Assembly (NCBI GenBank): GCA_040218145.1
Contig: JAVJQK010000076.1
Coordinates: forward strand, 124,001 to 188,000
Source: Sandaracinaceae bacterium
Lineage (GTDB): Bacteria > Myxococcota_A > Polyangia > Polyangiales > Sandaracinaceae
Direction of reading: 5' to 3'
DNA length: 64,000 nucleotides
In this document: piece by piece, positions 1 through 64,000 of the stretch
How positions within the stretch are numbered: the stretch's first letter is position 1
Layout of the letters: every line of letters begins with the position of its first letter
Program-made: the position numbers and the translations under genes
The notes under the pieces: model-generated
Databases searched by the model: none
Told to the model about the DNA's origin: nothing
The model's input: only the letters and a program-made list of their open reading frames with translations

Positions 1-826
1 AGGCGCCCTCCTCGGGCCACTCGTCCGGCGACGGAAGGCCCAGCGCCTCGCGCAGCGCGTCCTCCGAGCCGCGGAGCTCCGCCACGAAGTCGGCCAGCAT
101 CTTCGCCTGGTTCGGCCCGAGGTAGCCCCGAAAGCGCGCGAGCCGCTCGTCGTCCACGCCGCGCACCACGCACTGCGCCGCGAGCAGGAAGCACGCCTCG
201 TCCGGGGCGAGCGCGCCGAGGCAGCGATGCACCCAGCGCGTGACGGCCAGGGTGCCGCTCATCTCACCTTCGGCGCGGTAGACGTGCGCGCCCTTGGCGA
301 CGAGCAGGCCGAAGCCGAGGTAGCAGGCCGCGATCGAGACCTCCTCCTCGAACGCCTCGTCGGGGAGCGCGTCGGGCTGCTCGGGCTGGAACACAGGCGC
401 GCGATAGGGGTGACCCACCGAGGCGCCCTCGCAGCCCTCGTCGCCGCGGAGCTCGCGGAAGATGCGCGCCGCCTCGTGCGCGAGCGTCAGCGCGAGATCC
501 TCGGGCGGCCCCTCCGCCCAGACCTCGAGGAGCACGCCGCGATCGCTCAGCTCCCCGACCACGCAGAGCGTCTCGGCCATGCGGTCGAGCCCGGGCCGCG
601 CGCGCCCCTCCACCTCGACGCTGAGCGCGCCCAGCCCCGCGTAGGTCAGGAGCCGACGCATCACCGTCCTCACCCCGCGCAGGTCGGGAGCGAACGGGTC
701 AGGAAAGAAGCGGTCGCTCGGCTCGACGATCGGCGCGGCGACGAAGGTCTCGAAGCCCCATCTGTCGATCGACGCGCGCATCCGCTCGAGCAGATGCGCG
801 CGCTCTTCGTCCGACAGGGTGCTCAT
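1..826 (-). CDS. Unrecognised protein, C-terminus cut by the window edge
   Basis: An open frame starts at an ATG (824-826) and runs leftward past base 1 with no stop, so the C-terminus is missing. The first 275 or so residues begin MSTLSDEERAHLLERMRAS. The chain is acidic and apparently soluble: I see no signal peptide or membrane segment. A middle segment reads LTLAHEAARIFREL, which contains His-Glu but not a complete HExxH zinc site, so I do not call it a protease. I do not recognise the family. The gene is followed, 40 bases behind its start and on the same strand, by the stop of the giant surface protein, so the two could be co-transcribed. The codon pattern (strong G/C at third positions) fits a real gene. 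Confidence 0.7.
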   Translation of the reverse strand, partial: MSTLSDEERAHLLERMRASIDRWGFETFVAAPIVEPSDRFFPDPFAPDLRGVRTVMRRLLTYAGLGALSVEVEGRARPGLDRMAETLCVVGELSDRGVLLEVWAEGPPEDLALTLAHEAARIFRELRGDEGCEGASVGHPYRAPVFQPEQPDALPDEAFEEEVSIAACYLGFGLLVAKGAHVYRAEGEMSGTLAVTRWVHRCLGALAPDEACFLLAAQCVVRGVDDERLARFRGYLGPNQAKMLADFVAELRGSEDALREALGLPSPDEWPEEGA

Positions 827-866
827 CCCCTCCGGTCTGCCCGCCGAGGGGCGGGCCGTCAATCGC

Positions 867-10331
<9,465 letters not shown>

Positions 10332-10336
10332 CAGCA

Positions 10337-10342
10337 CCCTCC
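10337..10342 (-). promoter_or_regulatory. Strong ribosome binding site of the giant surface protein
   Basis: The minus strand reads GGAGGG, then five bases, then ATG. This decides for the ATG at 10331 over the in-frame GTG at 10337, which overlaps the site. Confidence 0.6.
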
Positions 10343-10403
10343 GGCTGAGAGGGTATCAGAATCCGCCGACTCTGGACTACGAAGGCACTGGACCGAGCAC
10401 AAC

Positions 10404-10859
10404 TCAGGCGGAACTCGAGCGCCGCCGGGCTCGTATCCGGGGAACGCCGCGCTCGATCAGGAGCTTGGCGACGGCGCGGGCGGCCTTTCGGGAGAGCTCG
10501 CCGACCACGCGCTCGTCTCCGTCGTCGAGCACGAGCACCAGCGGCCGACCCGGGATCAGATCGTCGAAGTAGACGGCCTTGATGGACTTCAGCCGCACCT
10601 CGAAGTCGCGCCGCGGGTTGGCGCCTTCGTAGCGAAGTCGATCCTCGGTCACCTCGACGCCCACCCGGTGCCACGCCCAGAGGCGCGAGGTGATCCAGAG
10701 GACCAGGGGGGCGGTGAGGAGGATCCAGCCCTGCCAGCCGCGCACCACGAGGCCCAGGCCCCAGAGCACGGCGAAGGCGCCGACGTAGACGATCACCAGG
10801 GACGCGACGCGAGTGACCCCGCGCGGCCAGCCGATGCCGCGATGGAGGACCGGCTTCAC
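10404..10859 (-). CDS. Small membrane protein with a PH-like cytosolic domain
   Basis: 151 residues from a GTG start. Two hydrophobic segments (about residues 17-36 and 42-60) form a hairpin. A soluble part follows with the alternating strand pattern and final helix of bacterial PH-like (bPH2) proteins: VGVEVTEDRLRYEG, an Arg-rich turn, then IKAVYFDDLIPGRPLVLVLDDG and a C-terminal helix. The tail is Arg/Ser rich. Function is unknown; proteins of this shape often sit at the inner membrane. It lies 22 bases behind a tiny membrane ORF and the kinase gene on the same strand, so it may belong to their transcript. The PH-like assignment rests on the fold pattern only. Confidence 0.7.
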   Translation of the reverse strand: MKPVLHRGIGWPRGVTRVASLVIVYVGAFAVLWGLGLVVRGWQGWILLTAPLVLWITSRLWAWHRVGVEVTEDRLRYEGANPRRDFEVRLKSIKAVYFDDLIPGRPLVLVLDDGDERVVGELSRKAARAVAKLLIERGVPRIRARRRSSSA

Positions 10860-10881
10860 GCGTCCCGCGAGACGAGCACTC

Positions 10882-10974
10882 TCAGTGACCGACCTTCTGG
10901 CCGATGAGGCAGACGGCGAAGGTGATGAGCGGGATGGCGATGGAGGCCGCCACGTAGACGATGGTGAACGTCAT
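10882..10974 (-). CDS. Possible 30-residue single-pass membrane peptide
   Basis: An ATG-started frame of 30 codons encodes MTFTIVYVAASIAIPLITFA followed by VCLIGQKVGH. It is almost entirely one hydrophobic helix with a short polar end. It starts 10 bases after the stop of the membrane Ser/Thr kinase and ends 22 bases before the PH-like gene, which fits an operon member. Against it: no clear Shine-Dalgarno sequence, and chance frames of this size are common. If real, it could modulate the neighbouring membrane kinase. That is inference. Confidence 0.4.
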   Translation of the reverse strand: MTFTIVYVAASIAIPLITFAVCLIGQKVGH

Positions 10975-10983
10975 GGAGGGCGT

Positions 10984-12621
10984 TTAGCGGGCTTCGGGTT
11001 CGGGGACAAGCACGCGGGCCCGAGCCCGGGGCAGCTCCACCTCCGTCGGCGCCTCGTCCTGGACCTCGTCGGCCGCGTCCCCGAGCTGGCGCACCAGCTG
11101 GGCGAGGCGCCGGATGGCGCCGTCCGAGCGCGACGAGGGGATGCGGTCCAGCTCGGCGAGCATGTGGCGGGCGCTGGCCGGTCGCCCCTCCCGGTCCCGG
11201 CTGAGGGCGCGGAGCACGAAGTCGTCCCAGCCCGCCGACAGCCCCGGGCGCAACGTGCTGGGGGCCACCAGCTCGAGGTTGAGCAGCGCCTCGACCGTCG
11301 CCGCCTGCGTCTTGCGCCCGAAGAGCCGGCGACGGGTCGCGAGCTCCCAGGCGATCACCCCGACGCTGAACAGATCCGCGCGGTGGTCGAGCGGCTGGGC
11401 CCGGGCCTGCTCGGGCGCCATGTAGCCGCTGTGACCGACCACGGTCTGGGTGTGGGACGCGTCGGCGTCGCGGAGCGCGCGCGCCACCCCGAAGTCGGTG
11501 ATCTTGATCTCGCCGTTGCGAGATAGCAAGACGTTCTGCGGGCAGAGGTCGCGGTGGAGGACGCGCAGGAGCTCCCCGTCCGCGCCGCGCGCGACCTCGT
11601 GCGCGTGGTGAAGCCCCTCGAGCAGCGCGCGGAGCATGGCCCCCATCACCGGCTCGGGGATCTCGACGCCGTCCGCGCGGGTCCGAGAGAGGAGCCGGGC
11701 CATGGTGATCCCGTCCACGAACTCCATGGCCAGGAAGTACGAGTCCTCGCGGCTGCCGAAGTCGAGCACCTGCACGATGCTCGGGTGGGCGAGGCGCGAG
11801 CCGATCTCCGCCTCCTGACGGAAGAGCTGGACGAAGCGCTCCTGCTGGGCGAGGTGCGCGTGGATGCGCTTGACCGCGACCGGCCGCTCGAAGCCGCCCT
11901 CGGGCGCGTAGACGGCCTCGAAGACCTCCGCCATGCCGCCGACCGCGATCCGCGACAGCAGGCGGTACTTCCCGAACAGCTCGCGCTCTCGCAGCACCCG
12001 GTCGGCGCGGCCGATGACGCGCCGCATGTACCGGGCCGCCACCGACGCGACCACGCCGGCGAGCAGCAGCGACACCCCGCGTGTCAGCTGCATGTTGGCC
12101 TGGAAGAGCACGTGGCCTTCGAAGCCGGCCGCGATGCGCCCGCGCGCCAGGAAGACATAGATGCCCGCGAAGATCACCGCGCCCGAGACGCCCACGATGA
12201 GCGGCGAGCGATCGCGGAGGCGCACCACGTGGCTGAGGAGCAGCAGCGTGAAGAGCATCGGCGGGACCCAGGAGCCCAGCGCGTACTCGCCGCCCTCGGT
12301 GAAGACGAGCACCGCCATGAAGCCCCAGGGGATCGTGGCCTCGACGACGTCGTTCGCGGTGCGGAGCCACCCCGGCTGAGGGCCGCGGGTCAGCCGGAAC
12401 CAGACGGGCACGTACCAGAGCAGGTAGGCGGCCGAGAGCGCGCTGCAGCCGAGGCCGAGCCAGAGCGACGTGGTGAGCGCGATGATCGCGGACGCGACCA
12501 CGCCGCAGAGCAGGAAGAAGAGCCAGACCGTCGCCATGACCCGCTCGAAGGCGAGGATCTCGACGTCGAGCGCGGCGTCGAGCGCGGCGCGGCTCCGCGG
12601 TGTGACCTGAGACGCGCTCAC
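10984..12621 (-). CDS. Membrane-anchored Ser/Thr protein kinase with N-terminal multi-pass domain
   Basis: 545 residues. The GTG start is at 12621, sharing four bases (GTGA) with the stop of the upstream lipoprotein gene; upstream in-frame sequence is Arg/Pro-rich shadow. Residues about 25-195 contain roughly six hydrophobic segments. The kinase domain follows (about 215-480): glycine loop IAVGGMAEVFEA, VAVKRIH lysine, catalytic loop HRDLCPQN, DFGVA, and SGYMAPEQ. The usual catalytic-loop Lys of HRDxKPxN is Cys here; such variation (HRDxSPxN) is frequent in myxobacterial kinases, so activity is still likely. The C-terminus is acidic and charged. The topology is kinase at the C-terminal, cytosolic side, unlike PknB-type kinases with extracellular C-termini. 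Confidence 0.9.
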   Translation of the reverse strand: MSASQVTPRSRAALDAALDVEILAFERVMATVWLFFLLCGVVASAIIALTTSLWLGLGCSALSAAYLLWYVPVWFRLTRGPQPGWLRTANDVVEATIPWGFMAVLVFTEGGEYALGSWVPPMLFTLLLLSHVVRLRDRSPLIVGVSGAVIFAGIYVFLARGRIAAGFEGHVLFQANMQLTRGVSLLLAGVVASVAARYMRRVIGRADRVLRERELFGKYRLLSRIAVGGMAEVFEAVYAPEGGFERPVAVKRIHAHLAQQERFVQLFRQEAEIGSRLAHPSIVQVLDFGSREDSYFLAMEFVDGITMARLLSRTRADGVEIPEPVMGAMLRALLEGLHHAHEVARGADGELLRVLHRDLCPQNVLLSRNGEIKITDFGVARALRDADASHTQTVVGHSGYMAPEQARAQPLDHRADLFSVGVIAWELATRRRLFGRKTQAATVEALLNLELVAPSTLRPGLSAGWDDFVLRALSRDREGRPASARHMLAELDRIPSSRSDGAIRRLAQLVRQLGDAADEVQDEAPTEVELPRARARVLVPEPEAR

Positions 12622-14258
12622 AGCACCTGCACCTCGGCGAGGGCGCCGCTGTTGCGGAAGTGGGAGCGGACGTAGACGCGCACGCGATCGACGCCCTCGG
12701 CCGAGAGCGGCACGATCATCCGCTCCCCCTCGGTGGAGAACGCCTCGAACTCGCCGGTCGCCTCCCCCAAGACCTCGTCGCCGCCGACTGCGTCGCTGCG
12801 GAGCGCGTGCACGACCACCCGGCGGGCGGCCCGGTCGTCGTAGCCGGGGTTGTGCCCGTTGGTGAGCGCGACGCCGGACACGTGGCGCGGGGCGCCGAGG
12901 TCGAGCTCGATCCAGCCGGACTCCCCGTCCGGGAGGTGCCACTCGGTCCGGTCGTTGCCGTCGTGGGCTAGCTCGGGCGCGTAGTCCCGGTTGAGCGCGG
13001 ACTCGTTGAAGGCGCTCGCCCGCACCTCGACCACCGGGAACGCGAACGCGAACCCGCTCCACCCCGCGGCGCCCAGGCCTTCGGTGTCGGGCCGGGGTGA
13101 GGAGAGGGTGATCTCGCGCCACGCGGCGCCCGTGTCGGACAGCTCGGCCTCGACGCGGCTCGCGTGCGAGTCGCCGCCCTCCCAGACGAGCTCCTCCAGC
13201 CAGAGGGGCCCATCGCTCCCATGGACATCGAGGCGGAAGGTCGCGCTCCCGGCCTGCTCCGGCTCGCAGACGCCAGCCCACCCCGTGACCACGCGCGGGC
13301 CGGGAGGCAGACGCACGGTGACCCAGCCCTCCGGGGCCACCTCGAGCGCTCGCTCTCCGCAGCGCCGCGTCTCGACCGCGCCGTCCGCGCGGAAGAGCGC
13401 GATCGGGCCCGCCGACGGGGGCTCGTCGCTCGCGGGTTGGGTGGGGGGCAGCGCCGGGAAGGGCTGCGTCCACGCGCGCACCTCGTCGAGCACCGCGTCG
13501 CCCTCACCCATGATCCAGAGCTCGATCGGTGAGTCCGTGCGCGAGGCCCACGACGTCATGAAGGGCGCGGTGCGCGCGCCGCCGGAGTGCCAGCGCAGGA
13601 TGGGCGGGAGCCCCTCGCCAGCGCGGAGGAAGACGAAGCGGAGGCCGTCGCCGTCGAGCGCGCCGTGCCGCCCGGCGAGGGTGTGCGCGCCGGCCGGGAA
13701 TCGGAAGGCGACCCGCGCGGGGGCGGTCAGCCGGAGTCCGTCGCCGTGGGCGGCGAGGCGCGTCGCGGCGACGACCTCGACTTCGGGCGGCAAGCCATCC
13801 GGGCGCGTGGAGACGGTGGCCTGGACCTGGCCCAGGAAGAGGGGCGCGTCGCCGCCGCGCAGCTGGAATCGGACCCGCTGCCCCCGCGCGAGCTGCGTCA
13901 TGAAGGCGAAGGTCTCGACGACCGGCGCGTCGGAGGGGGCGACGCGCGTCTCGTAGAGGACGCGCTCGGCGGCGCCGTCGCCCTCGACGATGCGCGCGTG
14001 CACCGGCTGGTCGGCCCCCTCGCAGCGACCGAAGCGGCCCCGGAACGTCACCCAGCCCGTGGGCGCCTCCGCCACGCTGATCAGCTCGCCGTCGCGTGCG
14101 CGCTGCCCGCCGAAACACGCCTCGATTGAACGCAGATCAGTCGGACCCGAAGCCCAGCGCAGCGGCGTCGGCGCTTCGCGATCGCCGCACCCGATCGCGA
14201 ACGGGGCCAGCAGGAGGAGGAGTCGAAACGGCACGGGTGGGGCGCAGGATAGTCGCAT
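12618..14258 (-). CDS. Lipoprotein with C-terminal discoidin-like domain, coupled to the kinase gene
   Basis: 546 residues. The start at 14258 gives a lipoprotein signal: hydrophobic LLLLLAPFAIGC, with Cys about 24. The middle is beta-rich with no family I can name. The last 140 or so residues (from ASAFNESALNRDYAPELAHD) match the F5/8 type C (discoidin) pattern: DGxxxTEWHLPDGESGWIELDLG, then VALTNGHNPGYDDRA. This domain usually binds carbohydrate or membranes. The stop overlaps the kinase start by four bases, so the pair is translationally coupled. I infer an envelope lipoprotein that senses or binds glycan and works with the kinase. No Shine-Dalgarno is visible; an in-frame GTG eight codons later is an alternative start. 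Confidence 0.8.
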   Translation of the reverse strand: MRLSCAPPVPFRLLLLLAPFAIGCGDREAPTPLRWASGPTDLRSIEACFGGQRARDGELISVAEAPTGWVTFRGRFGRCEGADQPVHARIVEGDGAAERVLYETRVAPSDAPVVETFAFMTQLARGQRVRFQLRGGDAPLFLGQVQATVSTRPDGLPPEVEVVAATRLAAHGDGLRLTAPARVAFRFPAGAHTLAGRHGALDGDGLRFVFLRAGEGLPPILRWHSGGARTAPFMTSWASRTDSPIELWIMGEGDAVLDEVRAWTQPFPALPPTQPASDEPPSAGPIALFRADGAVETRRCGERALEVAPEGWVTVRLPPGPRVVTGWAGVCEPEQAGSATFRLDVHGSDGPLWLEELVWEGGDSHASRVEAELSDTGAAWREITLSSPRPDTEGLGAAGWSGFAFAFPVVEVRASAFNESALNRDYAPELAHDGNDRTEWHLPDGESGWIELDLGAPRHVSGVALTNGHNPGYDDRAARRVVVHALRSDAVGGDEVLGEATGEFEAFSTEGERMIVPLSAEGVDRVRVYVRSHFRNSGALAEVQVL

Positions 14259-14277
14259 CGGGGGTAAGGTGGGGGCG

Positions 14278-15399
14278 ATGAGCAGCATGACCGACCACGT
14301 CGAGTTGATCCTCGACGGGACGAAGCTCGCCTGGCACCTCGACCGCGTCGAGGCCTGGGAGCGCGGCGAGCGTATCGCGCCGATCACCATCGACATGGCG
14401 CTCACGCGGTCATGCAACTATGCTTGTCATTTCTGCTACGCGATGCTCCAGGAGAACGAGCGGAGCCGGATCACGCAGGAGGTGATCTACGACTTCCTCG
14501 AGGACGCGGCGGCGATCGGGGTCAAGGGCGTCAGCTTCGTCTCGGACGGCGAGAGCACCATCAGCCCGGTGTTCGTGGACGCGTGCCGGCGCGGGAGCGA
14601 GCTGGGGCTGTCGATGGCGGTGGGGACGAACGGCTTCGTGTTCAACCGGCGCAAGCTCGAGGAGGTCCTGCCGCACCTGACCTACCTGCGGGTGAACATC
14701 TCCGCCGGCGAGCGCGACCGGTACGCGGAGATCATGGGGGTCAAGCCCGAGTGGTTCGACCGGGTCAAACGCAACATCGCGGACATGGTCGACATCAAGG
14801 AGCGGTACGGCCTGCCCGTGACCATCGGCATGCAGATGGTGCTGATGCCCGAGTACGCCGACCAGATCCTGCCGCTCGCCCGGCTCGGGCGTGAGCTCCG
14901 CCCGGACTACCTCGTCATCAAGCACTGCAGCGACGACGAGGACGGCTCGCTCGGGGTCGACTATGCCGCCTACGAAGACCTCTACGACACGCTGCGCGAG
15001 GCCGAGGCGCTCTCCGAGGGCGGCTACCGGGTCAGCGTGAAGTGGTCGAAGATCGAGGCCAAGGGGACCCGCAGCTACCAGCGGTGCTACGGGCCGCCGT
15101 TCATGCTCCAGATCTCCGGCTCGGGGCTGGTCGCGCCCTGCGGCATGCTCTTCAACGAGCGCTACCAGAAGCTCCACATGGGCAACATCTGCGAGCAGCG
15201 CTTCCGCGACATCTGGGGATCGGACCGCTACTGGGACGTCGTGAACTACCTCGCGAGCCCGCGCTTCAACGCGCAGCAGATGTGCGGGAGCCTGTGCCTC
15301 CAGCACAAGGTGAACGAGGCGCTCGACGCGCACGTGAAGGGCCGCGGCACCCTGATCCGGCCCAAGGGCGCGCCCCCTCCCCACCTCGACTTCGTGTAG
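14278..15399 (+). CDS. Radical SAM enzyme with C-terminal SPASM-like cysteines
   Basis: 373 residues. The cluster motif CNYACHFC (CxxxCxxC) is near residue 45, at the expected place for the SAM-binding [4Fe-4S] cluster. A second Cys set lies near the end (CYGPPF, APCGML, MCGSLCLQH), resembling SPASM or twitch auxiliary-cluster domains. The ATG at 14278 has GGTGGGGG a few bases upstream. This is the first gene of the long plus-strand run and is followed 12 bases later by a glycosyltransferase. Position in a heptose/glycan operon suggests a role in sugar or peptide modification, but the substrate cannot be read from the sequence. Its start lies only 19 bases from the divergent lipoprotein start. 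Confidence 0.88.
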   Translation: MSSMTDHVELILDGTKLAWHLDRVEAWERGERIAPITIDMALTRSCNYACHFCYAMLQENERSRITQEVIYDFLEDAAAIGVKGVSFVSDGESTISPVFVDACRRGSELGLSMAVGTNGFVFNRRKLEEVLPHLTYLRVNISAGERDRYAEIMGVKPEWFDRVKRNIADMVDIKERYGLPVTIGMQMVLMPEYADQILPLARLGRELRPDYLVIKHCSDDEDGSLGVDYAAYEDLYDTLREAEALSEGGYRVSVKWSKIEAKGTRSYQRCYGPPFMLQISGSGLVAPCGMLFNERYQKLHMGNICEQRFRDIWGSDRYWDVVNYLASPRFNAQQMCGSLCLQHKVNEALDAHVKGRGTLIRPKGAPPPHLDFV

Positions 15400-15411
15400 G
15401 CTGCCACCAGG

Positions 15412-16140
15412 GTGTCGCGCTCGCTGTCCGTCGTCGTCCCTGCCCTCAACGAGGCGCTGCACGTCCGTGACGCCGTCGATCAAGTGCGCCTCGCGGTGGA
15501 CGGCCGCTTCGAGGACTGGGAGATCCTGCTCTTCGACGACGGCAGCACCGACGAGACGGGCGCGATCATGGACGCGCTCGCGGCCGACGACCCGCGGCTC
15601 CGCGTCACGCACAACCCGCGCCCGAACAACCTCGGCGGGGTCTACGCGCAGGGCGTGGACATGGCGCGCATGAGCCACCTGGTGATGATCCCGGGCGACA
15701 ACGAGAACCCGGCCTCGGCGATGATCCCGGTCTTCGACGCCGTCGGGCGGGCGGACATCATCCTGCCCTACCCGAAGAACAGCGCCGTGCGCGGGATCGC
15801 GCGAGACACCCTGAGCCGCGCCTACACGCGCCTGTTCAACCTGCTGTTCGGCCTGGACGTGCCGTACTTCAACGGCACCGTCGTGCACCGGACGGATCTC
15901 CTGCGCGCGATCACCATCGAGACCACCAGCTTCGCCTACCAGGCGGAGATCCTGATCAAGCTGCTCCGCCGCGGGGCTACGTGGGCGCCGGTCGGGATCG
16001 AGATCGCGCCGCAGCCGGACCGCGAGTCCAAGGCGCTGACGGCGCGAAACCTGTACGGAGTAGCGCGCGCGATGGTCGGTCTGCTCTGGGAGACACGGGT
16101 GAAGGACGCGATGCGAACGGGAGCGCGCGCGACGCGATGA
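15412..16140 (+). CDS. Family 2 glycosyltransferase, DPM1-like polyprenyl-phosphate sugar synthase
   Basis: 242 residues from a GTG start. It opens with SVVVPALNEALHV and FDDGSTDETG, the GT2 nucleotide-binding pattern. The metal/substrate motif is MIPGDNE (about 98-104). There is no C-terminal membrane segment, like the soluble DPM1-type enzymes that move a sugar from a nucleotide donor to dolichyl or polyprenyl phosphate on the cytosolic face. That would supply donors for the two GT-C enzymes later in the same operon. The last base triplets overlap the next gene (ATGA). The sugar specificity is unknown. Confidence 0.85.
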   Translation: MSRSLSVVVPALNEALHVRDAVDQVRLAVDGRFEDWEILLFDDGSTDETGAIMDALAADDPRLRVTHNPRPNNLGGVYAQGVDMARMSHLVMIPGDNENPASAMIPVFDAVGRADIILPYPKNSAVRGIARDTLSRAYTRLFNLLFGLDVPYFNGTVVHRTDLLRAITIETTSFAYQAEILIKLLRRGATWAPVGIEIAPQPDRESKALTARNLYGVARAMVGLLWETRVKDAMRTGARATR

Positions 16141-17711
16141 GCGCCTACCTCGCCAAGATCCGATCCCGCGAGGCGCTGGCCGAAGAGGTCCGCGCGGCGC
16201 AGGCGCGAGGCGAGGTGGTGGTCCACTGCCACGGCTGCTTCGACATCCTGCACCCGGGCCACCTGCGGCACCTGACGTGGGCCGCCTCGCAGGGCGATCT
16301 CCTCGTGGTGACCCTCTCGAGCGACGCGGTGGTCGGCAAGGGGCACAACCGCCCGTACGTGCCGGAGAAGCTCCGGGCCGAGACGCTCGCCGCCATCGAG
16401 GTGGTGGGCGGCGTGGCCATCGACGACGGCGAGTGGGCGGGGCCGGTCCTGGAGCTGCTCCGGCCCGACATCTACGTCAAGGGCAAGGAGTTCGAGGACG
16501 TCTGGGACGGACGCTTCGGCCGCGAGCGGCGCCTCGTCGAGGGCTTCGGCGGACGCGTGATGTTCAGCTCCGGCGACGTCGTCTACTCGTCGAGCGAGAT
16601 CATCGACTCGCACCGGGAGCGCCTCGAGCCCACGCGCGAGCAGGCGGCGGCGTACTGCGCCCGGCACGGCATCGACGCGGCGCGCCTGCATCGGGTCCTC
16701 GACGCGGTGCGCGGCAAGAAGATCCTGATCGTCGGTGAGACCATCGTCGACCGCTACATCCACGTCGACCCGCTCGGGATGAGCGCGGACTCGCCCGTCC
16801 TGGCCGTGCGGCCGCGCGAGGAGGAGACCTTCATCGGCGCCGCGGCCATCGTCGCCCAGCACGTCAACGCGCTCGGCGCCGAGGCGCGCCTGGTGACGCT
16901 GGTGGGCGACGACGCGGAGGGCGAGCGCGTGCGGAGCGCGCTGGACGAGGCAGGCGTGATGGCGCGCGCGGTGGTGGACGACACGCGCCCGACGATCCTG
17001 AAGACGCGCTACCTCTCGGAGGGCAAGAAGCTCCTCAACGTCAACGTGTTTCGCGACCACGATCTCGTCACCGAGGTGCAGCGCGAGGTGATCGAGCGCC
17101 TCGACGAGCTCGCCGAGGGGGTCGACGCGGTGGTGGTGAGCGACTTCAGCTACGGCATGATCACCCAGGCCGTGCTCGACTGGGTGGGGCGGCTGCGCGA
17201 GGCGCGCGGGCTGCCGGTGGCGGGGGACGTGCAGTGCTCCACCCAGCTCGCCGACGTGGCGCGCCTGCGGGGGATCACGGTGGCGACGCCGAGCGAGCGC
17301 GAGGCCAGGCTCTCGCTCTGCGATCGCGGCAGCGGGGTGGCGGATCTGGGCGCGCGCCTGCTCCAGCGCACCGGGAACGAGGCGATGCTCGTCACGCTCG
17401 GCTCGCGCGGCATGATGGTCATCGAGCGCAGCGCGAACGCGCCCGCGGATCTGCGCGGCGTGCCGACCCACGAGCTCAAGAAGCACCTGCTCATCGAGTA
17501 CCTGCCGTCGCTGGACCGTGTCCCGATCGATCCCATGGGCGCGGGGGACGCGCTGCTCGCCACCCTCACGTGCGCGCTCGCGGCGGGGGGCTCGGTGCTC
17601 GAGGCGGCGTTCCTCGGCAACTGCGCGGGCGCGCTCGAGGTGGGGCTGCTCGGGAACATTCCCGTCGAGCCCGGAGCGCTCCGGGCGGCCGTGGACGAGG
17701 AGCTGGGCTGA
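16137..17711 (+). CDS. HldE-like bifunctional heptose-phosphate nucleotidyltransferase/kinase, domains in reversed order
   Basis: 524 residues; ATG overlaps the preceding stop. N-terminal nucleotidyltransferase domain (about 20-150): GCFDILHPGH carries the HxGH motif, followed by YVKGKEFEDV. The PfkB/ribokinase-like domain (about 200-520) starts KILIVGETIVDRYIHVDP and ends with the catalytic DPMGAGDAL. In E. coli HldE the kinase comes first and the nucleotidyltransferase second; here they are swapped. Family knowledge: the kinase makes heptose 1,7-bisphosphate and the other half activates heptose 1-phosphate with a nucleotide. With GmhA and GmhB in the same operon this gives a full route from sedoheptulose 7-phosphate to nucleotide-activated D,D-heptose. 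Confidence 0.87.
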   Translation: MSAYLAKIRSREALAEEVRAAQARGEVVVHCHGCFDILHPGHLRHLTWAASQGDLLVVTLSSDAVVGKGHNRPYVPEKLRAETLAAIEVVGGVAIDDGEWAGPVLELLRPDIYVKGKEFEDVWDGRFGRERRLVEGFGGRVMFSSGDVVYSSSEIIDSHRERLEPTREQAAAYCARHGIDAARLHRVLDAVRGKKILIVGETIVDRYIHVDPLGMSADSPVLAVRPREEETFIGAAAIVAQHVNALGAEARLVTLVGDDAEGERVRSALDEAGVMARAVVDDTRPTILKTRYLSEGKKLLNVNVFRDHDLVTEVQREVIERLDELAEGVDAVVVSDFSYGMITQAVLDWVGRLREARGLPVAGDVQCSTQLADVARLRGITVATPSEREARLSLCDRGSGVADLGARLLQRTGNEAMLVTLGSRGMMVIERSANAPADLRGVPTHELKKHLLIEYLPSLDRVPIDPMGAGDALLATLTCALAAGGSVLEAAFLGNCAGALEVGLLGNIPVEPGALRAAVDEELG

Positions 17712-18667
17712 TGCCGCACCCGACGTTCGACCGGAGCCGGCTCCGGCTGCGTCCGCTGGCCGAGCGCGAGCACGACCTCGATCTCTCGGTGATGCTCGGG
17801 CTGGACGACCCGGCGCCCGCGTTCTCCGACCCGGCGCTCCCGGTGCTGGCCGCGCGCATGAAGGCGGCCCGCGAGCGCGGCGCGAGCGTGATCCTCGCCA
17901 TGGGCGGGCACGTGATCCGGGCCGGCGTGGCCGCGCACCTCATCGACTGGATGGAGCGCGGGCTCGTGACCCATCTCGCGATGAACGGCGGCGCGGCCAT
18001 TCACGACTACGAGCTGAGCCTGATCGGCGCGACCACCGAGAGCGTCGCCCGGTACGTGCGCGAGGGCTGGTTCGGGCTCTGGGAGGAGACGGGCGGGGTC
18101 AACGAGGCGGCCAAGGCGGCGGCGGCGGACGGGATCGGCCTGGGCGAGGCGCTGGGCCGCGCGGCGCGATCCTTCCCGCACGCGGCGCACGGGGTCCTGG
18201 CCGCGGCGCACCGGCTGAACGTGCCCGCGACGGTCCACGTGGGGATCGGCTACGACATCGTGCACGAGCACCCGAGCTGCGACGGCGCGGCCATCGGGGC
18301 GGCGAGCTACACCGACTTCCTGGTCTTCGCCCAGAGCGTGGCCGGGCTCGAGGGCGGGCTCTTCCTCAACCTGGGCACGGCCGTGATGGGGCCGGAGATC
18401 TACCTGAAGGCGCTCGCCATGGCGCGGAACGTCGCCCACCAGGAGGGGCGCCGCGTCACCGACTTCACCACCGCGGTCTTCGACCTCGTGCCGCTCGGCG
18501 ACGTCTCGCGCGAGGCGAGCAAGGGCGACCCCCGCTACTTCTTCCGGCCCTTCAAGACCATCCTCGTCCGCACCGTGGCCGAGGGCGGCGAGAGCCACTA
18601 CGTGCGCGGCCCGCACCGCGCGACCCTCCCGGCCCTGCACCGCCTCACCCGAGACGAGCCGTCATGA
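17711..18667 (+). CDS. Deoxyhypusine-synthase-like protein of unknown function
   Basis: 318 residues; ATG shares one base with the previous stop (TGATG). The chain has a Rossmann-like pattern: SVILAMGGHVIRAGVAAHL, then a turn THLAMNGGAAIHDYEL, a YDIVHEHPSCDGAAIGAAS segment, and GLFLNLGTAVMGPEIYLKA. These match the layout of the deoxyhypusine synthase superfamily (NAD-binding, lysine-modifying), but I see no clear eIF5A substrate gene and the active-site Lys cannot be placed with confidence. Being locked between the heptose kinase and GmhA by overlapping codons, it probably acts on the sugar pathway or on a protein tied to it. That is inference. The family call is moderate. Confidence 0.7.
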   Translation: MPHPTFDRSRLRLRPLAEREHDLDLSVMLGLDDPAPAFSDPALPVLAARMKAARERGASVILAMGGHVIRAGVAAHLIDWMERGLVTHLAMNGGAAIHDYELSLIGATTESVARYVREGWFGLWEETGGVNEAAKAAAADGIGLGEALGRAARSFPHAAHGVLAAAHRLNVPATVHVGIGYDIVHEHPSCDGAAIGAASYTDFLVFAQSVAGLEGGLFLNLGTAVMGPEIYLKALAMARNVAHQEGRRVTDFTTAVFDLVPLGDVSREASKGDPRYFFRPFKTILVRTVAEGGESHYVRGPHRATLPALHRLTRDEPS

Positions 18668-19239
18668 GCGAGCGACCCTATCGAGACTGGATCGGCGCGG
18701 TGGTGCGGCTCCTGGAGTCGATGCAGGCGAGCGACGCCGACGACCCGCTCGATCTGGAGGACGGCGTGCGGCGCGCCGTGGACCGCATCCTGGCCGTGAA
18801 GGCGCCGAACAAGGTGATGCTGGTCGGCAACGGCGGCAGCGCCGCGATCGCGCGCCACATGCACAACGACCTCGTGAAGTGCGTGGGGGTGCGCGCGCAG
18901 GTCTTCTTCGACGTGCCGCTCCTGACCGCGATCACCAACGACGACGGTTACGAGGAGGTCTTCGAGCAGCCGATCCGGCAGTGGACGGATCCGGGCGACG
19001 TGCTCGTGGCCATCAGCAGCTCCGGCCGCTCCGAGAACATCCTGCGCGCGGCCCGCGCGGCGCGGGAGGCGGGCGCGGACGTGATCGCCATCAGCGGCTT
19101 CGACGCCGACAACCCCCTGCGCGCGATGGGCTCGCCGAGCTTCTGGGTCGACTCCCACGACTACGGCGCGGTCGAGTCGTCCCACACGATCCTCACCCAC
19201 TACCTGACCGACCGAGCGGCGGCGCGACGCGGCCGATGA
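18664..19239 (+). CDS. gmhA: SIS-domain phosphosugar isomerase, GmhA-like
   Basis: 191 residues, close to E. coli GmhA (192). Motif VMLVGNGGSAAIARHMHNDL carries the GNGGS phosphate loop, and VLVAISSSGRSENILRA is the second sugar-phosphate loop. Family role: sedoheptulose 7-phosphate to D-glycero-D-manno-heptose 7-phosphate. The start codon overlaps the preceding stop (ATGA) and the stop overlaps the next start, placing it between the HldE-like and GmhB-like genes of the pathway. Other SIS isomerases cannot be excluded from sequence alone; the context makes GmhA the best call. Confidence 0.85.
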   Translation: MSERPYRDWIGAVVRLLESMQASDADDPLDLEDGVRRAVDRILAVKAPNKVMLVGNGGSAAIARHMHNDLVKCVGVRAQVFFDVPLLTAITNDDGYEEVFEQPIRQWTDPGDVLVAISSSGRSENILRAARAAREAGADVIAISGFDADNPLRAMGSPSFWVDSHDYGAVESSHTILTHYLTDRAAARRGR

Positions 19240-19763
19240 TCGTGCATGTCCCCGACCGGAGTCGCCTGCGGGCGGGCGACCACCCGCGCGCGGCGCTCTT
19301 CCTGGACCGCGACGGCGTGCTGATGGAGGACGTGCACTTCGCGCGCTCGGCCGACGACGTGCGCGTGCTGCCCCGGACCCGCGAGGCGCTGGACGCGCTC
19401 CGATCCGACTTCGCGCTCGTGGTGGTGACGAATCAGTCGGGGCTCGCGCGGGGCTTCTTCGACGAGGAGGCCCTCGCCGCGATGCACGCGAAGCTCGACG
19501 AGGCGTGCTGGCTGGACGCATTCTACGCCTGCCCACACCACCCGGAAGGGGCGGTGGCGCGCTGGGCCAGCACCTGCGCGTGCCGCAAGCCCGAGCCCGG
19601 TCTGTTGCTGGCCGCGGCGGAGGCCCATGATCTGGCGCTGGACCGATCGGTGATGATCGGCGACGCTCCGCGCGACGTGGAGGCGGGGCGACGCGCAGGC
19701 GTTCGCAGCCTCCTGCTCGAGAACGGCCATAGCTTGTTCGAGGCGCTCGAATGGATTCGATGA
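19236..19763 (+). CDS. gmhB: HAD-family heptose bisphosphate phosphatase, GmhB-like
   Basis: 175 residues. The HAD nucleophile motif is LFLDRDGVL. VVVTNQSGLARG is motif II. The zinc loop of GmhB is visible as CPHHPEG, then STCACRKPEPG. The final acidic motif is MIGDAPRDVEAG. GmhB removes a phosphate from heptose 1,7-bisphosphate to give the 1-phosphate used by the nucleotidyltransferase half of the HldE-like protein. Overlaps both neighbours by four bases. Confidence 0.88.
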   Translation: MIVHVPDRSRLRAGDHPRAALFLDRDGVLMEDVHFARSADDVRVLPRTREALDALRSDFALVVVTNQSGLARGFFDEEALAAMHAKLDEACWLDAFYACPHHPEGAVARWASTCACRKPEPGLLLAAAEAHDLALDRSVMIGDAPRDVEAGRRAGVRSLLLENGHSLFEALEWIR

Positions 19764-20758
19764 AGAAAGTCTTGGTCACCGGAGGCGCCGGCTACGTCGG
19801 CGCCGCCCTCATCCCCCGCCTCCTGGCGGACGGTCTCACCGTGCGCGTGCTGGACCTCTGCCTCTACGGCAAGGACGTGCTGCCGCGCGACCCCCACCTG
19901 GAGCTCGTCGAGGGCGACATTCGCGACCCGGAGGTCGTGAAGAAGTGCGTCGACGGCATGGACGCGGTGATCCACCTCGCGTGCATCTCGAACGATCCCT
20001 CGTTCGAGCTGGACCCGAAGCTCGGCAAGTCGATCAACTTCGACGCCTTCGAGCCGCTGGTGGAGGCGAGCGTGGCGGCGGGCGTCAAACGCTTCGTCTA
20101 CGCGTCGAGCAGCAGCGTGTACGGGGTCAGCGACGCGGACGAGGTCACCGAAGACCACCCGCTGAACCCGCTGACCGACTACAGCAAGTTCAAGCGGGAC
20201 TGCGAGCCGATCCTGCTGAAGCGGCAGAGCGAGAGCTTCGCGCCGGTGGTGATCCGGCCGGCCACGGTCTGCGGCTACTCGCCGCGCCTCCGGCTCGACC
20301 TCACGGTCAACATCCTCACCAACCACGCGGTGACGAACGGCGAGATCAAGGTCTTCGGCGGCGCTCAGCGCCGGCCCAACATCCACATCGCCGACATGGT
20401 GGAGCTCTACGCGATGCTGCTCTCGCTGCCCGCGGCGCGCGTGAGCGGCAAGACGTGGAACGTGGGCTACCAGAACCAGACGATCTCGCGGATCGCGGCC
20501 CTGGTGAAGGAGACGGTCGAGGAGGAGATGCCGGGCAAGAAGCCGATCGAGGTGGTCACCACCCCGACCGACGACCCGCGCAGCTACCACATCTCGAGCG
20601 AGCGCATTCACCGCGACCTCGGCTTCATCCCCGAGCACACCATCGAGGACGCGGTCGCCGATCTGTGCGCGGCCTTCCAGGCGGGCAAGATCCCCCGCTC
20701 GATGGAGGACGACGTCTACTTCAACGTCAAGCGGATGCAGCGGCTGGAGATGTCTTGA
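19760..20758 (+). CDS. NAD-dependent epimerase/dehydratase (extended SDR)
   Basis: 332 residues from the ATG at 19760, which overlaps the GmhB stop; an in-frame ATG three codons earlier is the alternative. N-terminal dinucleotide fold KVLVTGGAGYVG. Catalytic region YASSSSVYG, and DYSKFK gives the YxxxK pair. It resembles nucleotide-sugar epimerases and dehydratases generally, without the marks needed to call HldD. In this operon it likely tailors the activated heptose or a related sugar. The operon continues 13 bases downstream. Confidence 0.87.
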   Translation: MKKVLVTGGAGYVGAALIPRLLADGLTVRVLDLCLYGKDVLPRDPHLELVEGDIRDPEVVKKCVDGMDAVIHLACISNDPSFELDPKLGKSINFDAFEPLVEASVAAGVKRFVYASSSSVYGVSDADEVTEDHPLNPLTDYSKFKRDCEPILLKRQSESFAPVVIRPATVCGYSPRLRLDLTVNILTNHAVTNGEIKVFGGAQRRPNIHIADMVELYAMLLSLPAARVSGKTWNVGYQNQTISRIAALVKETVEEEMPGKKPIEVVTTPTDDPRSYHISSERIHRDLGFIPEHTIEDAVADLCAAFQAGKIPRSMEDDVYFNVKRMQRLEMS

Positions 20759-20771
20759 CGGCGGAGCGCTC

Positions 20772-21755
20772 GTGACCCCTCGCGCCAAGCTGCTCCAAGA
20801 CATGATGCGCTTGCGCGCGGTCGAGGAGCGCATCGCCGCCCGCTACCCGGAGCAGGAGATGCGCTGCCCGACCCACCTCTGCGTGGGCCAGGAGGCGGCC
20901 CCGGTCGGCGTCTGCGCCGCGCTCCGGCCCGACGACTACGCGCTCAGCCACCACCGCAGCCACGGGCACTACCTCGCGAAGGGCGGCGACCTCGACCGCA
21001 TGATCGCCGAGATGTACGGCCGGGAGACGGGCTGCAGCCGGGGCAAGGGCGGCTCGATGCACCTCGTGGACCTCTCCGTCGGCTTCCTGGGCGCCGTCCC
21101 CATCGTCGCGAGCACCGTGCCCATCGCGGTCGGGGCCGCCTTCGGAGCGCGCATGCGCGGCGAGGACCGCGTGGCGGTGGTGTTCCTGGGCGACGCGGCG
21201 GTCGAGGAGGGGGTCGTGCACGAGTCGCTCGCCTTCGCGTCGCTCGAGCGGCTCCCCGTGCTCTTCGTCTGCGAGAACAACCTCTACTCCGTGCAGACCG
21301 GGCTCGAGGCGCGGCAGCCCTCGGGCCGCGCCATTCACGAGCTCGGCGCGGCGCACGCGCTCTCGCACGCGCAGCTGCACGGGGAGGACGTCTTCGCCAT
21401 CCACGCCTGGGCCGAGGAGGCGGTGGCGCAGGCCCGGGCGGGCGAGGGGCCGTCGTTCCTGGAGGTGCTCACCTACCGCTACCTCGAGCACGTCGGGCCC
21501 TACGAGGACGTGGAGCTCGGCTACCGCACGCGCGAGGAGGTCGACGCGTGGCGCGCGCGCGATCCGATCGCCCACGCGACGCGGGCCCTCGCCGACGAGG
21601 TCGGCCCCGAGACGATCGACGGCTGGATGCGGGCGCACGCCGAGGCCCTCGACGCGGCCTTCGAGCGCGCGATCGCCGCGCCTTACCCCGAGCCCGAGGC
21701 GCTCTTCGAGGGCGTCTTCCGCGGCACGTCGACGCGGCTGGGAGAGGGCACGTGA
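20772..21755 (+). CDS. Thiamine-diphosphate-dependent E1-type enzyme, alpha subunit
   Basis: 327 residues from a GTG start with GGAG 8 bases upstream. The frame matches the E1-alpha family of 2-oxoacid/acetoin dehydrogenases: early LRAVEERIAARY, YALSHHRSHGHYL, GKGGSMH, and the thiamine motif GDAAVEEG to CENN (the usual GDG is GDA here). It needs the beta subunit encoded next, overlapping by GTGA. No E2 or E3 (lipoyl or flavin) gene is in the window, so the pair may act as a stand-alone decarboxylase, acyloin synthase or transketolase-like enzyme in the sugar pathway. Exact reaction unknown. Confidence 0.85.
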   Translation: MTPRAKLLQDMMRLRAVEERIAARYPEQEMRCPTHLCVGQEAAPVGVCAALRPDDYALSHHRSHGHYLAKGGDLDRMIAEMYGRETGCSRGKGGSMHLVDLSVGFLGAVPIVASTVPIAVGAAFGARMRGEDRVAVVFLGDAAVEEGVVHESLAFASLERLPVLFVCENNLYSVQTGLEARQPSGRAIHELGAAHALSHAQLHGEDVFAIHAWAEEAVAQARAGEGPSFLEVLTYRYLEHVGPYEDVELGYRTREEVDAWRARDPIAHATRALADEVGPETIDGWMRAHAEALDAAFERAIAAPYPEPEALFEGVFRGTSTRLGEGT

Positions 21756-22804
21756 GCCGGGTCATCCCGTACCACGAGGCGCTCCGCGAGGCGCTCGCCC
21801 TCTGCCTCGAGCACGACCCGCGCGTCTACCTGATGGGCCTCGGGGTCCCCGACCCCAAGGGGCTCTTCGGCAGCACGACCGGGCTCGTCGATCGCTTCGG
21901 GCCCGAGCGCGTGCGCGACATGCCGGCGTCCGAGAACGCGATGACCGGGGTCGCGCTCGGCAGCGCCCTGGCCGGGATGCGGCCCGTGCTGTCGCATCAG
22001 CGCGTGGACTTCGCGCTCCTCGCGATGGAGCAGATGGTCAACCAGGTCGCGAAGTGGCACTACATGTTCGGCGGACAACGACCCGTGCCCATATTGATCC
22101 GCATGATCGTCGGGCGCGGCTGGGGTCAGGGGGCGCAGCACTCGCAGAGCCTGTTGAGCTGGTTCGCGCACGTGCCCGGGCTCACGGTGATCGCCCCCGC
22201 CACCCCGCACGACGCCAAGGCGCTGACCCTCGCCGCCATCGAGAGCGACGACCCGGTGATCAGCTTCGAGCACCGCTGGTGCTTCAACGTGAAGGGCGAG
22301 GTCCCCGAGGGGATCGTCCGCGCGCCGCTCGGCGAGGCACATGTGGTCCGCGAGGGCGCCGACGTCACCATCGTCGCCAGCAGCTACATGGTGCTCGAGG
22401 CCATGCGCGCGGCGGAGCAGCTGGCCGAGGACGGCGTGGACGCGGAGGTGATCGACCTGCGCACCGTGGCGCCGCTCGACCGGGTGACGCTCGCCCGCTC
22501 GGTGCGCAAGACCGGACACCTCGTCGCGGCGGACATCGGCTGGACGTCCTTCGGGGTGGGCGCCGAGGTCGTCAGCGCGGTGGTCGAGGACGCGTTCGAC
22601 GCGCTGCGCTCGGCCCCTCGCCGCGTCGCCTCGCCCGACGTGCCCTCGCCCTCGACCCCGGCGCTGAGCGCGGGCTTCTGGCCGCGCGCGCGCGCGATCG
22701 TGGACGCCGCCCGCGCCCAGCTCGGCCGGGCGCCGCTCCCGGCCGAAGGCCCGCCGCCCTTTCCCCTCGACGTGCCCGACCCGACGTTCACCGGCCCGTT
22801 CTGA
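21752..22804 (+). CDS. Thiamine-diphosphate-dependent E1-type enzyme, beta subunit
   Basis: 350 residues; GTG start overlaps the alpha-subunit stop. Typical E1-beta/transketolase C-terminal features: YHEALREAL, DMPASENAMTGVALGSALAG (with the thiamine-activating Glu), and the C-terminal domain DVTIVASSYMVLEAM and EVIDLRTVAPLDR. The C-terminal part is proline-rich. Together with the upstream gene it forms an alpha2beta2 enzyme. The same remark on missing E2/E3 holds. Confidence 0.87.
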   Translation: MSRVIPYHEALREALALCLEHDPRVYLMGLGVPDPKGLFGSTTGLVDRFGPERVRDMPASENAMTGVALGSALAGMRPVLSHQRVDFALLAMEQMVNQVAKWHYMFGGQRPVPILIRMIVGRGWGQGAQHSQSLLSWFAHVPGLTVIAPATPHDAKALTLAAIESDDPVISFEHRWCFNVKGEVPEGIVRAPLGEAHVVREGADVTIVASSYMVLEAMRAAEQLAEDGVDAEVIDLRTVAPLDRVTLARSVRKTGHLVAADIGWTSFGVGAEVVSAVVEDAFDALRSAPRRVASPDVPSPSTPALSAGFWPRARAIVDAARAQLGRAPLPAEGPPPFPLDVPDPTFTGPF

Positions 22805-22807
22805 CGC

Positions 22808-23254
22808 ATGCTCCGCGCGCACATCCGCCGCTTCGCTCCCCTCGCGTGGCTCGGGATGTGCGTCGCGAGCGTGCTCGGCATGACGCGCTTCGACGACGTG
22901 GACCCGCTCTACGGACCGGTCGTCGACTGTGCGGCGACGTTCGAACGAGAGCTGGCGCCGCTGCGCTCGTTCCTGCCCGAGCAGGGCATCCTCGGCTACG
23001 TGGGCCCGCCAGACGACTCCGGCTGTCATCCGATGATGATGGCCCAGTACTCCCTGGCCCCGGTCCGCCTGGTGGAGGTGGACTACGACCTCTTCCGACG
23101 CTCCTTGCAGGACCGCGCGGTGGAGGTCACGCCGCTCGCCCCCCAGCTCGTGCTCGCGTGGGGCGACGAGGGCCAGCGCTGGATGCGCCGGAACCCCGAC
23201 TACGTGCGCATCGCGGAGACGCCCAGCGCGGTGCTCCTGGCGAGGGCCCCCTGA
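22808..23254 (+). CDS. Small exported/anchored protein, first cassette copy
   Basis: 148 residues. A short positively charged N-terminus is followed by one hydrophobic segment (LAWLGMCVASVLGM), which could be a signal anchor. The soluble part holds conserved features shared with the second copy at 25757: CxxxFE(R/A)EL, LRPLR/LAPLRS, I(L/I)GYVGP, then CHPMM(M/V)AQY(S/A)LAP and LVLAWG(D/E)EG. Two cysteines (CHP and an earlier one) are kept in both copies, perhaps a periplasmic disulfide. I do not recognise the family. It overlaps the following GT-C gene (CTGA), and the pairing is kept in the second copy, so the two products probably work together. Confidence 0.75.
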   Translation: MLRAHIRRFAPLAWLGMCVASVLGMTRFDDVDPLYGPVVDCAATFERELAPLRSFLPEQGILGYVGPPDDSGCHPMMMAQYSLAPVRLVEVDYDLFRRSLQDRAVEVTPLAPQLVLAWGDEGQRWMRRNPDYVRIAETPSAVLLARAP

Positions 23255-24669
23255 GCGCCGCGCTCGAGCTGCTCGCGCTCCTGCTCGTCCCGAGCGTCAT
23301 CGGCGTGGGCCTCGTGCGCCAGGTCGTCGGGCGCGCGCCGCGAGGGGACGTGCTCGTGGGCGCGCTCCCCGCCGTGGCGCTCGGCGTGGGCGTCACCGGC
23401 GCGACCACGTTCGTCGGGCTCGTGTTGATGGATCGCGTGTCGATCCTCGTGGAGCTGCTCGTCCTGGCCGCGGTGCTGGCGATGGCGCGGAGGGGCACGA
23501 GCGCGCAGCCGGTCGCGCCCTTCCCCGATCCGGCGCCGCGGTGGTTTCGCGGGATCGCGTGGGTCGCGCTCGCGGCCGTGGCGCTCGTGGGCGCCGTGGT
23601 GTGGGTCTCCGAGAGCCTGAAGGAGGTCCACGGCAGCTGGGACGCGTGGGACTTCTGGAACATGCGGGGGCGCTTCCTGCTGCGCGCCGGAGACGCGTGG
23701 GAGCGCGCGTTCACCGAGATCCTGTTCTGGGCGCACCCCAGCTACCCGCCCATGCTCCCGAGCAACGTCGCGCGCGGCTTCCATCTCGTGGGGCGCGAGT
23801 CGCTCCTGGTGCCAGCCGCGCTGTCGTGCCTCTTCACGGTGGCGTCTCCGCTGTCGCTCGGCTGGACGGTGGCGAAGCTGCGCGGGCGAACGCAGGGGGT
23901 GATCGCGGCGACGACGCTCCTGGCGGTGCCCTACATCGTCCTTCACGGCGCCGATCAGTACGCGGACACCCCGCTGGCCTTCTTCTTCCTCGCGACGTGG
24001 TGCTTCATCGCGCTGCACGATCACGCCGAAGAGGGGCGCGGGTTCCTGGTCATGGCGGGGCTGGCGGCCACGCTCGCCGCGTTGACGAAGAACGAGGGGA
24101 TCGTCTTCTTCCTTTGTGTCGCGGCCGGGCGCTCGTGGCTGGCGCTGCGACGCGGCGGCCGATCGCGGTGGTGGCGGGAGGCGACGGCGTTCGCGACGGG
24201 CGCGCTGCCCATCGGCGCGGTCGTCGCGCTCTTCAAGCTCGGCTACTCCGCCATGCCCGTGACGGGCGAGTTCTACGTCGGTCGCTACGCGGACTACTGG
24301 GGCGACACCGGGCCCGTGCAACACGTCGTGACGCAGGTCAGCGACCCCGCGCGCTGGGAGGGGATGGCCGCGTCGTGGTGGTTCTGGCTGACGCACTTCG
24401 ACATGTCCTGGCCCGTGCCGCTCCTCTTCGGGCTCGGCGGCTACGGCCTGCTGATGGGGTGGTCGCCGCGCCGGCCCCGCGACACGACCGGGAGCATGGT
24501 GCGGGCGTTCGGGATCCAGGTCATCGTGGTGAGCGGCCTGTTCCTCGCCTGGTCGACGCTGAACATCATCGATCACATGGAGGCCCTCGGGCGGCTACTC
24601 TATCAAGCGCTCCCGGCCGTGACGCTCGGCGTCTTCCTCGCGCTGCGAGCCCCGTTCGAGACCGAATGA
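23251..24669 (+). CDS. Multi-pass GT-C-type glycosyltransferase, first cassette copy, CTG start
   Basis: 472 residues with about ten hydrophobic segments. Near residue 120 in the first large loop it has SWDAWDFWNMRGRF, followed by FWAHPSYPPM. Membrane glycosyltransferases of the GT-C/PMT superfamily carry acidic residues in this loop and use polyprenyl-phosphate sugars. A LTKNEG motif sits between later helices. The start is inferred to be CTG at 23251: no ATG or GTG lies near, the paralogous gene begins with an ATG at exactly the matching place, and both overlap the upstream stop by four bases. Confidence 0.8.
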   Translation: MSAALELLALLLVPSVIGVGLVRQVVGRAPRGDVLVGALPAVALGVGVTGATTFVGLVLMDRVSILVELLVLAAVLAMARRGTSAQPVAPFPDPAPRWFRGIAWVALAAVALVGAVVWVSESLKEVHGSWDAWDFWNMRGRFLLRAGDAWERAFTEILFWAHPSYPPMLPSNVARGFHLVGRESLLVPAALSCLFTVASPLSLGWTVAKLRGRTQGVIAATTLLAVPYIVLHGADQYADTPLAFFFLATWCFIALHDHAEEGRGFLVMAGLAATLAALTKNEGIVFFLCVAAGRSWLALRRGGRSRWWREATAFATGALPIGAVVALFKLGYSAMPVTGEFYVGRYADYWGDTGPVQHVVTQVSDPARWEGMAASWWFWLTHFDMSWPVPLLFGLGGYGLLMGWSPRRPRDTTGSMVRAFGIQVIVVSGLFLAWSTLNIIDHMEALGRLLYQALPAVTLGVFLALRAPFETE

Positions 24670-25736
24670 TCATCAGGCGCATCGACTACGACGAGGCGGC
24701 CGCGCGCTACGCGGACCGCCTCGACACCAAGCTCCGCGGGTTCGGAGACGACACGCCGTGGCTCGCGACGTGGGTGCCGGATCCCGATCCGGTCCGCGGG
24801 GTGCTCAGCCTGCTCGAGGCGGCGGCGGGCGAAGGGCTCGACGCGCTCGAGGTCGTGGTGGACAGACTCGACCCGGACGCCCTGCGCGCGCGGGGACGGG
24901 CGCTCGGCGCGCTGCAGGTGGAGCGAGAGGGCGAGCGCTGGCGGGTGACCGCGACCGGGCTCGGAGACGCGGCCACACACGCGGCCGAGACGCCCGCCGC
25001 GCCCGCGAACCGACCGGCCCGACCCGCCGAGCCCGCGCTGGTGCGCCCGGCCGAAGCGCCCCTGCACGCCGCGTTTCGGGCACGGGCCGAGGCGCTCGCG
25101 CTCGACCACGCGGGGCATGTGGCGGGCGAAGCCATCGCGGTCGGCGACGCCGAGATCACGCTCCGGGTCGACGGCGGCGTGGTGCGCGCCGCCGCGCACG
25201 CGGGGGGCGGGCGATGGAGCCAGGCCGCGCACGAGGCCTTCTGCCGCGCGGTGATCGGGCTCCCGGTCGAAGAGGCGCTCGCGCACGGCGTGCATCGCGC
25301 GATGCACCGGCTCCTGGATCCCGACGCGGGGCGGCCCGTGCCCGGAGTGATGACGCCCCGCAACGCGAGCCCCGTGTTCGCCGCGCTGGCCGACGCGGTG
25401 GGGCACTTCACCCGCGCCAGCGCGCTCGAGGACAGCACCTACGCCGCGGCCCCGAGCGAGGCGTGGCGCGCCCTCTCCTACGACGAGAAGCTCGCGAGAG
25501 TGCGAGCGGCCCTCCGAGCCGCGTGCGGCGCCTGCGGGATCGCGCCCGAGCAAGTGGAGGCCGTCTCACTGCAAGGCGACGTGCGGGTGCAGATCGACTT
25601 CGCCGACGACGTGCCCGTCTCGAGGCGGCGCGCGGTGGCCATGCCCCTCGAGGCCGAGCTGCAGGCGCGCGTGGAGCCTGCGCTGCGGATCGAGCGTGAG
25701 GCCCGCCGCGATCTGAGCCCGCTGCGGCGGCTCTGA
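24666..25736 (+). CDS. Hypothetical two-domain protein between the two GT-C cassettes
   Basis: 356 residues; ATG overlaps the GT-C stop (ATGA). An N-terminal region (1-105) is joined by a Pro/Ala-rich linker to a C-terminal domain. The stretch about 159-207 (VGDAEITLRVDGGVV to LPVEEAL) loosely follows the IscU/NifU fold pattern, but the ligand cysteines are not in place. Later AACGACG holds two cysteines. No membrane segment is seen. I do not recognise a function; the IscU resemblance is weak. Coupling to the glycosyltransferase suggests co-expression rather than a shared reaction. Confidence 0.7.
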   Translation: MIIRRIDYDEAAARYADRLDTKLRGFGDDTPWLATWVPDPDPVRGVLSLLEAAAGEGLDALEVVVDRLDPDALRARGRALGALQVEREGERWRVTATGLGDAATHAAETPAAPANRPARPAEPALVRPAEAPLHAAFRARAEALALDHAGHVAGEAIAVGDAEITLRVDGGVVRAAAHAGGGRWSQAAHEAFCRAVIGLPVEEALAHGVHRAMHRLLDPDAGRPVPGVMTPRNASPVFAALADAVGHFTRASALEDSTYAAAPSEAWRALSYDEKLARVRAALRAACGACGIAPEQVEAVSLQGDVRVQIDFADDVPVSRRRAVAMPLEAELQARVEPALRIEREARRDLSPLRRL

Positions 25737-25756
25737 AGCGCGTAGACTGCGCGCCC

Positions 25757-26194
25757 GTGCGTGCGCGCTCTCGACCCGCCGCCGCGGCGGTGTGGCTGGC
25801 GGTCTGCTTCGCGAGCCTCGCCGCGACCGCGCTGACCTGGCGTGAGCCCGTCCGTCCCGACTGCGTCGGGCGGTTCGAGGCGGAGCTGCGGCCGCTCCGA
25901 CGCGCGCTGCCGCGCCACGCGCTCATCGGCTACGTCGGACCGAGCCAGGACGAGACCTGCCACCCCATGATGGTCGCCCAGTACGCGCTGGCGCCCGCGT
26001 GGCTGACGGAGCTCGAAGACCCGCGGCTCCGCGCCGTGACGCGGGCAGAGGGATCACTGGTGCTCCCGAAGACGCCCTCGCTCGTGCTCGCGTGGGGAGA
26101 AGAAGGGGCGGCCTGGCTGGCCGCGCACCCCGACTACCAGCTCATCGCGCCTCCCACCGAGCACGCGCAGCTCGCGGCGCGGAGGGCGCGATGA
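25757..26194 (+). CDS. Small exported/anchored protein, second cassette copy
   Basis: 145 residues from a GTG start, paralog of the 22808 gene. One N-terminal hydrophobic segment (AAAAVWLAVCFASLAATAL) is followed by the shared motifs CVGRFEAELRPLRRAL, IGYVGPSQDETCHPMM and SLVLAWGEEG. The conserved Cys pair is kept. It overlaps the next GT-C gene by four bases (ATGA), as in the first copy. The role is unknown; a partner or substrate presenter for the GT-C enzyme is inference. Confidence 0.75.
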   Translation: MRARSRPAAAAVWLAVCFASLAATALTWREPVRPDCVGRFEAELRPLRRALPRHALIGYVGPSQDETCHPMMVAQYALAPAWLTELEDPRLRAVTRAEGSLVLPKTPSLVLAWGEEGAAWLAAHPDYQLIAPPTEHAQLAARRAR

Positions 26195-27606
26195 CCGTCG
26201 CGCTCGAGGCGCTGCTGATCCTGCTGCTGCCGACCGCGCTCGGCGTGGGCCTGCTGCGCCTCGCGGGTCGCCTCCCGGTCTGGGCGGAGCTCCCGGTCGG
26301 CGCCGCGATGGGTGTCGGCGTGTGCGGGGCGCTGAGCTTCCTCGGGCTGGCGCTCTTCGATCGACTGACGATCGTGCCGGAGCTGCTCGCGGTCGGCGCG
26401 GTCTGGATCGCGCCCCACAGGACAGACGCCGCCGTCCGGGGGACCCGCGCGCTGGCCCCTCGGTGGTGGCGCGGCGCGAGCGTGGCCGCGCTGCTCGGGC
26501 TCGCCGGGCTGGCGCTCTTCCTCTGGCTGCGGGAGACCGTCACCCACCCGGACGGAGGCTGGGACGCCTGGGACTTCTGGATCATGCGGGCGCGCTTCTT
26601 CGTGCGCGCCGACGAGGAGTGGGCGCGGGCGTACGCCGAGGTGATCCACTGGACCCACCCCGGCTACCCGCCGCTCTGGTCGAGCGCGATCGCGAGGGGC
26701 TTCGCGCTGGTCGGGCACGAGTCGCGCGCGGTGCCCGCGATCCTGAGCGCCGCGTTCGTGGTGGGCACCGTCGCGCTGCTCGGACACACGGTGACCCGGC
26801 TGCGCGGCCCGGCGCAGGGCACGCTCGCCGCGGTGACGCTCCTGTCGACGCCGTTCTTCATCGTGCACGGCGCATCCCACTACGCCGACCTCCCCCTCGC
26901 CTTCTTCTTCCTCGCGCTCTGGTCGTTCACCGCGCTCCACGATGAGACGCGCGAGCCGCGCCATCTGGTGCTGGCGGGCCTGGCCGCGTCGATGGCGGTG
27001 CTCACGAAGAACGAGGGGCTGATCGTGACGCTGGCCTTCGTACTGGCCCGGGGGTGGGAGACGCGCGCTGGCGGGCGGTGGAGAGCGCACGCTCGCTGGC
27101 TCACGATCGGCTTCGCCCCGCCCGGTTTGCTCTACGCCTGGTTTCGAGCCCGCTACGCCGCGGTGCCGGCCTCCGCCGACTTCTACGCCGCGGGCTCACA
27201 GCGCTTCGACGGGGTGGGACCGGTCGAGCACGTCCGGCTGCAGCTCTCGGACGCGGATCGATGGCTCGGCCTCGTCGAGTCCTGGGGCCACTGGCTGTTC
27301 TCCTTCGACCGCGGGTGGCCCGCGCCACTGCTGGTGGGCCTGGCGATCTACGCGGCATGGGTGGGCCTCGTGCCGCGCGCCGAGCGGTCGCTCTCGCGCA
27401 GCGTCGGGTGGGCGCTGCTGATCGAGGCGCTCGTGCTGTCGGTGGCCTTCGTCGCGTGGTCCCGCTGGGAGATCCGCGTGCACATGGAGGCGGTCGAGCG
27501 GCTGCTCTTCCAGGCGCTGCCGACCGGCCTGCTCGGGCTGTTCCTGGCGCTGCGCGCGCCCTTCGCGTCCGCGGCGAGCGAGGAGCGCGTCACCGGATCA
27601 CGTTGA
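26191..27606 (+). CDS. Multi-pass GT-C-type glycosyltransferase, second cassette copy
   Basis: 471 residues, about ten hydrophobic segments, paralog of the 23251 gene over its full length: GVGLL near the start, GWDAWDFWIMRARF, HWTHPGYPP, SHYADLPLAFFFLALW and LTKNEGL. ATG start with GAGGG a few bases upstream. The conserved WDAWDFW acidic loop fits a GT-C active site. It ends the long plus-strand operon and overlaps larE, on the other strand, by 17 bases. Two paralogs probably add two different sugars or act on two acceptors. Confidence 0.82.
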   Translation: MTVALEALLILLLPTALGVGLLRLAGRLPVWAELPVGAAMGVGVCGALSFLGLALFDRLTIVPELLAVGAVWIAPHRTDAAVRGTRALAPRWWRGASVAALLGLAGLALFLWLRETVTHPDGGWDAWDFWIMRARFFVRADEEWARAYAEVIHWTHPGYPPLWSSAIARGFALVGHESRAVPAILSAAFVVGTVALLGHTVTRLRGPAQGTLAAVTLLSTPFFIVHGASHYADLPLAFFFLALWSFTALHDETREPRHLVLAGLAASMAVLTKNEGLIVTLAFVLARGWETRAGGRWRAHARWLTIGFAPPGLLYAWFRARYAAVPASADFYAAGSQRFDGVGPVEHVRLQLSDADRWLGLVESWGHWLFSFDRGWPAPLLVGLAIYAAWVGLVPRAERSLSRSVGWALLIEALVLSVAFVAWSRWEIRVHMEAVERLLFQALPTGLLGLFLALRAPFASAASEERVTGSR

Positions 27607-28378
27607 GCGCGCCGCGCCGATAGCCGCGCGGATCGATCTCGACCTCGGCGAAGCCGGCCGCCCGGACGACCCGCTCCACCTCCCGGGCGACGCCGGGGTC
27701 GGCGACGCGCTCGAGCTCGTCCCGACCGAGCTCCACGCGGGCGAGCGGACCGTGATGACGCACCCGCACGACGCGGAACCCGAGCCCTCGAAGGCCGCGC
27801 TCCCCCTGCGCGACGCGGCGGAGCTCGACCGGGTCGATCGGGGTGCCGTAGGGGAAGCGGCTCGCCAGGCACGCGAGCGCCGGCTTGTCCCAGACGGGGA
27901 GCCCCATGGCCTGCGCCGCGGCGCGGATGTCGGCCTTGCCGAAGCCGAGGTCGTCGAGAGGAGACCGCACGCCGAGCTGTCGGGCGGCGCGCCGACCCGG
28001 GCGGTGGTCGCCGCGGTCGTCGCGGTTGAAGCCGTCCAGGACGGTGGTGACGCCTCGGCGCGCGGCCTCACGTGAAGCCACGCCGTAGACCTCGGTCTTG
28101 CAGAAGTAGCAGCGGTCGACCGGGTTGCTGCGGTAGCGCGCGTCGTCGAGCTCGTGGGTCTCGACCAGCAGGTGACGCGCCCCGAGCCGCGCCGCGAGCG
28201 CTCGGGCCTGCGCGGCCTCGTCCGGGTCGAGGCTGGGTGAGACGGCGGTGAACGCGAGCGCGCGGTCGCCGAGCACGTCGAGCGCCTCGGCCAGGAGGTA
28301 GCTCGAGTCGACGCCGCCGCTGAAGCAGACCATCGCGGAGTCGAGGGCGCCCAGCCAGGCTCGGAGCGCGCCTCTCAA
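27590..28378 (-). CDS. larE: LarE, ATP-dependent sacrificial sulfur transferase of nickel-pincer cofactor synthesis
   Basis: 262 residues from a TTG that overlaps the larC stop (TTGA). The N-terminal PP-loop is SGGVDSS (20-26), which adenylates the substrate carboxylate. CYFCK follows near residue 95. KPALACLASRFPYG contains Cys170, the position of the sacrificial cysteine in known LarE. The protein thiolates the cofactor precursor. Third gene of larB-larC-larE. Converges with and overlaps the GT-C gene. Confidence 0.93.
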   Translation of the reverse strand: MRGALRAWLGALDSAMVCFSGGVDSSYLLAEALDVLGDRALAFTAVSPSLDPDEAAQARALAARLGARHLLVETHELDDARYRSNPVDRCYFCKTEVYGVASREAARRGVTTVLDGFNRDDRGDHRPGRRAARQLGVRSPLDDLGFGKADIRAAAQAMGLPVWDKPALACLASRFPYGTPIDPVELRRVAQGERGLRGLGFRVVRVRHHGPLARVELGRDELERVADPGVAREVERVVRAAGFAEVEIDPRGYRRGALNVIR

Positions 28379-29529
28379 CGCGCGCGCTCCCGGAAGCTCT
28401 GGAGCGCCGCGGCCACGATCTCGTCGAGCGGGCGCTGATGCTGACGCGCGAGCTTCACGCAGGCGTCGTGCTCGGGCTTGGCGCGCGTGGGGAGGCCGTC
28501 CCCGTCGGCGACCTTGAGCGGCACCGGACCGAACGGGGTGGACACGACCACCGTCCGACGCGGCCGCTCGAGGCGCGTGAACGGGACGAAGCGCACGCCG
28601 AGGGTCGGCGTCTCACGCAAGATCACCCGCGCGAGCCGATCGGCGTCCGGCGCGTCGGCGAGCACCGTCAGCTGCGTGCCGCTCCGCCCCTTCTTCATCT
28701 GCACGGGGGTGATCCACGCGTCGCGCGCGCCGGCCTCCCGCACCACGTCGAGCGCGTGCGCGATCAGCTCCGGCGTCGCGTCGTCGAGGTTGGTCTCGAG
28801 GCTGATCAGGGCGGCGGTCTCGTCCTCCAGGGGCTCGCCCAGGACGGCCCGCAGCACGTTCGGCCGATCCGTCAAATCGCGCGCCCCCGCGCCGAATCCC
28901 ACCGCCTTCGGGCGCATCGACGGCCACCGCGTGAAGCGCGCGCCGGCCACGAGGCACGCGCCGGTCGGGGTGACCAGCTCCTTCGCGATCCCCGCGTCGT
29001 AGGTGGGCACGCCCTTCAGACAGAGCAGGGTGGCCGGGGCGGGCAGCGGGAGCGTGCCGTGGCGCGACTTCGTGAAGCCGTGCCCGAGCGGGAGCGGGGT
29101 GCAGCTCAGGGTCGCGTCGAGGTGCGCGAGCGCGGCGCAGGCGGCGACCACGTCGACGATCGAGTCCACCGCGCCGACCTCGTGGAAGTGCACCGCGTCG
29201 ACCGTCGTGCCGTGCACGGCGGCCTCGGCCTCGGCGAGGCGCGCGAAGGCCTCGTGGGCGCGCTCGCGGATGGGCGCGGGCAGCGGGGCGAGGAGCGCGA
29301 GGATGTCGGAGAGGTGCCGCTCGTGATCCTCCTCGGGGCACTCGACGACGAAGCGGCGCGCGCGGATGCCGTGACGCTCGACATGAGAGTGCGTGAGCGA
29401 GAACGAGAGCCCGAGCGGGGCGAGCGCGTCGTGGACGATCTCCGGACCGACGCCGAGATCGAGGAGGGCCGCGACGAGCATGTCGCCGGACACGCCGCTG
29501 AACGCGTCGAGGTGGAGGAGGTCCGTCAT
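28375..29529 (-). CDS. larC: LarC, nickel insertion enzyme (cyclometallase) of the nickel-pincer cofactor
   Basis: 384 residues. It begins LLHLDAFSGVSGDMLVAAL, the family signature, and has HFHEVGAVDSIVDVV with the expected histidines. It is encoded in one frame, whereas in Lactobacillus plantarum the two halves are joined by a programmed frameshift. LarC inserts Ni(II) using CTP. The start overlaps the larB stop (ATGA) and the stop overlaps the larE start. Confidence 0.93.
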   Translation of the reverse strand: MTDLLHLDAFSGVSGDMLVAALLDLGVGPEIVHDALAPLGLSFSLTHSHVERHGIRARRFVVECPEEDHERHLSDILALLAPLPAPIRERAHEAFARLAEAEAAVHGTTVDAVHFHEVGAVDSIVDVVAACAALAHLDATLSCTPLPLGHGFTKSRHGTLPLPAPATLLCLKGVPTYDAGIAKELVTPTGACLVAGARFTRWPSMRPKAVGFGAGARDLTDRPNVLRAVLGEPLEDETAALISLETNLDDATPELIAHALDVVREAGARDAWITPVQMKKGRSGTQLTVLADAPDADRLARVILRETPTLGVRFVPFTRLERPRRTVVVSTPFGPVPLKVADGDGLPTRAKPEHDACVKLARQHQRPLDEIVAAALQSFRERAR

Positions 29530-30266
29530 GGCCCGTGGAGGATGCGGAGCGCCGCCGCCGCCGCGCCGTAGCCGTTGTCGACGTTGACCACCGCGACGCC
29601 GGGCGCGCAGCTGTTGAGCATGCCGAGGAGCGCGGCGAGGCCGTCGAAGCTCGCGCCGTAGCCGATGGAGGTGGGCACCGCGATCACGGGCGCACCGATC
29701 AGCCCGCCGACCACGCTCGGCAGCGCGCCCTCCATGCCCGCGACGACGATCGCCGCGGCCACTCCGTCGAGCTCGGCGCGTCGCGCGAGCAGGCGGTGGA
29801 GCCCGGCCACGCCGACGTCGCGCAGGCGGCGAACCGTCGCGCCGAAGGTCTCGAGCGTGATCGCGGCCTCCTCCGCCACCGGCAGGTCGCTCGTGCCGGC
29901 GCAGATCACGGCGACCGGCGCGGCGTCGAGCGCGGGCGCGCGGCCGAGCCGCACGGTGCGAGAGACCGGGTCGTGCTCGGCCTCGGGGAGCTCGAGCTTC
30001 GCCGCGACGTCGGGCCGGACCCGGGTGGCGAGGGCGGGCTGACCCCGCTCGGCGATGGCGGCGAGCGCGCGGGTGATCTGGGCCGGGGTCTTGCCCTGCC
30101 CGAAGACGACCTCGACCAGGTGAGTGCGGAGCGCGCGGTGGTGGTCGAGGGTCAGCTCATCGTCGCCGTCGAAGGGCAGCCGAGCGAGGGTCTGCATCGC
30201 CTCCTCGATGGGCGTCGCGCCGTCTCGCACCGCCTTCAGCAGCGCCTCGATGCGTGCCGGATCCAC
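29526..30266 (-). CDS. larB: LarB, carboxylase/hydrolase of nickel-pincer cofactor synthesis
   Basis: 246 residues from a GTG start. The C-terminal half is PurE/AIR-carboxylase-like: VICAGTSDLPVAEEAA, VVAGMEGALPSVVGGL, and VPTSIGYGASFDGLAALL. It acts on nicotinic acid adenine dinucleotide, carboxylating the pyridinium ring and releasing AMP. First gene of the lar operon. I see no larA (lactate racemase-type) gene or nickel transporter in the window, so the cofactor client lies elsewhere. Confidence 0.93.
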   Translation of the reverse strand: MDPARIEALLKAVRDGATPIEEAMQTLARLPFDGDDELTLDHHRALRTHLVEVVFGQGKTPAQITRALAAIAERGQPALATRVRPDVAAKLELPEAEHDPVSRTVRLGRAPALDAAPVAVICAGTSDLPVAEEAAITLETFGATVRRLRDVGVAGLHRLLARRAELDGVAAAIVVAGMEGALPSVVGGLIGAPVIAVPTSIGYGASFDGLAALLGMLNSCAPGVAVVNVDNGYGAAAAALRILHGP

Positions 30267-30316
30267 AGCGCGAGCGTAGCCGAAAGGATCCGCGGTGGCC
30301 GCCGTTGGAGTATTCT

Positions 30317-31081
30317 GTGGACGTGCTGGCAGTACTCGGCGCTCGGAGAGGCCTCCCGCTCGTGGCGGGCGCGCTCCTCCTCGCCGCGCTGGCGCCCGCG
30401 TCCACGTCGGAGGCGACCGAGGGGCGACGCGTGCTGTTCATCGGCAACAGCTACACGCGCTACAACGACCTGCCGCGCATGGTGCGGGAGATCTCGCGCT
30501 CGGTGCCGGACGGGCCGACCCTGCGCACGCGCCGAGAGACGCACGGCGGGTATCGCCTGCGCGGGCACTGGCGGCAGCGGCGCGTGCGTCGCCTGGTGGA
30601 GCGAGGCCGCTTCGACGTCATCGTGATCCAGGGGCACAGCCTCAGCCCCCTCGAGCGGCCGGACGAGATGGAGGAGTACGCGCGTCGGTTCACCGAGCGC
30701 GCGCGGGCGGCCGGCTCGGAGGTCGTGCTCTTCCAGACCTGGGCGCGTCACCCGGAGAGCCCGACCCTGGACGAGCTGGCGATGGACCCGGCGGAGATGC
30801 ATCGACGGGTCGACGGCGTCTACGCGGAGCTCGCCTCGCGGCTCGGGGCCAGGCTGGCGCCGGTCGGTCGCGCGTGGCTTCGCGCGCAGGTGGAGATGCC
30901 CGACACGCGCCTTCACCGCCCGGACGGCACGCACCCCTCGATGCCCGGGACCTATTTGAGCGCGTGCGTCATGTACCGGACGCTGACCGGGCAGGACCCG
31001 CGCCGGGCCACCTGGAAGCCCTGGCGCATGCGGGACGAAGACGCGGCGCGCATCCGCGCCGTGGCCGCGACGATCGAGTAA
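30317..31081 (+). CDS. Exported SGNH-like hydrolase
   Basis: 254 residues. GTG at 30317 is chosen because GGAG lies six bases upstream; it gives a signal peptide (LPLVAGALLLAALAPAS). The catalytic block reads VLFIGNSYTRYNDL, with Ser45 in the GNS position, then VIVIQGHSLSP, and the C-terminal DGTHPS (DxxH). This matches the SGNH/GDSL esterase fold in the GNSYT subgroup. Envelope location is expected. The substrate is unknown; deacetylation or transesterification of glycans is common in the superfamily. Divergent from larB with 50 bases between starts. Confidence 0.8.
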   Translation: MDVLAVLGARRGLPLVAGALLLAALAPASTSEATEGRRVLFIGNSYTRYNDLPRMVREISRSVPDGPTLRTRRETHGGYRLRGHWRQRRVRRLVERGRFDVIVIQGHSLSPLERPDEMEEYARRFTERARAAGSEVVLFQTWARHPESPTLDELAMDPAEMHRRVDGVYAELASRLGARLAPVGRAWLRAQVEMPDTRLHRPDGTHPSMPGTYLSACVMYRTLTGQDPRRATWKPWRMRDEDAARIRAVAATIE

Positions 31082-31100
31082 TCGTGGTAGCCCTCGCCGC

Positions 31101-31445
31101 ATGAGCGAGATCGAGCTTCCCGAAGACGCGTCGATGAAGACCTACCAGCGCTACGTGCACGACCTCGAGTCCATGCACGGCTGGCTCGACGTCGACCTGG
31201 TCCACAACTGCTTCCTCATGGGCGAGGAGGTCGGCGAGCTGTTCAAGGCCGTGCGGCGCTACGAGAAGCTCTTCGACCAGTCCGAGGCCGCCCCCGCCAC
31301 CCTGGCCGAGCGCAAGACCGACGTCGCCCACGAACTCGTCGACGTCCTCAATTACCTCCTCGCCATCGCCAACCGCCTCGACATCGACCTCGAAGCCGCC
31401 TTCCGCGCCAAGAACGCCAAGAACCAGTCCCGCTCCTGGGACTAG
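31101..31445 (+). CDS. MazG-like NTP pyrophosphohydrolase
   Basis: 114 residues, about the normal length for single-domain MazG-like enzymes. The metal site EEVGELFKAV (ExxE) and DVAHELVDVLNYL (ExxD) are in the expected helices. Such enzymes hydrolyse nucleoside triphosphates to monophosphates and pyrophosphate. The stop codon's last two bases are the first two bases of the 152-bp inverted-repeat element, so the C-terminus may have been set by that insertion. Confidence 0.87.
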   Translation: MSEIELPEDASMKTYQRYVHDLESMHGWLDVDLVHNCFLMGEEVGELFKAVRRYEKLFDQSEAAPATLAERKTDVAHELVDVLNYLLAIANRLDIDLEAAFRAKNAKNQSRSWD

Positions 31446-31595
31446 GGGACGGTGTTCGGTTGTTAACTTCTGCTCGGAAAGTTTGCGTACCCACAGTTGC
31501 GTGACCGCTATCAAGGACCTCGCTCCAAGGACCTCCATGGTCCGAGGTACGCAAAAAAGGTCACACCACAACTTAACAACCGAACACCGTCCCCT
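31444..31595. mobile_element. 152-bp MITE/REP-like element with perfect 23-bp terminal inverted repeats
   Basis: The left arm 31444-31466 starts AGGGGACGGTGTTCGG and the right arm 31573-31595 is its exact reverse complement. A second inverted pair lies inside (TTTGCGTACC at 31482-31491, GGTACGCAAA at 31546-31555), and a short hairpin in the middle (GGACC/GGTCC). The sequence is visibly richer in A/T than its surroundings and has no coding frame of its own. It sits between the MazG-like stop and the end of the convergent lipoprotein gene. Such elements are usually moved by a transposase encoded elsewhere, for example an IS or a REP-associated tyrosine transposase; none is in the window. It may also act as a bidirectional terminator. 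Confidence 0.8.
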
Positions 31596-31618
31596 TATCC
31601 CGGTGTGTGGGTCTCTGA

Positions 31619-32941
31619 TCAGTAGGTGCAGTAGTCGGGGCCGCTGCGGGCGACGCAGCGAGCGCCCGCGGGGCAGCCTCCGCTGAGACACGCGCAGACG
31701 CCGTAGGTGGTCGAGCAGACCCAGTCGGTGCCGCCCTGGCACTGGGAGTTCGCGGCGCCGCAGTCGCACGTGGGCTGGCCCGCGTAGACGGTGCAAGAGA
31801 AGCCGCTGGCGCACGCGAGGCCGCACGCGCCGCAGTGGTTGCGATTCGTCGACAGGTCGACCTCGCGGCCGCCACAGCAGCGGCGGAAGCCTCCGAGGGC
31901 GGTGCCGTCCGCGCGCGCGGGGTGAACGCACGCGCCGCCGGTGCATCGGTCGTTCGTGCACGCGTTGCCGTCGTCGGGGCACGCGGTCCCGTTCGCGCGC
32001 GCGGGGTGGGCGCACGCACCCGCGCTGCATCGGTCGTCGGTGCACGCGTTGCCATCGTCGCGGCACGCGGTGCCGTCGGGCATGCGCGCCTCGTCACAGC
32101 TCGCCGTCCCGTTGCACGCGCGCGTCACGCACGCGTCGCTCGCGCACTCGATGACCGTCCCGCCGCACACGCCGGCCGCGCATCGATCGGTGTGGGTGCA
32201 GGGGTCCCCGTCGTCGCAGAGCGCGTCGGCGCAGTCCGGATCGGCGCAGTCGGTCATGCCGTCGCAGTCGTCGTCCGCGCCGTCGTTGCAGAAGGCCTCG
32301 CGGGTCCCGCAGGCGCTGGCGTCATCGTCTCGCCCCGCGTCGGCCGGCCCCGCGTCGACCGGCGCGCCGTCGCAGCCACCCGTCGGATCACAGCGCCCCT
32401 CGCACGCCGCGTCGTCCGGCACCTCGAAGCACACCCGCGAGACGCACGCGCGCCGCAAGCAGGAGACCGCTGGCGCCTCGCAGTCGTCCGGCGCCACGCA
32501 GTGGGCGGGTCCGCAGCGCTCGGGCGCGTCGGGCTGACACTCGGGGGGCACGCAGCGTCCGTCCACGCACTCGGTGGTGACTCCGTCGCAGACCACGCCC
32601 GCGCAGTCCCGCGTGAGGATCACCGTCACCGCGACGTGCTCTCGGAGATCGAGCCGCGTGCGCCGGGACGCCACCTCGGCCCCGCCGCGCATCAGGGTGA
32701 CGATGACGTCGATCGAGCCGGGCGCGAGGTCGGCCACGTCCACCAGCCGCTCGCCTCGCACGAGATCCCGCTCGGGCCCGAGCGCGACCGTGTCCGCGCC
32801 GATCCCCTGGCCGCCGACGCGCTCCCAGCTCACCCGCGCCGCGTCGATCTCGACCCCCGGCACGTAGTCGGTACGCAGATCCACCGCGAGCTCGAGCGGC
32901 CCCGAGCAACCGACGAGAAACATCAGCCCGATCCAGCGCAC
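31619..32941 (-). CDS. Cys-rich lipoprotein with MopE-like and EGF-like segments
   Basis: 440 residues from a GTG start. Very short lipoprotein signal RWIGLMFLVGC. An N-terminal beta-rich domain (about 15-110) is followed by Cys-rich units, one MopE-type motif (CNDGADDDCDGMTDC), then tandem units of the type GTACxDDGNACTxDRCxxGxCxHPARA. It ends with CGACGLACASGF-like and CDCGAANSQC stretches. A DAG linker separates domains. The same style as the giant gene, but shorter and lipid anchored. Surface metal binding or adhesion is inference. Converges on the inverted-repeat element. Confidence 0.78.
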   Translation of the reverse strand: MRWIGLMFLVGCSGPLELAVDLRTDYVPGVEIDAARVSWERVGGQGIGADTVALGPERDLVRGERLVDVADLAPGSIDVIVTLMRGGAEVASRRTRLDLREHVAVTVILTRDCAGVVCDGVTTECVDGRCVPPECQPDAPERCGPAHCVAPDDCEAPAVSCLRRACVSRVCFEVPDDAACEGRCDPTGGCDGAPVDAGPADAGRDDDASACGTREAFCNDGADDDCDGMTDCADPDCADALCDDGDPCTHTDRCAAGVCGGTVIECASDACVTRACNGTASCDEARMPDGTACRDDGNACTDDRCSAGACAHPARANGTACPDDGNACTNDRCTGGACVHPARADGTALGGFRRCCGGREVDLSTNRNHCGACGLACASGFSCTVYAGQPTCDCGAANSQCQGGTDWVCSTTYGVCACLSGGCPAGARCVARSGPDYCTY

Positions 32942-32982
32942 GCCGGGATGCTATCGCGGCGCCGTCCGCTACGCTCGCGTCC

Positions 32983-33873
32983 ATGCAGCCCGCCCCCGAT
33001 CTGCCTGCCTGGCTCCGCGCGGAGCTCCCCTACCACCGCCGCTCGACCGAGATCGCCGGGCGCACGATCACCTTCGTCGATCACGGCCCCGAGGACGCGC
33101 AGCCGGTGCTGCTGGTGCACGGCAACCCGACCTGGAGCTACCTCTGGCGCAAGGTGATCGGCATGCTCGACGGCGCGACGCTCCGGATCATCGCGCCCGA
33201 TCTGCCGGGCTTCGGGACGAGCGACAAGCCGCGCCGCGCGTCCGCGCATCAGCTGGACATGCACATCGGCACCGTCTCCACGCTGCTGGAGCAGCTCGGT
33301 CTGCGCGCGCCCATCACGGTGGGACAGGACTGGGGCGGCCCGATCGCGTGCGGCGTGGGCGAGCGCGTCGGCGCCGCGGGCCTGGTGATCGGCAACACCG
33401 CCGTCCTGAAACCGGCCCGGCCGTTCCGCCCGAAGGGCTTCCACCGCTTCAGCCACATGCCCCTCGTCAGCGACGCGGTCTTCCGCGGCCTGCTCTTCCC
33501 GGTGCCGATCATGGATCGCGTGCAGGGCGATCGGCGCTCGATCGGCATCAAGGAGAAGCTCGCCTACGCGTGGCCGTTCCTGCGACCCCTGGATCGCGCG
33601 GGCGCCCTCGGCCTCGCGCGCATGGTGCCGAACGGCGAGCACCACCCGAGCACGGCGGTGATGGACCGGGTCGGCGCGTGGGTCGAGTCCTTCGAGGGCC
33701 CCGCGGCGCTCGTGTGGGCGCGGCGCGACCCGATCCTCGGCCGCGGCCTCCGCCGCCACTCGGAGGCGCTGCCCCAGGCGACGGTGCGCGAGTGCGACGC
33801 CGGGCACTTCTCCCAGGAGGAGGTCCCGGAGCTCTGGGCGGCGGCCATCCGCGAAGTCGCCGAGGCGCTCTAG
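32983..33873 (+). CDS. Haloalkane-dehalogenase-like alpha/beta hydrolase
   Basis: 296 residues. HGNPTWSYLW forms the oxyanion/halide pocket, and GQDWGG carries an aspartate nucleophile (Asp116), as in haloalkane dehalogenases, not the serine of ordinary esterases. Asp249 (ARRDPI) and His275 (AGHFSQEE) complete a triad. A cap region lies between. The Trp next to the nucleophile is the usual halide ligand. It could also be a related hydrolase with changed substrate. Its stop and that of the convergent lipoprotein share the palindrome CTAG. Confidence 0.83.
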   Translation: MQPAPDLPAWLRAELPYHRRSTEIAGRTITFVDHGPEDAQPVLLVHGNPTWSYLWRKVIGMLDGATLRIIAPDLPGFGTSDKPRRASAHQLDMHIGTVSTLLEQLGLRAPITVGQDWGGPIACGVGERVGAAGLVIGNTAVLKPARPFRPKGFHRFSHMPLVSDAVFRGLLFPVPIMDRVQGDRRSIGIKEKLAYAWPFLRPLDRAGALGLARMVPNGEHHPSTAVMDRVGAWVESFEGPAALVWARRDPILGRGLRRHSEALPQATVRECDAGHFSQEEVPELWAAAIREVAEAL

Positions 33874-34652
33874 CGATCTCGCACCGCCGCCACGTCCGCG
33901 AGGCACTCGTCGTCGAAGTCGGGCAGGGATCCGCCGAGGATCCGGTCGCGGATCAGGTCGACGCCCGCGCGTCCCTCGAACGCCCAGTACATGATGCACT
34001 CTTCGCTGACGTCGTGACGGCCCATGTCGGGGTCGCGGTGGTCGCTGGCCATCGGGAGGCCGTTGTCGACGAGGCCGATGGTGTGACCCACCTCGTGCAG
34101 CCAGACGAGGTACTGGGCCTGGGCGCAGACCTCGGCGCCGAGCACCGGGCCGCCGCGGCAGCTGCTCTCGATCGTCGAGTGGTACATCGCCACGTGGGTG
34201 TTCGCCCAGGCGAGCCCGAGCACCGCGCCGTCGGCGCTGTCGTCGTCGTCGTGGCCGTCGAGCCACATCACGTGCATCGAGACGGTGCCCGCGGGCTGGT
34301 CGTCGTCGAAGGTCTCCGTGGCCAGCGCCTGCAGCGCCTCGAAGGTCCACGCGTAGTCCGCGCCGCGCGAGGGGATCACGTCGTCGAGCACGATCTCGAC
34401 GCCCTCGGGCTTGTCGAGCAGGGTCGAGAGCCGCGCGACCAGATCGGACTGAGCCGCCTCTCGCGGCAGCGTCCCCTCGACGTAGTCGAGTTCGATCACG
34501 AGCCGCGGGTCCGGGTCTGCGCGCAGGTACCGCTCGATGCGGGGCGTGGCCATCGCGGGAGGGGCGCTTCCGTCCGGGCGGGGGCTCCCTCCATCTCCTC
34601 CGTCACAGCCACAGGCGAGCCAGGCGATCGCGAGCCAGAAAGCAATTCTCAT
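33870..34652 (-). CDS. Metzincin-like zinc metallopeptidase lipoprotein
   Basis: 260 residues from the ATG at 34652, giving the lipobox AWLACGC. The zinc motif is HEVGHTIGLVDN (His186, His190), followed by ECIMYW, which looks like a Met-turn. The third ligand of the consensus HExxHxxGxxH is not obvious; Asp or a later His may take it. Four cysteines near the motif suggest disulfides. Predicted outer-membrane or surface-anchored protease. The stop overlaps the convergent dehalogenase-like gene by the palindrome CTAG. Confidence 0.78.
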   Translation of the reverse strand: MRIAFWLAIAWLACGCDGGDGGSPRPDGSAPPAMATPRIERYLRADPDPRLVIELDYVEGTLPREAAQSDLVARLSTLLDKPEGVEIVLDDVIPSRGADYAWTFEALQALATETFDDDQPAGTVSMHVMWLDGHDDDDSADGAVLGLAWANTHVAMYHSTIESSCRGGPVLGAEVCAQAQYLVWLHEVGHTIGLVDNGLPMASDHRDPDMGRHDVSEECIMYWAFEGRAGVDLIRDRILGGSLPDFDDECLADVAAVRDR

Positions 34653-34719
34653 GGGTCCAGCCAGCGTCATCCCGATGGTTTTGTCAATCGAGGCGGGATG
34701 CTCCACGATCCGCCGGCGC

Positions 34720-36699
34720 ATGCCGTCCGCCGAAGAGATGCTCGACACGCTGGAGGCCGACGGGGTCGACACCACGACCCTCGAGCGCACGCTGAACCAG
34801 AGCCCGAGCGACACGATCGTGCCGAGCGACATGCTCGACAGCGCCAGCCGGAGGGCGATCGGCGCGCTCTCGGACCTCGCGCGCACGGGCGGCGGCGACC
34901 CGCTCGAGCTGCAGGGCACCCTGGGCGAAGGCGGCATGGGCATCGTGCGGCTCGCGGTGCAGCGGAGCCTCGGCCGCCAGGTCGCCGTCAAGACGCTCAA
35001 GGAGGAGCACAAGACCGAGCACAGCACGCTCAAGCTGCTGCGCGAGGCGTGGGTGACCGGGACGCTCGAGCACCCGAACGTGGTGCCGATCTACGACATC
35101 GCGCTGGAGGCGGACGGCACGCCGATCATCGTGCTCAAGAAGATCGAGGGGGACGCCTGGGAGAGCCTGATCCACGCCCCCGCCGCGGTGGAGCGACGCT
35201 TCGGGGAGCAGGACCTGCTGGAGTGGAACCTCCGCACGCTGATGCAGGTGTGCAACGCGGTCCGCTTCGCGCACAGCCGCGGCGTGCTCCATCGCGACCT
35301 CAAGCCCGAGAACGTGATGATCGGCGCGTTCGGCGAGGTCTACCTGGTCGACTGGGGCATCGCGGTCAGCCTGAAGGACGACGGCACCGGGAGGCTCCCG
35401 CTCGCTCACGAGGCGACCGAGCTCGCGGGCACGCCGGCCTACATGGCGCCCGAGATGCTCGGCGGGAAGAAGGTCCGCCTCAGCGAGCGCACCGACGTCT
35501 ACCTGCTCGGCGCGATCCTCTACGAGGTGGTCGCGGGGCGTGCGCCTCACCGCGGCGAATGCCTCATGGAGATCGTCGCCGACATCGTCGACTCCAACCC
35601 GCCGCTGCCCGAGGACACCCCCGGCGAGCTGGCCCGCATCATCCGACGCGCGATGGATCCGGACCCGGACGCGCGCTTCGAGAACGCGGAGCAGCTCCGA
35701 CTATCCGTGCAATCCTTTCTGCACCACCGCGACGCCGCGCGGCTCGCGGATCGCGCGGGCGAGCGGCTCGACGAGCTGCTCGAGATCCTGCGGGAGCACG
35801 AAGGCAGCGCGGACGCGATCGAGGCGCGCGAGCCCATCTACCACCTGTTCGGGGAGTGCCGCTTCGGCTTCCGCCACGCGCTCGAGGTGTGGCCGGGCAA
35901 CCAGGACGCGCGGGAGCGGCTCGACCAGGCGGTCGCGGCGATGGTCGACTACGAGCTCGGCCAGGGCGAGCCCGAGGCCGCGCGCGCGCTGCTGGGCGAG
36001 CTCGAGCGGGTGCCCGAGGGGTTGCCGGAGCGGGTCGAGGCGATGCGCCGATCGAGATCGGCCGAGGACGCCCGGCTGCGCGCGCTCGGCGACCAGCTCG
36101 ATCCCTCGGCGGGGCGTCGCACGCGCGGCTTCTTGGCGTCGGTCATCGGGAGCTTCTGGACCCTGACCCCCATCGTCTCGCACTTCGGCATGCAGGCGCT
36201 GGACATGCGCCCCACCCCCGGCTGGAACCTCGCCGCGTCCGCCGCGCTGGCGCTGGTCTTCGCGTCGGTGGCCTTCTGGGCCCGCGAGTCCATGATGCGC
36301 ACCGCGATCAACCGGCGCGTCGCCTTCGCCGGCGCCGCGGGCGTGCTCAGCCAGATCGCGATAAGCGTGGTCGGCGCGGTCTACGGTGGAGACATCTTCG
36401 TCGCGATGCACGAGCTCTTCCTGGCCTGGGCGCTCCTGACGGGGATGCTCGCCGCGGCGATCGACTGGCGCCTCCTCATCGCCGCCGGCGGCTACCTGCT
36501 CTGCTACGCGCTGACCCCGCTCTTCGGGATCGAGAACACGCTCCTGGTCATGGCGGCCGGCAACTTCGTGTTGATGGTCAACGCGGCGACGATCTGGGTT
36601 CGTCCGACCGAAGACCTCGCCGCGGCTCGGGAGCGCCGCGCGATGCGCCGCGAGCAGCTCCGGCGATGGCTCGAGGAGCGCGACGGACCGCGCCCATGA
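34720..36699 (+). CDS. Ser/Thr protein kinase with C-terminal membrane domain
   Basis: 659 residues from the ATG at 34720; a frame-matched ATG at 34675 is possible, but it is closer to the divergent lipoprotein start. Glycine loop LGEGGMGIVRLA, VAVKTL lysine, HRDLKPENV catalytic loop, VDWGIAVS (DWG replaces DFG), and GTPAYMAPEM. A helical region follows (about 340-480), then about five membrane segments in the last 160 residues and an Arg-rich end. Acidic N-terminal 40 residues contain Thr/Ser-rich stretches (DTTTLERTLNQS) that may be phosphorylated. The stop overlaps the EamA-type gene (ATGA). Confidence 0.9.
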   Translation: MPSAEEMLDTLEADGVDTTTLERTLNQSPSDTIVPSDMLDSASRRAIGALSDLARTGGGDPLELQGTLGEGGMGIVRLAVQRSLGRQVAVKTLKEEHKTEHSTLKLLREAWVTGTLEHPNVVPIYDIALEADGTPIIVLKKIEGDAWESLIHAPAAVERRFGEQDLLEWNLRTLMQVCNAVRFAHSRGVLHRDLKPENVMIGAFGEVYLVDWGIAVSLKDDGTGRLPLAHEATELAGTPAYMAPEMLGGKKVRLSERTDVYLLGAILYEVVAGRAPHRGECLMEIVADIVDSNPPLPEDTPGELARIIRRAMDPDPDARFENAEQLRLSVQSFLHHRDAARLADRAGERLDELLEILREHEGSADAIEAREPIYHLFGECRFGFRHALEVWPGNQDARERLDQAVAAMVDYELGQGEPEAARALLGELERVPEGLPERVEAMRRSRSAEDARLRALGDQLDPSAGRRTRGFLASVIGSFWTLTPIVSHFGMQALDMRPTPGWNLAASAALALVFASVAFWARESMMRTAINRRVAFAGAAGVLSQIAISVVGAVYGGDIFVAMHELFLAWALLTGMLAAAIDWRLLIAAGGYLLCYALTPLFGIENTLLVMAAGNFVLMVNAATIWVRPTEDLAAARERRAMRREQLRRWLEERDGPRP

Positions 36700-37571
36700 A
36701 GCGCGACGCGCGGCTCGTCCCGCTCGCCCTCGCCGGCGCCATCGTCAGCATCTCCTTCGCGGCGATCTTCTTCCGCCTCGCCGCGCCCACGCACCCGATG
36801 ATCGTGGCCGGCACGCGCCTCGCCATCGCCTCGGCGCTGCTCTGTCCGTTCGTGATCCGCGCCCAGCGCGCGGGGCGGCTGCCGCGCCGCGTGCTCACGC
36901 GCGCCCTCGCCTGCGGCCTGCTCTATGGCGTGCACTTCGGCACGTGGGTCAGCTCGCTCACGATGACGAGCGTGGCCTCGAGCGTCACCCTGGTGACCGC
37001 GACACCGCTCCTGCTCGCGCTCCTCTCGTTCGCGACGGGCCGAGACCACCCGGAGCGTCGCCACTGGATCTCGATCGGCCTCGCGGTCCTGGGCCTGAGC
37101 CTGATCGGCTGGGCGGATCTCTCCTTCTCCGGCGACGCGCTCCTGGGCGACGGCCTCGCCCTGACCGGCGCGGCCGCGATGGCGTTCTACTTGCTGCTCG
37201 TGCGCGGCCTCGGCGACGACCTCGACGTGCTGGCGTTCGGGGGCGTCGCGACCGGCGTCGGCGCGGTCTCGCTCTTCTCGACCGCGGCGCTCGTCGGCGT
37301 GCCGATCGCGTGGGCGTCGCCGGCGTCGCTCGGCTGGATCGCGCTGTCGGCGCTGATCCCACAGCTCATCGGCCACAACCTCCTGACCTGGTCGCTCCGG
37401 CACGCCAAGCCCACCGCGGTCGGCATCGCCACCGTGGGAGAGCCGGTCGGCGCCACGTTCCTTGCGTGGATCTGGCTCGACGAGCGGCTCGGCCCCGTGG
37501 TGGCGACCGGCTGCGCGATCACCCTCGCCGCGGTCCTGCTCTCGGTCCGGCTTCGCCCCGCGCCGGTGTAA
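36696..37571 (+). CDS. EamA/DMT-family transporter
   Basis: 291 residues with ten hydrophobic segments in two repeated halves, typical of the drug/metabolite transporter superfamily. AAIFFRLAAPTHPM and VGEPVGATFLAWIWLDE are the expected repeat features. The substrate is not readable. Coupled by a four-base overlap to the upstream Ser/Thr kinase gene, so the two products are made together. Confidence 0.87.
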   Translation: MKRDARLVPLALAGAIVSISFAAIFFRLAAPTHPMIVAGTRLAIASALLCPFVIRAQRAGRLPRRVLTRALACGLLYGVHFGTWVSSLTMTSVASSVTLVTATPLLLALLSFATGRDHPERRHWISIGLAVLGLSLIGWADLSFSGDALLGDGLALTGAAAMAFYLLLVRGLGDDLDVLAFGGVATGVGAVSLFSTAALVGVPIAWASPASLGWIALSALIPQLIGHNLLTWSLRHAKPTAVGIATVGEPVGATFLAWIWLDERLGPVVATGCAITLAAVLLSVRLRPAPV

Positions 37572-37643
37572 GGGGTTGTCCGGACGCGGCGGGTTGGGGT
37601 GCGTGGCACTCTCCGGGACGGGTTCGGGAGCGGGAGAGTTGGC

Positions 37644-37889
37644 ATGGTGGAGATCGACTGGGGCGACGTCGGCCCTTCCGCGTCTCAGCGCGCTCGTATT
37701 CAGGAGACGGTCGACCGCGTCGCCATCGACGGTCCCGTCATCGGTCTGCGACGCCGCGGCAGCGGATACGAGGCGCGCCTCGAGACCGGCCGCTCACCGG
37801 CCGAGCTGCGGCTGCACGACGACGACCTGTCGAGCGCGGTCGACCGCGCGATGGCGCTCCTCGAGATCGTCCAGCGCTCGTCGGGATAG
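37644..37889 (+). CDS. Small acidic protein of unknown function
   Basis: 81 residues from the ATG at 37644, preferred because GGGAG lies 7 bases upstream; a GTG at 37599 would add 15 residues. It starts MVEIDWGDVGPSASQRARIQ and then shows a beta-helix pattern (VIGLRRRGSGYEARLE, AVDRAMALLEIVQR). The layout is faintly like the core of ribosome-hibernation proteins, but the chain is short and the basic surface is missing, so I do not name it. The 189 bases after it, before the histidine kinase, hold only short inverted repeats and no clear promoter. Confidence 0.55.
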   Translation: MVEIDWGDVGPSASQRARIQETVDRVAIDGPVIGLRRRGSGYEARLETGRSPAELRLHDDDLSSAVDRAMALLEIVQRSSG

Positions 37890-38078
37890 CTGCCCCTCAG
37901 CGGGTCGAGCGCTAGAGAGTTGAAGTACCGAGCTCGAAGGATCTCGGAGCGCGACGGCCCGGTTCTCGGTTCGGGGCGACGAGGAAATGCTTCAGCGTTT
38001 TCGAGGAGAGACGGGTCGTCCCGCTCGAGAGACGAGGAGCGAGGTCCTTCAACGGACTGCTAGGCTCTGACCGGACAC

Positions 38079-40898
38079 GTGGACGCCCCTCGCCATCGAC
38101 GGTCCGGCGGTACGCTCGCTCGGCGCACGCTGGGTCCCCTCGCCCTGCTGGTGGGGCTCGTGATCGCTGGCGTCACGCTCCTCGTGTATCTGCACCTGAC
38201 CTCCAGCCTCGAGGAGCAGGCGCTCGCCCAGCTGAGCAGCTACGTGCAGGAGCGCGGGCGCCACGAGCAGGAGGTCTTCGAGCGCACCGAGCGAACCCAG
38301 GCGCGCCTGCGTCGGGAGCTCCTGTCGGCCCTGCGCACGAGCGACGCGGCGCGCTTCGATGAGCGCTTCGAGCGCCACCCGGACGGCGTGATTCGCAACG
38401 CGGAGGGGCGGCTGGACGGCGCGCGCCACGCGCAGGTGTGGGTGGGCCGGGACGTGACGGTGCATGACGATCTCCGTCGACGCCTGGTGACCGCCTACGA
38501 CCTCGTGCAGCGCTACGGGCCGGGGCTCGAGCACCGCTTCATCAACCTCTACGTCTCGTTCCCGGAGAACGCGCTCGCCTACTACTGGCCGAGCGCGCCC
38601 GACTGGTCGACGCGCGTCTCGCCGGGGCTCGACATCCGCGGCGAGGAGTTCTTCGAGGTCGCCACGCCCGAGAACGATCCGAGCCGCGAGGTCGCCTGGA
38701 CCGGCGTCTACCGCGACCGGTACGGGCCCTGGATGGTCTCCTGCGAGACGCCGGTCGACGTCGACGGTGAACACGTGGCCACCGTCGGGCAGGACATCAC
38801 GCTCGACTCGCTGCTGGAGCGCACGCGCACCGAGTCCCTGCCGGGCAGCCACAACCTCGTCTTCCGAAAGGATGGCAGGCTCATCGCGCACCCCGAGCTG
38901 TACGCGGGATACGACGACGAGACGCGTGACCTGCGGATCCAGTCGCTCGATGACCTCGGGCTCCGGGAGACCCTGCGGCTGGCGCGTGAGCTGCCGCCCG
39001 GTGAGCACGTCGCCTACAACGAGGTCGCGGAGGCGTACCTCGGGATCACGCGGCTCGAAGGCCCGGGCTGGTTCTTCGTCACGGTCTCGCCCGAGCACCT
39101 CGTGTCCGCCCCGGCCGAGGACCTCGCGGGGGTGATGCTGCTGCTCGGTGCGCTCGCGCTGCTGCTGGAGGTGCTCGTGTTCTCCTTGGTCCTGCGCCGC
39201 TACGTCACGCAGCCGCTCGAGGCGCTGACGGCGGCGACGGAAGCGCTCGCGCGCGGAGAGCGGGACGCGCCGCTGCCGGTCGGTCGCGACGACGAGCTCG
39301 GGCGGCTCGCGGCGGCGTTCGAGCGCACGCGAGACGCGGTGACCACGAAGGAGGACGAGCTCGCGGCGGAGGCGCAGGCGCGCCTGGAGAGCGAGCGCCA
39401 GCTGCGCGCGATCCTCGAGCAGACCCCGGCCGTCGTGTTCATCAAGGACCTCGACGGACGCTACTCGCTCGTGAACCGTCGCTTCCGGGAGCTCCTCGGC
39501 AGCGAGCCCGACGTCGACTCCCTGACCGACTACGACTTCCTGCCGACCGAGGTCGCCGACGCGATGCGCGAGAACGACATGCAGGTGATCGAAGGCGGCG
39601 TCGCGATCCAGTTCGAGGAGCGCGTCCCGTTCGACGGGGTGGAGCGCGTCTACGTCACGGTGAAGTTCCCGCTCCACGACGCGGACGGAGAGCCGCTCGG
39701 GGTGTGCGGCATCGCCACGGACATCACGCGGCGCAAGGAGCTGGAGGAGCAGCTGCGTCAATCACAGAAGATGGACGCGCTGGGCCAGCTGGCGGGCGGC
39801 GTGGCCCACGACTTCAACAACCTGCTGACGGTGATCCTCGCGCAGTCCGATCTCCTCCGCATGTCGCTCGAGGGGCAGCCGAAGCTGCGTGACGACATCG
39901 AGCTGGTGCTGGACGCGGCCGAGCGCGCGAAGGCGCTGACCCGGCAGCTGCTCGCCTTCTCGCGCCGCGAGCTCTACGACGCGCAGATCTTCGATCTCCG
40001 AGCGGCGCTCGACGAGATGCGCGCGCTGCTCAGCCGGGTGATCGCCGAGAACATCGAGGTCGAGCTCGAGCTCGGGCCGGAACCGCTGAACGTGCGCGCC
40101 GACCGCGGCCAGATCGAGCAGCTCACCCTGAACCTGGCCACCAACGCGCGCGACGCGATGCCCGACGGCGGGCGGCTGCGCCTCGCGGCCGAGGAGGTCG
40201 TGATCGGCGACGACGACGAGCTGGGGATCGAGCCCGGACCCTACGTCCGCCTGACGGTGAGCGACACCGGCGTCGGCATGGACGAGGCCACCCGCGCCAA
40301 GGCGATGGAGCCCTTCTTCACCACCAAGACGGGCGACCGGGGCACGGGGCTCGGGCTCGCGATCGTCTACGGGATCGTCAAGCAGAGCGGCGGCGCGGTG
40401 CAGCTCCGCAGCGCCCTCGGCGAGGGGACGACGGTCACCGTCTACCTGCCCACGGCGGAAGGCGAGGCGACGGCGGCCAGCCCCGTCGATCCGGCGGCCC
40501 GCGTGGGCACGGAGACCGTGCTGGTCCTGGAAGACGCGTTGCCGGTCGCGAACGTCATCGAGCGCGCGCTCCGCGGCTCCGGCTACCAGGTCTTGATGGC
40601 GAGCCGGGGCGAGGACGCGGTGGAGCTTGCGCGAAGCCACGACGGGCCGATCCACGTGCTCGTCTCCGACGTGATGCTGCCGGGCATGGACGGCCCGAGC
40701 GCGGCGGCCGAGATCCGCTCCCTGAGGCCCGAGATCGCGGTCCTGTTCATCACCGGTCACGTCGACGAGCGGATCCGACAAGGCGCGCTGGGCGAGGAGG
40801 CCGACGTGCTCGAGAAGCCGTTCCGTCCGGGCGAGCTGGTCGAGCGCGTCCGGCGCGCCCTCGACGGAGACCCTGGCGCGCGTTCTGCTCTACCCTGA
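38079..40898 (+). CDS. Hybrid sensor histidine kinase (Cache-HAMP-PAS-HisKA-HATPase-REC)
   Basis: 939 residues from a GTG start. First membrane segment about 18-40, a long periplasmic Cache-like sensor (about 45-345), second membrane segment ([20 protein letters not shown]), HAMP ([18 protein letters not shown]), and PAS ([19 protein letters not shown]). In HisKA the phospho-acceptor is His577 in VAHDFNNLL. The ATPase has [11 protein letters not shown]. The receiver has Asp864 in [10 protein letters not shown] and Lys in EKPFRP. The signal could be relayed to its own receiver and then to an unlinked phosphotransfer protein. Stand-alone, followed five bases later by the reductase gene. Confidence 0.92.
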
Positions 40899-40902
40899 GG
40901 GC

Positions 40903-42558
40903 ATGAAGCCCCGCCCGCTCGAGATCCCGCCGGCGTCCGAGGCGCCCACGCACCGCCTCGTGGTCTCGCTCGGCGATCCGATCGGGCACTCGCTCGCGAT
41001 CGCGCGCGGCTTCCTCGAGCGCGCCGACGATCGGGTCGAGCTCGCGCCGACGCCCCACGCTCCCCCGCGTCTCGAGCGGACCGACGGTACGCTGGAGAGT
41101 GAAGACTGGTTGTCCATCGTCGACGCCGTCGCGCCGGGGCTCCTCGAGCGCGGGCCGGCCCACGCGGACTGGCTCGAGCGGGTGCGGGGCGTCCTCGAGG
41201 GCGCGCACGCGCTTGGCGCCGAGAGCCACCAGGGCATCTACGAGCGCAAGGTCGACGACTGGGCGCAGGAGGTGCGCGCGATCGACGAACACCTCCGGGA
41301 TCACCGCTACGTGCTCGGGGGGACGATCTCGTTCGCCGACCTCCTGCTCTTCTGCTTCGCCGTCCGCATCGACGCGGTGCATCACGTGCTCTGGAAGGCG
41401 AACGTGTACCTGCTCGAGGATCTCCCGGCGCTCCACGCCCACGCCCGCGATCTGTTCGAGCGCCCCGAGGTCTGGCAGGCCACCGACTGGGACGCGCTGG
41501 TGCGGGAGCCCCACGAGGAGGCCGGGGACCTGAACCCGCGGGGGCTGATCCCGCTCGGCGGACGCCCCGCGCTCGACGCGCCGCACTTGCGGCAGTCGCT
41601 GTCGGTCGAGGGAGAGCTCGACGCGTCGGTGGAGGAGGATCCGAACGCGGCGCGCGCGGAGGGGGAGTGGGTGCGGGGCCTGTCCCGGCACCGCGCGCGC
41701 GTCGGCGACCCGGCGCATCCCCCGCAGGCGGGCCGCTACCACCTCTTCGCGCCCCTCAACTGCCCCTGGTCCCACCGCGCGCTGCTCGGCCGCGCCGTCA
41801 AAGGGCTCGAGGCGGCCGTCGGCGCGTCGATCGTCTACTTCCGGCGCGACCCCGAGCGCGGCTGGCAGTTCAACCCCGCCATCCCCGGCTGCACCGAAGA
41901 CCGCGTGCACGGCCGCACCTACGTCGCCGAGTACTACGAAGCCGAGGGGAGCGAAGAGCGCTCGGTCCCCTTCCTCTACGACACCCTGGCCGAGCGCATC
42001 GTCAACAACGAGTCCGCGGACATCTTGCGCATGTTCGACGACGCCTTCGGCCCGCTGGCCACGCGGGGCGTGTCCCTCTATCCAGAGGCGCACCGCGCGG
42101 AGATCGATCGGCTGAACGAGGAGATCTACCAGCGCATCAACAACGGCGCGTACAAGGCCGGCTTCGCGCGCACGCAGGCCGCCTACGCGCGCGCCTTCGA
42201 GCGCTACTTCGCGGGGCTCGCTTGGATCGAGTCGCGCCTGCGCGATCGCCCGTGGCTCGTGGACACCGACCACCCCACCGAAGCCGACTTGCGATTGTTC
42301 CCCACCGTCTTCCGCCACGACGCGGTCTACTACGCGCGCTTCCGGCTCGACGCGGCCCGCGTCCGGGACTACCCGCGCCTCGCCGACTGGCTCCGGCGCA
42401 TGCTCGACTGGCCGGGCGTCGCCGACGCGAGCGACCTCGATCACGCCCGCAACGGCTACTTCGGTCGCACCGGCAACGAGATCGTCCCGGCCGGCCCGGT
42501 CCCGCTGGCGCTGTCCCCGAAGGATTTTTCCCGGGACACCTGGCTCAATCGAAAGTAA
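40903..42558 (+). CDS. Tandem-domain glutathionyl-hydroquinone reductase, first domain degenerate
   Basis: 551 residues, while ordinary ECM4/YqjG-type (Xi-class GST) enzymes are about 320-330. The C-terminal unit (about 270-525) is complete: YHLFAPLNCPWSHRALL with the catalytic Cys287, then GWQFN and a helical domain. The first unit (about 17-205) is shorter: HRLVVSLGDPIGHSLAIA aligns with the same place, but the Cys is Asp25. Its helical half (YERKVDDWAQEVRAIDEHL, VLGGTISFADL) is well kept. So this looks like an internal duplication with a dead first copy. The second unit should reduce glutathionyl-hydroquinones. The first may be structural. Confidence 0.85.
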   Translation: MKPRPLEIPPASEAPTHRLVVSLGDPIGHSLAIARGFLERADDRVELAPTPHAPPRLERTDGTLESEDWLSIVDAVAPGLLERGPAHADWLERVRGVLEGAHALGAESHQGIYERKVDDWAQEVRAIDEHLRDHRYVLGGTISFADLLLFCFAVRIDAVHHVLWKANVYLLEDLPALHAHARDLFERPEVWQATDWDALVREPHEEAGDLNPRGLIPLGGRPALDAPHLRQSLSVEGELDASVEEDPNAARAEGEWVRGLSRHRARVGDPAHPPQAGRYHLFAPLNCPWSHRALLGRAVKGLEAAVGASIVYFRRDPERGWQFNPAIPGCTEDRVHGRTYVAEYYEAEGSEERSVPFLYDTLAERIVNNESADILRMFDDAFGPLATRGVSLYPEAHRAEIDRLNEEIYQRINNGAYKAGFARTQAAYARAFERYFAGLAWIESRLRDRPWLVDTDHPTEADLRLFPTVFRHDAVYYARFRLDAARVRDYPRLADWLRRMLDWPGVADASDLDHARNGYFGRTGNEIVPAGPVPLALSPKDFSRDTWLNRK

Positions 42559-42568
42559 GCTTGCGCGC

Positions 42569-43582
42569 ATGTTGCGCGTCTGTCTTCTCCTCCTCTCCGT
42601 GCTCTTCCTCGTCGGATGCGATCGGCTCCTGGGGGCCGACGACGCGCCCCCCGTCGTCGCGCCGGTCGCGCCCCCGCAGGTCACGATCGCCACCAACCTG
42701 CGACAGGGCGCGACGCTCTACGTCGACGGCCAGGACCGCGGGCCGCTCACGAACGGAGGGAGAGTCACCGTGGGGCCCGGCGCCCATGTGTTCGAGGCGC
42801 GGCGCGACGACGAGATCCTGGCGAGGGTCGAGCGCACGCTGGAATCCGGGAGGGAGGCGGAGGTGCGCTTGATGACCACCTCGCCCCCGGGCGCCGAGCC
42901 CGTCGCGGGCACCGAGCCTCTCGCGGGCGCCATCAGGCCCGGCGCCGCGCCGGTCACACGGGCGACCGTCGCCCTGGGCGAGATCGTGCTGGAGGAGGGC
43001 GTGGAGGCGATGGCGTCGGAAGCCCGGAGGGCTCTACGCGCGCGCGTCCGCTCCATCCAGGGCTGCTACGAGCGCGCGCTCTCGAGCCGCCCTGGCGCCC
43101 GGGGGGACGTGCGGCTCCTCGTGCGGGTGGCTCCGACCGGCACCGTGAGGAGCGCCGAGGTCGTCGAGGGCGTGGACTCGGAGGTCGACGCGTGCGCTCG
43201 AGACGCCGTGCGTCGGCTCCGCTTCGCGCGGTCGGACGGCGGACGCTTCCGGACGTCGTTCTCGTTCAATCCCCCGAGCGTGGAGGCCGCCCCGAGCGTG
43301 GAGGCCGCCCCGAGCGCGGCGCGCCCGACACCGAGCCGCGGCGAGGTCGTCGGGGCCATGCGCGCGGTCGAGCCGCTCGTGCGGGCCTGCTCACCGGGGA
43401 GGCACGGGATCGCCTCGGTGCGCTTCACCTTCCGCGGGAGCGACGGCACGGTGGAGAGCGCGCCCGTCTCGGGCGACTGGCCGGCCGAGGTCGTCGCGTG
43501 CGTGGAGCGCGCCGCGATGACGGCGCGGCTGGCGCCGTTCTCGCGGGAGCGCTTCGCGGTGAGCTACCCGTTCCGGCTTTGA
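42569..43582 (+). CDS. Lipoprotein with two AgmX/TonB-like C-terminal domains
   Basis: 337 residues. Lipobox LFLVGC. After a PEGA-like first domain (TLYVDGQDRGPL), the two C-terminal units each have a conserved Cys (IQGCYERAL and VRACSPG) and a beta-rich part of the type RLLVRVAPTGTVRSAEVVEG, as in AgmX/PglI and TonB-like energy-coupling domains of myxobacteria. A short tandem repeat (PSVEAA) links them. Probable envelope protein; a partnership with motility or transport complexes is inference. Not overlapping with neighbours. Confidence 0.8.
   Translation: MLRVCLLLLSVLFLVGCDRLLGADDAPPVVAPVAPPQVTIATNLRQGATLYVDGQDRGPLTNGGRVTVGPGAHVFEARRDDEILARVERTLESGREAEVRLMTTSPPGAEPVAGTEPLAGAIRPGAAPVTRATVALGEIVLEEGVEAMASEARRALRARVRSIQGCYERALSSRPGARGDVRLLVRVAPTGTVRSAEVVEGVDSEVDACARDAVRRLRFARSDGGRFRTSFSFNPPSVEAAPSVEAAPSAARPTPSRGEVVGAMRAVEPLVRACSPGRHGIASVRFTFRGSDGTVESAPVSGDWPAEVVACVERAAMTARLAPFSRERFAVSYPFRL
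43274..43316 (+). repeat. Short 18-bp in-frame tandem repeat, 2.4 copies
   Basis: Two exact copies of an 18-base unit (43274-43291, 43292-43309) and a 7-base partial third. Each full unit encodes PSVEAA. Such linker repeats can vary in copy number without breaking the frame. Confidence 0.85.
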
Positions 43583-43639
43583 CCGAAGCTTTACGGAGGC
43601 CCTCGGCCTGGCGGCCCATGCTGAGCGTGGGAGGCCGGC

Positions 43640-44920
43640 ATGCGATTTCGACGAGCAGCGATCACGATCGGGATTCTGGGGGCGGTGCTGACGCCGTTCG
43701 CGTGGGACGCGGCGAGCGCGCAGCGGGACGCTCCGACCGCCGCGGAGCTCCGGACGGCGGCAATGGCCACGCCGAGCGATGCCGAGGCGCGGAGGCAGCT
43801 GCGCGCGCAGGGGCCGGCGGGTCTCCGCGCCCTGCTCGACGCGCACCGGGGGGACGTGGAGCGCCTGCGGGCTGGCGACGGCGAAGGGCTCGACGGGCTG
43901 CGCGCCGCGATCGACGCGGTGAGCGGCCAGCGCGACGGGCACGCCTCGGGCCTCTACTGGCACACCGACCTCGAGGCGGCGAAGCGAGAGGCGGCGCGGC
44001 GCGGGCTCCCGATCCTGTCGCTGCGGCTGCTCGGACGGCTGGACGAGGAGCTGAGCTGCGCGAACAGTCGCTACTTCCGGATCGTGCTCTACGCGGACCC
44101 GGAGGTCGCGCGAGAGATGCAGCGTCACTTCGTGTTGCACTGGTCGAGCGAGCGGCCGGCGCCCGTGATCACGATCGACATGGGGGACGGCCGGGAGCTG
44201 CGCCGGACCATCACGGGCAACTCCGTGCACTACGTGCTCGACGCGCAGGGTCGCCCCCTCGACGCGATCGTGGGGCTGTACTCACCGGGAGGCTTTCGCG
44301 CGGCGCTCGTCGCCGCACGCGCGGTGCACGGGCAGTGCAGGAGCGGCGCCGATCGCGAGGCCTGTCTGGCGCAGGCGCACGAGGCGGCGCGCGCGGCGAG
44401 CCGCGCGACGTGGGCGCGAGCGCCGCTCTGGCTGACCTTCGACGACGCGGCCCGGGCGTCTCGACCGGCCGCCCCTCCGACGGGAGACGCGCCCTCGGCC
44501 GCGATCGCCATGCCGCTGACCATACGCAAGGCTTATGTCGAGACGCCCGCGCTGGCGCTGATGGGCGCGGAGGCGGAGGCGGCCCCGGAGCCCGACTGGG
44601 CCGCGATCGGTCGGGAGCTGCTGGGACACGGACGCCTCTCGGTCCGCTCGCGCGCGCTGCTCCGGCTCAAGACGGGGCGGGACGACGTCACCGCGATCGC
44701 GGAGCGGCTCGGACGCGACGCGCTGGCGGACGGCGTGCGCAACGAGGTCCGGTTCCGGGACGAGATCCGGCGCTGGTTCGTCGAGCGCGATCCCGCGACC
44801 CGCGACCTCGCGGCGCTCAACCGGCGCGTCTACGCCCAGCTCCTCCTGACACCGGCGAGCGACCCGTGGCTGGGGCTCCGCGCCGACGATGTCTACGACG
44901 GACTCGAGCTCGACGAGTAG
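43640..44920 (+). CDS. Exported protein with thioredoxin-like segment lacking CxxC
   Basis: 426 residues with a signal peptide (AITIGILGAVLTPFAWDAASA), and GGGAGG upstream at five bases spacing. The stretch LYWHTDLEAAKREAARRGLPILSL is followed by LSCANSRYF, and the pattern resembles thioredoxin-like SoxW/DUF255 folds with the redox pair lost (CANS for CxxC). YSPGGFRAAL and later helices complete it. Function unknown; a non-redox thioredoxin-like scaffold in the periplasm is inference. It has no coupling to the next gene. Confidence 0.72.
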   Translation: MRFRRAAITIGILGAVLTPFAWDAASAQRDAPTAAELRTAAMATPSDAEARRQLRAQGPAGLRALLDAHRGDVERLRAGDGEGLDGLRAAIDAVSGQRDGHASGLYWHTDLEAAKREAARRGLPILSLRLLGRLDEELSCANSRYFRIVLYADPEVAREMQRHFVLHWSSERPAPVITIDMGDGRELRRTITGNSVHYVLDAQGRPLDAIVGLYSPGGFRAALVAARAVHGQCRSGADREACLAQAHEAARAASRATWARAPLWLTFDDAARASRPAAPPTGDAPSAAIAMPLTIRKAYVETPALALMGAEAEAAPEPDWAAIGRELLGHGRLSVRSRALLRLKTGRDDVTAIAERLGRDALADGVRNEVRFRDEIRRWFVERDPATRDLAALNRRVYAQLLLTPASDPWLGLRADDVYDGLELDE

Positions 44921-44922
44921 CT

Positions 44923-44957
44923 CCGACACCGTCGAAACACTCGACAGTGGACCGTCG
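44923..44957. other. Possible stem-loop between gene 43640-44920 and the kinase-receiver gene
   Basis: An inner stem GTCGA/TCGAC with loop AACAC (44931-44945) is extended by CCGAC on the left and GTCGG on the right with bulges. There is no T-run, so it is not a clear intrinsic terminator; it may be an operator or a chance palindrome. Confidence 0.3.
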
Positions 44958-44978
44958 GGGGGCACACCCTAGGGACGG

Positions 44979-46316
44979 GTGGGTACCGACGACGAGGACG
45001 AGGGGACGCGCGACACGATGGCGTCTCATCCGGGGGCGCGGCTCAAGGCGAAGCGCCGTCGGTCGGGCGTGCTCGAGATCGGCGACATGCTCGACGGCCG
45101 CTATCGCATCCTCAGCGAGCTCGGGCGCGGCGAGATGGGCGTCGTCTACAAGGGGCTCGACCCGGGCCTCGAGCGGCGCGTGGCCATCAAGCTCGTCGCG
45201 CCGAGCCACGTCTCGAGCAAGGGCATCCGGGAGCGGTTCCAGACCGAGGCCCGGGCGATGGCCCGCGTCTCACACCCGAACGTCGTGGCCATTCACGCGC
45301 TCGGAGAGCACGCCGGGACCCCGTACTTCGTGATGGAGCTCGTCGAGGGCACCGACCTCGAGACCTGGCTCGAAGAGAGCGAGGCGCTGCCGCTGTCGAT
45401 CGGGCAGGCCGTCTCGATCCTCTCGGACATCGGCGCCGGCATCGAGGCGATCCACGCGGCGGGCGCCACCCACGGCGACCTGAAGCCGTCGAACGTGCTC
45501 GTCGATCCGAAGGGCCGCGTGGTGGTGACCGATCTCGGCCTCGCGCGCCTCCTCGACACCCAGGTGCGCAAGACGCTCGAGCTCGCGGGTACGCCCGCCT
45601 ACATGGCGCCCGAGGTCCTCGCGATGGAGAAGGTCTCGCCCGAGCTGTCCAAGCGCGTCGACGTCTACTCGCTCGCCGTCATCGCGTTCGAGCTCCTGAC
45701 GGGGCAGCCGCCGTTCGACGCCGAGAACCTCGTGCAGCTCCTCAACATGCACGCGACGCTGCCGCCCAGGCCGCCGAGCGCGCTGCGCCCCGAGATCGGC
45801 GCGACGGGCGACGAGGTCCTGCTCGCCGCCCTGGCCAAGGACCCGAGGCTCCGGACCGGCTCCGCGCGGGAGCTCATCACCGGGCTCGAGCGCATGGCGG
45901 AGGAGGCGGAGAGCGGGATCGGCCGGCTCCACGTGGCGATCGTGGACGACGACGCGGACTTCACCGCCTTCGCGCGGCTCGCGCTCGAGGGCGCGTTCCC
46001 TTCCTCGAAGGTCGACACCTACCGGGACGGCGCGTCGGCGATCGAGGGCATCACCCGGAGCCCACCCGCCGTGGCGCTCGTCGATCTCCAGCTCCCGGAC
46101 ATCAACGGCCTCGAGGTCGTGGCGACCCTGCGCGCCGAGTGCCCGCGCTTCCCGATCGCGGTCGTGACCGGCGTGGGGAGCGCGAAGGACTGGAGCGTGC
46201 TGTCGAGCCTGGGCGCCGACGTCTTCCTCGCCAAGCCGCTCGACCGCGAGGAGCTGGTGCGCGCGGTGCGCCGCCTCATCGGCCGCAGCTCGCTCCCCCC
46301 GCCGCCGCGCGCCTGA
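44979..46316 (+). CDS. Ser/Thr protein kinase fused to a two-component receiver domain
   Basis: 445 residues from a GTG with AGGGA just upstream; an ATG at 45018 is the alternative. Kinase domain about 45-310: LGRGEMGVVYKG, Lys71 in VAIKLV, catalytic loop HGDLKPSN (His165; the usual Arg is Gly, a non-RD kinase), DLGLA for DFG, and GTPAYMAPEV. The receiver domain is about 320-435: IVDDDAD acid pocket, Asp369 in VDLQLPD as the phosphate acceptor, VVTGVG, and Lys in LAKPLD. No membrane segment. The kinase output could be controlled by phosphorylation of Asp369 by a histidine kinase. Confidence 0.92.
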   Translation: MGTDDEDEGTRDTMASHPGARLKAKRRRSGVLEIGDMLDGRYRILSELGRGEMGVVYKGLDPGLERRVAIKLVAPSHVSSKGIRERFQTEARAMARVSHPNVVAIHALGEHAGTPYFVMELVEGTDLETWLEESEALPLSIGQAVSILSDIGAGIEAIHAAGATHGDLKPSNVLVDPKGRVVVTDLGLARLLDTQVRKTLELAGTPAYMAPEVLAMEKVSPELSKRVDVYSLAVIAFELLTGQPPFDAENLVQLLNMHATLPPRPPSALRPEIGATGDEVLLAALAKDPRLRTGSARELITGLERMAEEAESGIGRLHVAIVDDDADFTAFARLALEGAFPSSKVDTYRDGASAIEGITRSPPAVALVDLQLPDINGLEVVATLRAECPRFPIAVVTGVGSAKDWSVLSSLGADVFLAKPLDREELVRAVRRLIGRSSLPPPPRA

Positions 46317-46324
46317 GCCGCCTC

Positions 46325-47209
46325 TCAGCTCCGCGGCGCGAGCTCGGTGCGCTGCTCGAGCCGCATGCGCATCTCGCCCTGCGCGCCGCGGTTGAGGATC
46401 TCCGTGACGGTGCGGGCGCGCGAGCGGGCGCCGAGCCGGTCGAGCTCGAGCCGGGTGCGGCCGCTGCCCGTGACGTCGAGCTGCGCGCCCGGCGGCAGCT
46501 GCGAGCCGTCTGCGTTGCGGACCCGGGTCTGGAGCTCCAGCCGGTCACCCGCGCGTCGCCGCAGCCGGTACTCCGAGGACATCGAGAGCGACATGCCCTG
46601 CATGCGGAGCTGGGTGCCGATGCGCCAGACCGCGCCCGTGCCCACGGCCTCCTCGGGGAGCGGCGGGGTGAGCTGGCCGAGCCCGTCGCGCAGGGTCTGC
46701 GCGTGCTGCCGAAGCTCTGGCGCGGCGCCCTCGGGCAGCTCGAAGGTCAGGTCGATCACCCGTCCACGGTCGTCGATCTCGGCCACGCCGTGCGCGCCCT
46801 CGAGGCCGGAGAAGCCTTGCTCGAACTGCTCGCGCGCGGGGCCCTCGGCGCCGCCCACCACGTCGAGGCCGCTCACGCGCCACGGGTAGCGGAGGTGTCC
46901 GTCCGTGACCGCGGTGGGTCCGAGGTCGAGGTCGAGGCGCGCGGCCGGCATGTCGACGTCGGAGCTGCGCTCGCCCATGGAGGCCTGCATGTCCATCTCG
47001 AGCGTGAAGCGCAGGCGCGTGCGCTGGCCAGCCTCGAACCGATAGCGCAGCGGCTGGCGATCGCCCTCACCGGCCTCGACGAGCTCGACCTGGGTCTGGC
47101 CGGCGGCGGCTTGCTTGGACCGGCTCGCGTCGGCGGCGGCGACCGCGGCCACGAGGGCGCCAGCGAGTACGGTGAGCAGCGAGACGGACACGGCGAGGCG
47201 CTTGCGCAT
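46325..47209 (-). CDS. Exported protein, beta-rich, unknown function
   Basis: 294 residues with a signal peptide (RLAVSVSLLTVLAGALVAAVAAADA). The mature part is beta-rich: LRYRFEAGQRTRLRFTLEMD, then a long domain with SLSMSSEYRLRRRAGDRLEL and a final TVTEILNRGAQGEMRMRLEQR. The pattern resembles secreted proteins with DUF6263-like folds, though I am not certain. Convergent with the kinase-receiver gene, 8 bases apart. Confidence 0.7.
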   Translation of the reverse strand: MRKRLAVSVSLLTVLAGALVAAVAAADASRSKQAAAGQTQVELVEAGEGDRQPLRYRFEAGQRTRLRFTLEMDMQASMGERSSDVDMPAARLDLDLGPTAVTDGHLRYPWRVSGLDVVGGAEGPAREQFEQGFSGLEGAHGVAEIDDRGRVIDLTFELPEGAAPELRQHAQTLRDGLGQLTPPLPEEAVGTGAVWRIGTQLRMQGMSLSMSSEYRLRRRAGDRLELQTRVRNADGSQLPPGAQLDVTGSGRTRLELDRLGARSRARTVTEILNRGAQGEMRMRLEQRTELAPRS

Positions 47210-47253
47210 GGCCCCGTGGTGTCACCCCGACCGGAGCGGCGCAAGGTCGCGGT

Positions 47254-48258
47254 ATGCTCCGCGCCATGAAGCGGGCGCTGGTGACGGGTGGGTGCGGCTT
47301 CCTCGGGAGCTGGGTGGTGCGGCAGCTCCGGGAGGAGGGCGTCGACGTGCGGGTGTTCGCCGTCCCGGGCGAGAGCCGCGAGAACCTCGAGGGCGTGGCG
47401 GTCGAGATCCTCGAGGGCGACGTGCGCCGACGCGCCGACTGCGAGCGCGCGGTGGCGGGCATGGACACGGTCTTCCACGCGGCGGCGATCTACCAGGACT
47501 TCGCCCCCGATCCGTGGCCCATGTACGACGTCAACCTTCGTGGCACCTTCAACGTGCTCGAGGCGTCGCGGCGCGCGGGGGTGGAGAAGGTGATCTACAC
47601 GGCCAGCATCGTCTCGCTGGGCCGGCCGGAGCCGGGGGAGACGGCGCACGAGGAGACCCCCTACGAGTGCTGGGATCTCGACTTCCCCTACAGCCGGAGC
47701 AAGCTCTTCAGCCGCGAGCTGGCCGAGTACTTCGCGGACTGGGATCTCGACGTGCGCGTGGTGTGTCCGGCCATCGTGCTCGGACCGGGAGACCTGCGCC
47801 CCACCCCGAGCGGCGCGCTGATCATCAAGAGCTTTCAGCCCGGCCCCGCGCTCCACTTCGACGGCGGCGCGAGCTACGTCGACGTGCGCGACGCCGCGCG
47901 CGTACATCTCCTCGCCGCGCGTGAGGGCGAGAAGGGCGGCCGCTACGTCGCGACGAGCGCCAACCTCACGAACGAGGAGCTCGTCCGCACCATCCAGCGC
48001 GTCGGCGCGACGAAGAAGCCGCTCGTGAAGCTGCCGGTGTCCGTGGCGCGCACCGTGGCCAAGGCGATGGACTTCCACGCGCGGCGCACGGGCGAGCCCC
48101 CGCTGCTCGCGCGCGAGTTCTTCGAGTTCAGCCTCCGCCCGAGCTTCTTCCGGAACGATCGGGCGCGCCGCGAGCTCGGCGCCACGTTCCGCCCGATCGA
48201 GGACACCATCCGCGACGCCATCGAGTACTTCCGCGGCCGCGGCCTCGTCCCGTCGTGA
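47254..48258 (+). CDS. NAD(P)-dependent reductase/epimerase (extended SDR, dihydroflavonol-reductase-like)
   Basis: 334 residues. AAGG lies 7 bases before the ATG at 47254; a second ATG four codons on is possible. RALVTGGCGFLGSWVV is the NAD(P) loop. DTVFHAAAIYQDF, YTASIVSLGRP and YSRSKL (YxxxK) follow. The fold resembles flavonol-4-reductase/3-beta-hydroxysteroid-type enzymes. Substrate unknown. Stand-alone between divergent and convergent neighbours. Confidence 0.84.
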   Translation: MLRAMKRALVTGGCGFLGSWVVRQLREEGVDVRVFAVPGESRENLEGVAVEILEGDVRRRADCERAVAGMDTVFHAAAIYQDFAPDPWPMYDVNLRGTFNVLEASRRAGVEKVIYTASIVSLGRPEPGETAHEETPYECWDLDFPYSRSKLFSRELAEYFADWDLDVRVVCPAIVLGPGDLRPTPSGALIIKSFQPGPALHFDGGASYVDVRDAARVHLLAAREGEKGGRYVATSANLTNEELVRTIQRVGATKKPLVKLPVSVARTVAKAMDFHARRTGEPPLLAREFFEFSLRPSFFRNDRARRELGATFRPIEDTIRDAIEYFRGRGLVPS

Positions 48259-48274
48259 CCTGGCCCGCGAGGCG

Positions 48275-49699
48275 TCAGCCGCCCGCGCGCTCCTGGAGCA
48301 TCTTCGCGATCTCGGCCACGCGGTCCCAGTGGCGCCGCTCGCTCGATTTCGTCGCGAGGTCCTGGTAGAGGCGGAGCGCTTCGCCGAGCTCGCCCCGGCT
48401 GACCATGGCCTCCGCTTCGCGCTCCTCGGCGCCGACCCCCACCTCGGTGGGATCGTCCCAGCTGTCCGCGTCGACGCCCTCGACGCCCGGCTCGAAGGTG
48501 GCGGGATCGTCCTCGACCCGGATGCCGGTCCAGCTGCGATCGACCGCGCCGACCTGGACGCGCTCGCCTCCGGCCGAGCGCTCACCCGGCTCGTGGACCT
48601 CCCACTGCCCTGCCGAGGGCAGCGCGACCTCCCCCGTCTCGACCGGCGCGTGGGGCGCCCTCGAGAGCTCGGCCTTGCTGGGGATCGCGGCCGGCGGCGG
48701 GCGGCTGCTGTCGGCGCGGGCGGGCGGCGTGAAGCTCTCCATCGGGAACGGCCCCGAGCCCTCGGGCGGCGGCTGCATCCCCTTGGGCAGCCCGAACGAG
48801 CGGCTCGGTGTGCGACGCGGAAGACGCTCTGCGACGGGCTGATCGGGGCTGGAGACCTCGGTCGGCCCCTCGGCGCCCTCCTCGTCGTCGAGCTCGTCGT
48901 CCACGTCCAGGTCGAGGGCCGGCCGGCTGGCCTCCTCCTCGATGTCGTCGAGCAGGAGGTCGAGCGCCTGGTCGGCGTTCTCGTCCTCCATCTGACGGCG
49001 CAGCTCCTCGAGGGGCAGCTCGCCCGCGCCGGCGACGCGGGTCGTCTCCTTGCGCGACTGCTCCACCGGGAGCTGAGACGCGTGGACCATGCGGGTGCTC
49101 TCGGCCGCGTCGCTCGGCGCGTCGTCGAGCAGCTCGTACTCGCCGAGCTCGAGGCTCATGGTCGGCTCCTCGCGGAAGGCCTCGGGCGGCACCACGGCCT
49201 GGACCGCGGCGGTCTCGTCGTCCGTCTCGAACGCCGAGAGCGGCAGCTCGCCCGGCGCGGCGTTGCGCGTCAGGTCCTCGAAGACGGGCCCGTCGATGGG
49301 CAGGGCCTGCCCGCTCGCGGCGGCCAGGATCAAGCGCGCCCGCGTCGCCAGACGCTCCGCGAGATCCGCGTGCGGCTTGTCGCGCACGATCGCGTCCCAG
49401 AGCTGCAGCGCGTGCGCGACGTCACCCCGCTCCAGCCCCTCGACCGCCGTCGCGTAGCGAGGGTCGGCCTCGGTCGAGCCGATCCAGACCTGTGACATGA
49501 GCAGCTCGAGCGCCTCGACGACGCGCTTGGCGTCGTCCGCGCCCGGGTCTCGCTGGTGCACCGCGCGCACCGCGTCGAGCGCCGCGTCCAGGTCCCCTCT
49601 CGCGAGGGGGTTCCCCAGGGCGTTGGCCAGGGCGCTCTTTCGATCTTCGCTTGCCACGTACCGCTCCGCGATCACACCCCGGAACCGCTGGATCGTCAA
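48275..49699 (-). CDS. Acidic, helical, low-complexity cytosolic protein
   Basis: 474 residues with a TTG start at 49699; a GTG eight codons on is an alternative. Helical N-terminal region with TPR-like spacing (ALANALGNPLARGDLDAALD, ALQLWDAIVRDKP), a long disordered middle rich in acidic residues, Pro and Ser, and a C-terminal TPR-like helix pair (GELGEALRLYQDLATKSS). No signal peptide or membrane segment. I do not recognise a function; the layout suggests a scaffold. Confidence 0.65.
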   Translation of the reverse strand: MTIQRFRGVIAERYVASEDRKSALANALGNPLARGDLDAALDAVRAVHQRDPGADDAKRVVEALELLMSQVWIGSTEADPRYATAVEGLERGDVAHALQLWDAIVRDKPHADLAERLATRARLILAAASGQALPIDGPVFEDLTRNAAPGELPLSAFETDDETAAVQAVVPPEAFREEPTMSLELGEYELLDDAPSDAAESTRMVHASQLPVEQSRKETTRVAGAGELPLEELRRQMEDENADQALDLLLDDIEEEASRPALDLDVDDELDDEEGAEGPTEVSSPDQPVAERLPRRTPSRSFGLPKGMQPPPEGSGPFPMESFTPPARADSSRPPPAAIPSKAELSRAPHAPVETGEVALPSAGQWEVHEPGERSAGGERVQVGAVDRSWTGIRVEDDPATFEPGVEGVDADSWDDPTEVGVGAEEREAEAMVSRGELGEALRLYQDLATKSSERRHWDRVAEIAKMLQERAGG

Positions 49700-49782
49700 T
49701 GACCTGCGGAGCCATCTCGCTGGCTATCGCGACCGGTCCGTGCCATGTGCGTCGAGAATCTTCCGCCTCTGGCCGACCCCGG

Positions 49783-51270
49783 ATGCTCTTCAACAGCACC
49801 GACTACGTCGTCTTCCTCGCGCTGGTGTTCATCGCCTTCTGGGCGCTCGAGCCGGGCGCGAGTCCGTTCGCCAGGCGGGTGATCGACTCGGCCGCGCGCC
49901 GCGAGCGGCTGCTGCGCGCGGTGCGGACGACGATCCTGCTGCTCGCCTCCTACCTGTTCTACATGTCGTGGAACTCGGTGTTCATCCTGTTGATCATCGG
50001 GTCCACGCTGGTCGACTACTGGATCGGCCTCGCGCTCGGGCGCACCGAAGGAGAGGGCGGTCGCAAGGCGCTGGTCGCGCTGAGCCTGTTCATCAACCTC
50101 GGCGCGCTCGGCCTGTTCAAGTACGCCGACTTCGGGCTGGTCGCGTCGTCGCAGGCCCTGAGCCTCTTCGGCGTGACGTGGGACCCACCGCTCCTGCACC
50201 TGATCTTGCCGGTGGGGATCAGCTTCTACACGTTCCAGACCCTCAGCTACACGATCGACGTCTACCGGCGGCGCCTCGAGCCGCACCGCGATCTCCTCGA
50301 GTTCGCGATGTACGTGGCCTTCTTCCCGCAGCTCGTGGCGGGACCGATCGTGCGCGCCAAGGAGTTCCTCTGGCAGTTCAACGAGGCGCCGAAGCTCTCG
50401 ATCGCCGGCGCGCAGAGCGGCATCTATCTCATCCTCCGCGGCCTGGTGAAGAAGGTCGCCATCGCGGACTTCCTCGCCACGCGGCTCATCGATCGCGTCT
50501 TCGACAACCCGGGCGCGTTCAGCACGAGCGAGGTGTGGATCGCGGTCTTCGGCTATACCTGGCAGCTCTACGGCGACTTCAGCGGCTACACCGACGTCGC
50601 CCGCGGCAGCGCGCGCCTCTTCGGCTTCGAGCTGCCCGAGAACTTCGACCGGCCCTTCAACTCCACCGGCCCGATCGAGTTCTGGCGACGATGGCACATC
50701 ACCCTGTCGCGCTGGGTGCAGGACTATCTCTACATCCCGCTGGGCGGCAGCCAGAAGGGCCCCGGCCGAACCTACGTCAACTTGTTCCTCAGCTTCTTCA
50801 TCATCGGCGTGTGGCACGGCGCGGGGTGGACGTTCGTCGTCTTCGGCCTGTGGCACGCGACCGGCGTGACCCTGAACCGGCTCTACCGCGCGTGGAAGGA
50901 GGCCCGCGGCGGCGACCCGACGCCTCCGAAGGGCGGGACGCGCCGCGTGCTGTTGACCCTCCTGAGCCTGAGCTTCTTCGTCGTGCACTGGCCGATGTTC
51001 CGCTCGCCCAACCTCACCAACATGCTCGATATGTACGACCAGATGTGGGGCACGGACTGGACTCCGGTCCGCGTCGACCCGTGGGTCTGGGTGGCGATGG
51101 TCGCGATCATGGTCCCGCACTTCGCGCCCGAGGCGTGGGTGAAGCGCGCGGAGACCGCGCTGAAGGAGCTGCCCTGGTGGGGCCTCGGGCTGCTGATCGT
51201 GGCCGTGGCCGCGCTGCTGCTGCACCTGTCGGCCGGGCAAGCGGCGCCCTTCATCTACTTCCAGTTCTGA
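49783..51270 (+). CDS. MBOAT-family O-acyltransferase, AlgI-like
   Basis: 495 residues from ATG 49783 (upstream frame is shadow). About ten membrane segments. Family marks: LFKYADF, LPVGISFYTFQTLSYTIDVY, WRRWHITLSRWVQDYLYIPLGG, and the WHGAGW motif with the catalytic His. Enzymes of this type move acyl groups across the inner membrane for O-acetylation of alginate, peptidoglycan or other polymers, with SGNH-type partners in the periplasm. Three such proteins lie downstream on the same strand. A direct AlgJ or AlgX call is not possible. Confidence 0.88.
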   Translation: MLFNSTDYVVFLALVFIAFWALEPGASPFARRVIDSAARRERLLRAVRTTILLLASYLFYMSWNSVFILLIIGSTLVDYWIGLALGRTEGEGGRKALVALSLFINLGALGLFKYADFGLVASSQALSLFGVTWDPPLLHLILPVGISFYTFQTLSYTIDVYRRRLEPHRDLLEFAMYVAFFPQLVAGPIVRAKEFLWQFNEAPKLSIAGAQSGIYLILRGLVKKVAIADFLATRLIDRVFDNPGAFSTSEVWIAVFGYTWQLYGDFSGYTDVARGSARLFGFELPENFDRPFNSTGPIEFWRRWHITLSRWVQDYLYIPLGGSQKGPGRTYVNLFLSFFIIGVWHGAGWTFVVFGLWHATGVTLNRLYRAWKEARGGDPTPPKGGTRRVLLTLLSLSFFVVHWPMFRSPNLTNMLDMYDQMWGTDWTPVRVDPWVWVAMVAIMVPHFAPEAWVKRAETALKELPWWGLGLLIVAVAALLLHLSAGQAAPFIYFQF

Positions 51271-51276
51271 GCCGCT

Positions 51277-52005
51277 CTACCAGGGGATGCGCGAGCCGTC
51301 CCAGGCGAAGAACTGTCCCGTCTTCTCCGGCGTCGCGTCGTCGCAGAGTCCGAGGAGCTGCCGCGCGGCGCGCTCCACGTCGAAGAGCTTGTCGTCGGGC
51401 ACCCGCGACGAGAACGGCGCGCTCAGCGCGGTGTCGACGGTGCCCGGGTGGAGCGCGATCACGGCGAGCTGCTTCGAGCGCCGGGCGAGCTCGATCGAGA
51501 GGTTCCGGGTGAACATGTTCTGCGCCGCCTTCGACGCGCGGTAGGCGTACCAGCCGCCGAGGCGGTTGTCCTCGATGCTGCCGACGCGCGCCGAGACGTT
51601 GGCGAGCACGGCCCGCTCGCCGTGGACCAGGAGCGGCGCGAAGTGCTTCGCGACCAGGAGCGGCCCGTACGCGTTGACGGCGAAGACCCGCGCGAGCTGA
51701 GCCGGGTCGACGTCCGCGAGCCGCTTCTCCGGGCCCAGATCGCCGTCGTGCAGCAGCCCCGAGACGTTCATCAGCAGGCGCGCGCGCGCCCCGTCCAGGG
51801 CCTGCGCCGCGTGGGCCACGGACGCCTCGTCGGTGACGTCGAGCGACAGCACCCGGAGCGCCGGATCGCGCGCCGCGAGGTCAGCCAGCGCGAGCGCCTC
51901 CTGCGGGCGGCGGCACGTCGCGACCACGCGCTCTCCCCGCGCGAGGAGCTGCCGCACCAGCTCGAGGCCGATCCCGCGGCTGGCGCCCTGGATGATCGAG
52001 ACCAT
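51277..52005 (-). CDS. Short-chain dehydrogenase/reductase
   Basis: 242 residues from ATG 52005, with GGAAG 8 bases upstream; extensions to 52056 have no support. Cofactor loop IIQGASRGIGLELV, and catalytic YRASK (YxxxK) with Ser in NVSARVG. The substrate is unknown. Convergent with the MBOAT gene, six bases apart, and divergent from the MATE gene. Confidence 0.86.
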   Translation of the reverse strand: MVSIIQGASRGIGLELVRQLLARGERVVATCRRPQEALALADLAARDPALRVLSLDVTDEASVAHAAQALDGARARLLMNVSGLLHDGDLGPEKRLADVDPAQLARVFAVNAYGPLLVAKHFAPLLVHGERAVLANVSARVGSIEDNRLGGWYAYRASKAAQNMFTRNLSIELARRSKQLAVIALHPGTVDTALSAPFSSRVPDDKLFDVERAARQLLGLCDDATPEKTGQFFAWDGSRIPW

Positions 52006-52085
52006 GCTCGCGACTTCCGCCATGCGGGCACGCTGGGCTCGGACGCGCGCTCGCACAAGCGCGTGAACTGCCCTACACCCCGCGC

Positions 52086-53471
52086 GTGGAACGGGCGCGT
52101 TCGATCTGGGCCGTGCTCGTCGCGGCGCTGCGCGGGGACGTCGACGGAATCGCGACGGGGCCTCTCGGGCGCGCCATCCCGCTCCTGGCCATTCCGATGG
52201 CGCTCGAGATGGCGGGCGAGGCGCTCTTCGCGCTCGTGGACGTGTACTTCGTCGGGCACCTCGGCGCGACCGCGGTGGCGACCGTCGGGCTGACCGAGTC
52301 GATGATGGCGCTCCTCTACGCGCTGGCCTTCGGGCTCGCGATGCCGGCCACCGCCATGGTGTCGCGGCGGGTCGGCGAGGGGGACCTCGAGGAGGCGGGC
52401 GCGACGGCGGCGCAGGCGATGTGGGCGGCGATCGCGGTCGGCGCGCTGGTGTCCTTGCTCGGCGCCTTCGCCCCGCAGCTGCTCACCCTCATGGGCGGCA
52501 CGGCCGAGGTCGTGCGCGAGGGCCGCACCTTCACCGCGATCATGCTCGGCGCGAGCCCGCTGGTGATCTTGCTCTTCGTCGGCGGCGGCGCGCTGCGGGG
52601 CGCGGGCGACGCGGCGGGGGCCATGCGCGCGCTCTGGATCGCGAACGGCATCAACATCGCGCTCGACCCGTGCCTGATCCTGGGCCTCGGCCCCTTCCCC
52701 GAGCTCGGGCTCACGGGCGCCGCGGTCGCGACGGTGATCGGCCGGAGCGCGGGCGTCGTCTACCAGGTGTGGCGTCTCTCTCGGGCCCGGAGCGTGTCCA
52801 TCCGCGGCCGCTGGGGGCTGCGCCTCGACATCATCCGGCGGCTCTTCCGCCTGTCGGTGGGCGGCACCGCGCAGCACCTGGTCGAGACCGGCAGCTGGGT
52901 CGCCGTCGTGCGCGTGCTCGCGGAGCTCGGCAGCGTGGCCGTCGCTGGCTACACGGTGACGATGCGGCTCGTGATCTTCACCTTGCTGCCGGTGTGGGGG
53001 TTCTCGAACGCCACCGCCACGCTGGTCGGCCAGAGCCTGGGGGCGAACGATCCCGCGCGGGCCGAGCGCGCCGTCTGGCTCTCGGGCAGCTTCGCGAGCG
53101 TGATCCTCGCCATCGTCTCGCTCGCCTTCTTGCTCGCGCCGCGCCCGCTCGCCGCGCTCTTCACCGACGACGCGGCGGTGGTCGACGTGGCTGGAGAGGG
53201 CCTGTTCATCATCGCCTTCGGCTACTTCTTCTACGGCTGGGTCATGGTCTGCCAGCAGGCCTTCAACGGCGCGGGAGACACGACCACCCCGGCGTGGATC
53301 AACGTGGCCTGCTTCTGGTGCCTGCTCATCCCCCTCGCCTGGATCCTCGCCAACCCCGTCGGCCTCCGCGAGAGCGGCGTCTTCATCGCCATCGCGACCG
53401 GCTACAGCGTCTCGGCGATCGTCAGCGTGGTGCTCGTCCGACGCGGCCGCTGGAAGCTCGCGCAGGCGTGA
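52086..53471 (+). CDS. MATE-family multidrug/metabolite exporter
   Basis: 461 residues from a GTG start, about twelve membrane segments in two related halves. Signatures: LVDVYFVGHLGATAVATVGL, GEGDLEEAG, FNGAGDTTTPAWINV. MATE pumps export cationic compounds with Na+ or H+ antiport. Stand-alone, followed 14 bases later by the G3E GTPase gene. Confidence 0.9.
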   Translation: MERARSIWAVLVAALRGDVDGIATGPLGRAIPLLAIPMALEMAGEALFALVDVYFVGHLGATAVATVGLTESMMALLYALAFGLAMPATAMVSRRVGEGDLEEAGATAAQAMWAAIAVGALVSLLGAFAPQLLTLMGGTAEVVREGRTFTAIMLGASPLVILLFVGGGALRGAGDAAGAMRALWIANGINIALDPCLILGLGPFPELGLTGAAVATVIGRSAGVVYQVWRLSRARSVSIRGRWGLRLDIIRRLFRLSVGGTAQHLVETGSWVAVVRVLAELGSVAVAGYTVTMRLVIFTLLPVWGFSNATATLVGQSLGANDPARAERAVWLSGSFASVILAIVSLAFLLAPRPLAALFTDDAAVVDVAGEGLFIIAFGYFFYGWVMVCQQAFNGAGDTTTPAWINVACFWCLLIPLAWILANPVGLRESGVFIAIATGYSVSAIVSVVLVRRGRWKLAQA

Positions 53472-53485
53472 GAGAGGATGGTGGG

Positions 53486-54442
53486 GTGATCATTCCCGTC
53501 ACCGTCGTCACGGGGTTTCTCGGGGCGGGGAAGTCGACGCTGGTGGAGGGCTGGCTGTCGGCGCTGCCGCGTGACGAGACGGCGGTGATCGTCAACGAGC
53601 GGGGGGACGTCGGGATCGACGGGGAGCTCCTCGCGTCGCACGTGTCGAGGCTCCGGGAGATCACCGCGGGGTGCGTGTGCTGCGAGACGCAGGCGGAGCT
53701 CGCGAGCGCGCTCGTGGAGCTGTCCGGGCTCTCGCCCGCGCCTCGCCGGATCCTGGTGGAGACGTCGGGCGCGGCGTCGCCGGCCGGGGTGATCCGCGCG
53801 CTCACCCGCGGGAAGGCGCGCGAGCGGCTGCGGCTCGACGGGGTGATCACGGTGATCGACGCGTCGCGGGTCGAGCGCGCGCTGTCGTTCGATCTCGCGG
53901 TGGAGCAGCTGGGCTTCGCCGACGTGGTGGTGATGTCGCACGCCGACCGCGCGGACGAGGCGGCGCTCGACGCGACCGAGGCGAGGCTCGTCCGGCACGC
54001 GCCCGGCGCGGTGATGGTCCGCGCGGGGCGCGACCGCACGGTGCCCTCACTCGACGCGCTGCTCGAGCGGCGCGAGGAGGTCTTGCGGATCCTCCCCGAG
54101 GCGGCCGGCGCGCACGCGGCGATCGACGCCGTCTCGCTCGTCGTCGACGGCCCGCTCGACGAGGAGCGCTTCGCGGACTGGGTCGAGGAGGCGCTCGGCG
54201 CGGTCGAGGCGCGCGTCCTTCGCGTGAAGGGGATCCTCGCCATGGAGGGGCTCGACGCGCGCGTGATCGTGCAGGGCGTCGGCGAGGCGATCGAGGTGAC
54301 GGTCGGCGCTCCGTGGGGAGACACCGCGCCCACGAGCCGGCTCGTGATCCTCGGCCTGGGCCTGGAGCGCGAGGCCCTCGAGGCGGGCTTCGCGGCGTGC
54401 GCGGCGCTCCCCGACCCGAACGGCGGCCGGGACGCGGGCTGA
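53486..54442 (+). CDS. G3E-family metal-chaperone GTPase (CobW/YjiA-like)
   Basis: 318 residues from a GTG start. Walker A GFLGAGKST, metal motif GCVCC (CxCC), ETSGAASP, and SHADRAD in place of NKxD. Such proteins deliver metals such as zinc or cobalt with GTP. The target is unknown. It follows the MATE gene and precedes an SGNH protein. Confidence 0.89.
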   Translation: MIIPVTVVTGFLGAGKSTLVEGWLSALPRDETAVIVNERGDVGIDGELLASHVSRLREITAGCVCCETQAELASALVELSGLSPAPRRILVETSGAASPAGVIRALTRGKARERLRLDGVITVIDASRVERALSFDLAVEQLGFADVVVMSHADRADEAALDATEARLVRHAPGAVMVRAGRDRTVPSLDALLERREEVLRILPEAAGAHAAIDAVSLVVDGPLDEERFADWVEEALGAVEARVLRVKGILAMEGLDARVIVQGVGEAIEVTVGAPWGDTAPTSRLVILGLGLEREALEAGFAACAALPDPNGGRDAG

Positions 54443-54483
54443 ACGTCCAGCGGCGCGGGCTTGAAGGCGGCCCAGAGGTCGCT

Positions 54484-56043
54484 ATGACGTCGGGCGTGTC
54501 GACGCACGTGAAGGACACGCCCGAGGGCGCACACCCCGCCGGCGTAGGGCGAGCGATGCTGATCGCGGGGTTCGCCGCGTGCTTCGTCTGGATCCCCTAC
54601 GCCATCGACGGGCTCGAGGACTTCCAGGTCGTCGGGCCGAACGACGCGATCCCCCTGACCGACCTGCTCTCGGCCACGCCGCGGCAGGGCGGCGCGTCGC
54701 TCGCGGGCGCGCTGCGTCGGCCGAGCCTGCTCGAGGGCGACGACGAGGCGTTGATGGAGGCGGCCCCGCTCCCCGAGGCGGTGCGGGTCGAGCCGCGCCG
54801 CACGCGCCGACGTCCTCCGACCGAGGGCGAGCCCCCCGCGACGCCCATCGCGCGGATCGATCCCGAGGAGTTCGAGGGGCTCACCCGCGAGATCGAAGAT
54901 CCGCGCGGCGCGATGCGCGGCTTCTACCGTCGGCTCGCCGCGGTCGAGCGGGACGAGCCCGTGCTCGCGCGCATGGGGGTCTACGGCACGTCCACCAACG
55001 GCGCCGACCGCATGACCTCGCAGCTCCGACGGCTCCTCCAGCGCCGCTTCGGCGACGGCGGCAAGGGCTGGGTCCCCGTGGCCGCGGGCTGGCGCTATCA
55101 GCGCCACCAGGACGTCGAGTGGCGCTACGACCACTGGCGCACTTACGTGGTCAACCGCGCGAACGGCCCCCTCGACCGCTACGGCTGGGGCGGCGTGCTC
55201 GCGGTGAACCGTCACCGCGGGGCCGAGAGCGAGTTCGCCACGACGGCGAGCGGCCCCGGCAGCCGCGTCAGCCGGTTTCGCATCTTTCACCAGGCCTTCC
55301 CCGAGGGCGGCCGGCTGTCGGTGCGCGTCGACGACGGTCCGCCTCGCATCATCGACACGTCCGCGAGCGAGCCCACCGATCGCGTCGAGGAGATCGAGGT
55401 GCCCGACGGCGCGCACACGCTCCGGCTCGGCGCGGTGGGCGAGGAAGAGGGCCAGGGCGAGGAAGACTTGCGTCTCTACGGCGTGACCATGGAGCGCGAC
55501 GGCCCGGGCGTGGTCGTCGACGGGCTCGCCCTCATCGGCGCCTTCACGCGCGTCTTGCGCCTCTTCGACCGCGAGCACCTGAGCACGCAGGTCCGCCAGC
55601 GCGACCCCAACCTCGTCGTGTTCTGGATGGGCGCGAACGACGCGGTCAGCGAGCGCGTCCCGTTCGTCGAGGACCAGTACCGCCGCCACTACCGCGGGAT
55701 CCTGCGCCGCTATCAGGACGCCAACCCGGGCATGAGCTGCCTGGTGATGAGCATCCTCGACAAGGGCGAGCGCGACGGCGGCCGCATCCGCACGCGGGCG
55801 CGCGTGCCGCGCATGGTCCAGGTGCAGCGCGAGATCGCGCTCGCGGAGGGCTGCGCCTTCTTCGACACCTACGAGGCCATGGGCGGCGAGGGCACGATGC
55901 GCCGCTGGTACTCGAACAGCCCGCGCCTCGTGACCGCGGACCTCGGCCACCTCACCGCGAGCGGCTCGCGCGTGATGGGCACGCTGGTCTACCGCGCCCT
56001 CATGAAGGGCTTCGACGACTGGATCGCCGACGGAGAGCGATGA
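54484..56043 (+). CDS. Membrane-anchored SGNH-type hydrolase, first of a pair
   Basis: 519 residues. One N-terminal membrane segment (AMLIAGFAACFVWIPYAI), a long Arg/Pro-rich linker, then an SGNH core. Block I is VYGTSTNGADRM (GTS replaces GDS). VVFWMGANDAVSE is the GxND block. DLGHLTASG supplies DxxH. Fold similar to the 56105 protein over the whole core. It could act as the periplasmic partner for O-acetylation or as a deacetylase. Confidence 0.8.
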   Translation: MTSGVSTHVKDTPEGAHPAGVGRAMLIAGFAACFVWIPYAIDGLEDFQVVGPNDAIPLTDLLSATPRQGGASLAGALRRPSLLEGDDEALMEAAPLPEAVRVEPRRTRRRPPTEGEPPATPIARIDPEEFEGLTREIEDPRGAMRGFYRRLAAVERDEPVLARMGVYGTSTNGADRMTSQLRRLLQRRFGDGGKGWVPVAAGWRYQRHQDVEWRYDHWRTYVVNRANGPLDRYGWGGVLAVNRHRGAESEFATTASGPGSRVSRFRIFHQAFPEGGRLSVRVDDGPPRIIDTSASEPTDRVEEIEVPDGAHTLRLGAVGEEEGQGEEDLRLYGVTMERDGPGVVVDGLALIGAFTRVLRLFDREHLSTQVRQRDPNLVVFWMGANDAVSERVPFVEDQYRRHYRGILRRYQDANPGMSCLVMSILDKGERDGGRIRTRARVPRMVQVQREIALAEGCAFFDTYEAMGGEGTMRRWYSNSPRLVTADLGHLTASGSRVMGTLVYRALMKGFDDWIADGER

Positions 56044-56053
56044 GGGGAGGCGG

Positions 56054-56095
56054 ATTTCTCGCTTCTCTTTGCGTTGCGGCCGCTTTGCGAGAAAT
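56054..56095. other. Hairpin-forming inverted repeat between two SGNH genes
   Basis: ATTTCTCGC at 56054-56062 is exactly mirrored by GCGAGAAAT at 56087-56095, with a 24-base spacer holding the palindrome GCGGCCGC. It lies in an A/T-richer 61-base gap. It could be an operator, attenuator or mRNA structure. Confidence 0.4.
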
Positions 56096-56104
56096 TGAGC
56101 GTCG

Positions 56105-57310
56105 GTGACGCGCTCGCTTCGAGGTCCGCTGGTCCTGATGGGCTTCGCCGCGCTCTTGTTCGGGAGCGTGGCGGAGTCGCAGCCGCCCGTGCTGCGGTCG
56201 TCCGTGCCCGCGGCCGAGGCGCCCGTGAGCCCGGTGTGGGTGGAGCACCCGGAGGCGCTCGCGCACTTTCATCGGGCGCTCGAGGGGCTGCGTCGCGACC
56301 GCGGGCGGACGGTCCGGGTGATGCACTTCGGCGACAGCAACGTCGCGGCGGACCTCTGGACGCACGTGGCGCGCGAGTCACTGCAGCAGCGCTTCGGCGC
56401 GGGCGGGAGCGGGTATCTGCTGCCGCGCGGGCACGGGAGCTGGCACCGCGGCGGGGTGCGGGTGCGCGCGGAGGGGCGGTGGCTGAGCCGGCGGCGCGGC
56501 TTCGCGCGCGACTTCGGTCCCGACGACGGCCTCTGGGGCCTGGCCGGCGTGGGCGTCGAGCCCGAGGCCGGGGGCGCGCGGCTGCGGCTCGACGTCCCGG
56601 CGGGGCGCGCGGGGCGGCGCTTCGAATTGCACGCGCTCGGTCGCACCGCGCCCGGGCGGCTCGCGGTGAAGGTCGACGACGGCGACTGGCAGCTCGTGGA
56701 TCTGCGCGCGCCCTCGGCGCGGCTCGTGCTGCGGCGCTGGAGCCTCGACGCGGGCGCGCACGTCGTGCAGGTCCGGCACGCGGGCGGGCGGCCGCGCCTG
56801 CTCGGGCTGGTGGTCGAGGAGGAGTCGGGCGTGGTCTACGACGTGCTCGGCATCAACGGGCACCGCGCGAGCGCGATCCTCCACTGGAACGAGCCACTCC
56901 TGCGCGCGCAGCTGAACGAGCGGCGGCCCGACCTCGTGGTGCTGAGCTACGGCGGGAACGAGGCGCTCGACCCGAACCTGCCGCTCGACACCTACGCGGA
57001 GCAGACGCGCCTGGCGGTCGAGAAGATCCGCGCGCTCGCGCCGGAGGCGAGCTGCCTGCTCGTCGGCCCGCTCGCGACCTACCCGGTGCACGCGGCGCGC
57101 ATGAGCGCGGTGACCGCCATCCAGCGGAGCCTCGCGCCGAGCCTGGGCTGCGCCTTCTGGGACAGCAGCCAGACCTCGGGCGGGCCGGGCACGCTGCGAC
57201 GCTGGGGGCGCTATCCGGGCATGGTCAGCGGGGACCACCTGCACCTCGGGCCCCAGGGCTACGAGCGCGTGGGGCGGGAATTCGCGGAGGCGCTGCTGCG
57301 CGGCCTCTGA
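56105..57310 (+). CDS. Exported SGNH-type hydrolase, second of a pair
   Basis: 401 residues from a GTG start. Signal peptide (LVLMGFAALLFGSVAES). Catalytic blocks are better kept than in the first copy: MHFGDSNVAADLW (GDSN), VVLSYGGNEALDP (GxNE) and DHLHLGPQG (DxxH). Order and spacing match the first copy, including the long beta insert. The paralogs probably act on the same envelope polymer. Confidence 0.83.
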   Translation: MTRSLRGPLVLMGFAALLFGSVAESQPPVLRSSVPAAEAPVSPVWVEHPEALAHFHRALEGLRRDRGRTVRVMHFGDSNVAADLWTHVARESLQQRFGAGGSGYLLPRGHGSWHRGGVRVRAEGRWLSRRRGFARDFGPDDGLWGLAGVGVEPEAGGARLRLDVPAGRAGRRFELHALGRTAPGRLAVKVDDGDWQLVDLRAPSARLVLRRWSLDAGAHVVQVRHAGGRPRLLGLVVEEESGVVYDVLGINGHRASAILHWNEPLLRAQLNERRPDLVVLSYGGNEALDPNLPLDTYAEQTRLAVEKIRALAPEASCLLVGPLATYPVHAARMSAVTAIQRSLAPSLGCAFWDSSQTSGGPGTLRRWGRYPGMVSGDHLHLGPQGYERVGREFAEALLRGL

Positions 57311-57357
57311 TCTGCCGTGACGTGACCGGCGGGTCCCCCTATCCTGTGCGTCGCGGT

Positions 57358-58713
57358 ATGGGACTCGGGGACACGCTGAGCGAAAAGGACGAAGGCCCAG
57401 ACCAGCGGTTCGGCGAGACGCTCGACTCGAAGGAGCTGATGCTCGACTCCGGCGAGGCGCTCGCGATGGAGCCGACCCAGGCGAGCGTGGTGAGCCCGGC
57501 CGAGCACCCCTCGTTCGACGACGTCGAGGACGATCCCTTCGGCGACCTGAGCACGGGCGCGCACCTCGGCGGGCGGTACCGGCTCGAGAAGATCCTCGGC
57601 AAGGGCGCGACCGGCGTCGTCTTCGAGGCGTCCCACCTCGTGATCGGCAAGCGCGTCGCCCTCAAGTGCCTCTACCCGCACCACCGCGCGGCGGCCAACG
57701 CCATCGAGCGCTTCTTCCGCGAGGCGCGCATCGCCGCGACGGTCGAGCACCCCAACGTGATCCAGGTGTTCGACGGCGGCGACGAGAAGGAGACGCTCTT
57801 CCTCGCGATGGAGCTGCTGGACGGCGAGTCGCTCGGCGACCGGCTCGAGCGCGGCCCCCTCCCGGTGGACGAGGCGGTCGCGATCTTCGTCGAGATCATG
57901 GACGGCGTGGCCGCGGTCCACGAGCGCGGCGTGGTGCACCGCGATCTGAAGCCCGACAACGTCTTCCTCGTGCGCCCCGTGCGCGGGCAGCGACCGCATC
58001 CCAAGGTGCTCGACTTCGGGATCAGCAAGCTCAAGGAGCCGGGCCTCCGCGAGCTGACCTCGATCGGCGCCGTGATGGGCACGCCGTACTACATGGCGCC
58101 CGAGCAGGTCGCGAACACGCGCGGCGTCGACGTGCGGGCGGACGTCTACTCCCTCGGCGTGATGCTCTACGAGGCGCTCGCGGGCGACGTGCCCTACGCC
58201 GCCGAGTCCGTCCTGGACATCTTCAAGCGGCACCAGGAGGGCGGCGCCACGCCCCTCGACATGGTGCGCACCGACGTGCCGCGGGAGCTGGCGGAGCTCG
58301 TGCGCACCGCGATGGATCCGGAGATCGCCAAGCGCTTCGCGTCCGTGCGGGAGATGCGCGACGCGCTCGCGTCGATCGTGCTCGCGGACGACGAACAGGC
58401 CGAGGCGGAGGGCACGGGTCAAGTCCGCATGACCGTGCGCGACGTGATGAGCCCCCTCTATCTCGCCGAGCGAGAGGCGCGCGAGCAGGCCGAGAAGAAG
58501 GAGAAGGACACCGTCGACGACGAGGACGAGGTGATCTCACCGCTCCACGAGGCGAGCCGGCGCCGCGGCGCCGAGACGCTCGACGTCCGATCGACGCAGG
58601 CGCTGAAGCGCCCCCCCACGATCACCCCGGGCTGGGTCTGGCCCGCCCTCATCGCGATGGGTGTCCTGGCGTTCTTCTCCTTCGGCTTCGCCGTCGTCGC
58701 GCTGCTGCTGTAG
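57358..58713 (+). CDS. Tail-anchored Ser/Thr protein kinase
   Basis: 451 residues. Acidic N-terminal 65 residues, kinase domain about 70-345: LGKGATGVVFEA, VALKCL, HRDLKPDNV, LDFGIS, GTPYYMAPEQ. All key residues are in place. A charged linker follows, then a single C-terminal membrane segment (WVWPALIAMGVLAFFSFGFA), so the kinase is on the cytosolic side without an external sensor. Ten bases before the next gene. Confidence 0.92.
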   Translation: MGLGDTLSEKDEGPDQRFGETLDSKELMLDSGEALAMEPTQASVVSPAEHPSFDDVEDDPFGDLSTGAHLGGRYRLEKILGKGATGVVFEASHLVIGKRVALKCLYPHHRAAANAIERFFREARIAATVEHPNVIQVFDGGDEKETLFLAMELLDGESLGDRLERGPLPVDEAVAIFVEIMDGVAAVHERGVVHRDLKPDNVFLVRPVRGQRPHPKVLDFGISKLKEPGLRELTSIGAVMGTPYYMAPEQVANTRGVDVRADVYSLGVMLYEALAGDVPYAAESVLDIFKRHQEGGATPLDMVRTDVPRELAELVRTAMDPEIAKRFASVREMRDALASIVLADDEQAEAEGTGQVRMTVRDVMSPLYLAEREAREQAEKKEKDTVDDEDEVISPLHEASRRRGAETLDVRSTQALKRPPTITPGWVWPALIAMGVLAFFSFGFAVVALLL

Positions 58714-58722
58714 GCAAGGGTC

Positions 58723-60051
58723 TTGTCCACCGAGAGTCCTCGTCCCGCGCTGGCCAGGCGCGCCCTCCGCCCGATCGTGGGGCTCCTCGTCATGCTCGCC
58801 CTGATCGAGATCGGCGCCGTGCTCGTGTGGGCGGTCACCGAGGGCGAGCTGTTCTCGCACGCGGCGATGAGCGAGCGGCGGGAGGCGCTCGTGGCCGCGT
58901 CCGACCGCTACGCCGCGGTGAGACGGCAGGTCGGCGTCAGGGGCAGGAACCAAGAGGTGATCCACCCTTACGCGGGCTACGTGCACGACCCCGACCTTCA
59001 CGAGGGCGCGGACGAGCACGCCTGGCCGTACGGCGGCGGCGTGTTCGACACCGTCGACGAGGACTTCGTCGTGGTCGTCGTCGGCGGCTCGGTCGCGGGC
59101 CAGATCACCGCGCACCTCGGAGACGCGCTGGTCGAGGCCGGGCTCCCGCGCCCCGTCATCGTCGGCACGGCGGAGGGGGGCTACAAGCAGCCCCAGCAGG
59201 TCGCGATCGTCACCTATCTCCTGTCGGTCGGCGCGCGCTTCGATCTCCTGATCAACCTCGACGGGTTCAACGAGGCGGTGCTGCCGGTGACGGACAACAT
59301 GCGCTACGACGTGTCGCCCCACTACCCGCGCTCCTGGAACCAGCGCTTCCCCGCCGTGCACGACATCCGGACCGCGCGTCGCGTAGGCGCCCTGGTGCAC
59401 TGGCGCACGCAGCGCGCCGACGTCGCGCGATGGATGCAGTCCTCCTCGCTACGCCACAGCGTGACCGCGAACGTGGTCTGGAGCTCCTGGGACCGCCACG
59501 CGGACGCGGAGATCGAGCGCGCGCGCGCCGGCCTCCGCTCGCAGCGAGGACAGCGCACCTACCAGAGCCACGGCCCGCGACCCCCGGCGACCGAAGCCGA
59601 GACGATGGTCGAGGCGGCGCGGGTGTGGTCGCGCTCGTCGATCCTCCTCGACCAGCTCGCGCGCGCCAACGGCTTCGCCTACCTGCACGTCCTGCAGCCC
59701 AACCAGTACCTGCCCGACCGCAAGCCGTTCAGCGACGAAGAGCGCGAGGAGTTCATCCGCACCGAGAGCACCTACGGCGCGGTGGCGGCCGACGGCTACG
59801 CGGCGCTCTTCGACGCGGCGCCGCGCATCGTCGAGGCGGGGGTCGACTATCACGACCTGACGCGCCTCTTCGCCGAGGACGCGCGCACGCTCTACGAGGA
59901 CGACTGCTGCCACTTCAACGAGACGGGCCGTCGGCTCCTGGCCGCGCGCATCGCCCAGCTCGCGGCGGCGCGGCTCGCTCCGACCCTCGCTCCAGCAGAA
60001 GGAGAGACGGCCGCTCAGCCGGCCGCTCAGCCACCGGCCGCTCAGCCATAG
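58723..60051 (+). CDS. Membrane-anchored SGNH-like protein
   Basis: 442 residues from a TTG start with AAGGG just upstream. One N-terminal membrane segment (PIVGLLVMLALIEIGAVLVW). Catalytic-type blocks: VVVVGGSVAGQ, LINLDGFNEA, and DDCCHFNETG (with DxxH). It resembles the GSVAxG subgroup of SGNH proteins. The C-terminus is low-complexity (AAQP repeats). It overlaps the convergent small membrane gene by 10 bases. Confidence 0.82.
   Translation: MSTESPRPALARRALRPIVGLLVMLALIEIGAVLVWAVTEGELFSHAAMSERREALVAASDRYAAVRRQVGVRGRNQEVIHPYAGYVHDPDLHEGADEHAWPYGGGVFDTVDEDFVVVVVGGSVAGQITAHLGDALVEAGLPRPVIVGTAEGGYKQPQQVAIVTYLLSVGARFDLLINLDGFNEAVLPVTDNMRYDVSPHYPRSWNQRFPAVHDIRTARRVGALVHWRTQRADVARWMQSSSLRHSVTANVVWSSWDRHADAEIERARAGLRSQRGQRTYQSHGPRPPATEAETMVEAARVWSRSSILLDQLARANGFAYLHVLQPNQYLPDRKPFSDEEREEFIRTESTYGAVAADGYAALFDAAPRIVEAGVDYHDLTRLFAEDARTLYEDDCCHFNETGRRLLAARIAQLAAARLAPTLAPAEGETAAQPAAQPPAAQP
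60009..60047 (+). repeat. 12-bp repeat, three copies, encoding AAQP
   Basis: GGCCGCTCAGCC occurs at 60009-60020, 60021-60032 and, after a three-base spacer, 60036-60047. It lies in the C-terminal tail of the SGNH-like protein. Confidence 0.85.
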
Positions 60052-60299
60052 GTGCGGTAGAGCAAGAAGCCGATCGCGCCGATCAGGACCACCGTCCACA
60101 GCACGTTCGAGAGCGTCGAGTCTTTCTTCTTCTTGCTCGACTCGCCGGCGCCGACCGCGGACTTGAAGCCGTTGCGCATGCTCTGCATGACGCCGCCGCC
60201 GCTCGCGGTCTTGGGCACGCCCGTGGACGCGCCCGTAGATCCGCTCGTGGAGGAAGAGGAGCCGCTCTTCTTCTTCCGCTTCTTGCGCTTCTTCGCCAT
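60042..60299 (-). CDS. Small Lys-rich tail-anchored membrane protein
   Basis: 85 residues. It begins MAKKRKKRKKKSGSSSSTSG, a very basic stretch followed by a Ser/Gly/Thr-rich region, and ends in a hydrophobic segment (LSNVLWTVVLIGAIGFLLY). A basic N-terminus with a C-terminal anchor suggests nucleic-acid or acidic-lipid contact on the cytosolic side. Unknown function. It follows the PCMT gene on the same strand with 30 bases between. Confidence 0.65.
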   Translation of the reverse strand: MAKKRKKRKKKSGSSSSTSGSTGASTGVPKTASGGGVMQSMRNGFKSAVGAGESSKKKKDSTLSNVLWTVVLIGAIGFLLYRTYG

Positions 60300-60329
60300 C
60301 GCTGGCCCGGAGGATAGCAGGCTCCGCCG

Positions 60330-61049
60330 TCAACGGCGCTGCGCTTCGCCCGTCATCGGCACGAAGCGCACGGGGATCACGCGCCGGCTCGCGTAGCCCT
60401 CCTCGGTCCGGATCACGACGACGAGGTCCTGGACGCCGCGCCCCACGGGCGCCACCAGGCGGCCGCCGACCGCGAGCTGCTCGAGCAGGGGATCGGGGAT
60501 CCGGGGCGGGGCGGCGGTCAGGATCACGGCGTCGAAGGGGGCGTGCTCGGGCCAGCCCTGATACCCGTCGCCGATGCGCACGTGCACCCGGTCGTAGCCG
60601 AGCTCGCGCAGCACGCCCCGAGCTCTCTCGCCGAGCGGCCGGACGATCTCGATCGAGTAGACGTCGACCTCCAGCTCGGCGAGCACCGCGGCCTGGTAGC
60701 CGCTCCCCGTCCCGATCTCGAGGACCCGGTCGCCGGGCTCGAGCTCCGCGAGCTGGGTCATCAGCCCCACGATGTAGGGCTGGCTGATGGTCTGCTCGTG
60801 ACCGATGGGCAGGGGCCGGTCGTCATACGCGTAGGGACGCTGGGACGCGGGCACGAAGCGGTGGCGCGGCACGCGTCGCATCGCGGCCAGCACCCGCGGC
60901 TCGCGCACGTCGCGCGCCTCGAGCTGGCGCCGGACCATCTCCACCGCGCGCGCGTTCTCCCCCGCGCCGTTCTGGGCCTCCGCGCAGGTGGACAGTCCGA
61001 GCAGGGACGCCGCGAGGGAGGTGGCCAGGATCGGCAGAGAGGCCCGCAT
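60330..61049 (-). CDS. Exported protein-L-isoaspartate O-methyltransferase homolog
   Basis: 239 residues. An apparent signal peptide ([21 protein letters not shown]) precedes a complete PCMT-type domain: [48 protein letters not shown] (SAM site) and [22 protein letters not shown]. Normal Pcm is cytosolic and repairs isoaspartyl residues with SAM. Export would put it where SAM is not expected, so either SAM reaches the periplasm or the N-terminus is a membrane anchor or a wrong start. It starts 10 bases after the phytochrome kinase stop. Confidence 0.87.
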
Positions 61050-61059
61050 GCGGGCGAAT

Positions 61060-64000
61060 CTACTCCCCGGACTCGACCACGCCCGACTCGAGCGCCGCGA
61101 GCGCGCGGCGCAGCTGCGACGCGTCGAAGGGCTTGCGGAGGAGCGGGAGCCTCAGCTCCGCGCGCGGCCACTCGAACGTGTGACCCGAGACGAGGAGGAT
61201 CGGCAGCCCCGGGTGCCGCTCCCGCACGCGCTCGGCGAGCTCGACGCCGCTCATGCCGGGCATCACCTGGTCGGTGATCATCGCGTCGATGACCTCTCCC
61301 GCCTCGAGCTTCTCGAGCGCCTCGAGCCCATCCTCCGCCTCGAGCACCTCGTAGCCTTCGCGCCGCAGGAGCCTCGCGATCATGCCTCGGACCTGCGGAT
61401 CGTCGTCGACCACGAGCAGCCTGTCGCCGGGGTGCGTCGCGGTGACGTCGCCGCCGCGACCGGCCGGCTCGGAGGCGGGAACCGGGAGCATCACGGAGAA
61501 CACGCTGCCGCGCCCCTCCGTGCTGCGGACCGTGATGCAGCCGCCGTGCTGGCTCGCGATGCCGTAGCAGCTCGACAGCCCCAGCCCGGTGCCTCCGGTC
61601 TCGCTCTTGGTCGTGAAGAACGGGTCGAAGATGCGATCGGTCAGCGACTCGGGGATGCCGGACCCAGTGTCGATCACCTCCAGCGAGACGTACGTGCCGG
61701 CGGCGAGGTTGCGCGTGCGCGCCCGCTCGCCGTCGAGGTAGGTCGTGAAGGCTCGCAAGGTGATCTGCCCCTCCTCGCCGATCGCGTCGCGCGCGTTGAT
61801 CGCGAGGTTCATCACCACCTGCTCCAGCTGGTGCGCGCCCACGCCCACCAGGAGCACGTCGTCGTCGTCGGGGACATCGAGGCGCAGCGCGATCCTGGAG
61901 GGGAGCGTCCGCCGCAGGAGGCGCGCCGTCTTGCGCACGCAGCGCACCGCGTCGGCGTGCGACTCGCTGACCGGCTCCCGGCGCGCGAACGCCATCAGAT
62001 CGCGGACGATCTTTGCCGCGTCGTCGCAGGTGTTGAGGATGGCTTCGATGTCCTGCGCCGCGGGGTGGTCGGGCCCCACCGCATCGAGCGCGAGATCGGC
62101 CGAGCCCATGATCACCGCGAGCAGGTTGTTGAAGTTGTGGGCCAGGCCTCCGGTCAGCTGCCCGATCGCCTCCATGCGCTGCGCGTGCTGGAGCTGGGCC
62201 TCGAGCTGCTTGCGCTCGCTGACGTCGCGGAGCACGAGCGCCACCTGCTCGGGGGTCTCTTCGCCCGCCGCGACGGGGACGAGGGCGGCCTCGAAGACCC
62301 GCTCGGATTCGTCGCGCACGCGCGCCTCGCCTACCCACACGTCGCCACGCAGCGCCGCGTCGAGGAGCTGGGTCGTCGGCACCGCGGCCGGAAGCTCCAG
62401 CCCCTCATCGATGGGTGCCTGGCGCGCGAAGCGGGAGGGGAGGTGGAGATCGAGAGCCGCGTTCCAGTCCACGATCGTGCCCGCGCGATCCAGGATGATC
62501 ACCGGGTCGGTCGCGGCGCCCAGGAGATGCGTCGCGGCGGCGGGGGGCGCCTGCATCGACTGCGCGGCGAGATGCTTGAGAGGGGCCAGCGCGGCCAGCT
62601 CCCCCTCGTCCCACGCGTCGCTCTTGCCCCGCGTCTCGGCGCGCCAGGCTTCGAAGGACCCGCGTGGCATCAGCCGCCCGTCGGGACCGCGGGACAGCTC
62701 CTCGTCGGGATCGCCCGCCCAGGTCACCTTCGCGACGCTCTCGCGACGGAACCAGAGCGCCCACGACGTGCCCGCGGGATCGAGGCGCAGCGCCGCGAGC
62801 CCCGCCGCGCTCTCTCGATGGGACGCCGCGGGCGGGTAGTCACGCGAGAGGGACCGGGTCCAGAAGAGCGGCCGTCGCTCGGACGCGAGCCAGGACGCGA
62901 TCGAGGTGATGAGCGCCTGGGGCGGGACGGTCCCCGTGGTCCGGATCTGCTGGCCCACCACCAGCGCGAACCCGGAGGCGGAGGGGACGGCCATCAGCGC
63001 GTCGAGCTGCTCCGAGAGCGTGCTGAAGAGCCCCTCTCCCGGGGTCAACCCCTCCACCACCGCTTGCATGCGTCGACGGCACCGGGACGCGATCTCCGCC
63101 TGCTCGATGCGCTCCTGGCGCTCGGCGAGCACGGAGAGCATCTGCGAGAGGAGGTGGGTGAGCGAGACGAGCGAGGGAGGCACCGCGCGAGCCGTCTCGT
63201 GGTGACAGGCCACGAGCCCCCAGAGCTCGTCGTCCCGCACCAGGCTGATGGCGAGGCTCGACCGCACGCCCATGTTCTTCAGGTAGCGGAGATGGACGGG
63301 CGACACCGCGCGATACATCGAGCCAGACAGGTCGAGCGGCTCCCCGACGACGGGCTCCGCCGTGTAGTCGATGTCCTCGATCACGCGCACACGGTTGAGC
63401 ACGAACAGCCGCCTCGCCTGCTCGGGGATGTCGGCGGCCGGGTAGTGCAGGCCGAGGAAGCTGCCGAGGTCGGCTCGCTTGGCCTCCGCCGCGACGTGGC
63501 CCGAGCCGTCGTCCTGGAATCGGTAGACCATCACGCGGTCGTAGCCGGTGAGGTTACGGATGCGGCGCGCGGTCAGATCCATGAGCCGAGAGAGATCGGC
63601 GGCCGCGTCGAAGTCATGCACGTCGATCTGCGCATGGAAGCGATCGGTCAGCTCGCTCACCGGATCCGGCGCGAGGCCCACCTCGAGGATGACGCGACTC
63701 GTCTCGATCTCGCGGTGGAGGAAGGTCGCCGCGACGCGCCCGGGGCTCCACTCGTAGCGTCGGAGCAGTCGAGACGGAGCGGCCCCCAGCGCCTCGATGT
63801 CGGCCGCGAGCCCCGCCCCGCAGCGCTTGGCGACGAGCTCCCGGAGCGGTCTCCCGAGCACGTCGTCCACGCCGCGGTCGAGCAGCTCGCGCACGTTGCG
63901 GCTCGCCGAGACCACGCGCAGCTCGGGCCCCGTGACCGCGAGAAGGCACCCAGTCGGGCGCAGCGCGCCGATGAGATGGATAGGCTCGGAGGCGCACTCC
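61060..64000 (-). CDS. Bacteriophytochrome hybrid histidine kinase (N-terminus cut by window edge)
   Basis: At least 980 residues; the frame continues past base 64000, and only a few N-terminal residues should be missing. The edge reads [13 protein letters not shown], matching the bacteriophytochrome start with the biliverdin-binding Cys. GAF has the [12 protein letters not shown] motif, and [13 protein letters not shown] has the chromophore His. The PHY tongue is MPRGSFEAW. Then PAS ([17 protein letters not shown]), HisKA (LAHNFNNLL), ATPase ([11 protein letters not shown]) and a C-terminal receiver ([16 protein letters not shown]). Red/far-red light control of phosphorylation is expected. 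The downstream PCMT gene follows directly. Confidence 0.93.

Follow-up and report, generated by a model that had tools for sequence, protein, structure and literature searches.

The window, i.e., the whole stretch of 64,000 nucleotides of a Sandaracinaceae genome analyzed here, contains a gene whose product joins a Hanks-type Ser/Thr protein kinase to a response-regulator receiver (Table 1). An in-frame ATG is found at codon 14 of its ORF. The kinase, which is probably cytosolic, has all the elements of a Hanks-type enzyme: the Gly loop (residues 49-54), the catalytic Lys (K71), the alpha-C Glu (E90), the Asp of the HxD motif (H165-G166-D167, followed by K169), the Asn (N172), and the Asp of the DxG motif (D185). 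It departs from the RD-type, PknB-like pattern in having HGD at 165-167 and an Arg at a key place of the activation loop. We take the Thr located seven positions N-terminal to the G of GTP as the counterpart of PknB T171; in the window kinase this place is held by Arg197, and a Thr (Thr199) is found at the place equivalent to T173. The receiver has the complete set of CheY-like residues (D323, D324, D369, T397, F416, and K419).

Table 1. Genes, domains, and residues of interest in the window.
Feature	Positions	Strand	Evidence or remark
Hybrid histidine kinase (HAMP-PAS-HisKA-HATPase-receiver; dCache below cut-off)	38079..40898	+	Pfam
Gene directly upstream of the fusion gene, 58-base gap, no Pfam family	43640..44920	+	Pfam scan
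Kinase-receiver fusion gene, 445 aa	44979..46316	+	uninterrupted ORF, GTG start
Hanks-type (PknB-like) kinase domain, residues 42-294	45102..45860	+	Pfam PF00069 Pkinase 8.2e-48, above cut-off
Catalytic loop H165-G166-D167 (non-RD)	45471..45479	+	sequence
Activation segment, residues 185-212	45531..45614	+	sequence
C-terminal helix of the kinase (modeled at 296-312) with the short linker leading to the receiver	45861..45929	+	AlphaFold2 model
CheY-like receiver, residues 319-431	45933..46271	+	Pfam PF00072 Response_reg 5.3e-19, above cut-off
D369, predicted phosphorylation site	46083..46085	+	Asp in 42/44 fusions, Glu in 2
K419, conserved receiver lysine	46233..46235	+	Lys in 44/44 fusions
Another hybrid histidine kinase (HK-receiver), its reading frame still open where the window ends	61063-63999	-	

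The solved sequences nearest to the kinase domain are those of PknE and PknA, and the nearest solved receivers are MtrA and ArlR. We built an AlphaFold2 model of the protein from five sequences (pLDDT 78.8, pTM 0.64), and a Foldseek search with this model matched the kinase half to PknA and PknB (PknA 4ow8). The kinase is predicted by the model to end with the helix 296-312, and the first strand of the receiver (318-322) would start 6 residues later. Hence, the ORF, the Pfam matches, and the residues bear out the original prediction in its structural part, namely that a non-RD kinase with HGD and a receiver with a full acidic pocket and Lys are found in one protein.

Conservation and spread of the kinase-receiver fusions

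The gene is intact and of equal length in a genome of the same species (G424). The two copies differ in 11 codons, 9 of them synonymously, and the two amino acid differences (G2S and T10R) both lie in the N-terminal tail, which has low confidence in the model. In the source genome itself (11.06 Mb in 148 contigs), 150 of 566 candidates were scored, all 150 were matches, and both domains were aligned in 7 of those scored: the window gene and paralogues on contigs C33, C122, C14, C79, C39, and C127. A candidate for a seventh paralogue, on C27 (aligned to residue 417), turned out to be kinase-only. The original prediction proposed a search for conserved fusions, and this search revealed a conserved family: a kinase-receiver match (E <= 1e-60) was found in 10/10 genomes of the bacterial family searched, counting the source genome and that of the same species, and the fusions fall in one clade. 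Of 377 genomes of the phylum, at least 58 gave a match with E <= 1e-52, and in at least 51 of them (the source genome included) the alignment reaches residue 419 or beyond, both counts being lower bounds with four candidates scored per genome. In the 7 others of these 58, the receiver follows a longer linker in L213, L214, and L219, and no receiver was found in the stretch fetched around L212, L216, L217, and L218. In other phyla, a full-length match was found in at least 2 of 40 genomes, both Chloroflexi, with at most 45 candidates scored per genome.

For the comparisons below we used a set of 44 fusions, made of forty regions around high-scoring full-length matches or paralogues of the source genome, one of which (L060) holds two kinase-receiver ORFs, plus the window gene, L087, and L089. 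The latter two were retrieved, together with L085 and L086, by a scan of genome contigs for the receiver subfamily, which found at least 4 kinase-receiver fusions among the 80 loci listed; these four come from MAGs of Sandaracinaceae, Sandaracinus, and Polyangiaceae, and L085 and L086 were left out of the set, being taken as already counted (as L051 and L056). All counts over the 44 fusions are thus drawn from high-scoring matches, with many lower-scoring full-length matches of the phylum left out, near-copies (e.g., L057 and L058) kept in, and several regions cut by contig ends.

The catalytic Lys, the Glu, the Asp, Lys, and Asn of the catalytic loop, and the Asp of DxG are kept in 44/44 fusion kinases, all of which are therefore predicted to be active, and a pseudokinase reading of the family was rejected. 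The receivers are almost as well kept: Lys is invariant at the K419 column, the only exceptions at the D369 column are the Glu of L078 and L080, and the five key columns are all canonical in 38 of the 44 fusions. The distance from the end of the kinase profile to the start of the receiver profile is 26 aa in the window protein, 20-40 across the 44 fusions, and 23-28 in 39 of them. A distinct layout, pseudokinase-kinase-pseudoreceiver, occurs in three double-kinase fusions (L078, L080, and L082, in genomes G196, G377, and G220, respectively), where the first kinase has lost catalytic residues (the Asp of HxD and/or the Asn and the Asp of DxG) and is followed by an intact second kinase and an altered receiver, with Glu at the Asp site in the first two.

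The kinase-domain trees, made by a quick method with 88 and 97 rows, place 49/49 myxobacterial fusion rows in one clade (SH-aLRT 99 and 100), with the kinase-only rows, including those of L212, L216, L217, and L218, outside it. The two Chloroflexi fusions (L226 and L227) fall on another branch of the kinases. The intact copy in G424 and the six two-domain paralogues of the source genome rule out a frameshift or an assembly fusion of two genes, an outcome that the original prediction had named as its possible refutation. More generally, it is practically out of the question that a sequencing error joined two genes or that the fusion is recent and non-functional, since nothing was found in favor of such an origin and the class-wide clade, the presence in all the family genomes searched, and the predominance of synonymous changes all speak against it.

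The activation-loop Thr and the HxD motif

We examined the activation loops of the 44 fusions and of 68 kinase-only controls. The T171-type Thr is present in only 2 of 43 parsed fusions (L074 and L079) vs 61 of 62 parsed controls (22/23 from the source genome and 39/39 from three other genomes), and these controls were chosen by similarity to the window kinases, which favors canonical ones. The unparsed controls were inspected by eye: the five of the source genome have Thr (3), Ser (1), or His (1), and the one from another genome has Thr. One of the two fusions with the loop Thr, L079, has an altered acidic pair in its receiver. The mean length of the activation loop is 19.1 in RD fusions, 18.1 in non-RD fusions, and 22.6 in controls.

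The RD arginine is also frequently changed. The HxD motif of the 44 fusions is HRD in 24, HGD in 15, HAD in 3, HCD in 1, and HND in 1, i.e., a residue other than Arg in 20/44, compared with 0/66 parsed controls (HRD in 26 of 28 from the source genome, where 2 are unparsed, and in 40/40 of the others). A search of the source genome for the DNA pattern HxDxKPxN gave 185 sites, 9 of them HGD, and 4 of these 9 lie in kinase-receiver genes; HGD is thus found in 4 of the 6 fusions of this genome that match the pattern vs 5 of the 179 other sites. The five other HGD kinases (L221-L225) have no receiver in the stretch fetched. As a rule, the idea that HGD explains the fusion was therefore rejected, both by these receiver-less kinases and by the HRD of 24/44 fusions, which also means that HGD is not required for the kinase-receiver architecture. 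Two of the five, L221 and L225 (on contigs C31 and C104 of the source genome), have a tail that resembles an AAA-type NTPase.

Nor is a missing loop Thr peculiar to kinases fused to a receiver, because some kinase-only kinases are devoid of it. The kinase-only domains of L212, L216, L217, and L218 have this Thr in just 2 of 6 cases, and in two of the four domains without it several Thr occupy other places of the loop. Among the three receiver-less HGD kinases that could be parsed, L221 and L225 lack it and L222 keeps it. The loci L216 and L217 (in G271 and G082) each hold a pair of neighboring kinase-only genes in opposite orientation, with the usual loop Thr in 0/4 domains.

The Fisher p-values of these comparisons overstate the case, because the fusions form one clade and inherited traits are counted repeatedly. 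With a single fusion clade, the loop Thr may have been lost once and the receiver gained once, both long ago. In a test of independent pairs, the association of the loop Thr with the receiver had one pair on supported branches (two when all branches are used) and gained no support. The repeated changes of the RD arginine are less exposed to this problem of shared ancestry: the fusion tree requires at least 8 changes between Arg and other residues at HxD.

Phosphorelay genes near the fusions

We then scanned all frames around the genes with profiles of histidine kinases (HK) and histidine phosphotransfer (Hpt) domains, grown from one HK of the window and one Hpt stretch. At least 26 of the 44 fusions have a domain of either type within 3.5 kb of the gene (20 an Hpt, 11 an HK), a lower bound because contig ends truncate several of the loci. 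The same was found for only 3 of 60 kinase-only controls (1/20 in the source genome and 2/40 in G001, G196, and G220). The source genome has 18 Hpt matches, 17 over the Pfam cut-off, and Hpt domains over this cut-off are found beside two of the paralogues of the window gene, those on C122 and C127.

A recurrent association involves a gene encoding an Hpt-receiver protein, directly upstream of the fusion gene and divergently transcribed, in 16/44 fusions. All 16 belong to one clade of 17 members (support 87/62, below the starred level), and the remaining member, L073, lies 286 bases before a contig end. The motif H-x-[LIVM]-[KR]-G is present in 17 of 18 Hpt-receiver ORFs. By our own profile, the four fusions found by the receiver-subfamily scan (L085, L086, L087, and L089) all have the divergent Hpt-receiver gene; Pfam, run on three of these loci, placed the Hpt domain above cut-off in L085 and L089 and not in L087.

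The window gene is outside the Hpt-paired clade, at a branching position that the fusion tree does not resolve, and it is one of the 18 fusions with no HK or Hpt seen within 3.5 kb. The nearest phosphorelay gene seen is the hybrid HK listed first in Table 1, which is on the same strand and ends 4.1 kb upstream; that it is the partner of the fusion protein is only a guess. We also considered the gene directly upstream of the fusion gene. Of 18 other relatives, 5 have a homologue of it, in no case next to a kinase-receiver gene within the region retrieved; four of these homologues are transcribed divergently from a receiver ORF whose tail is OmpR-like (by eye), with an HK domain nearby. In G002, the homologues of the two genes that flank the fusion gene are separated by other ORFs. 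Hence, with homologues beside other receiver ORFs and this gene order in G002, a functional link between the two genes has no support.

Possible control of the kinase by its receiver, and related systems

The lineage mostly lacks the usual on-switch and often adjoins phosphorelay genes, and the receiver is therefore probably the new switch of the kinase. We observe the architecture, the conserved residues, the gene neighborhoods, and the grouping in one clade, and from these we infer phosphotransfer, its direction, and an allosteric coupling of the two domains. Under this reading, which we hold to be somewhat probable, phosphorylation of the receiver by a phosphorelay replaces that of the activation loop. 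A histidine kinase, in many relatives via an Hpt protein, would phosphorylate D369, and the phosphorylated receiver would shift its shape through the T397/F416 switch. It could then act through the short stretch that joins it to the last helix of the kinase, either pairing two kinases or repositioning the C-lobe, and the activity toward Ser/Thr substrates would change as a result. Receivers can pair via their alpha4-beta5-alpha5 face, and both pairing and a push on the last helix of the C-lobe are possible. The phosphorelay input would have taken the place of loop autophosphorylation, as suggested by the near-complete absence of the T171-type Thr from the members examined; the RD arginine, which would read the loop phosphate, changed repeatedly while the catalytic residues stayed. 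The original prediction of a direct switch from histidine phosphorelay to Ser/Thr phosphorylation is consistent with the excess of HK and Hpt domains near the fusions and with the missing loop Thr of 41/43 of them. It is weakened by the lack of such domains within 3.5 kb of the window gene, and the word direct is doubtful where an Hpt step is implied. Two other points count against the switch: the window kinase keeps Thr199, and the Chloroflexi kinase-receiver pair keeps both RD and the loop Thr.

A broader version, in which the whole myxobacterial kinase lineage swapped its loop phosphoswitch for a His-Asp input, is possible and we advance it tentatively, leaning somewhat against it: the Thr would have been lost near the root, the RD Arg would have decayed several times later, and the receivers of one large branch would be fed by a dedicated Hpt-receiver gene in divergent orientation.

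The main rival to the switch is a constitutively active kinase whose phosphorylated receiver only serves to place it, by docking at partners, poles, or substrates, leaving catalysis unchanged. Single-domain receivers commonly act by docking, and the loss of both the loop Thr and the RD arginine around an intact catalytic core is compatible with a kinase that works without a switch. However, the narrow range of linker lengths points, if only suggestively, to a fixed geometry and not to a free tether, and we regard this alternative as unlikely, though worth serious consideration. The flow of information could also be the reverse, the kinase phosphorylating Ser/Thr on its own receiver or on a partner HK or Hpt-receiver protein and thereby tuning the phosphorelay. 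Kinase and phosphorelay genes do adjoin in relatives, and there is precedent for Ser/Thr kinases phosphorylating response regulators, according to the available text of PMC12189002; still, the retention of all five key receiver residues in most of the fusions is what one expects if His still donates, which makes this flow rather improbable. Even less credible, and indeed very unlikely, is a receiver that serves as a phosphorylation-independent fold (pseudo-receiver), as suggested for Rim15 of Ascomycota. The Glu at the Asp site of two members and, by eye, the tail of L220 without acidic residues would fit it, but the Asp is kept in nearly all fusions and the window protein has all five residues. 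L220 itself (G012, 1560-3539) encodes a kinase that keeps RD and the loop Thr, followed by this tail, which resembles a degenerate receiver.

If the switch is real, the lineage-wide exchange would provide bacteria with an established family of Ser/Thr kinases gated by phosphorelays. His-Asp and Ser/Thr phosphorylation have mostly been studied apart in bacteria, and this family joins both in one enzyme. It is a clean place to measure the gating of a Hanks kinase by a receiver, the Hpt-receiver partner gene makes the phosphorelay input testable in vitro, and, as the RD arginine changed repeatedly in a lineage devoid of the loop Thr, nature itself offers an experiment on how kinase control is rewired.

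The literature searched, with partial coverage, gave no description of this myxobacterial lineage, which is not a claim that it is absent from print, and the accessible portions of two surveys of bacterial kinase domains, from 2005 (PMC1262709) and 2010 (PMC2877116), mention no receiver fusion. The fusion of a kinase to a receiver is as such already known. The fungal Rim15 is also a protein kinase with a C-terminal receiver, a likeness that we take as one of layout. Rim15 is a eukaryotic kinase; according to the excerpts of PMC8510515, its receiver Asp is kept in Basidiomycota and Mucoromycota and lost in Ascomycota, where members have Glu, Ala, or Gly, and the role of its receiver was reported as not yet studied. 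Receivers attached to metabolic enzymes have been seen many times in bacteria, as stated in the portion of PMC5847659 available. In Pseudomonas aeruginosa PA3346, a His-Asp input likewise drives the state of Ser/Thr phosphorylation, as phosphorylation of its receiver stimulates a Ser/Thr phosphatase; the parts of PMC12189002 that describe it show that it differs in being a phosphatase, not a kinase, and in having an N-terminal receiver. The cyanobacterial HstK hybrids also combine a Ser/Thr kinase and a His-Asp module in one protein, but the joined module is a histidine kinase and not a receiver, as far as the material at hand describes them; an HK-STYK hybrid is mentioned in the accessible part of PMC1183210. 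The Chloroflexi fusions likewise have a kinase joined to a receiver, and differ from ours not only in their kinase branch, RD motif, and loop Thr, but also in an extra C-terminal tail that resembles NarL/LuxR. Finally, the window kinase shares its fold and catalytic residues with the Hanks kinases of the PknA/PknB/PknE type, and is set apart from them by the absence of the T171-type Thr, by HGD in place of HRD (non-RD, a term we use as in the section of PMC8463890 available), and by the attached receiver.
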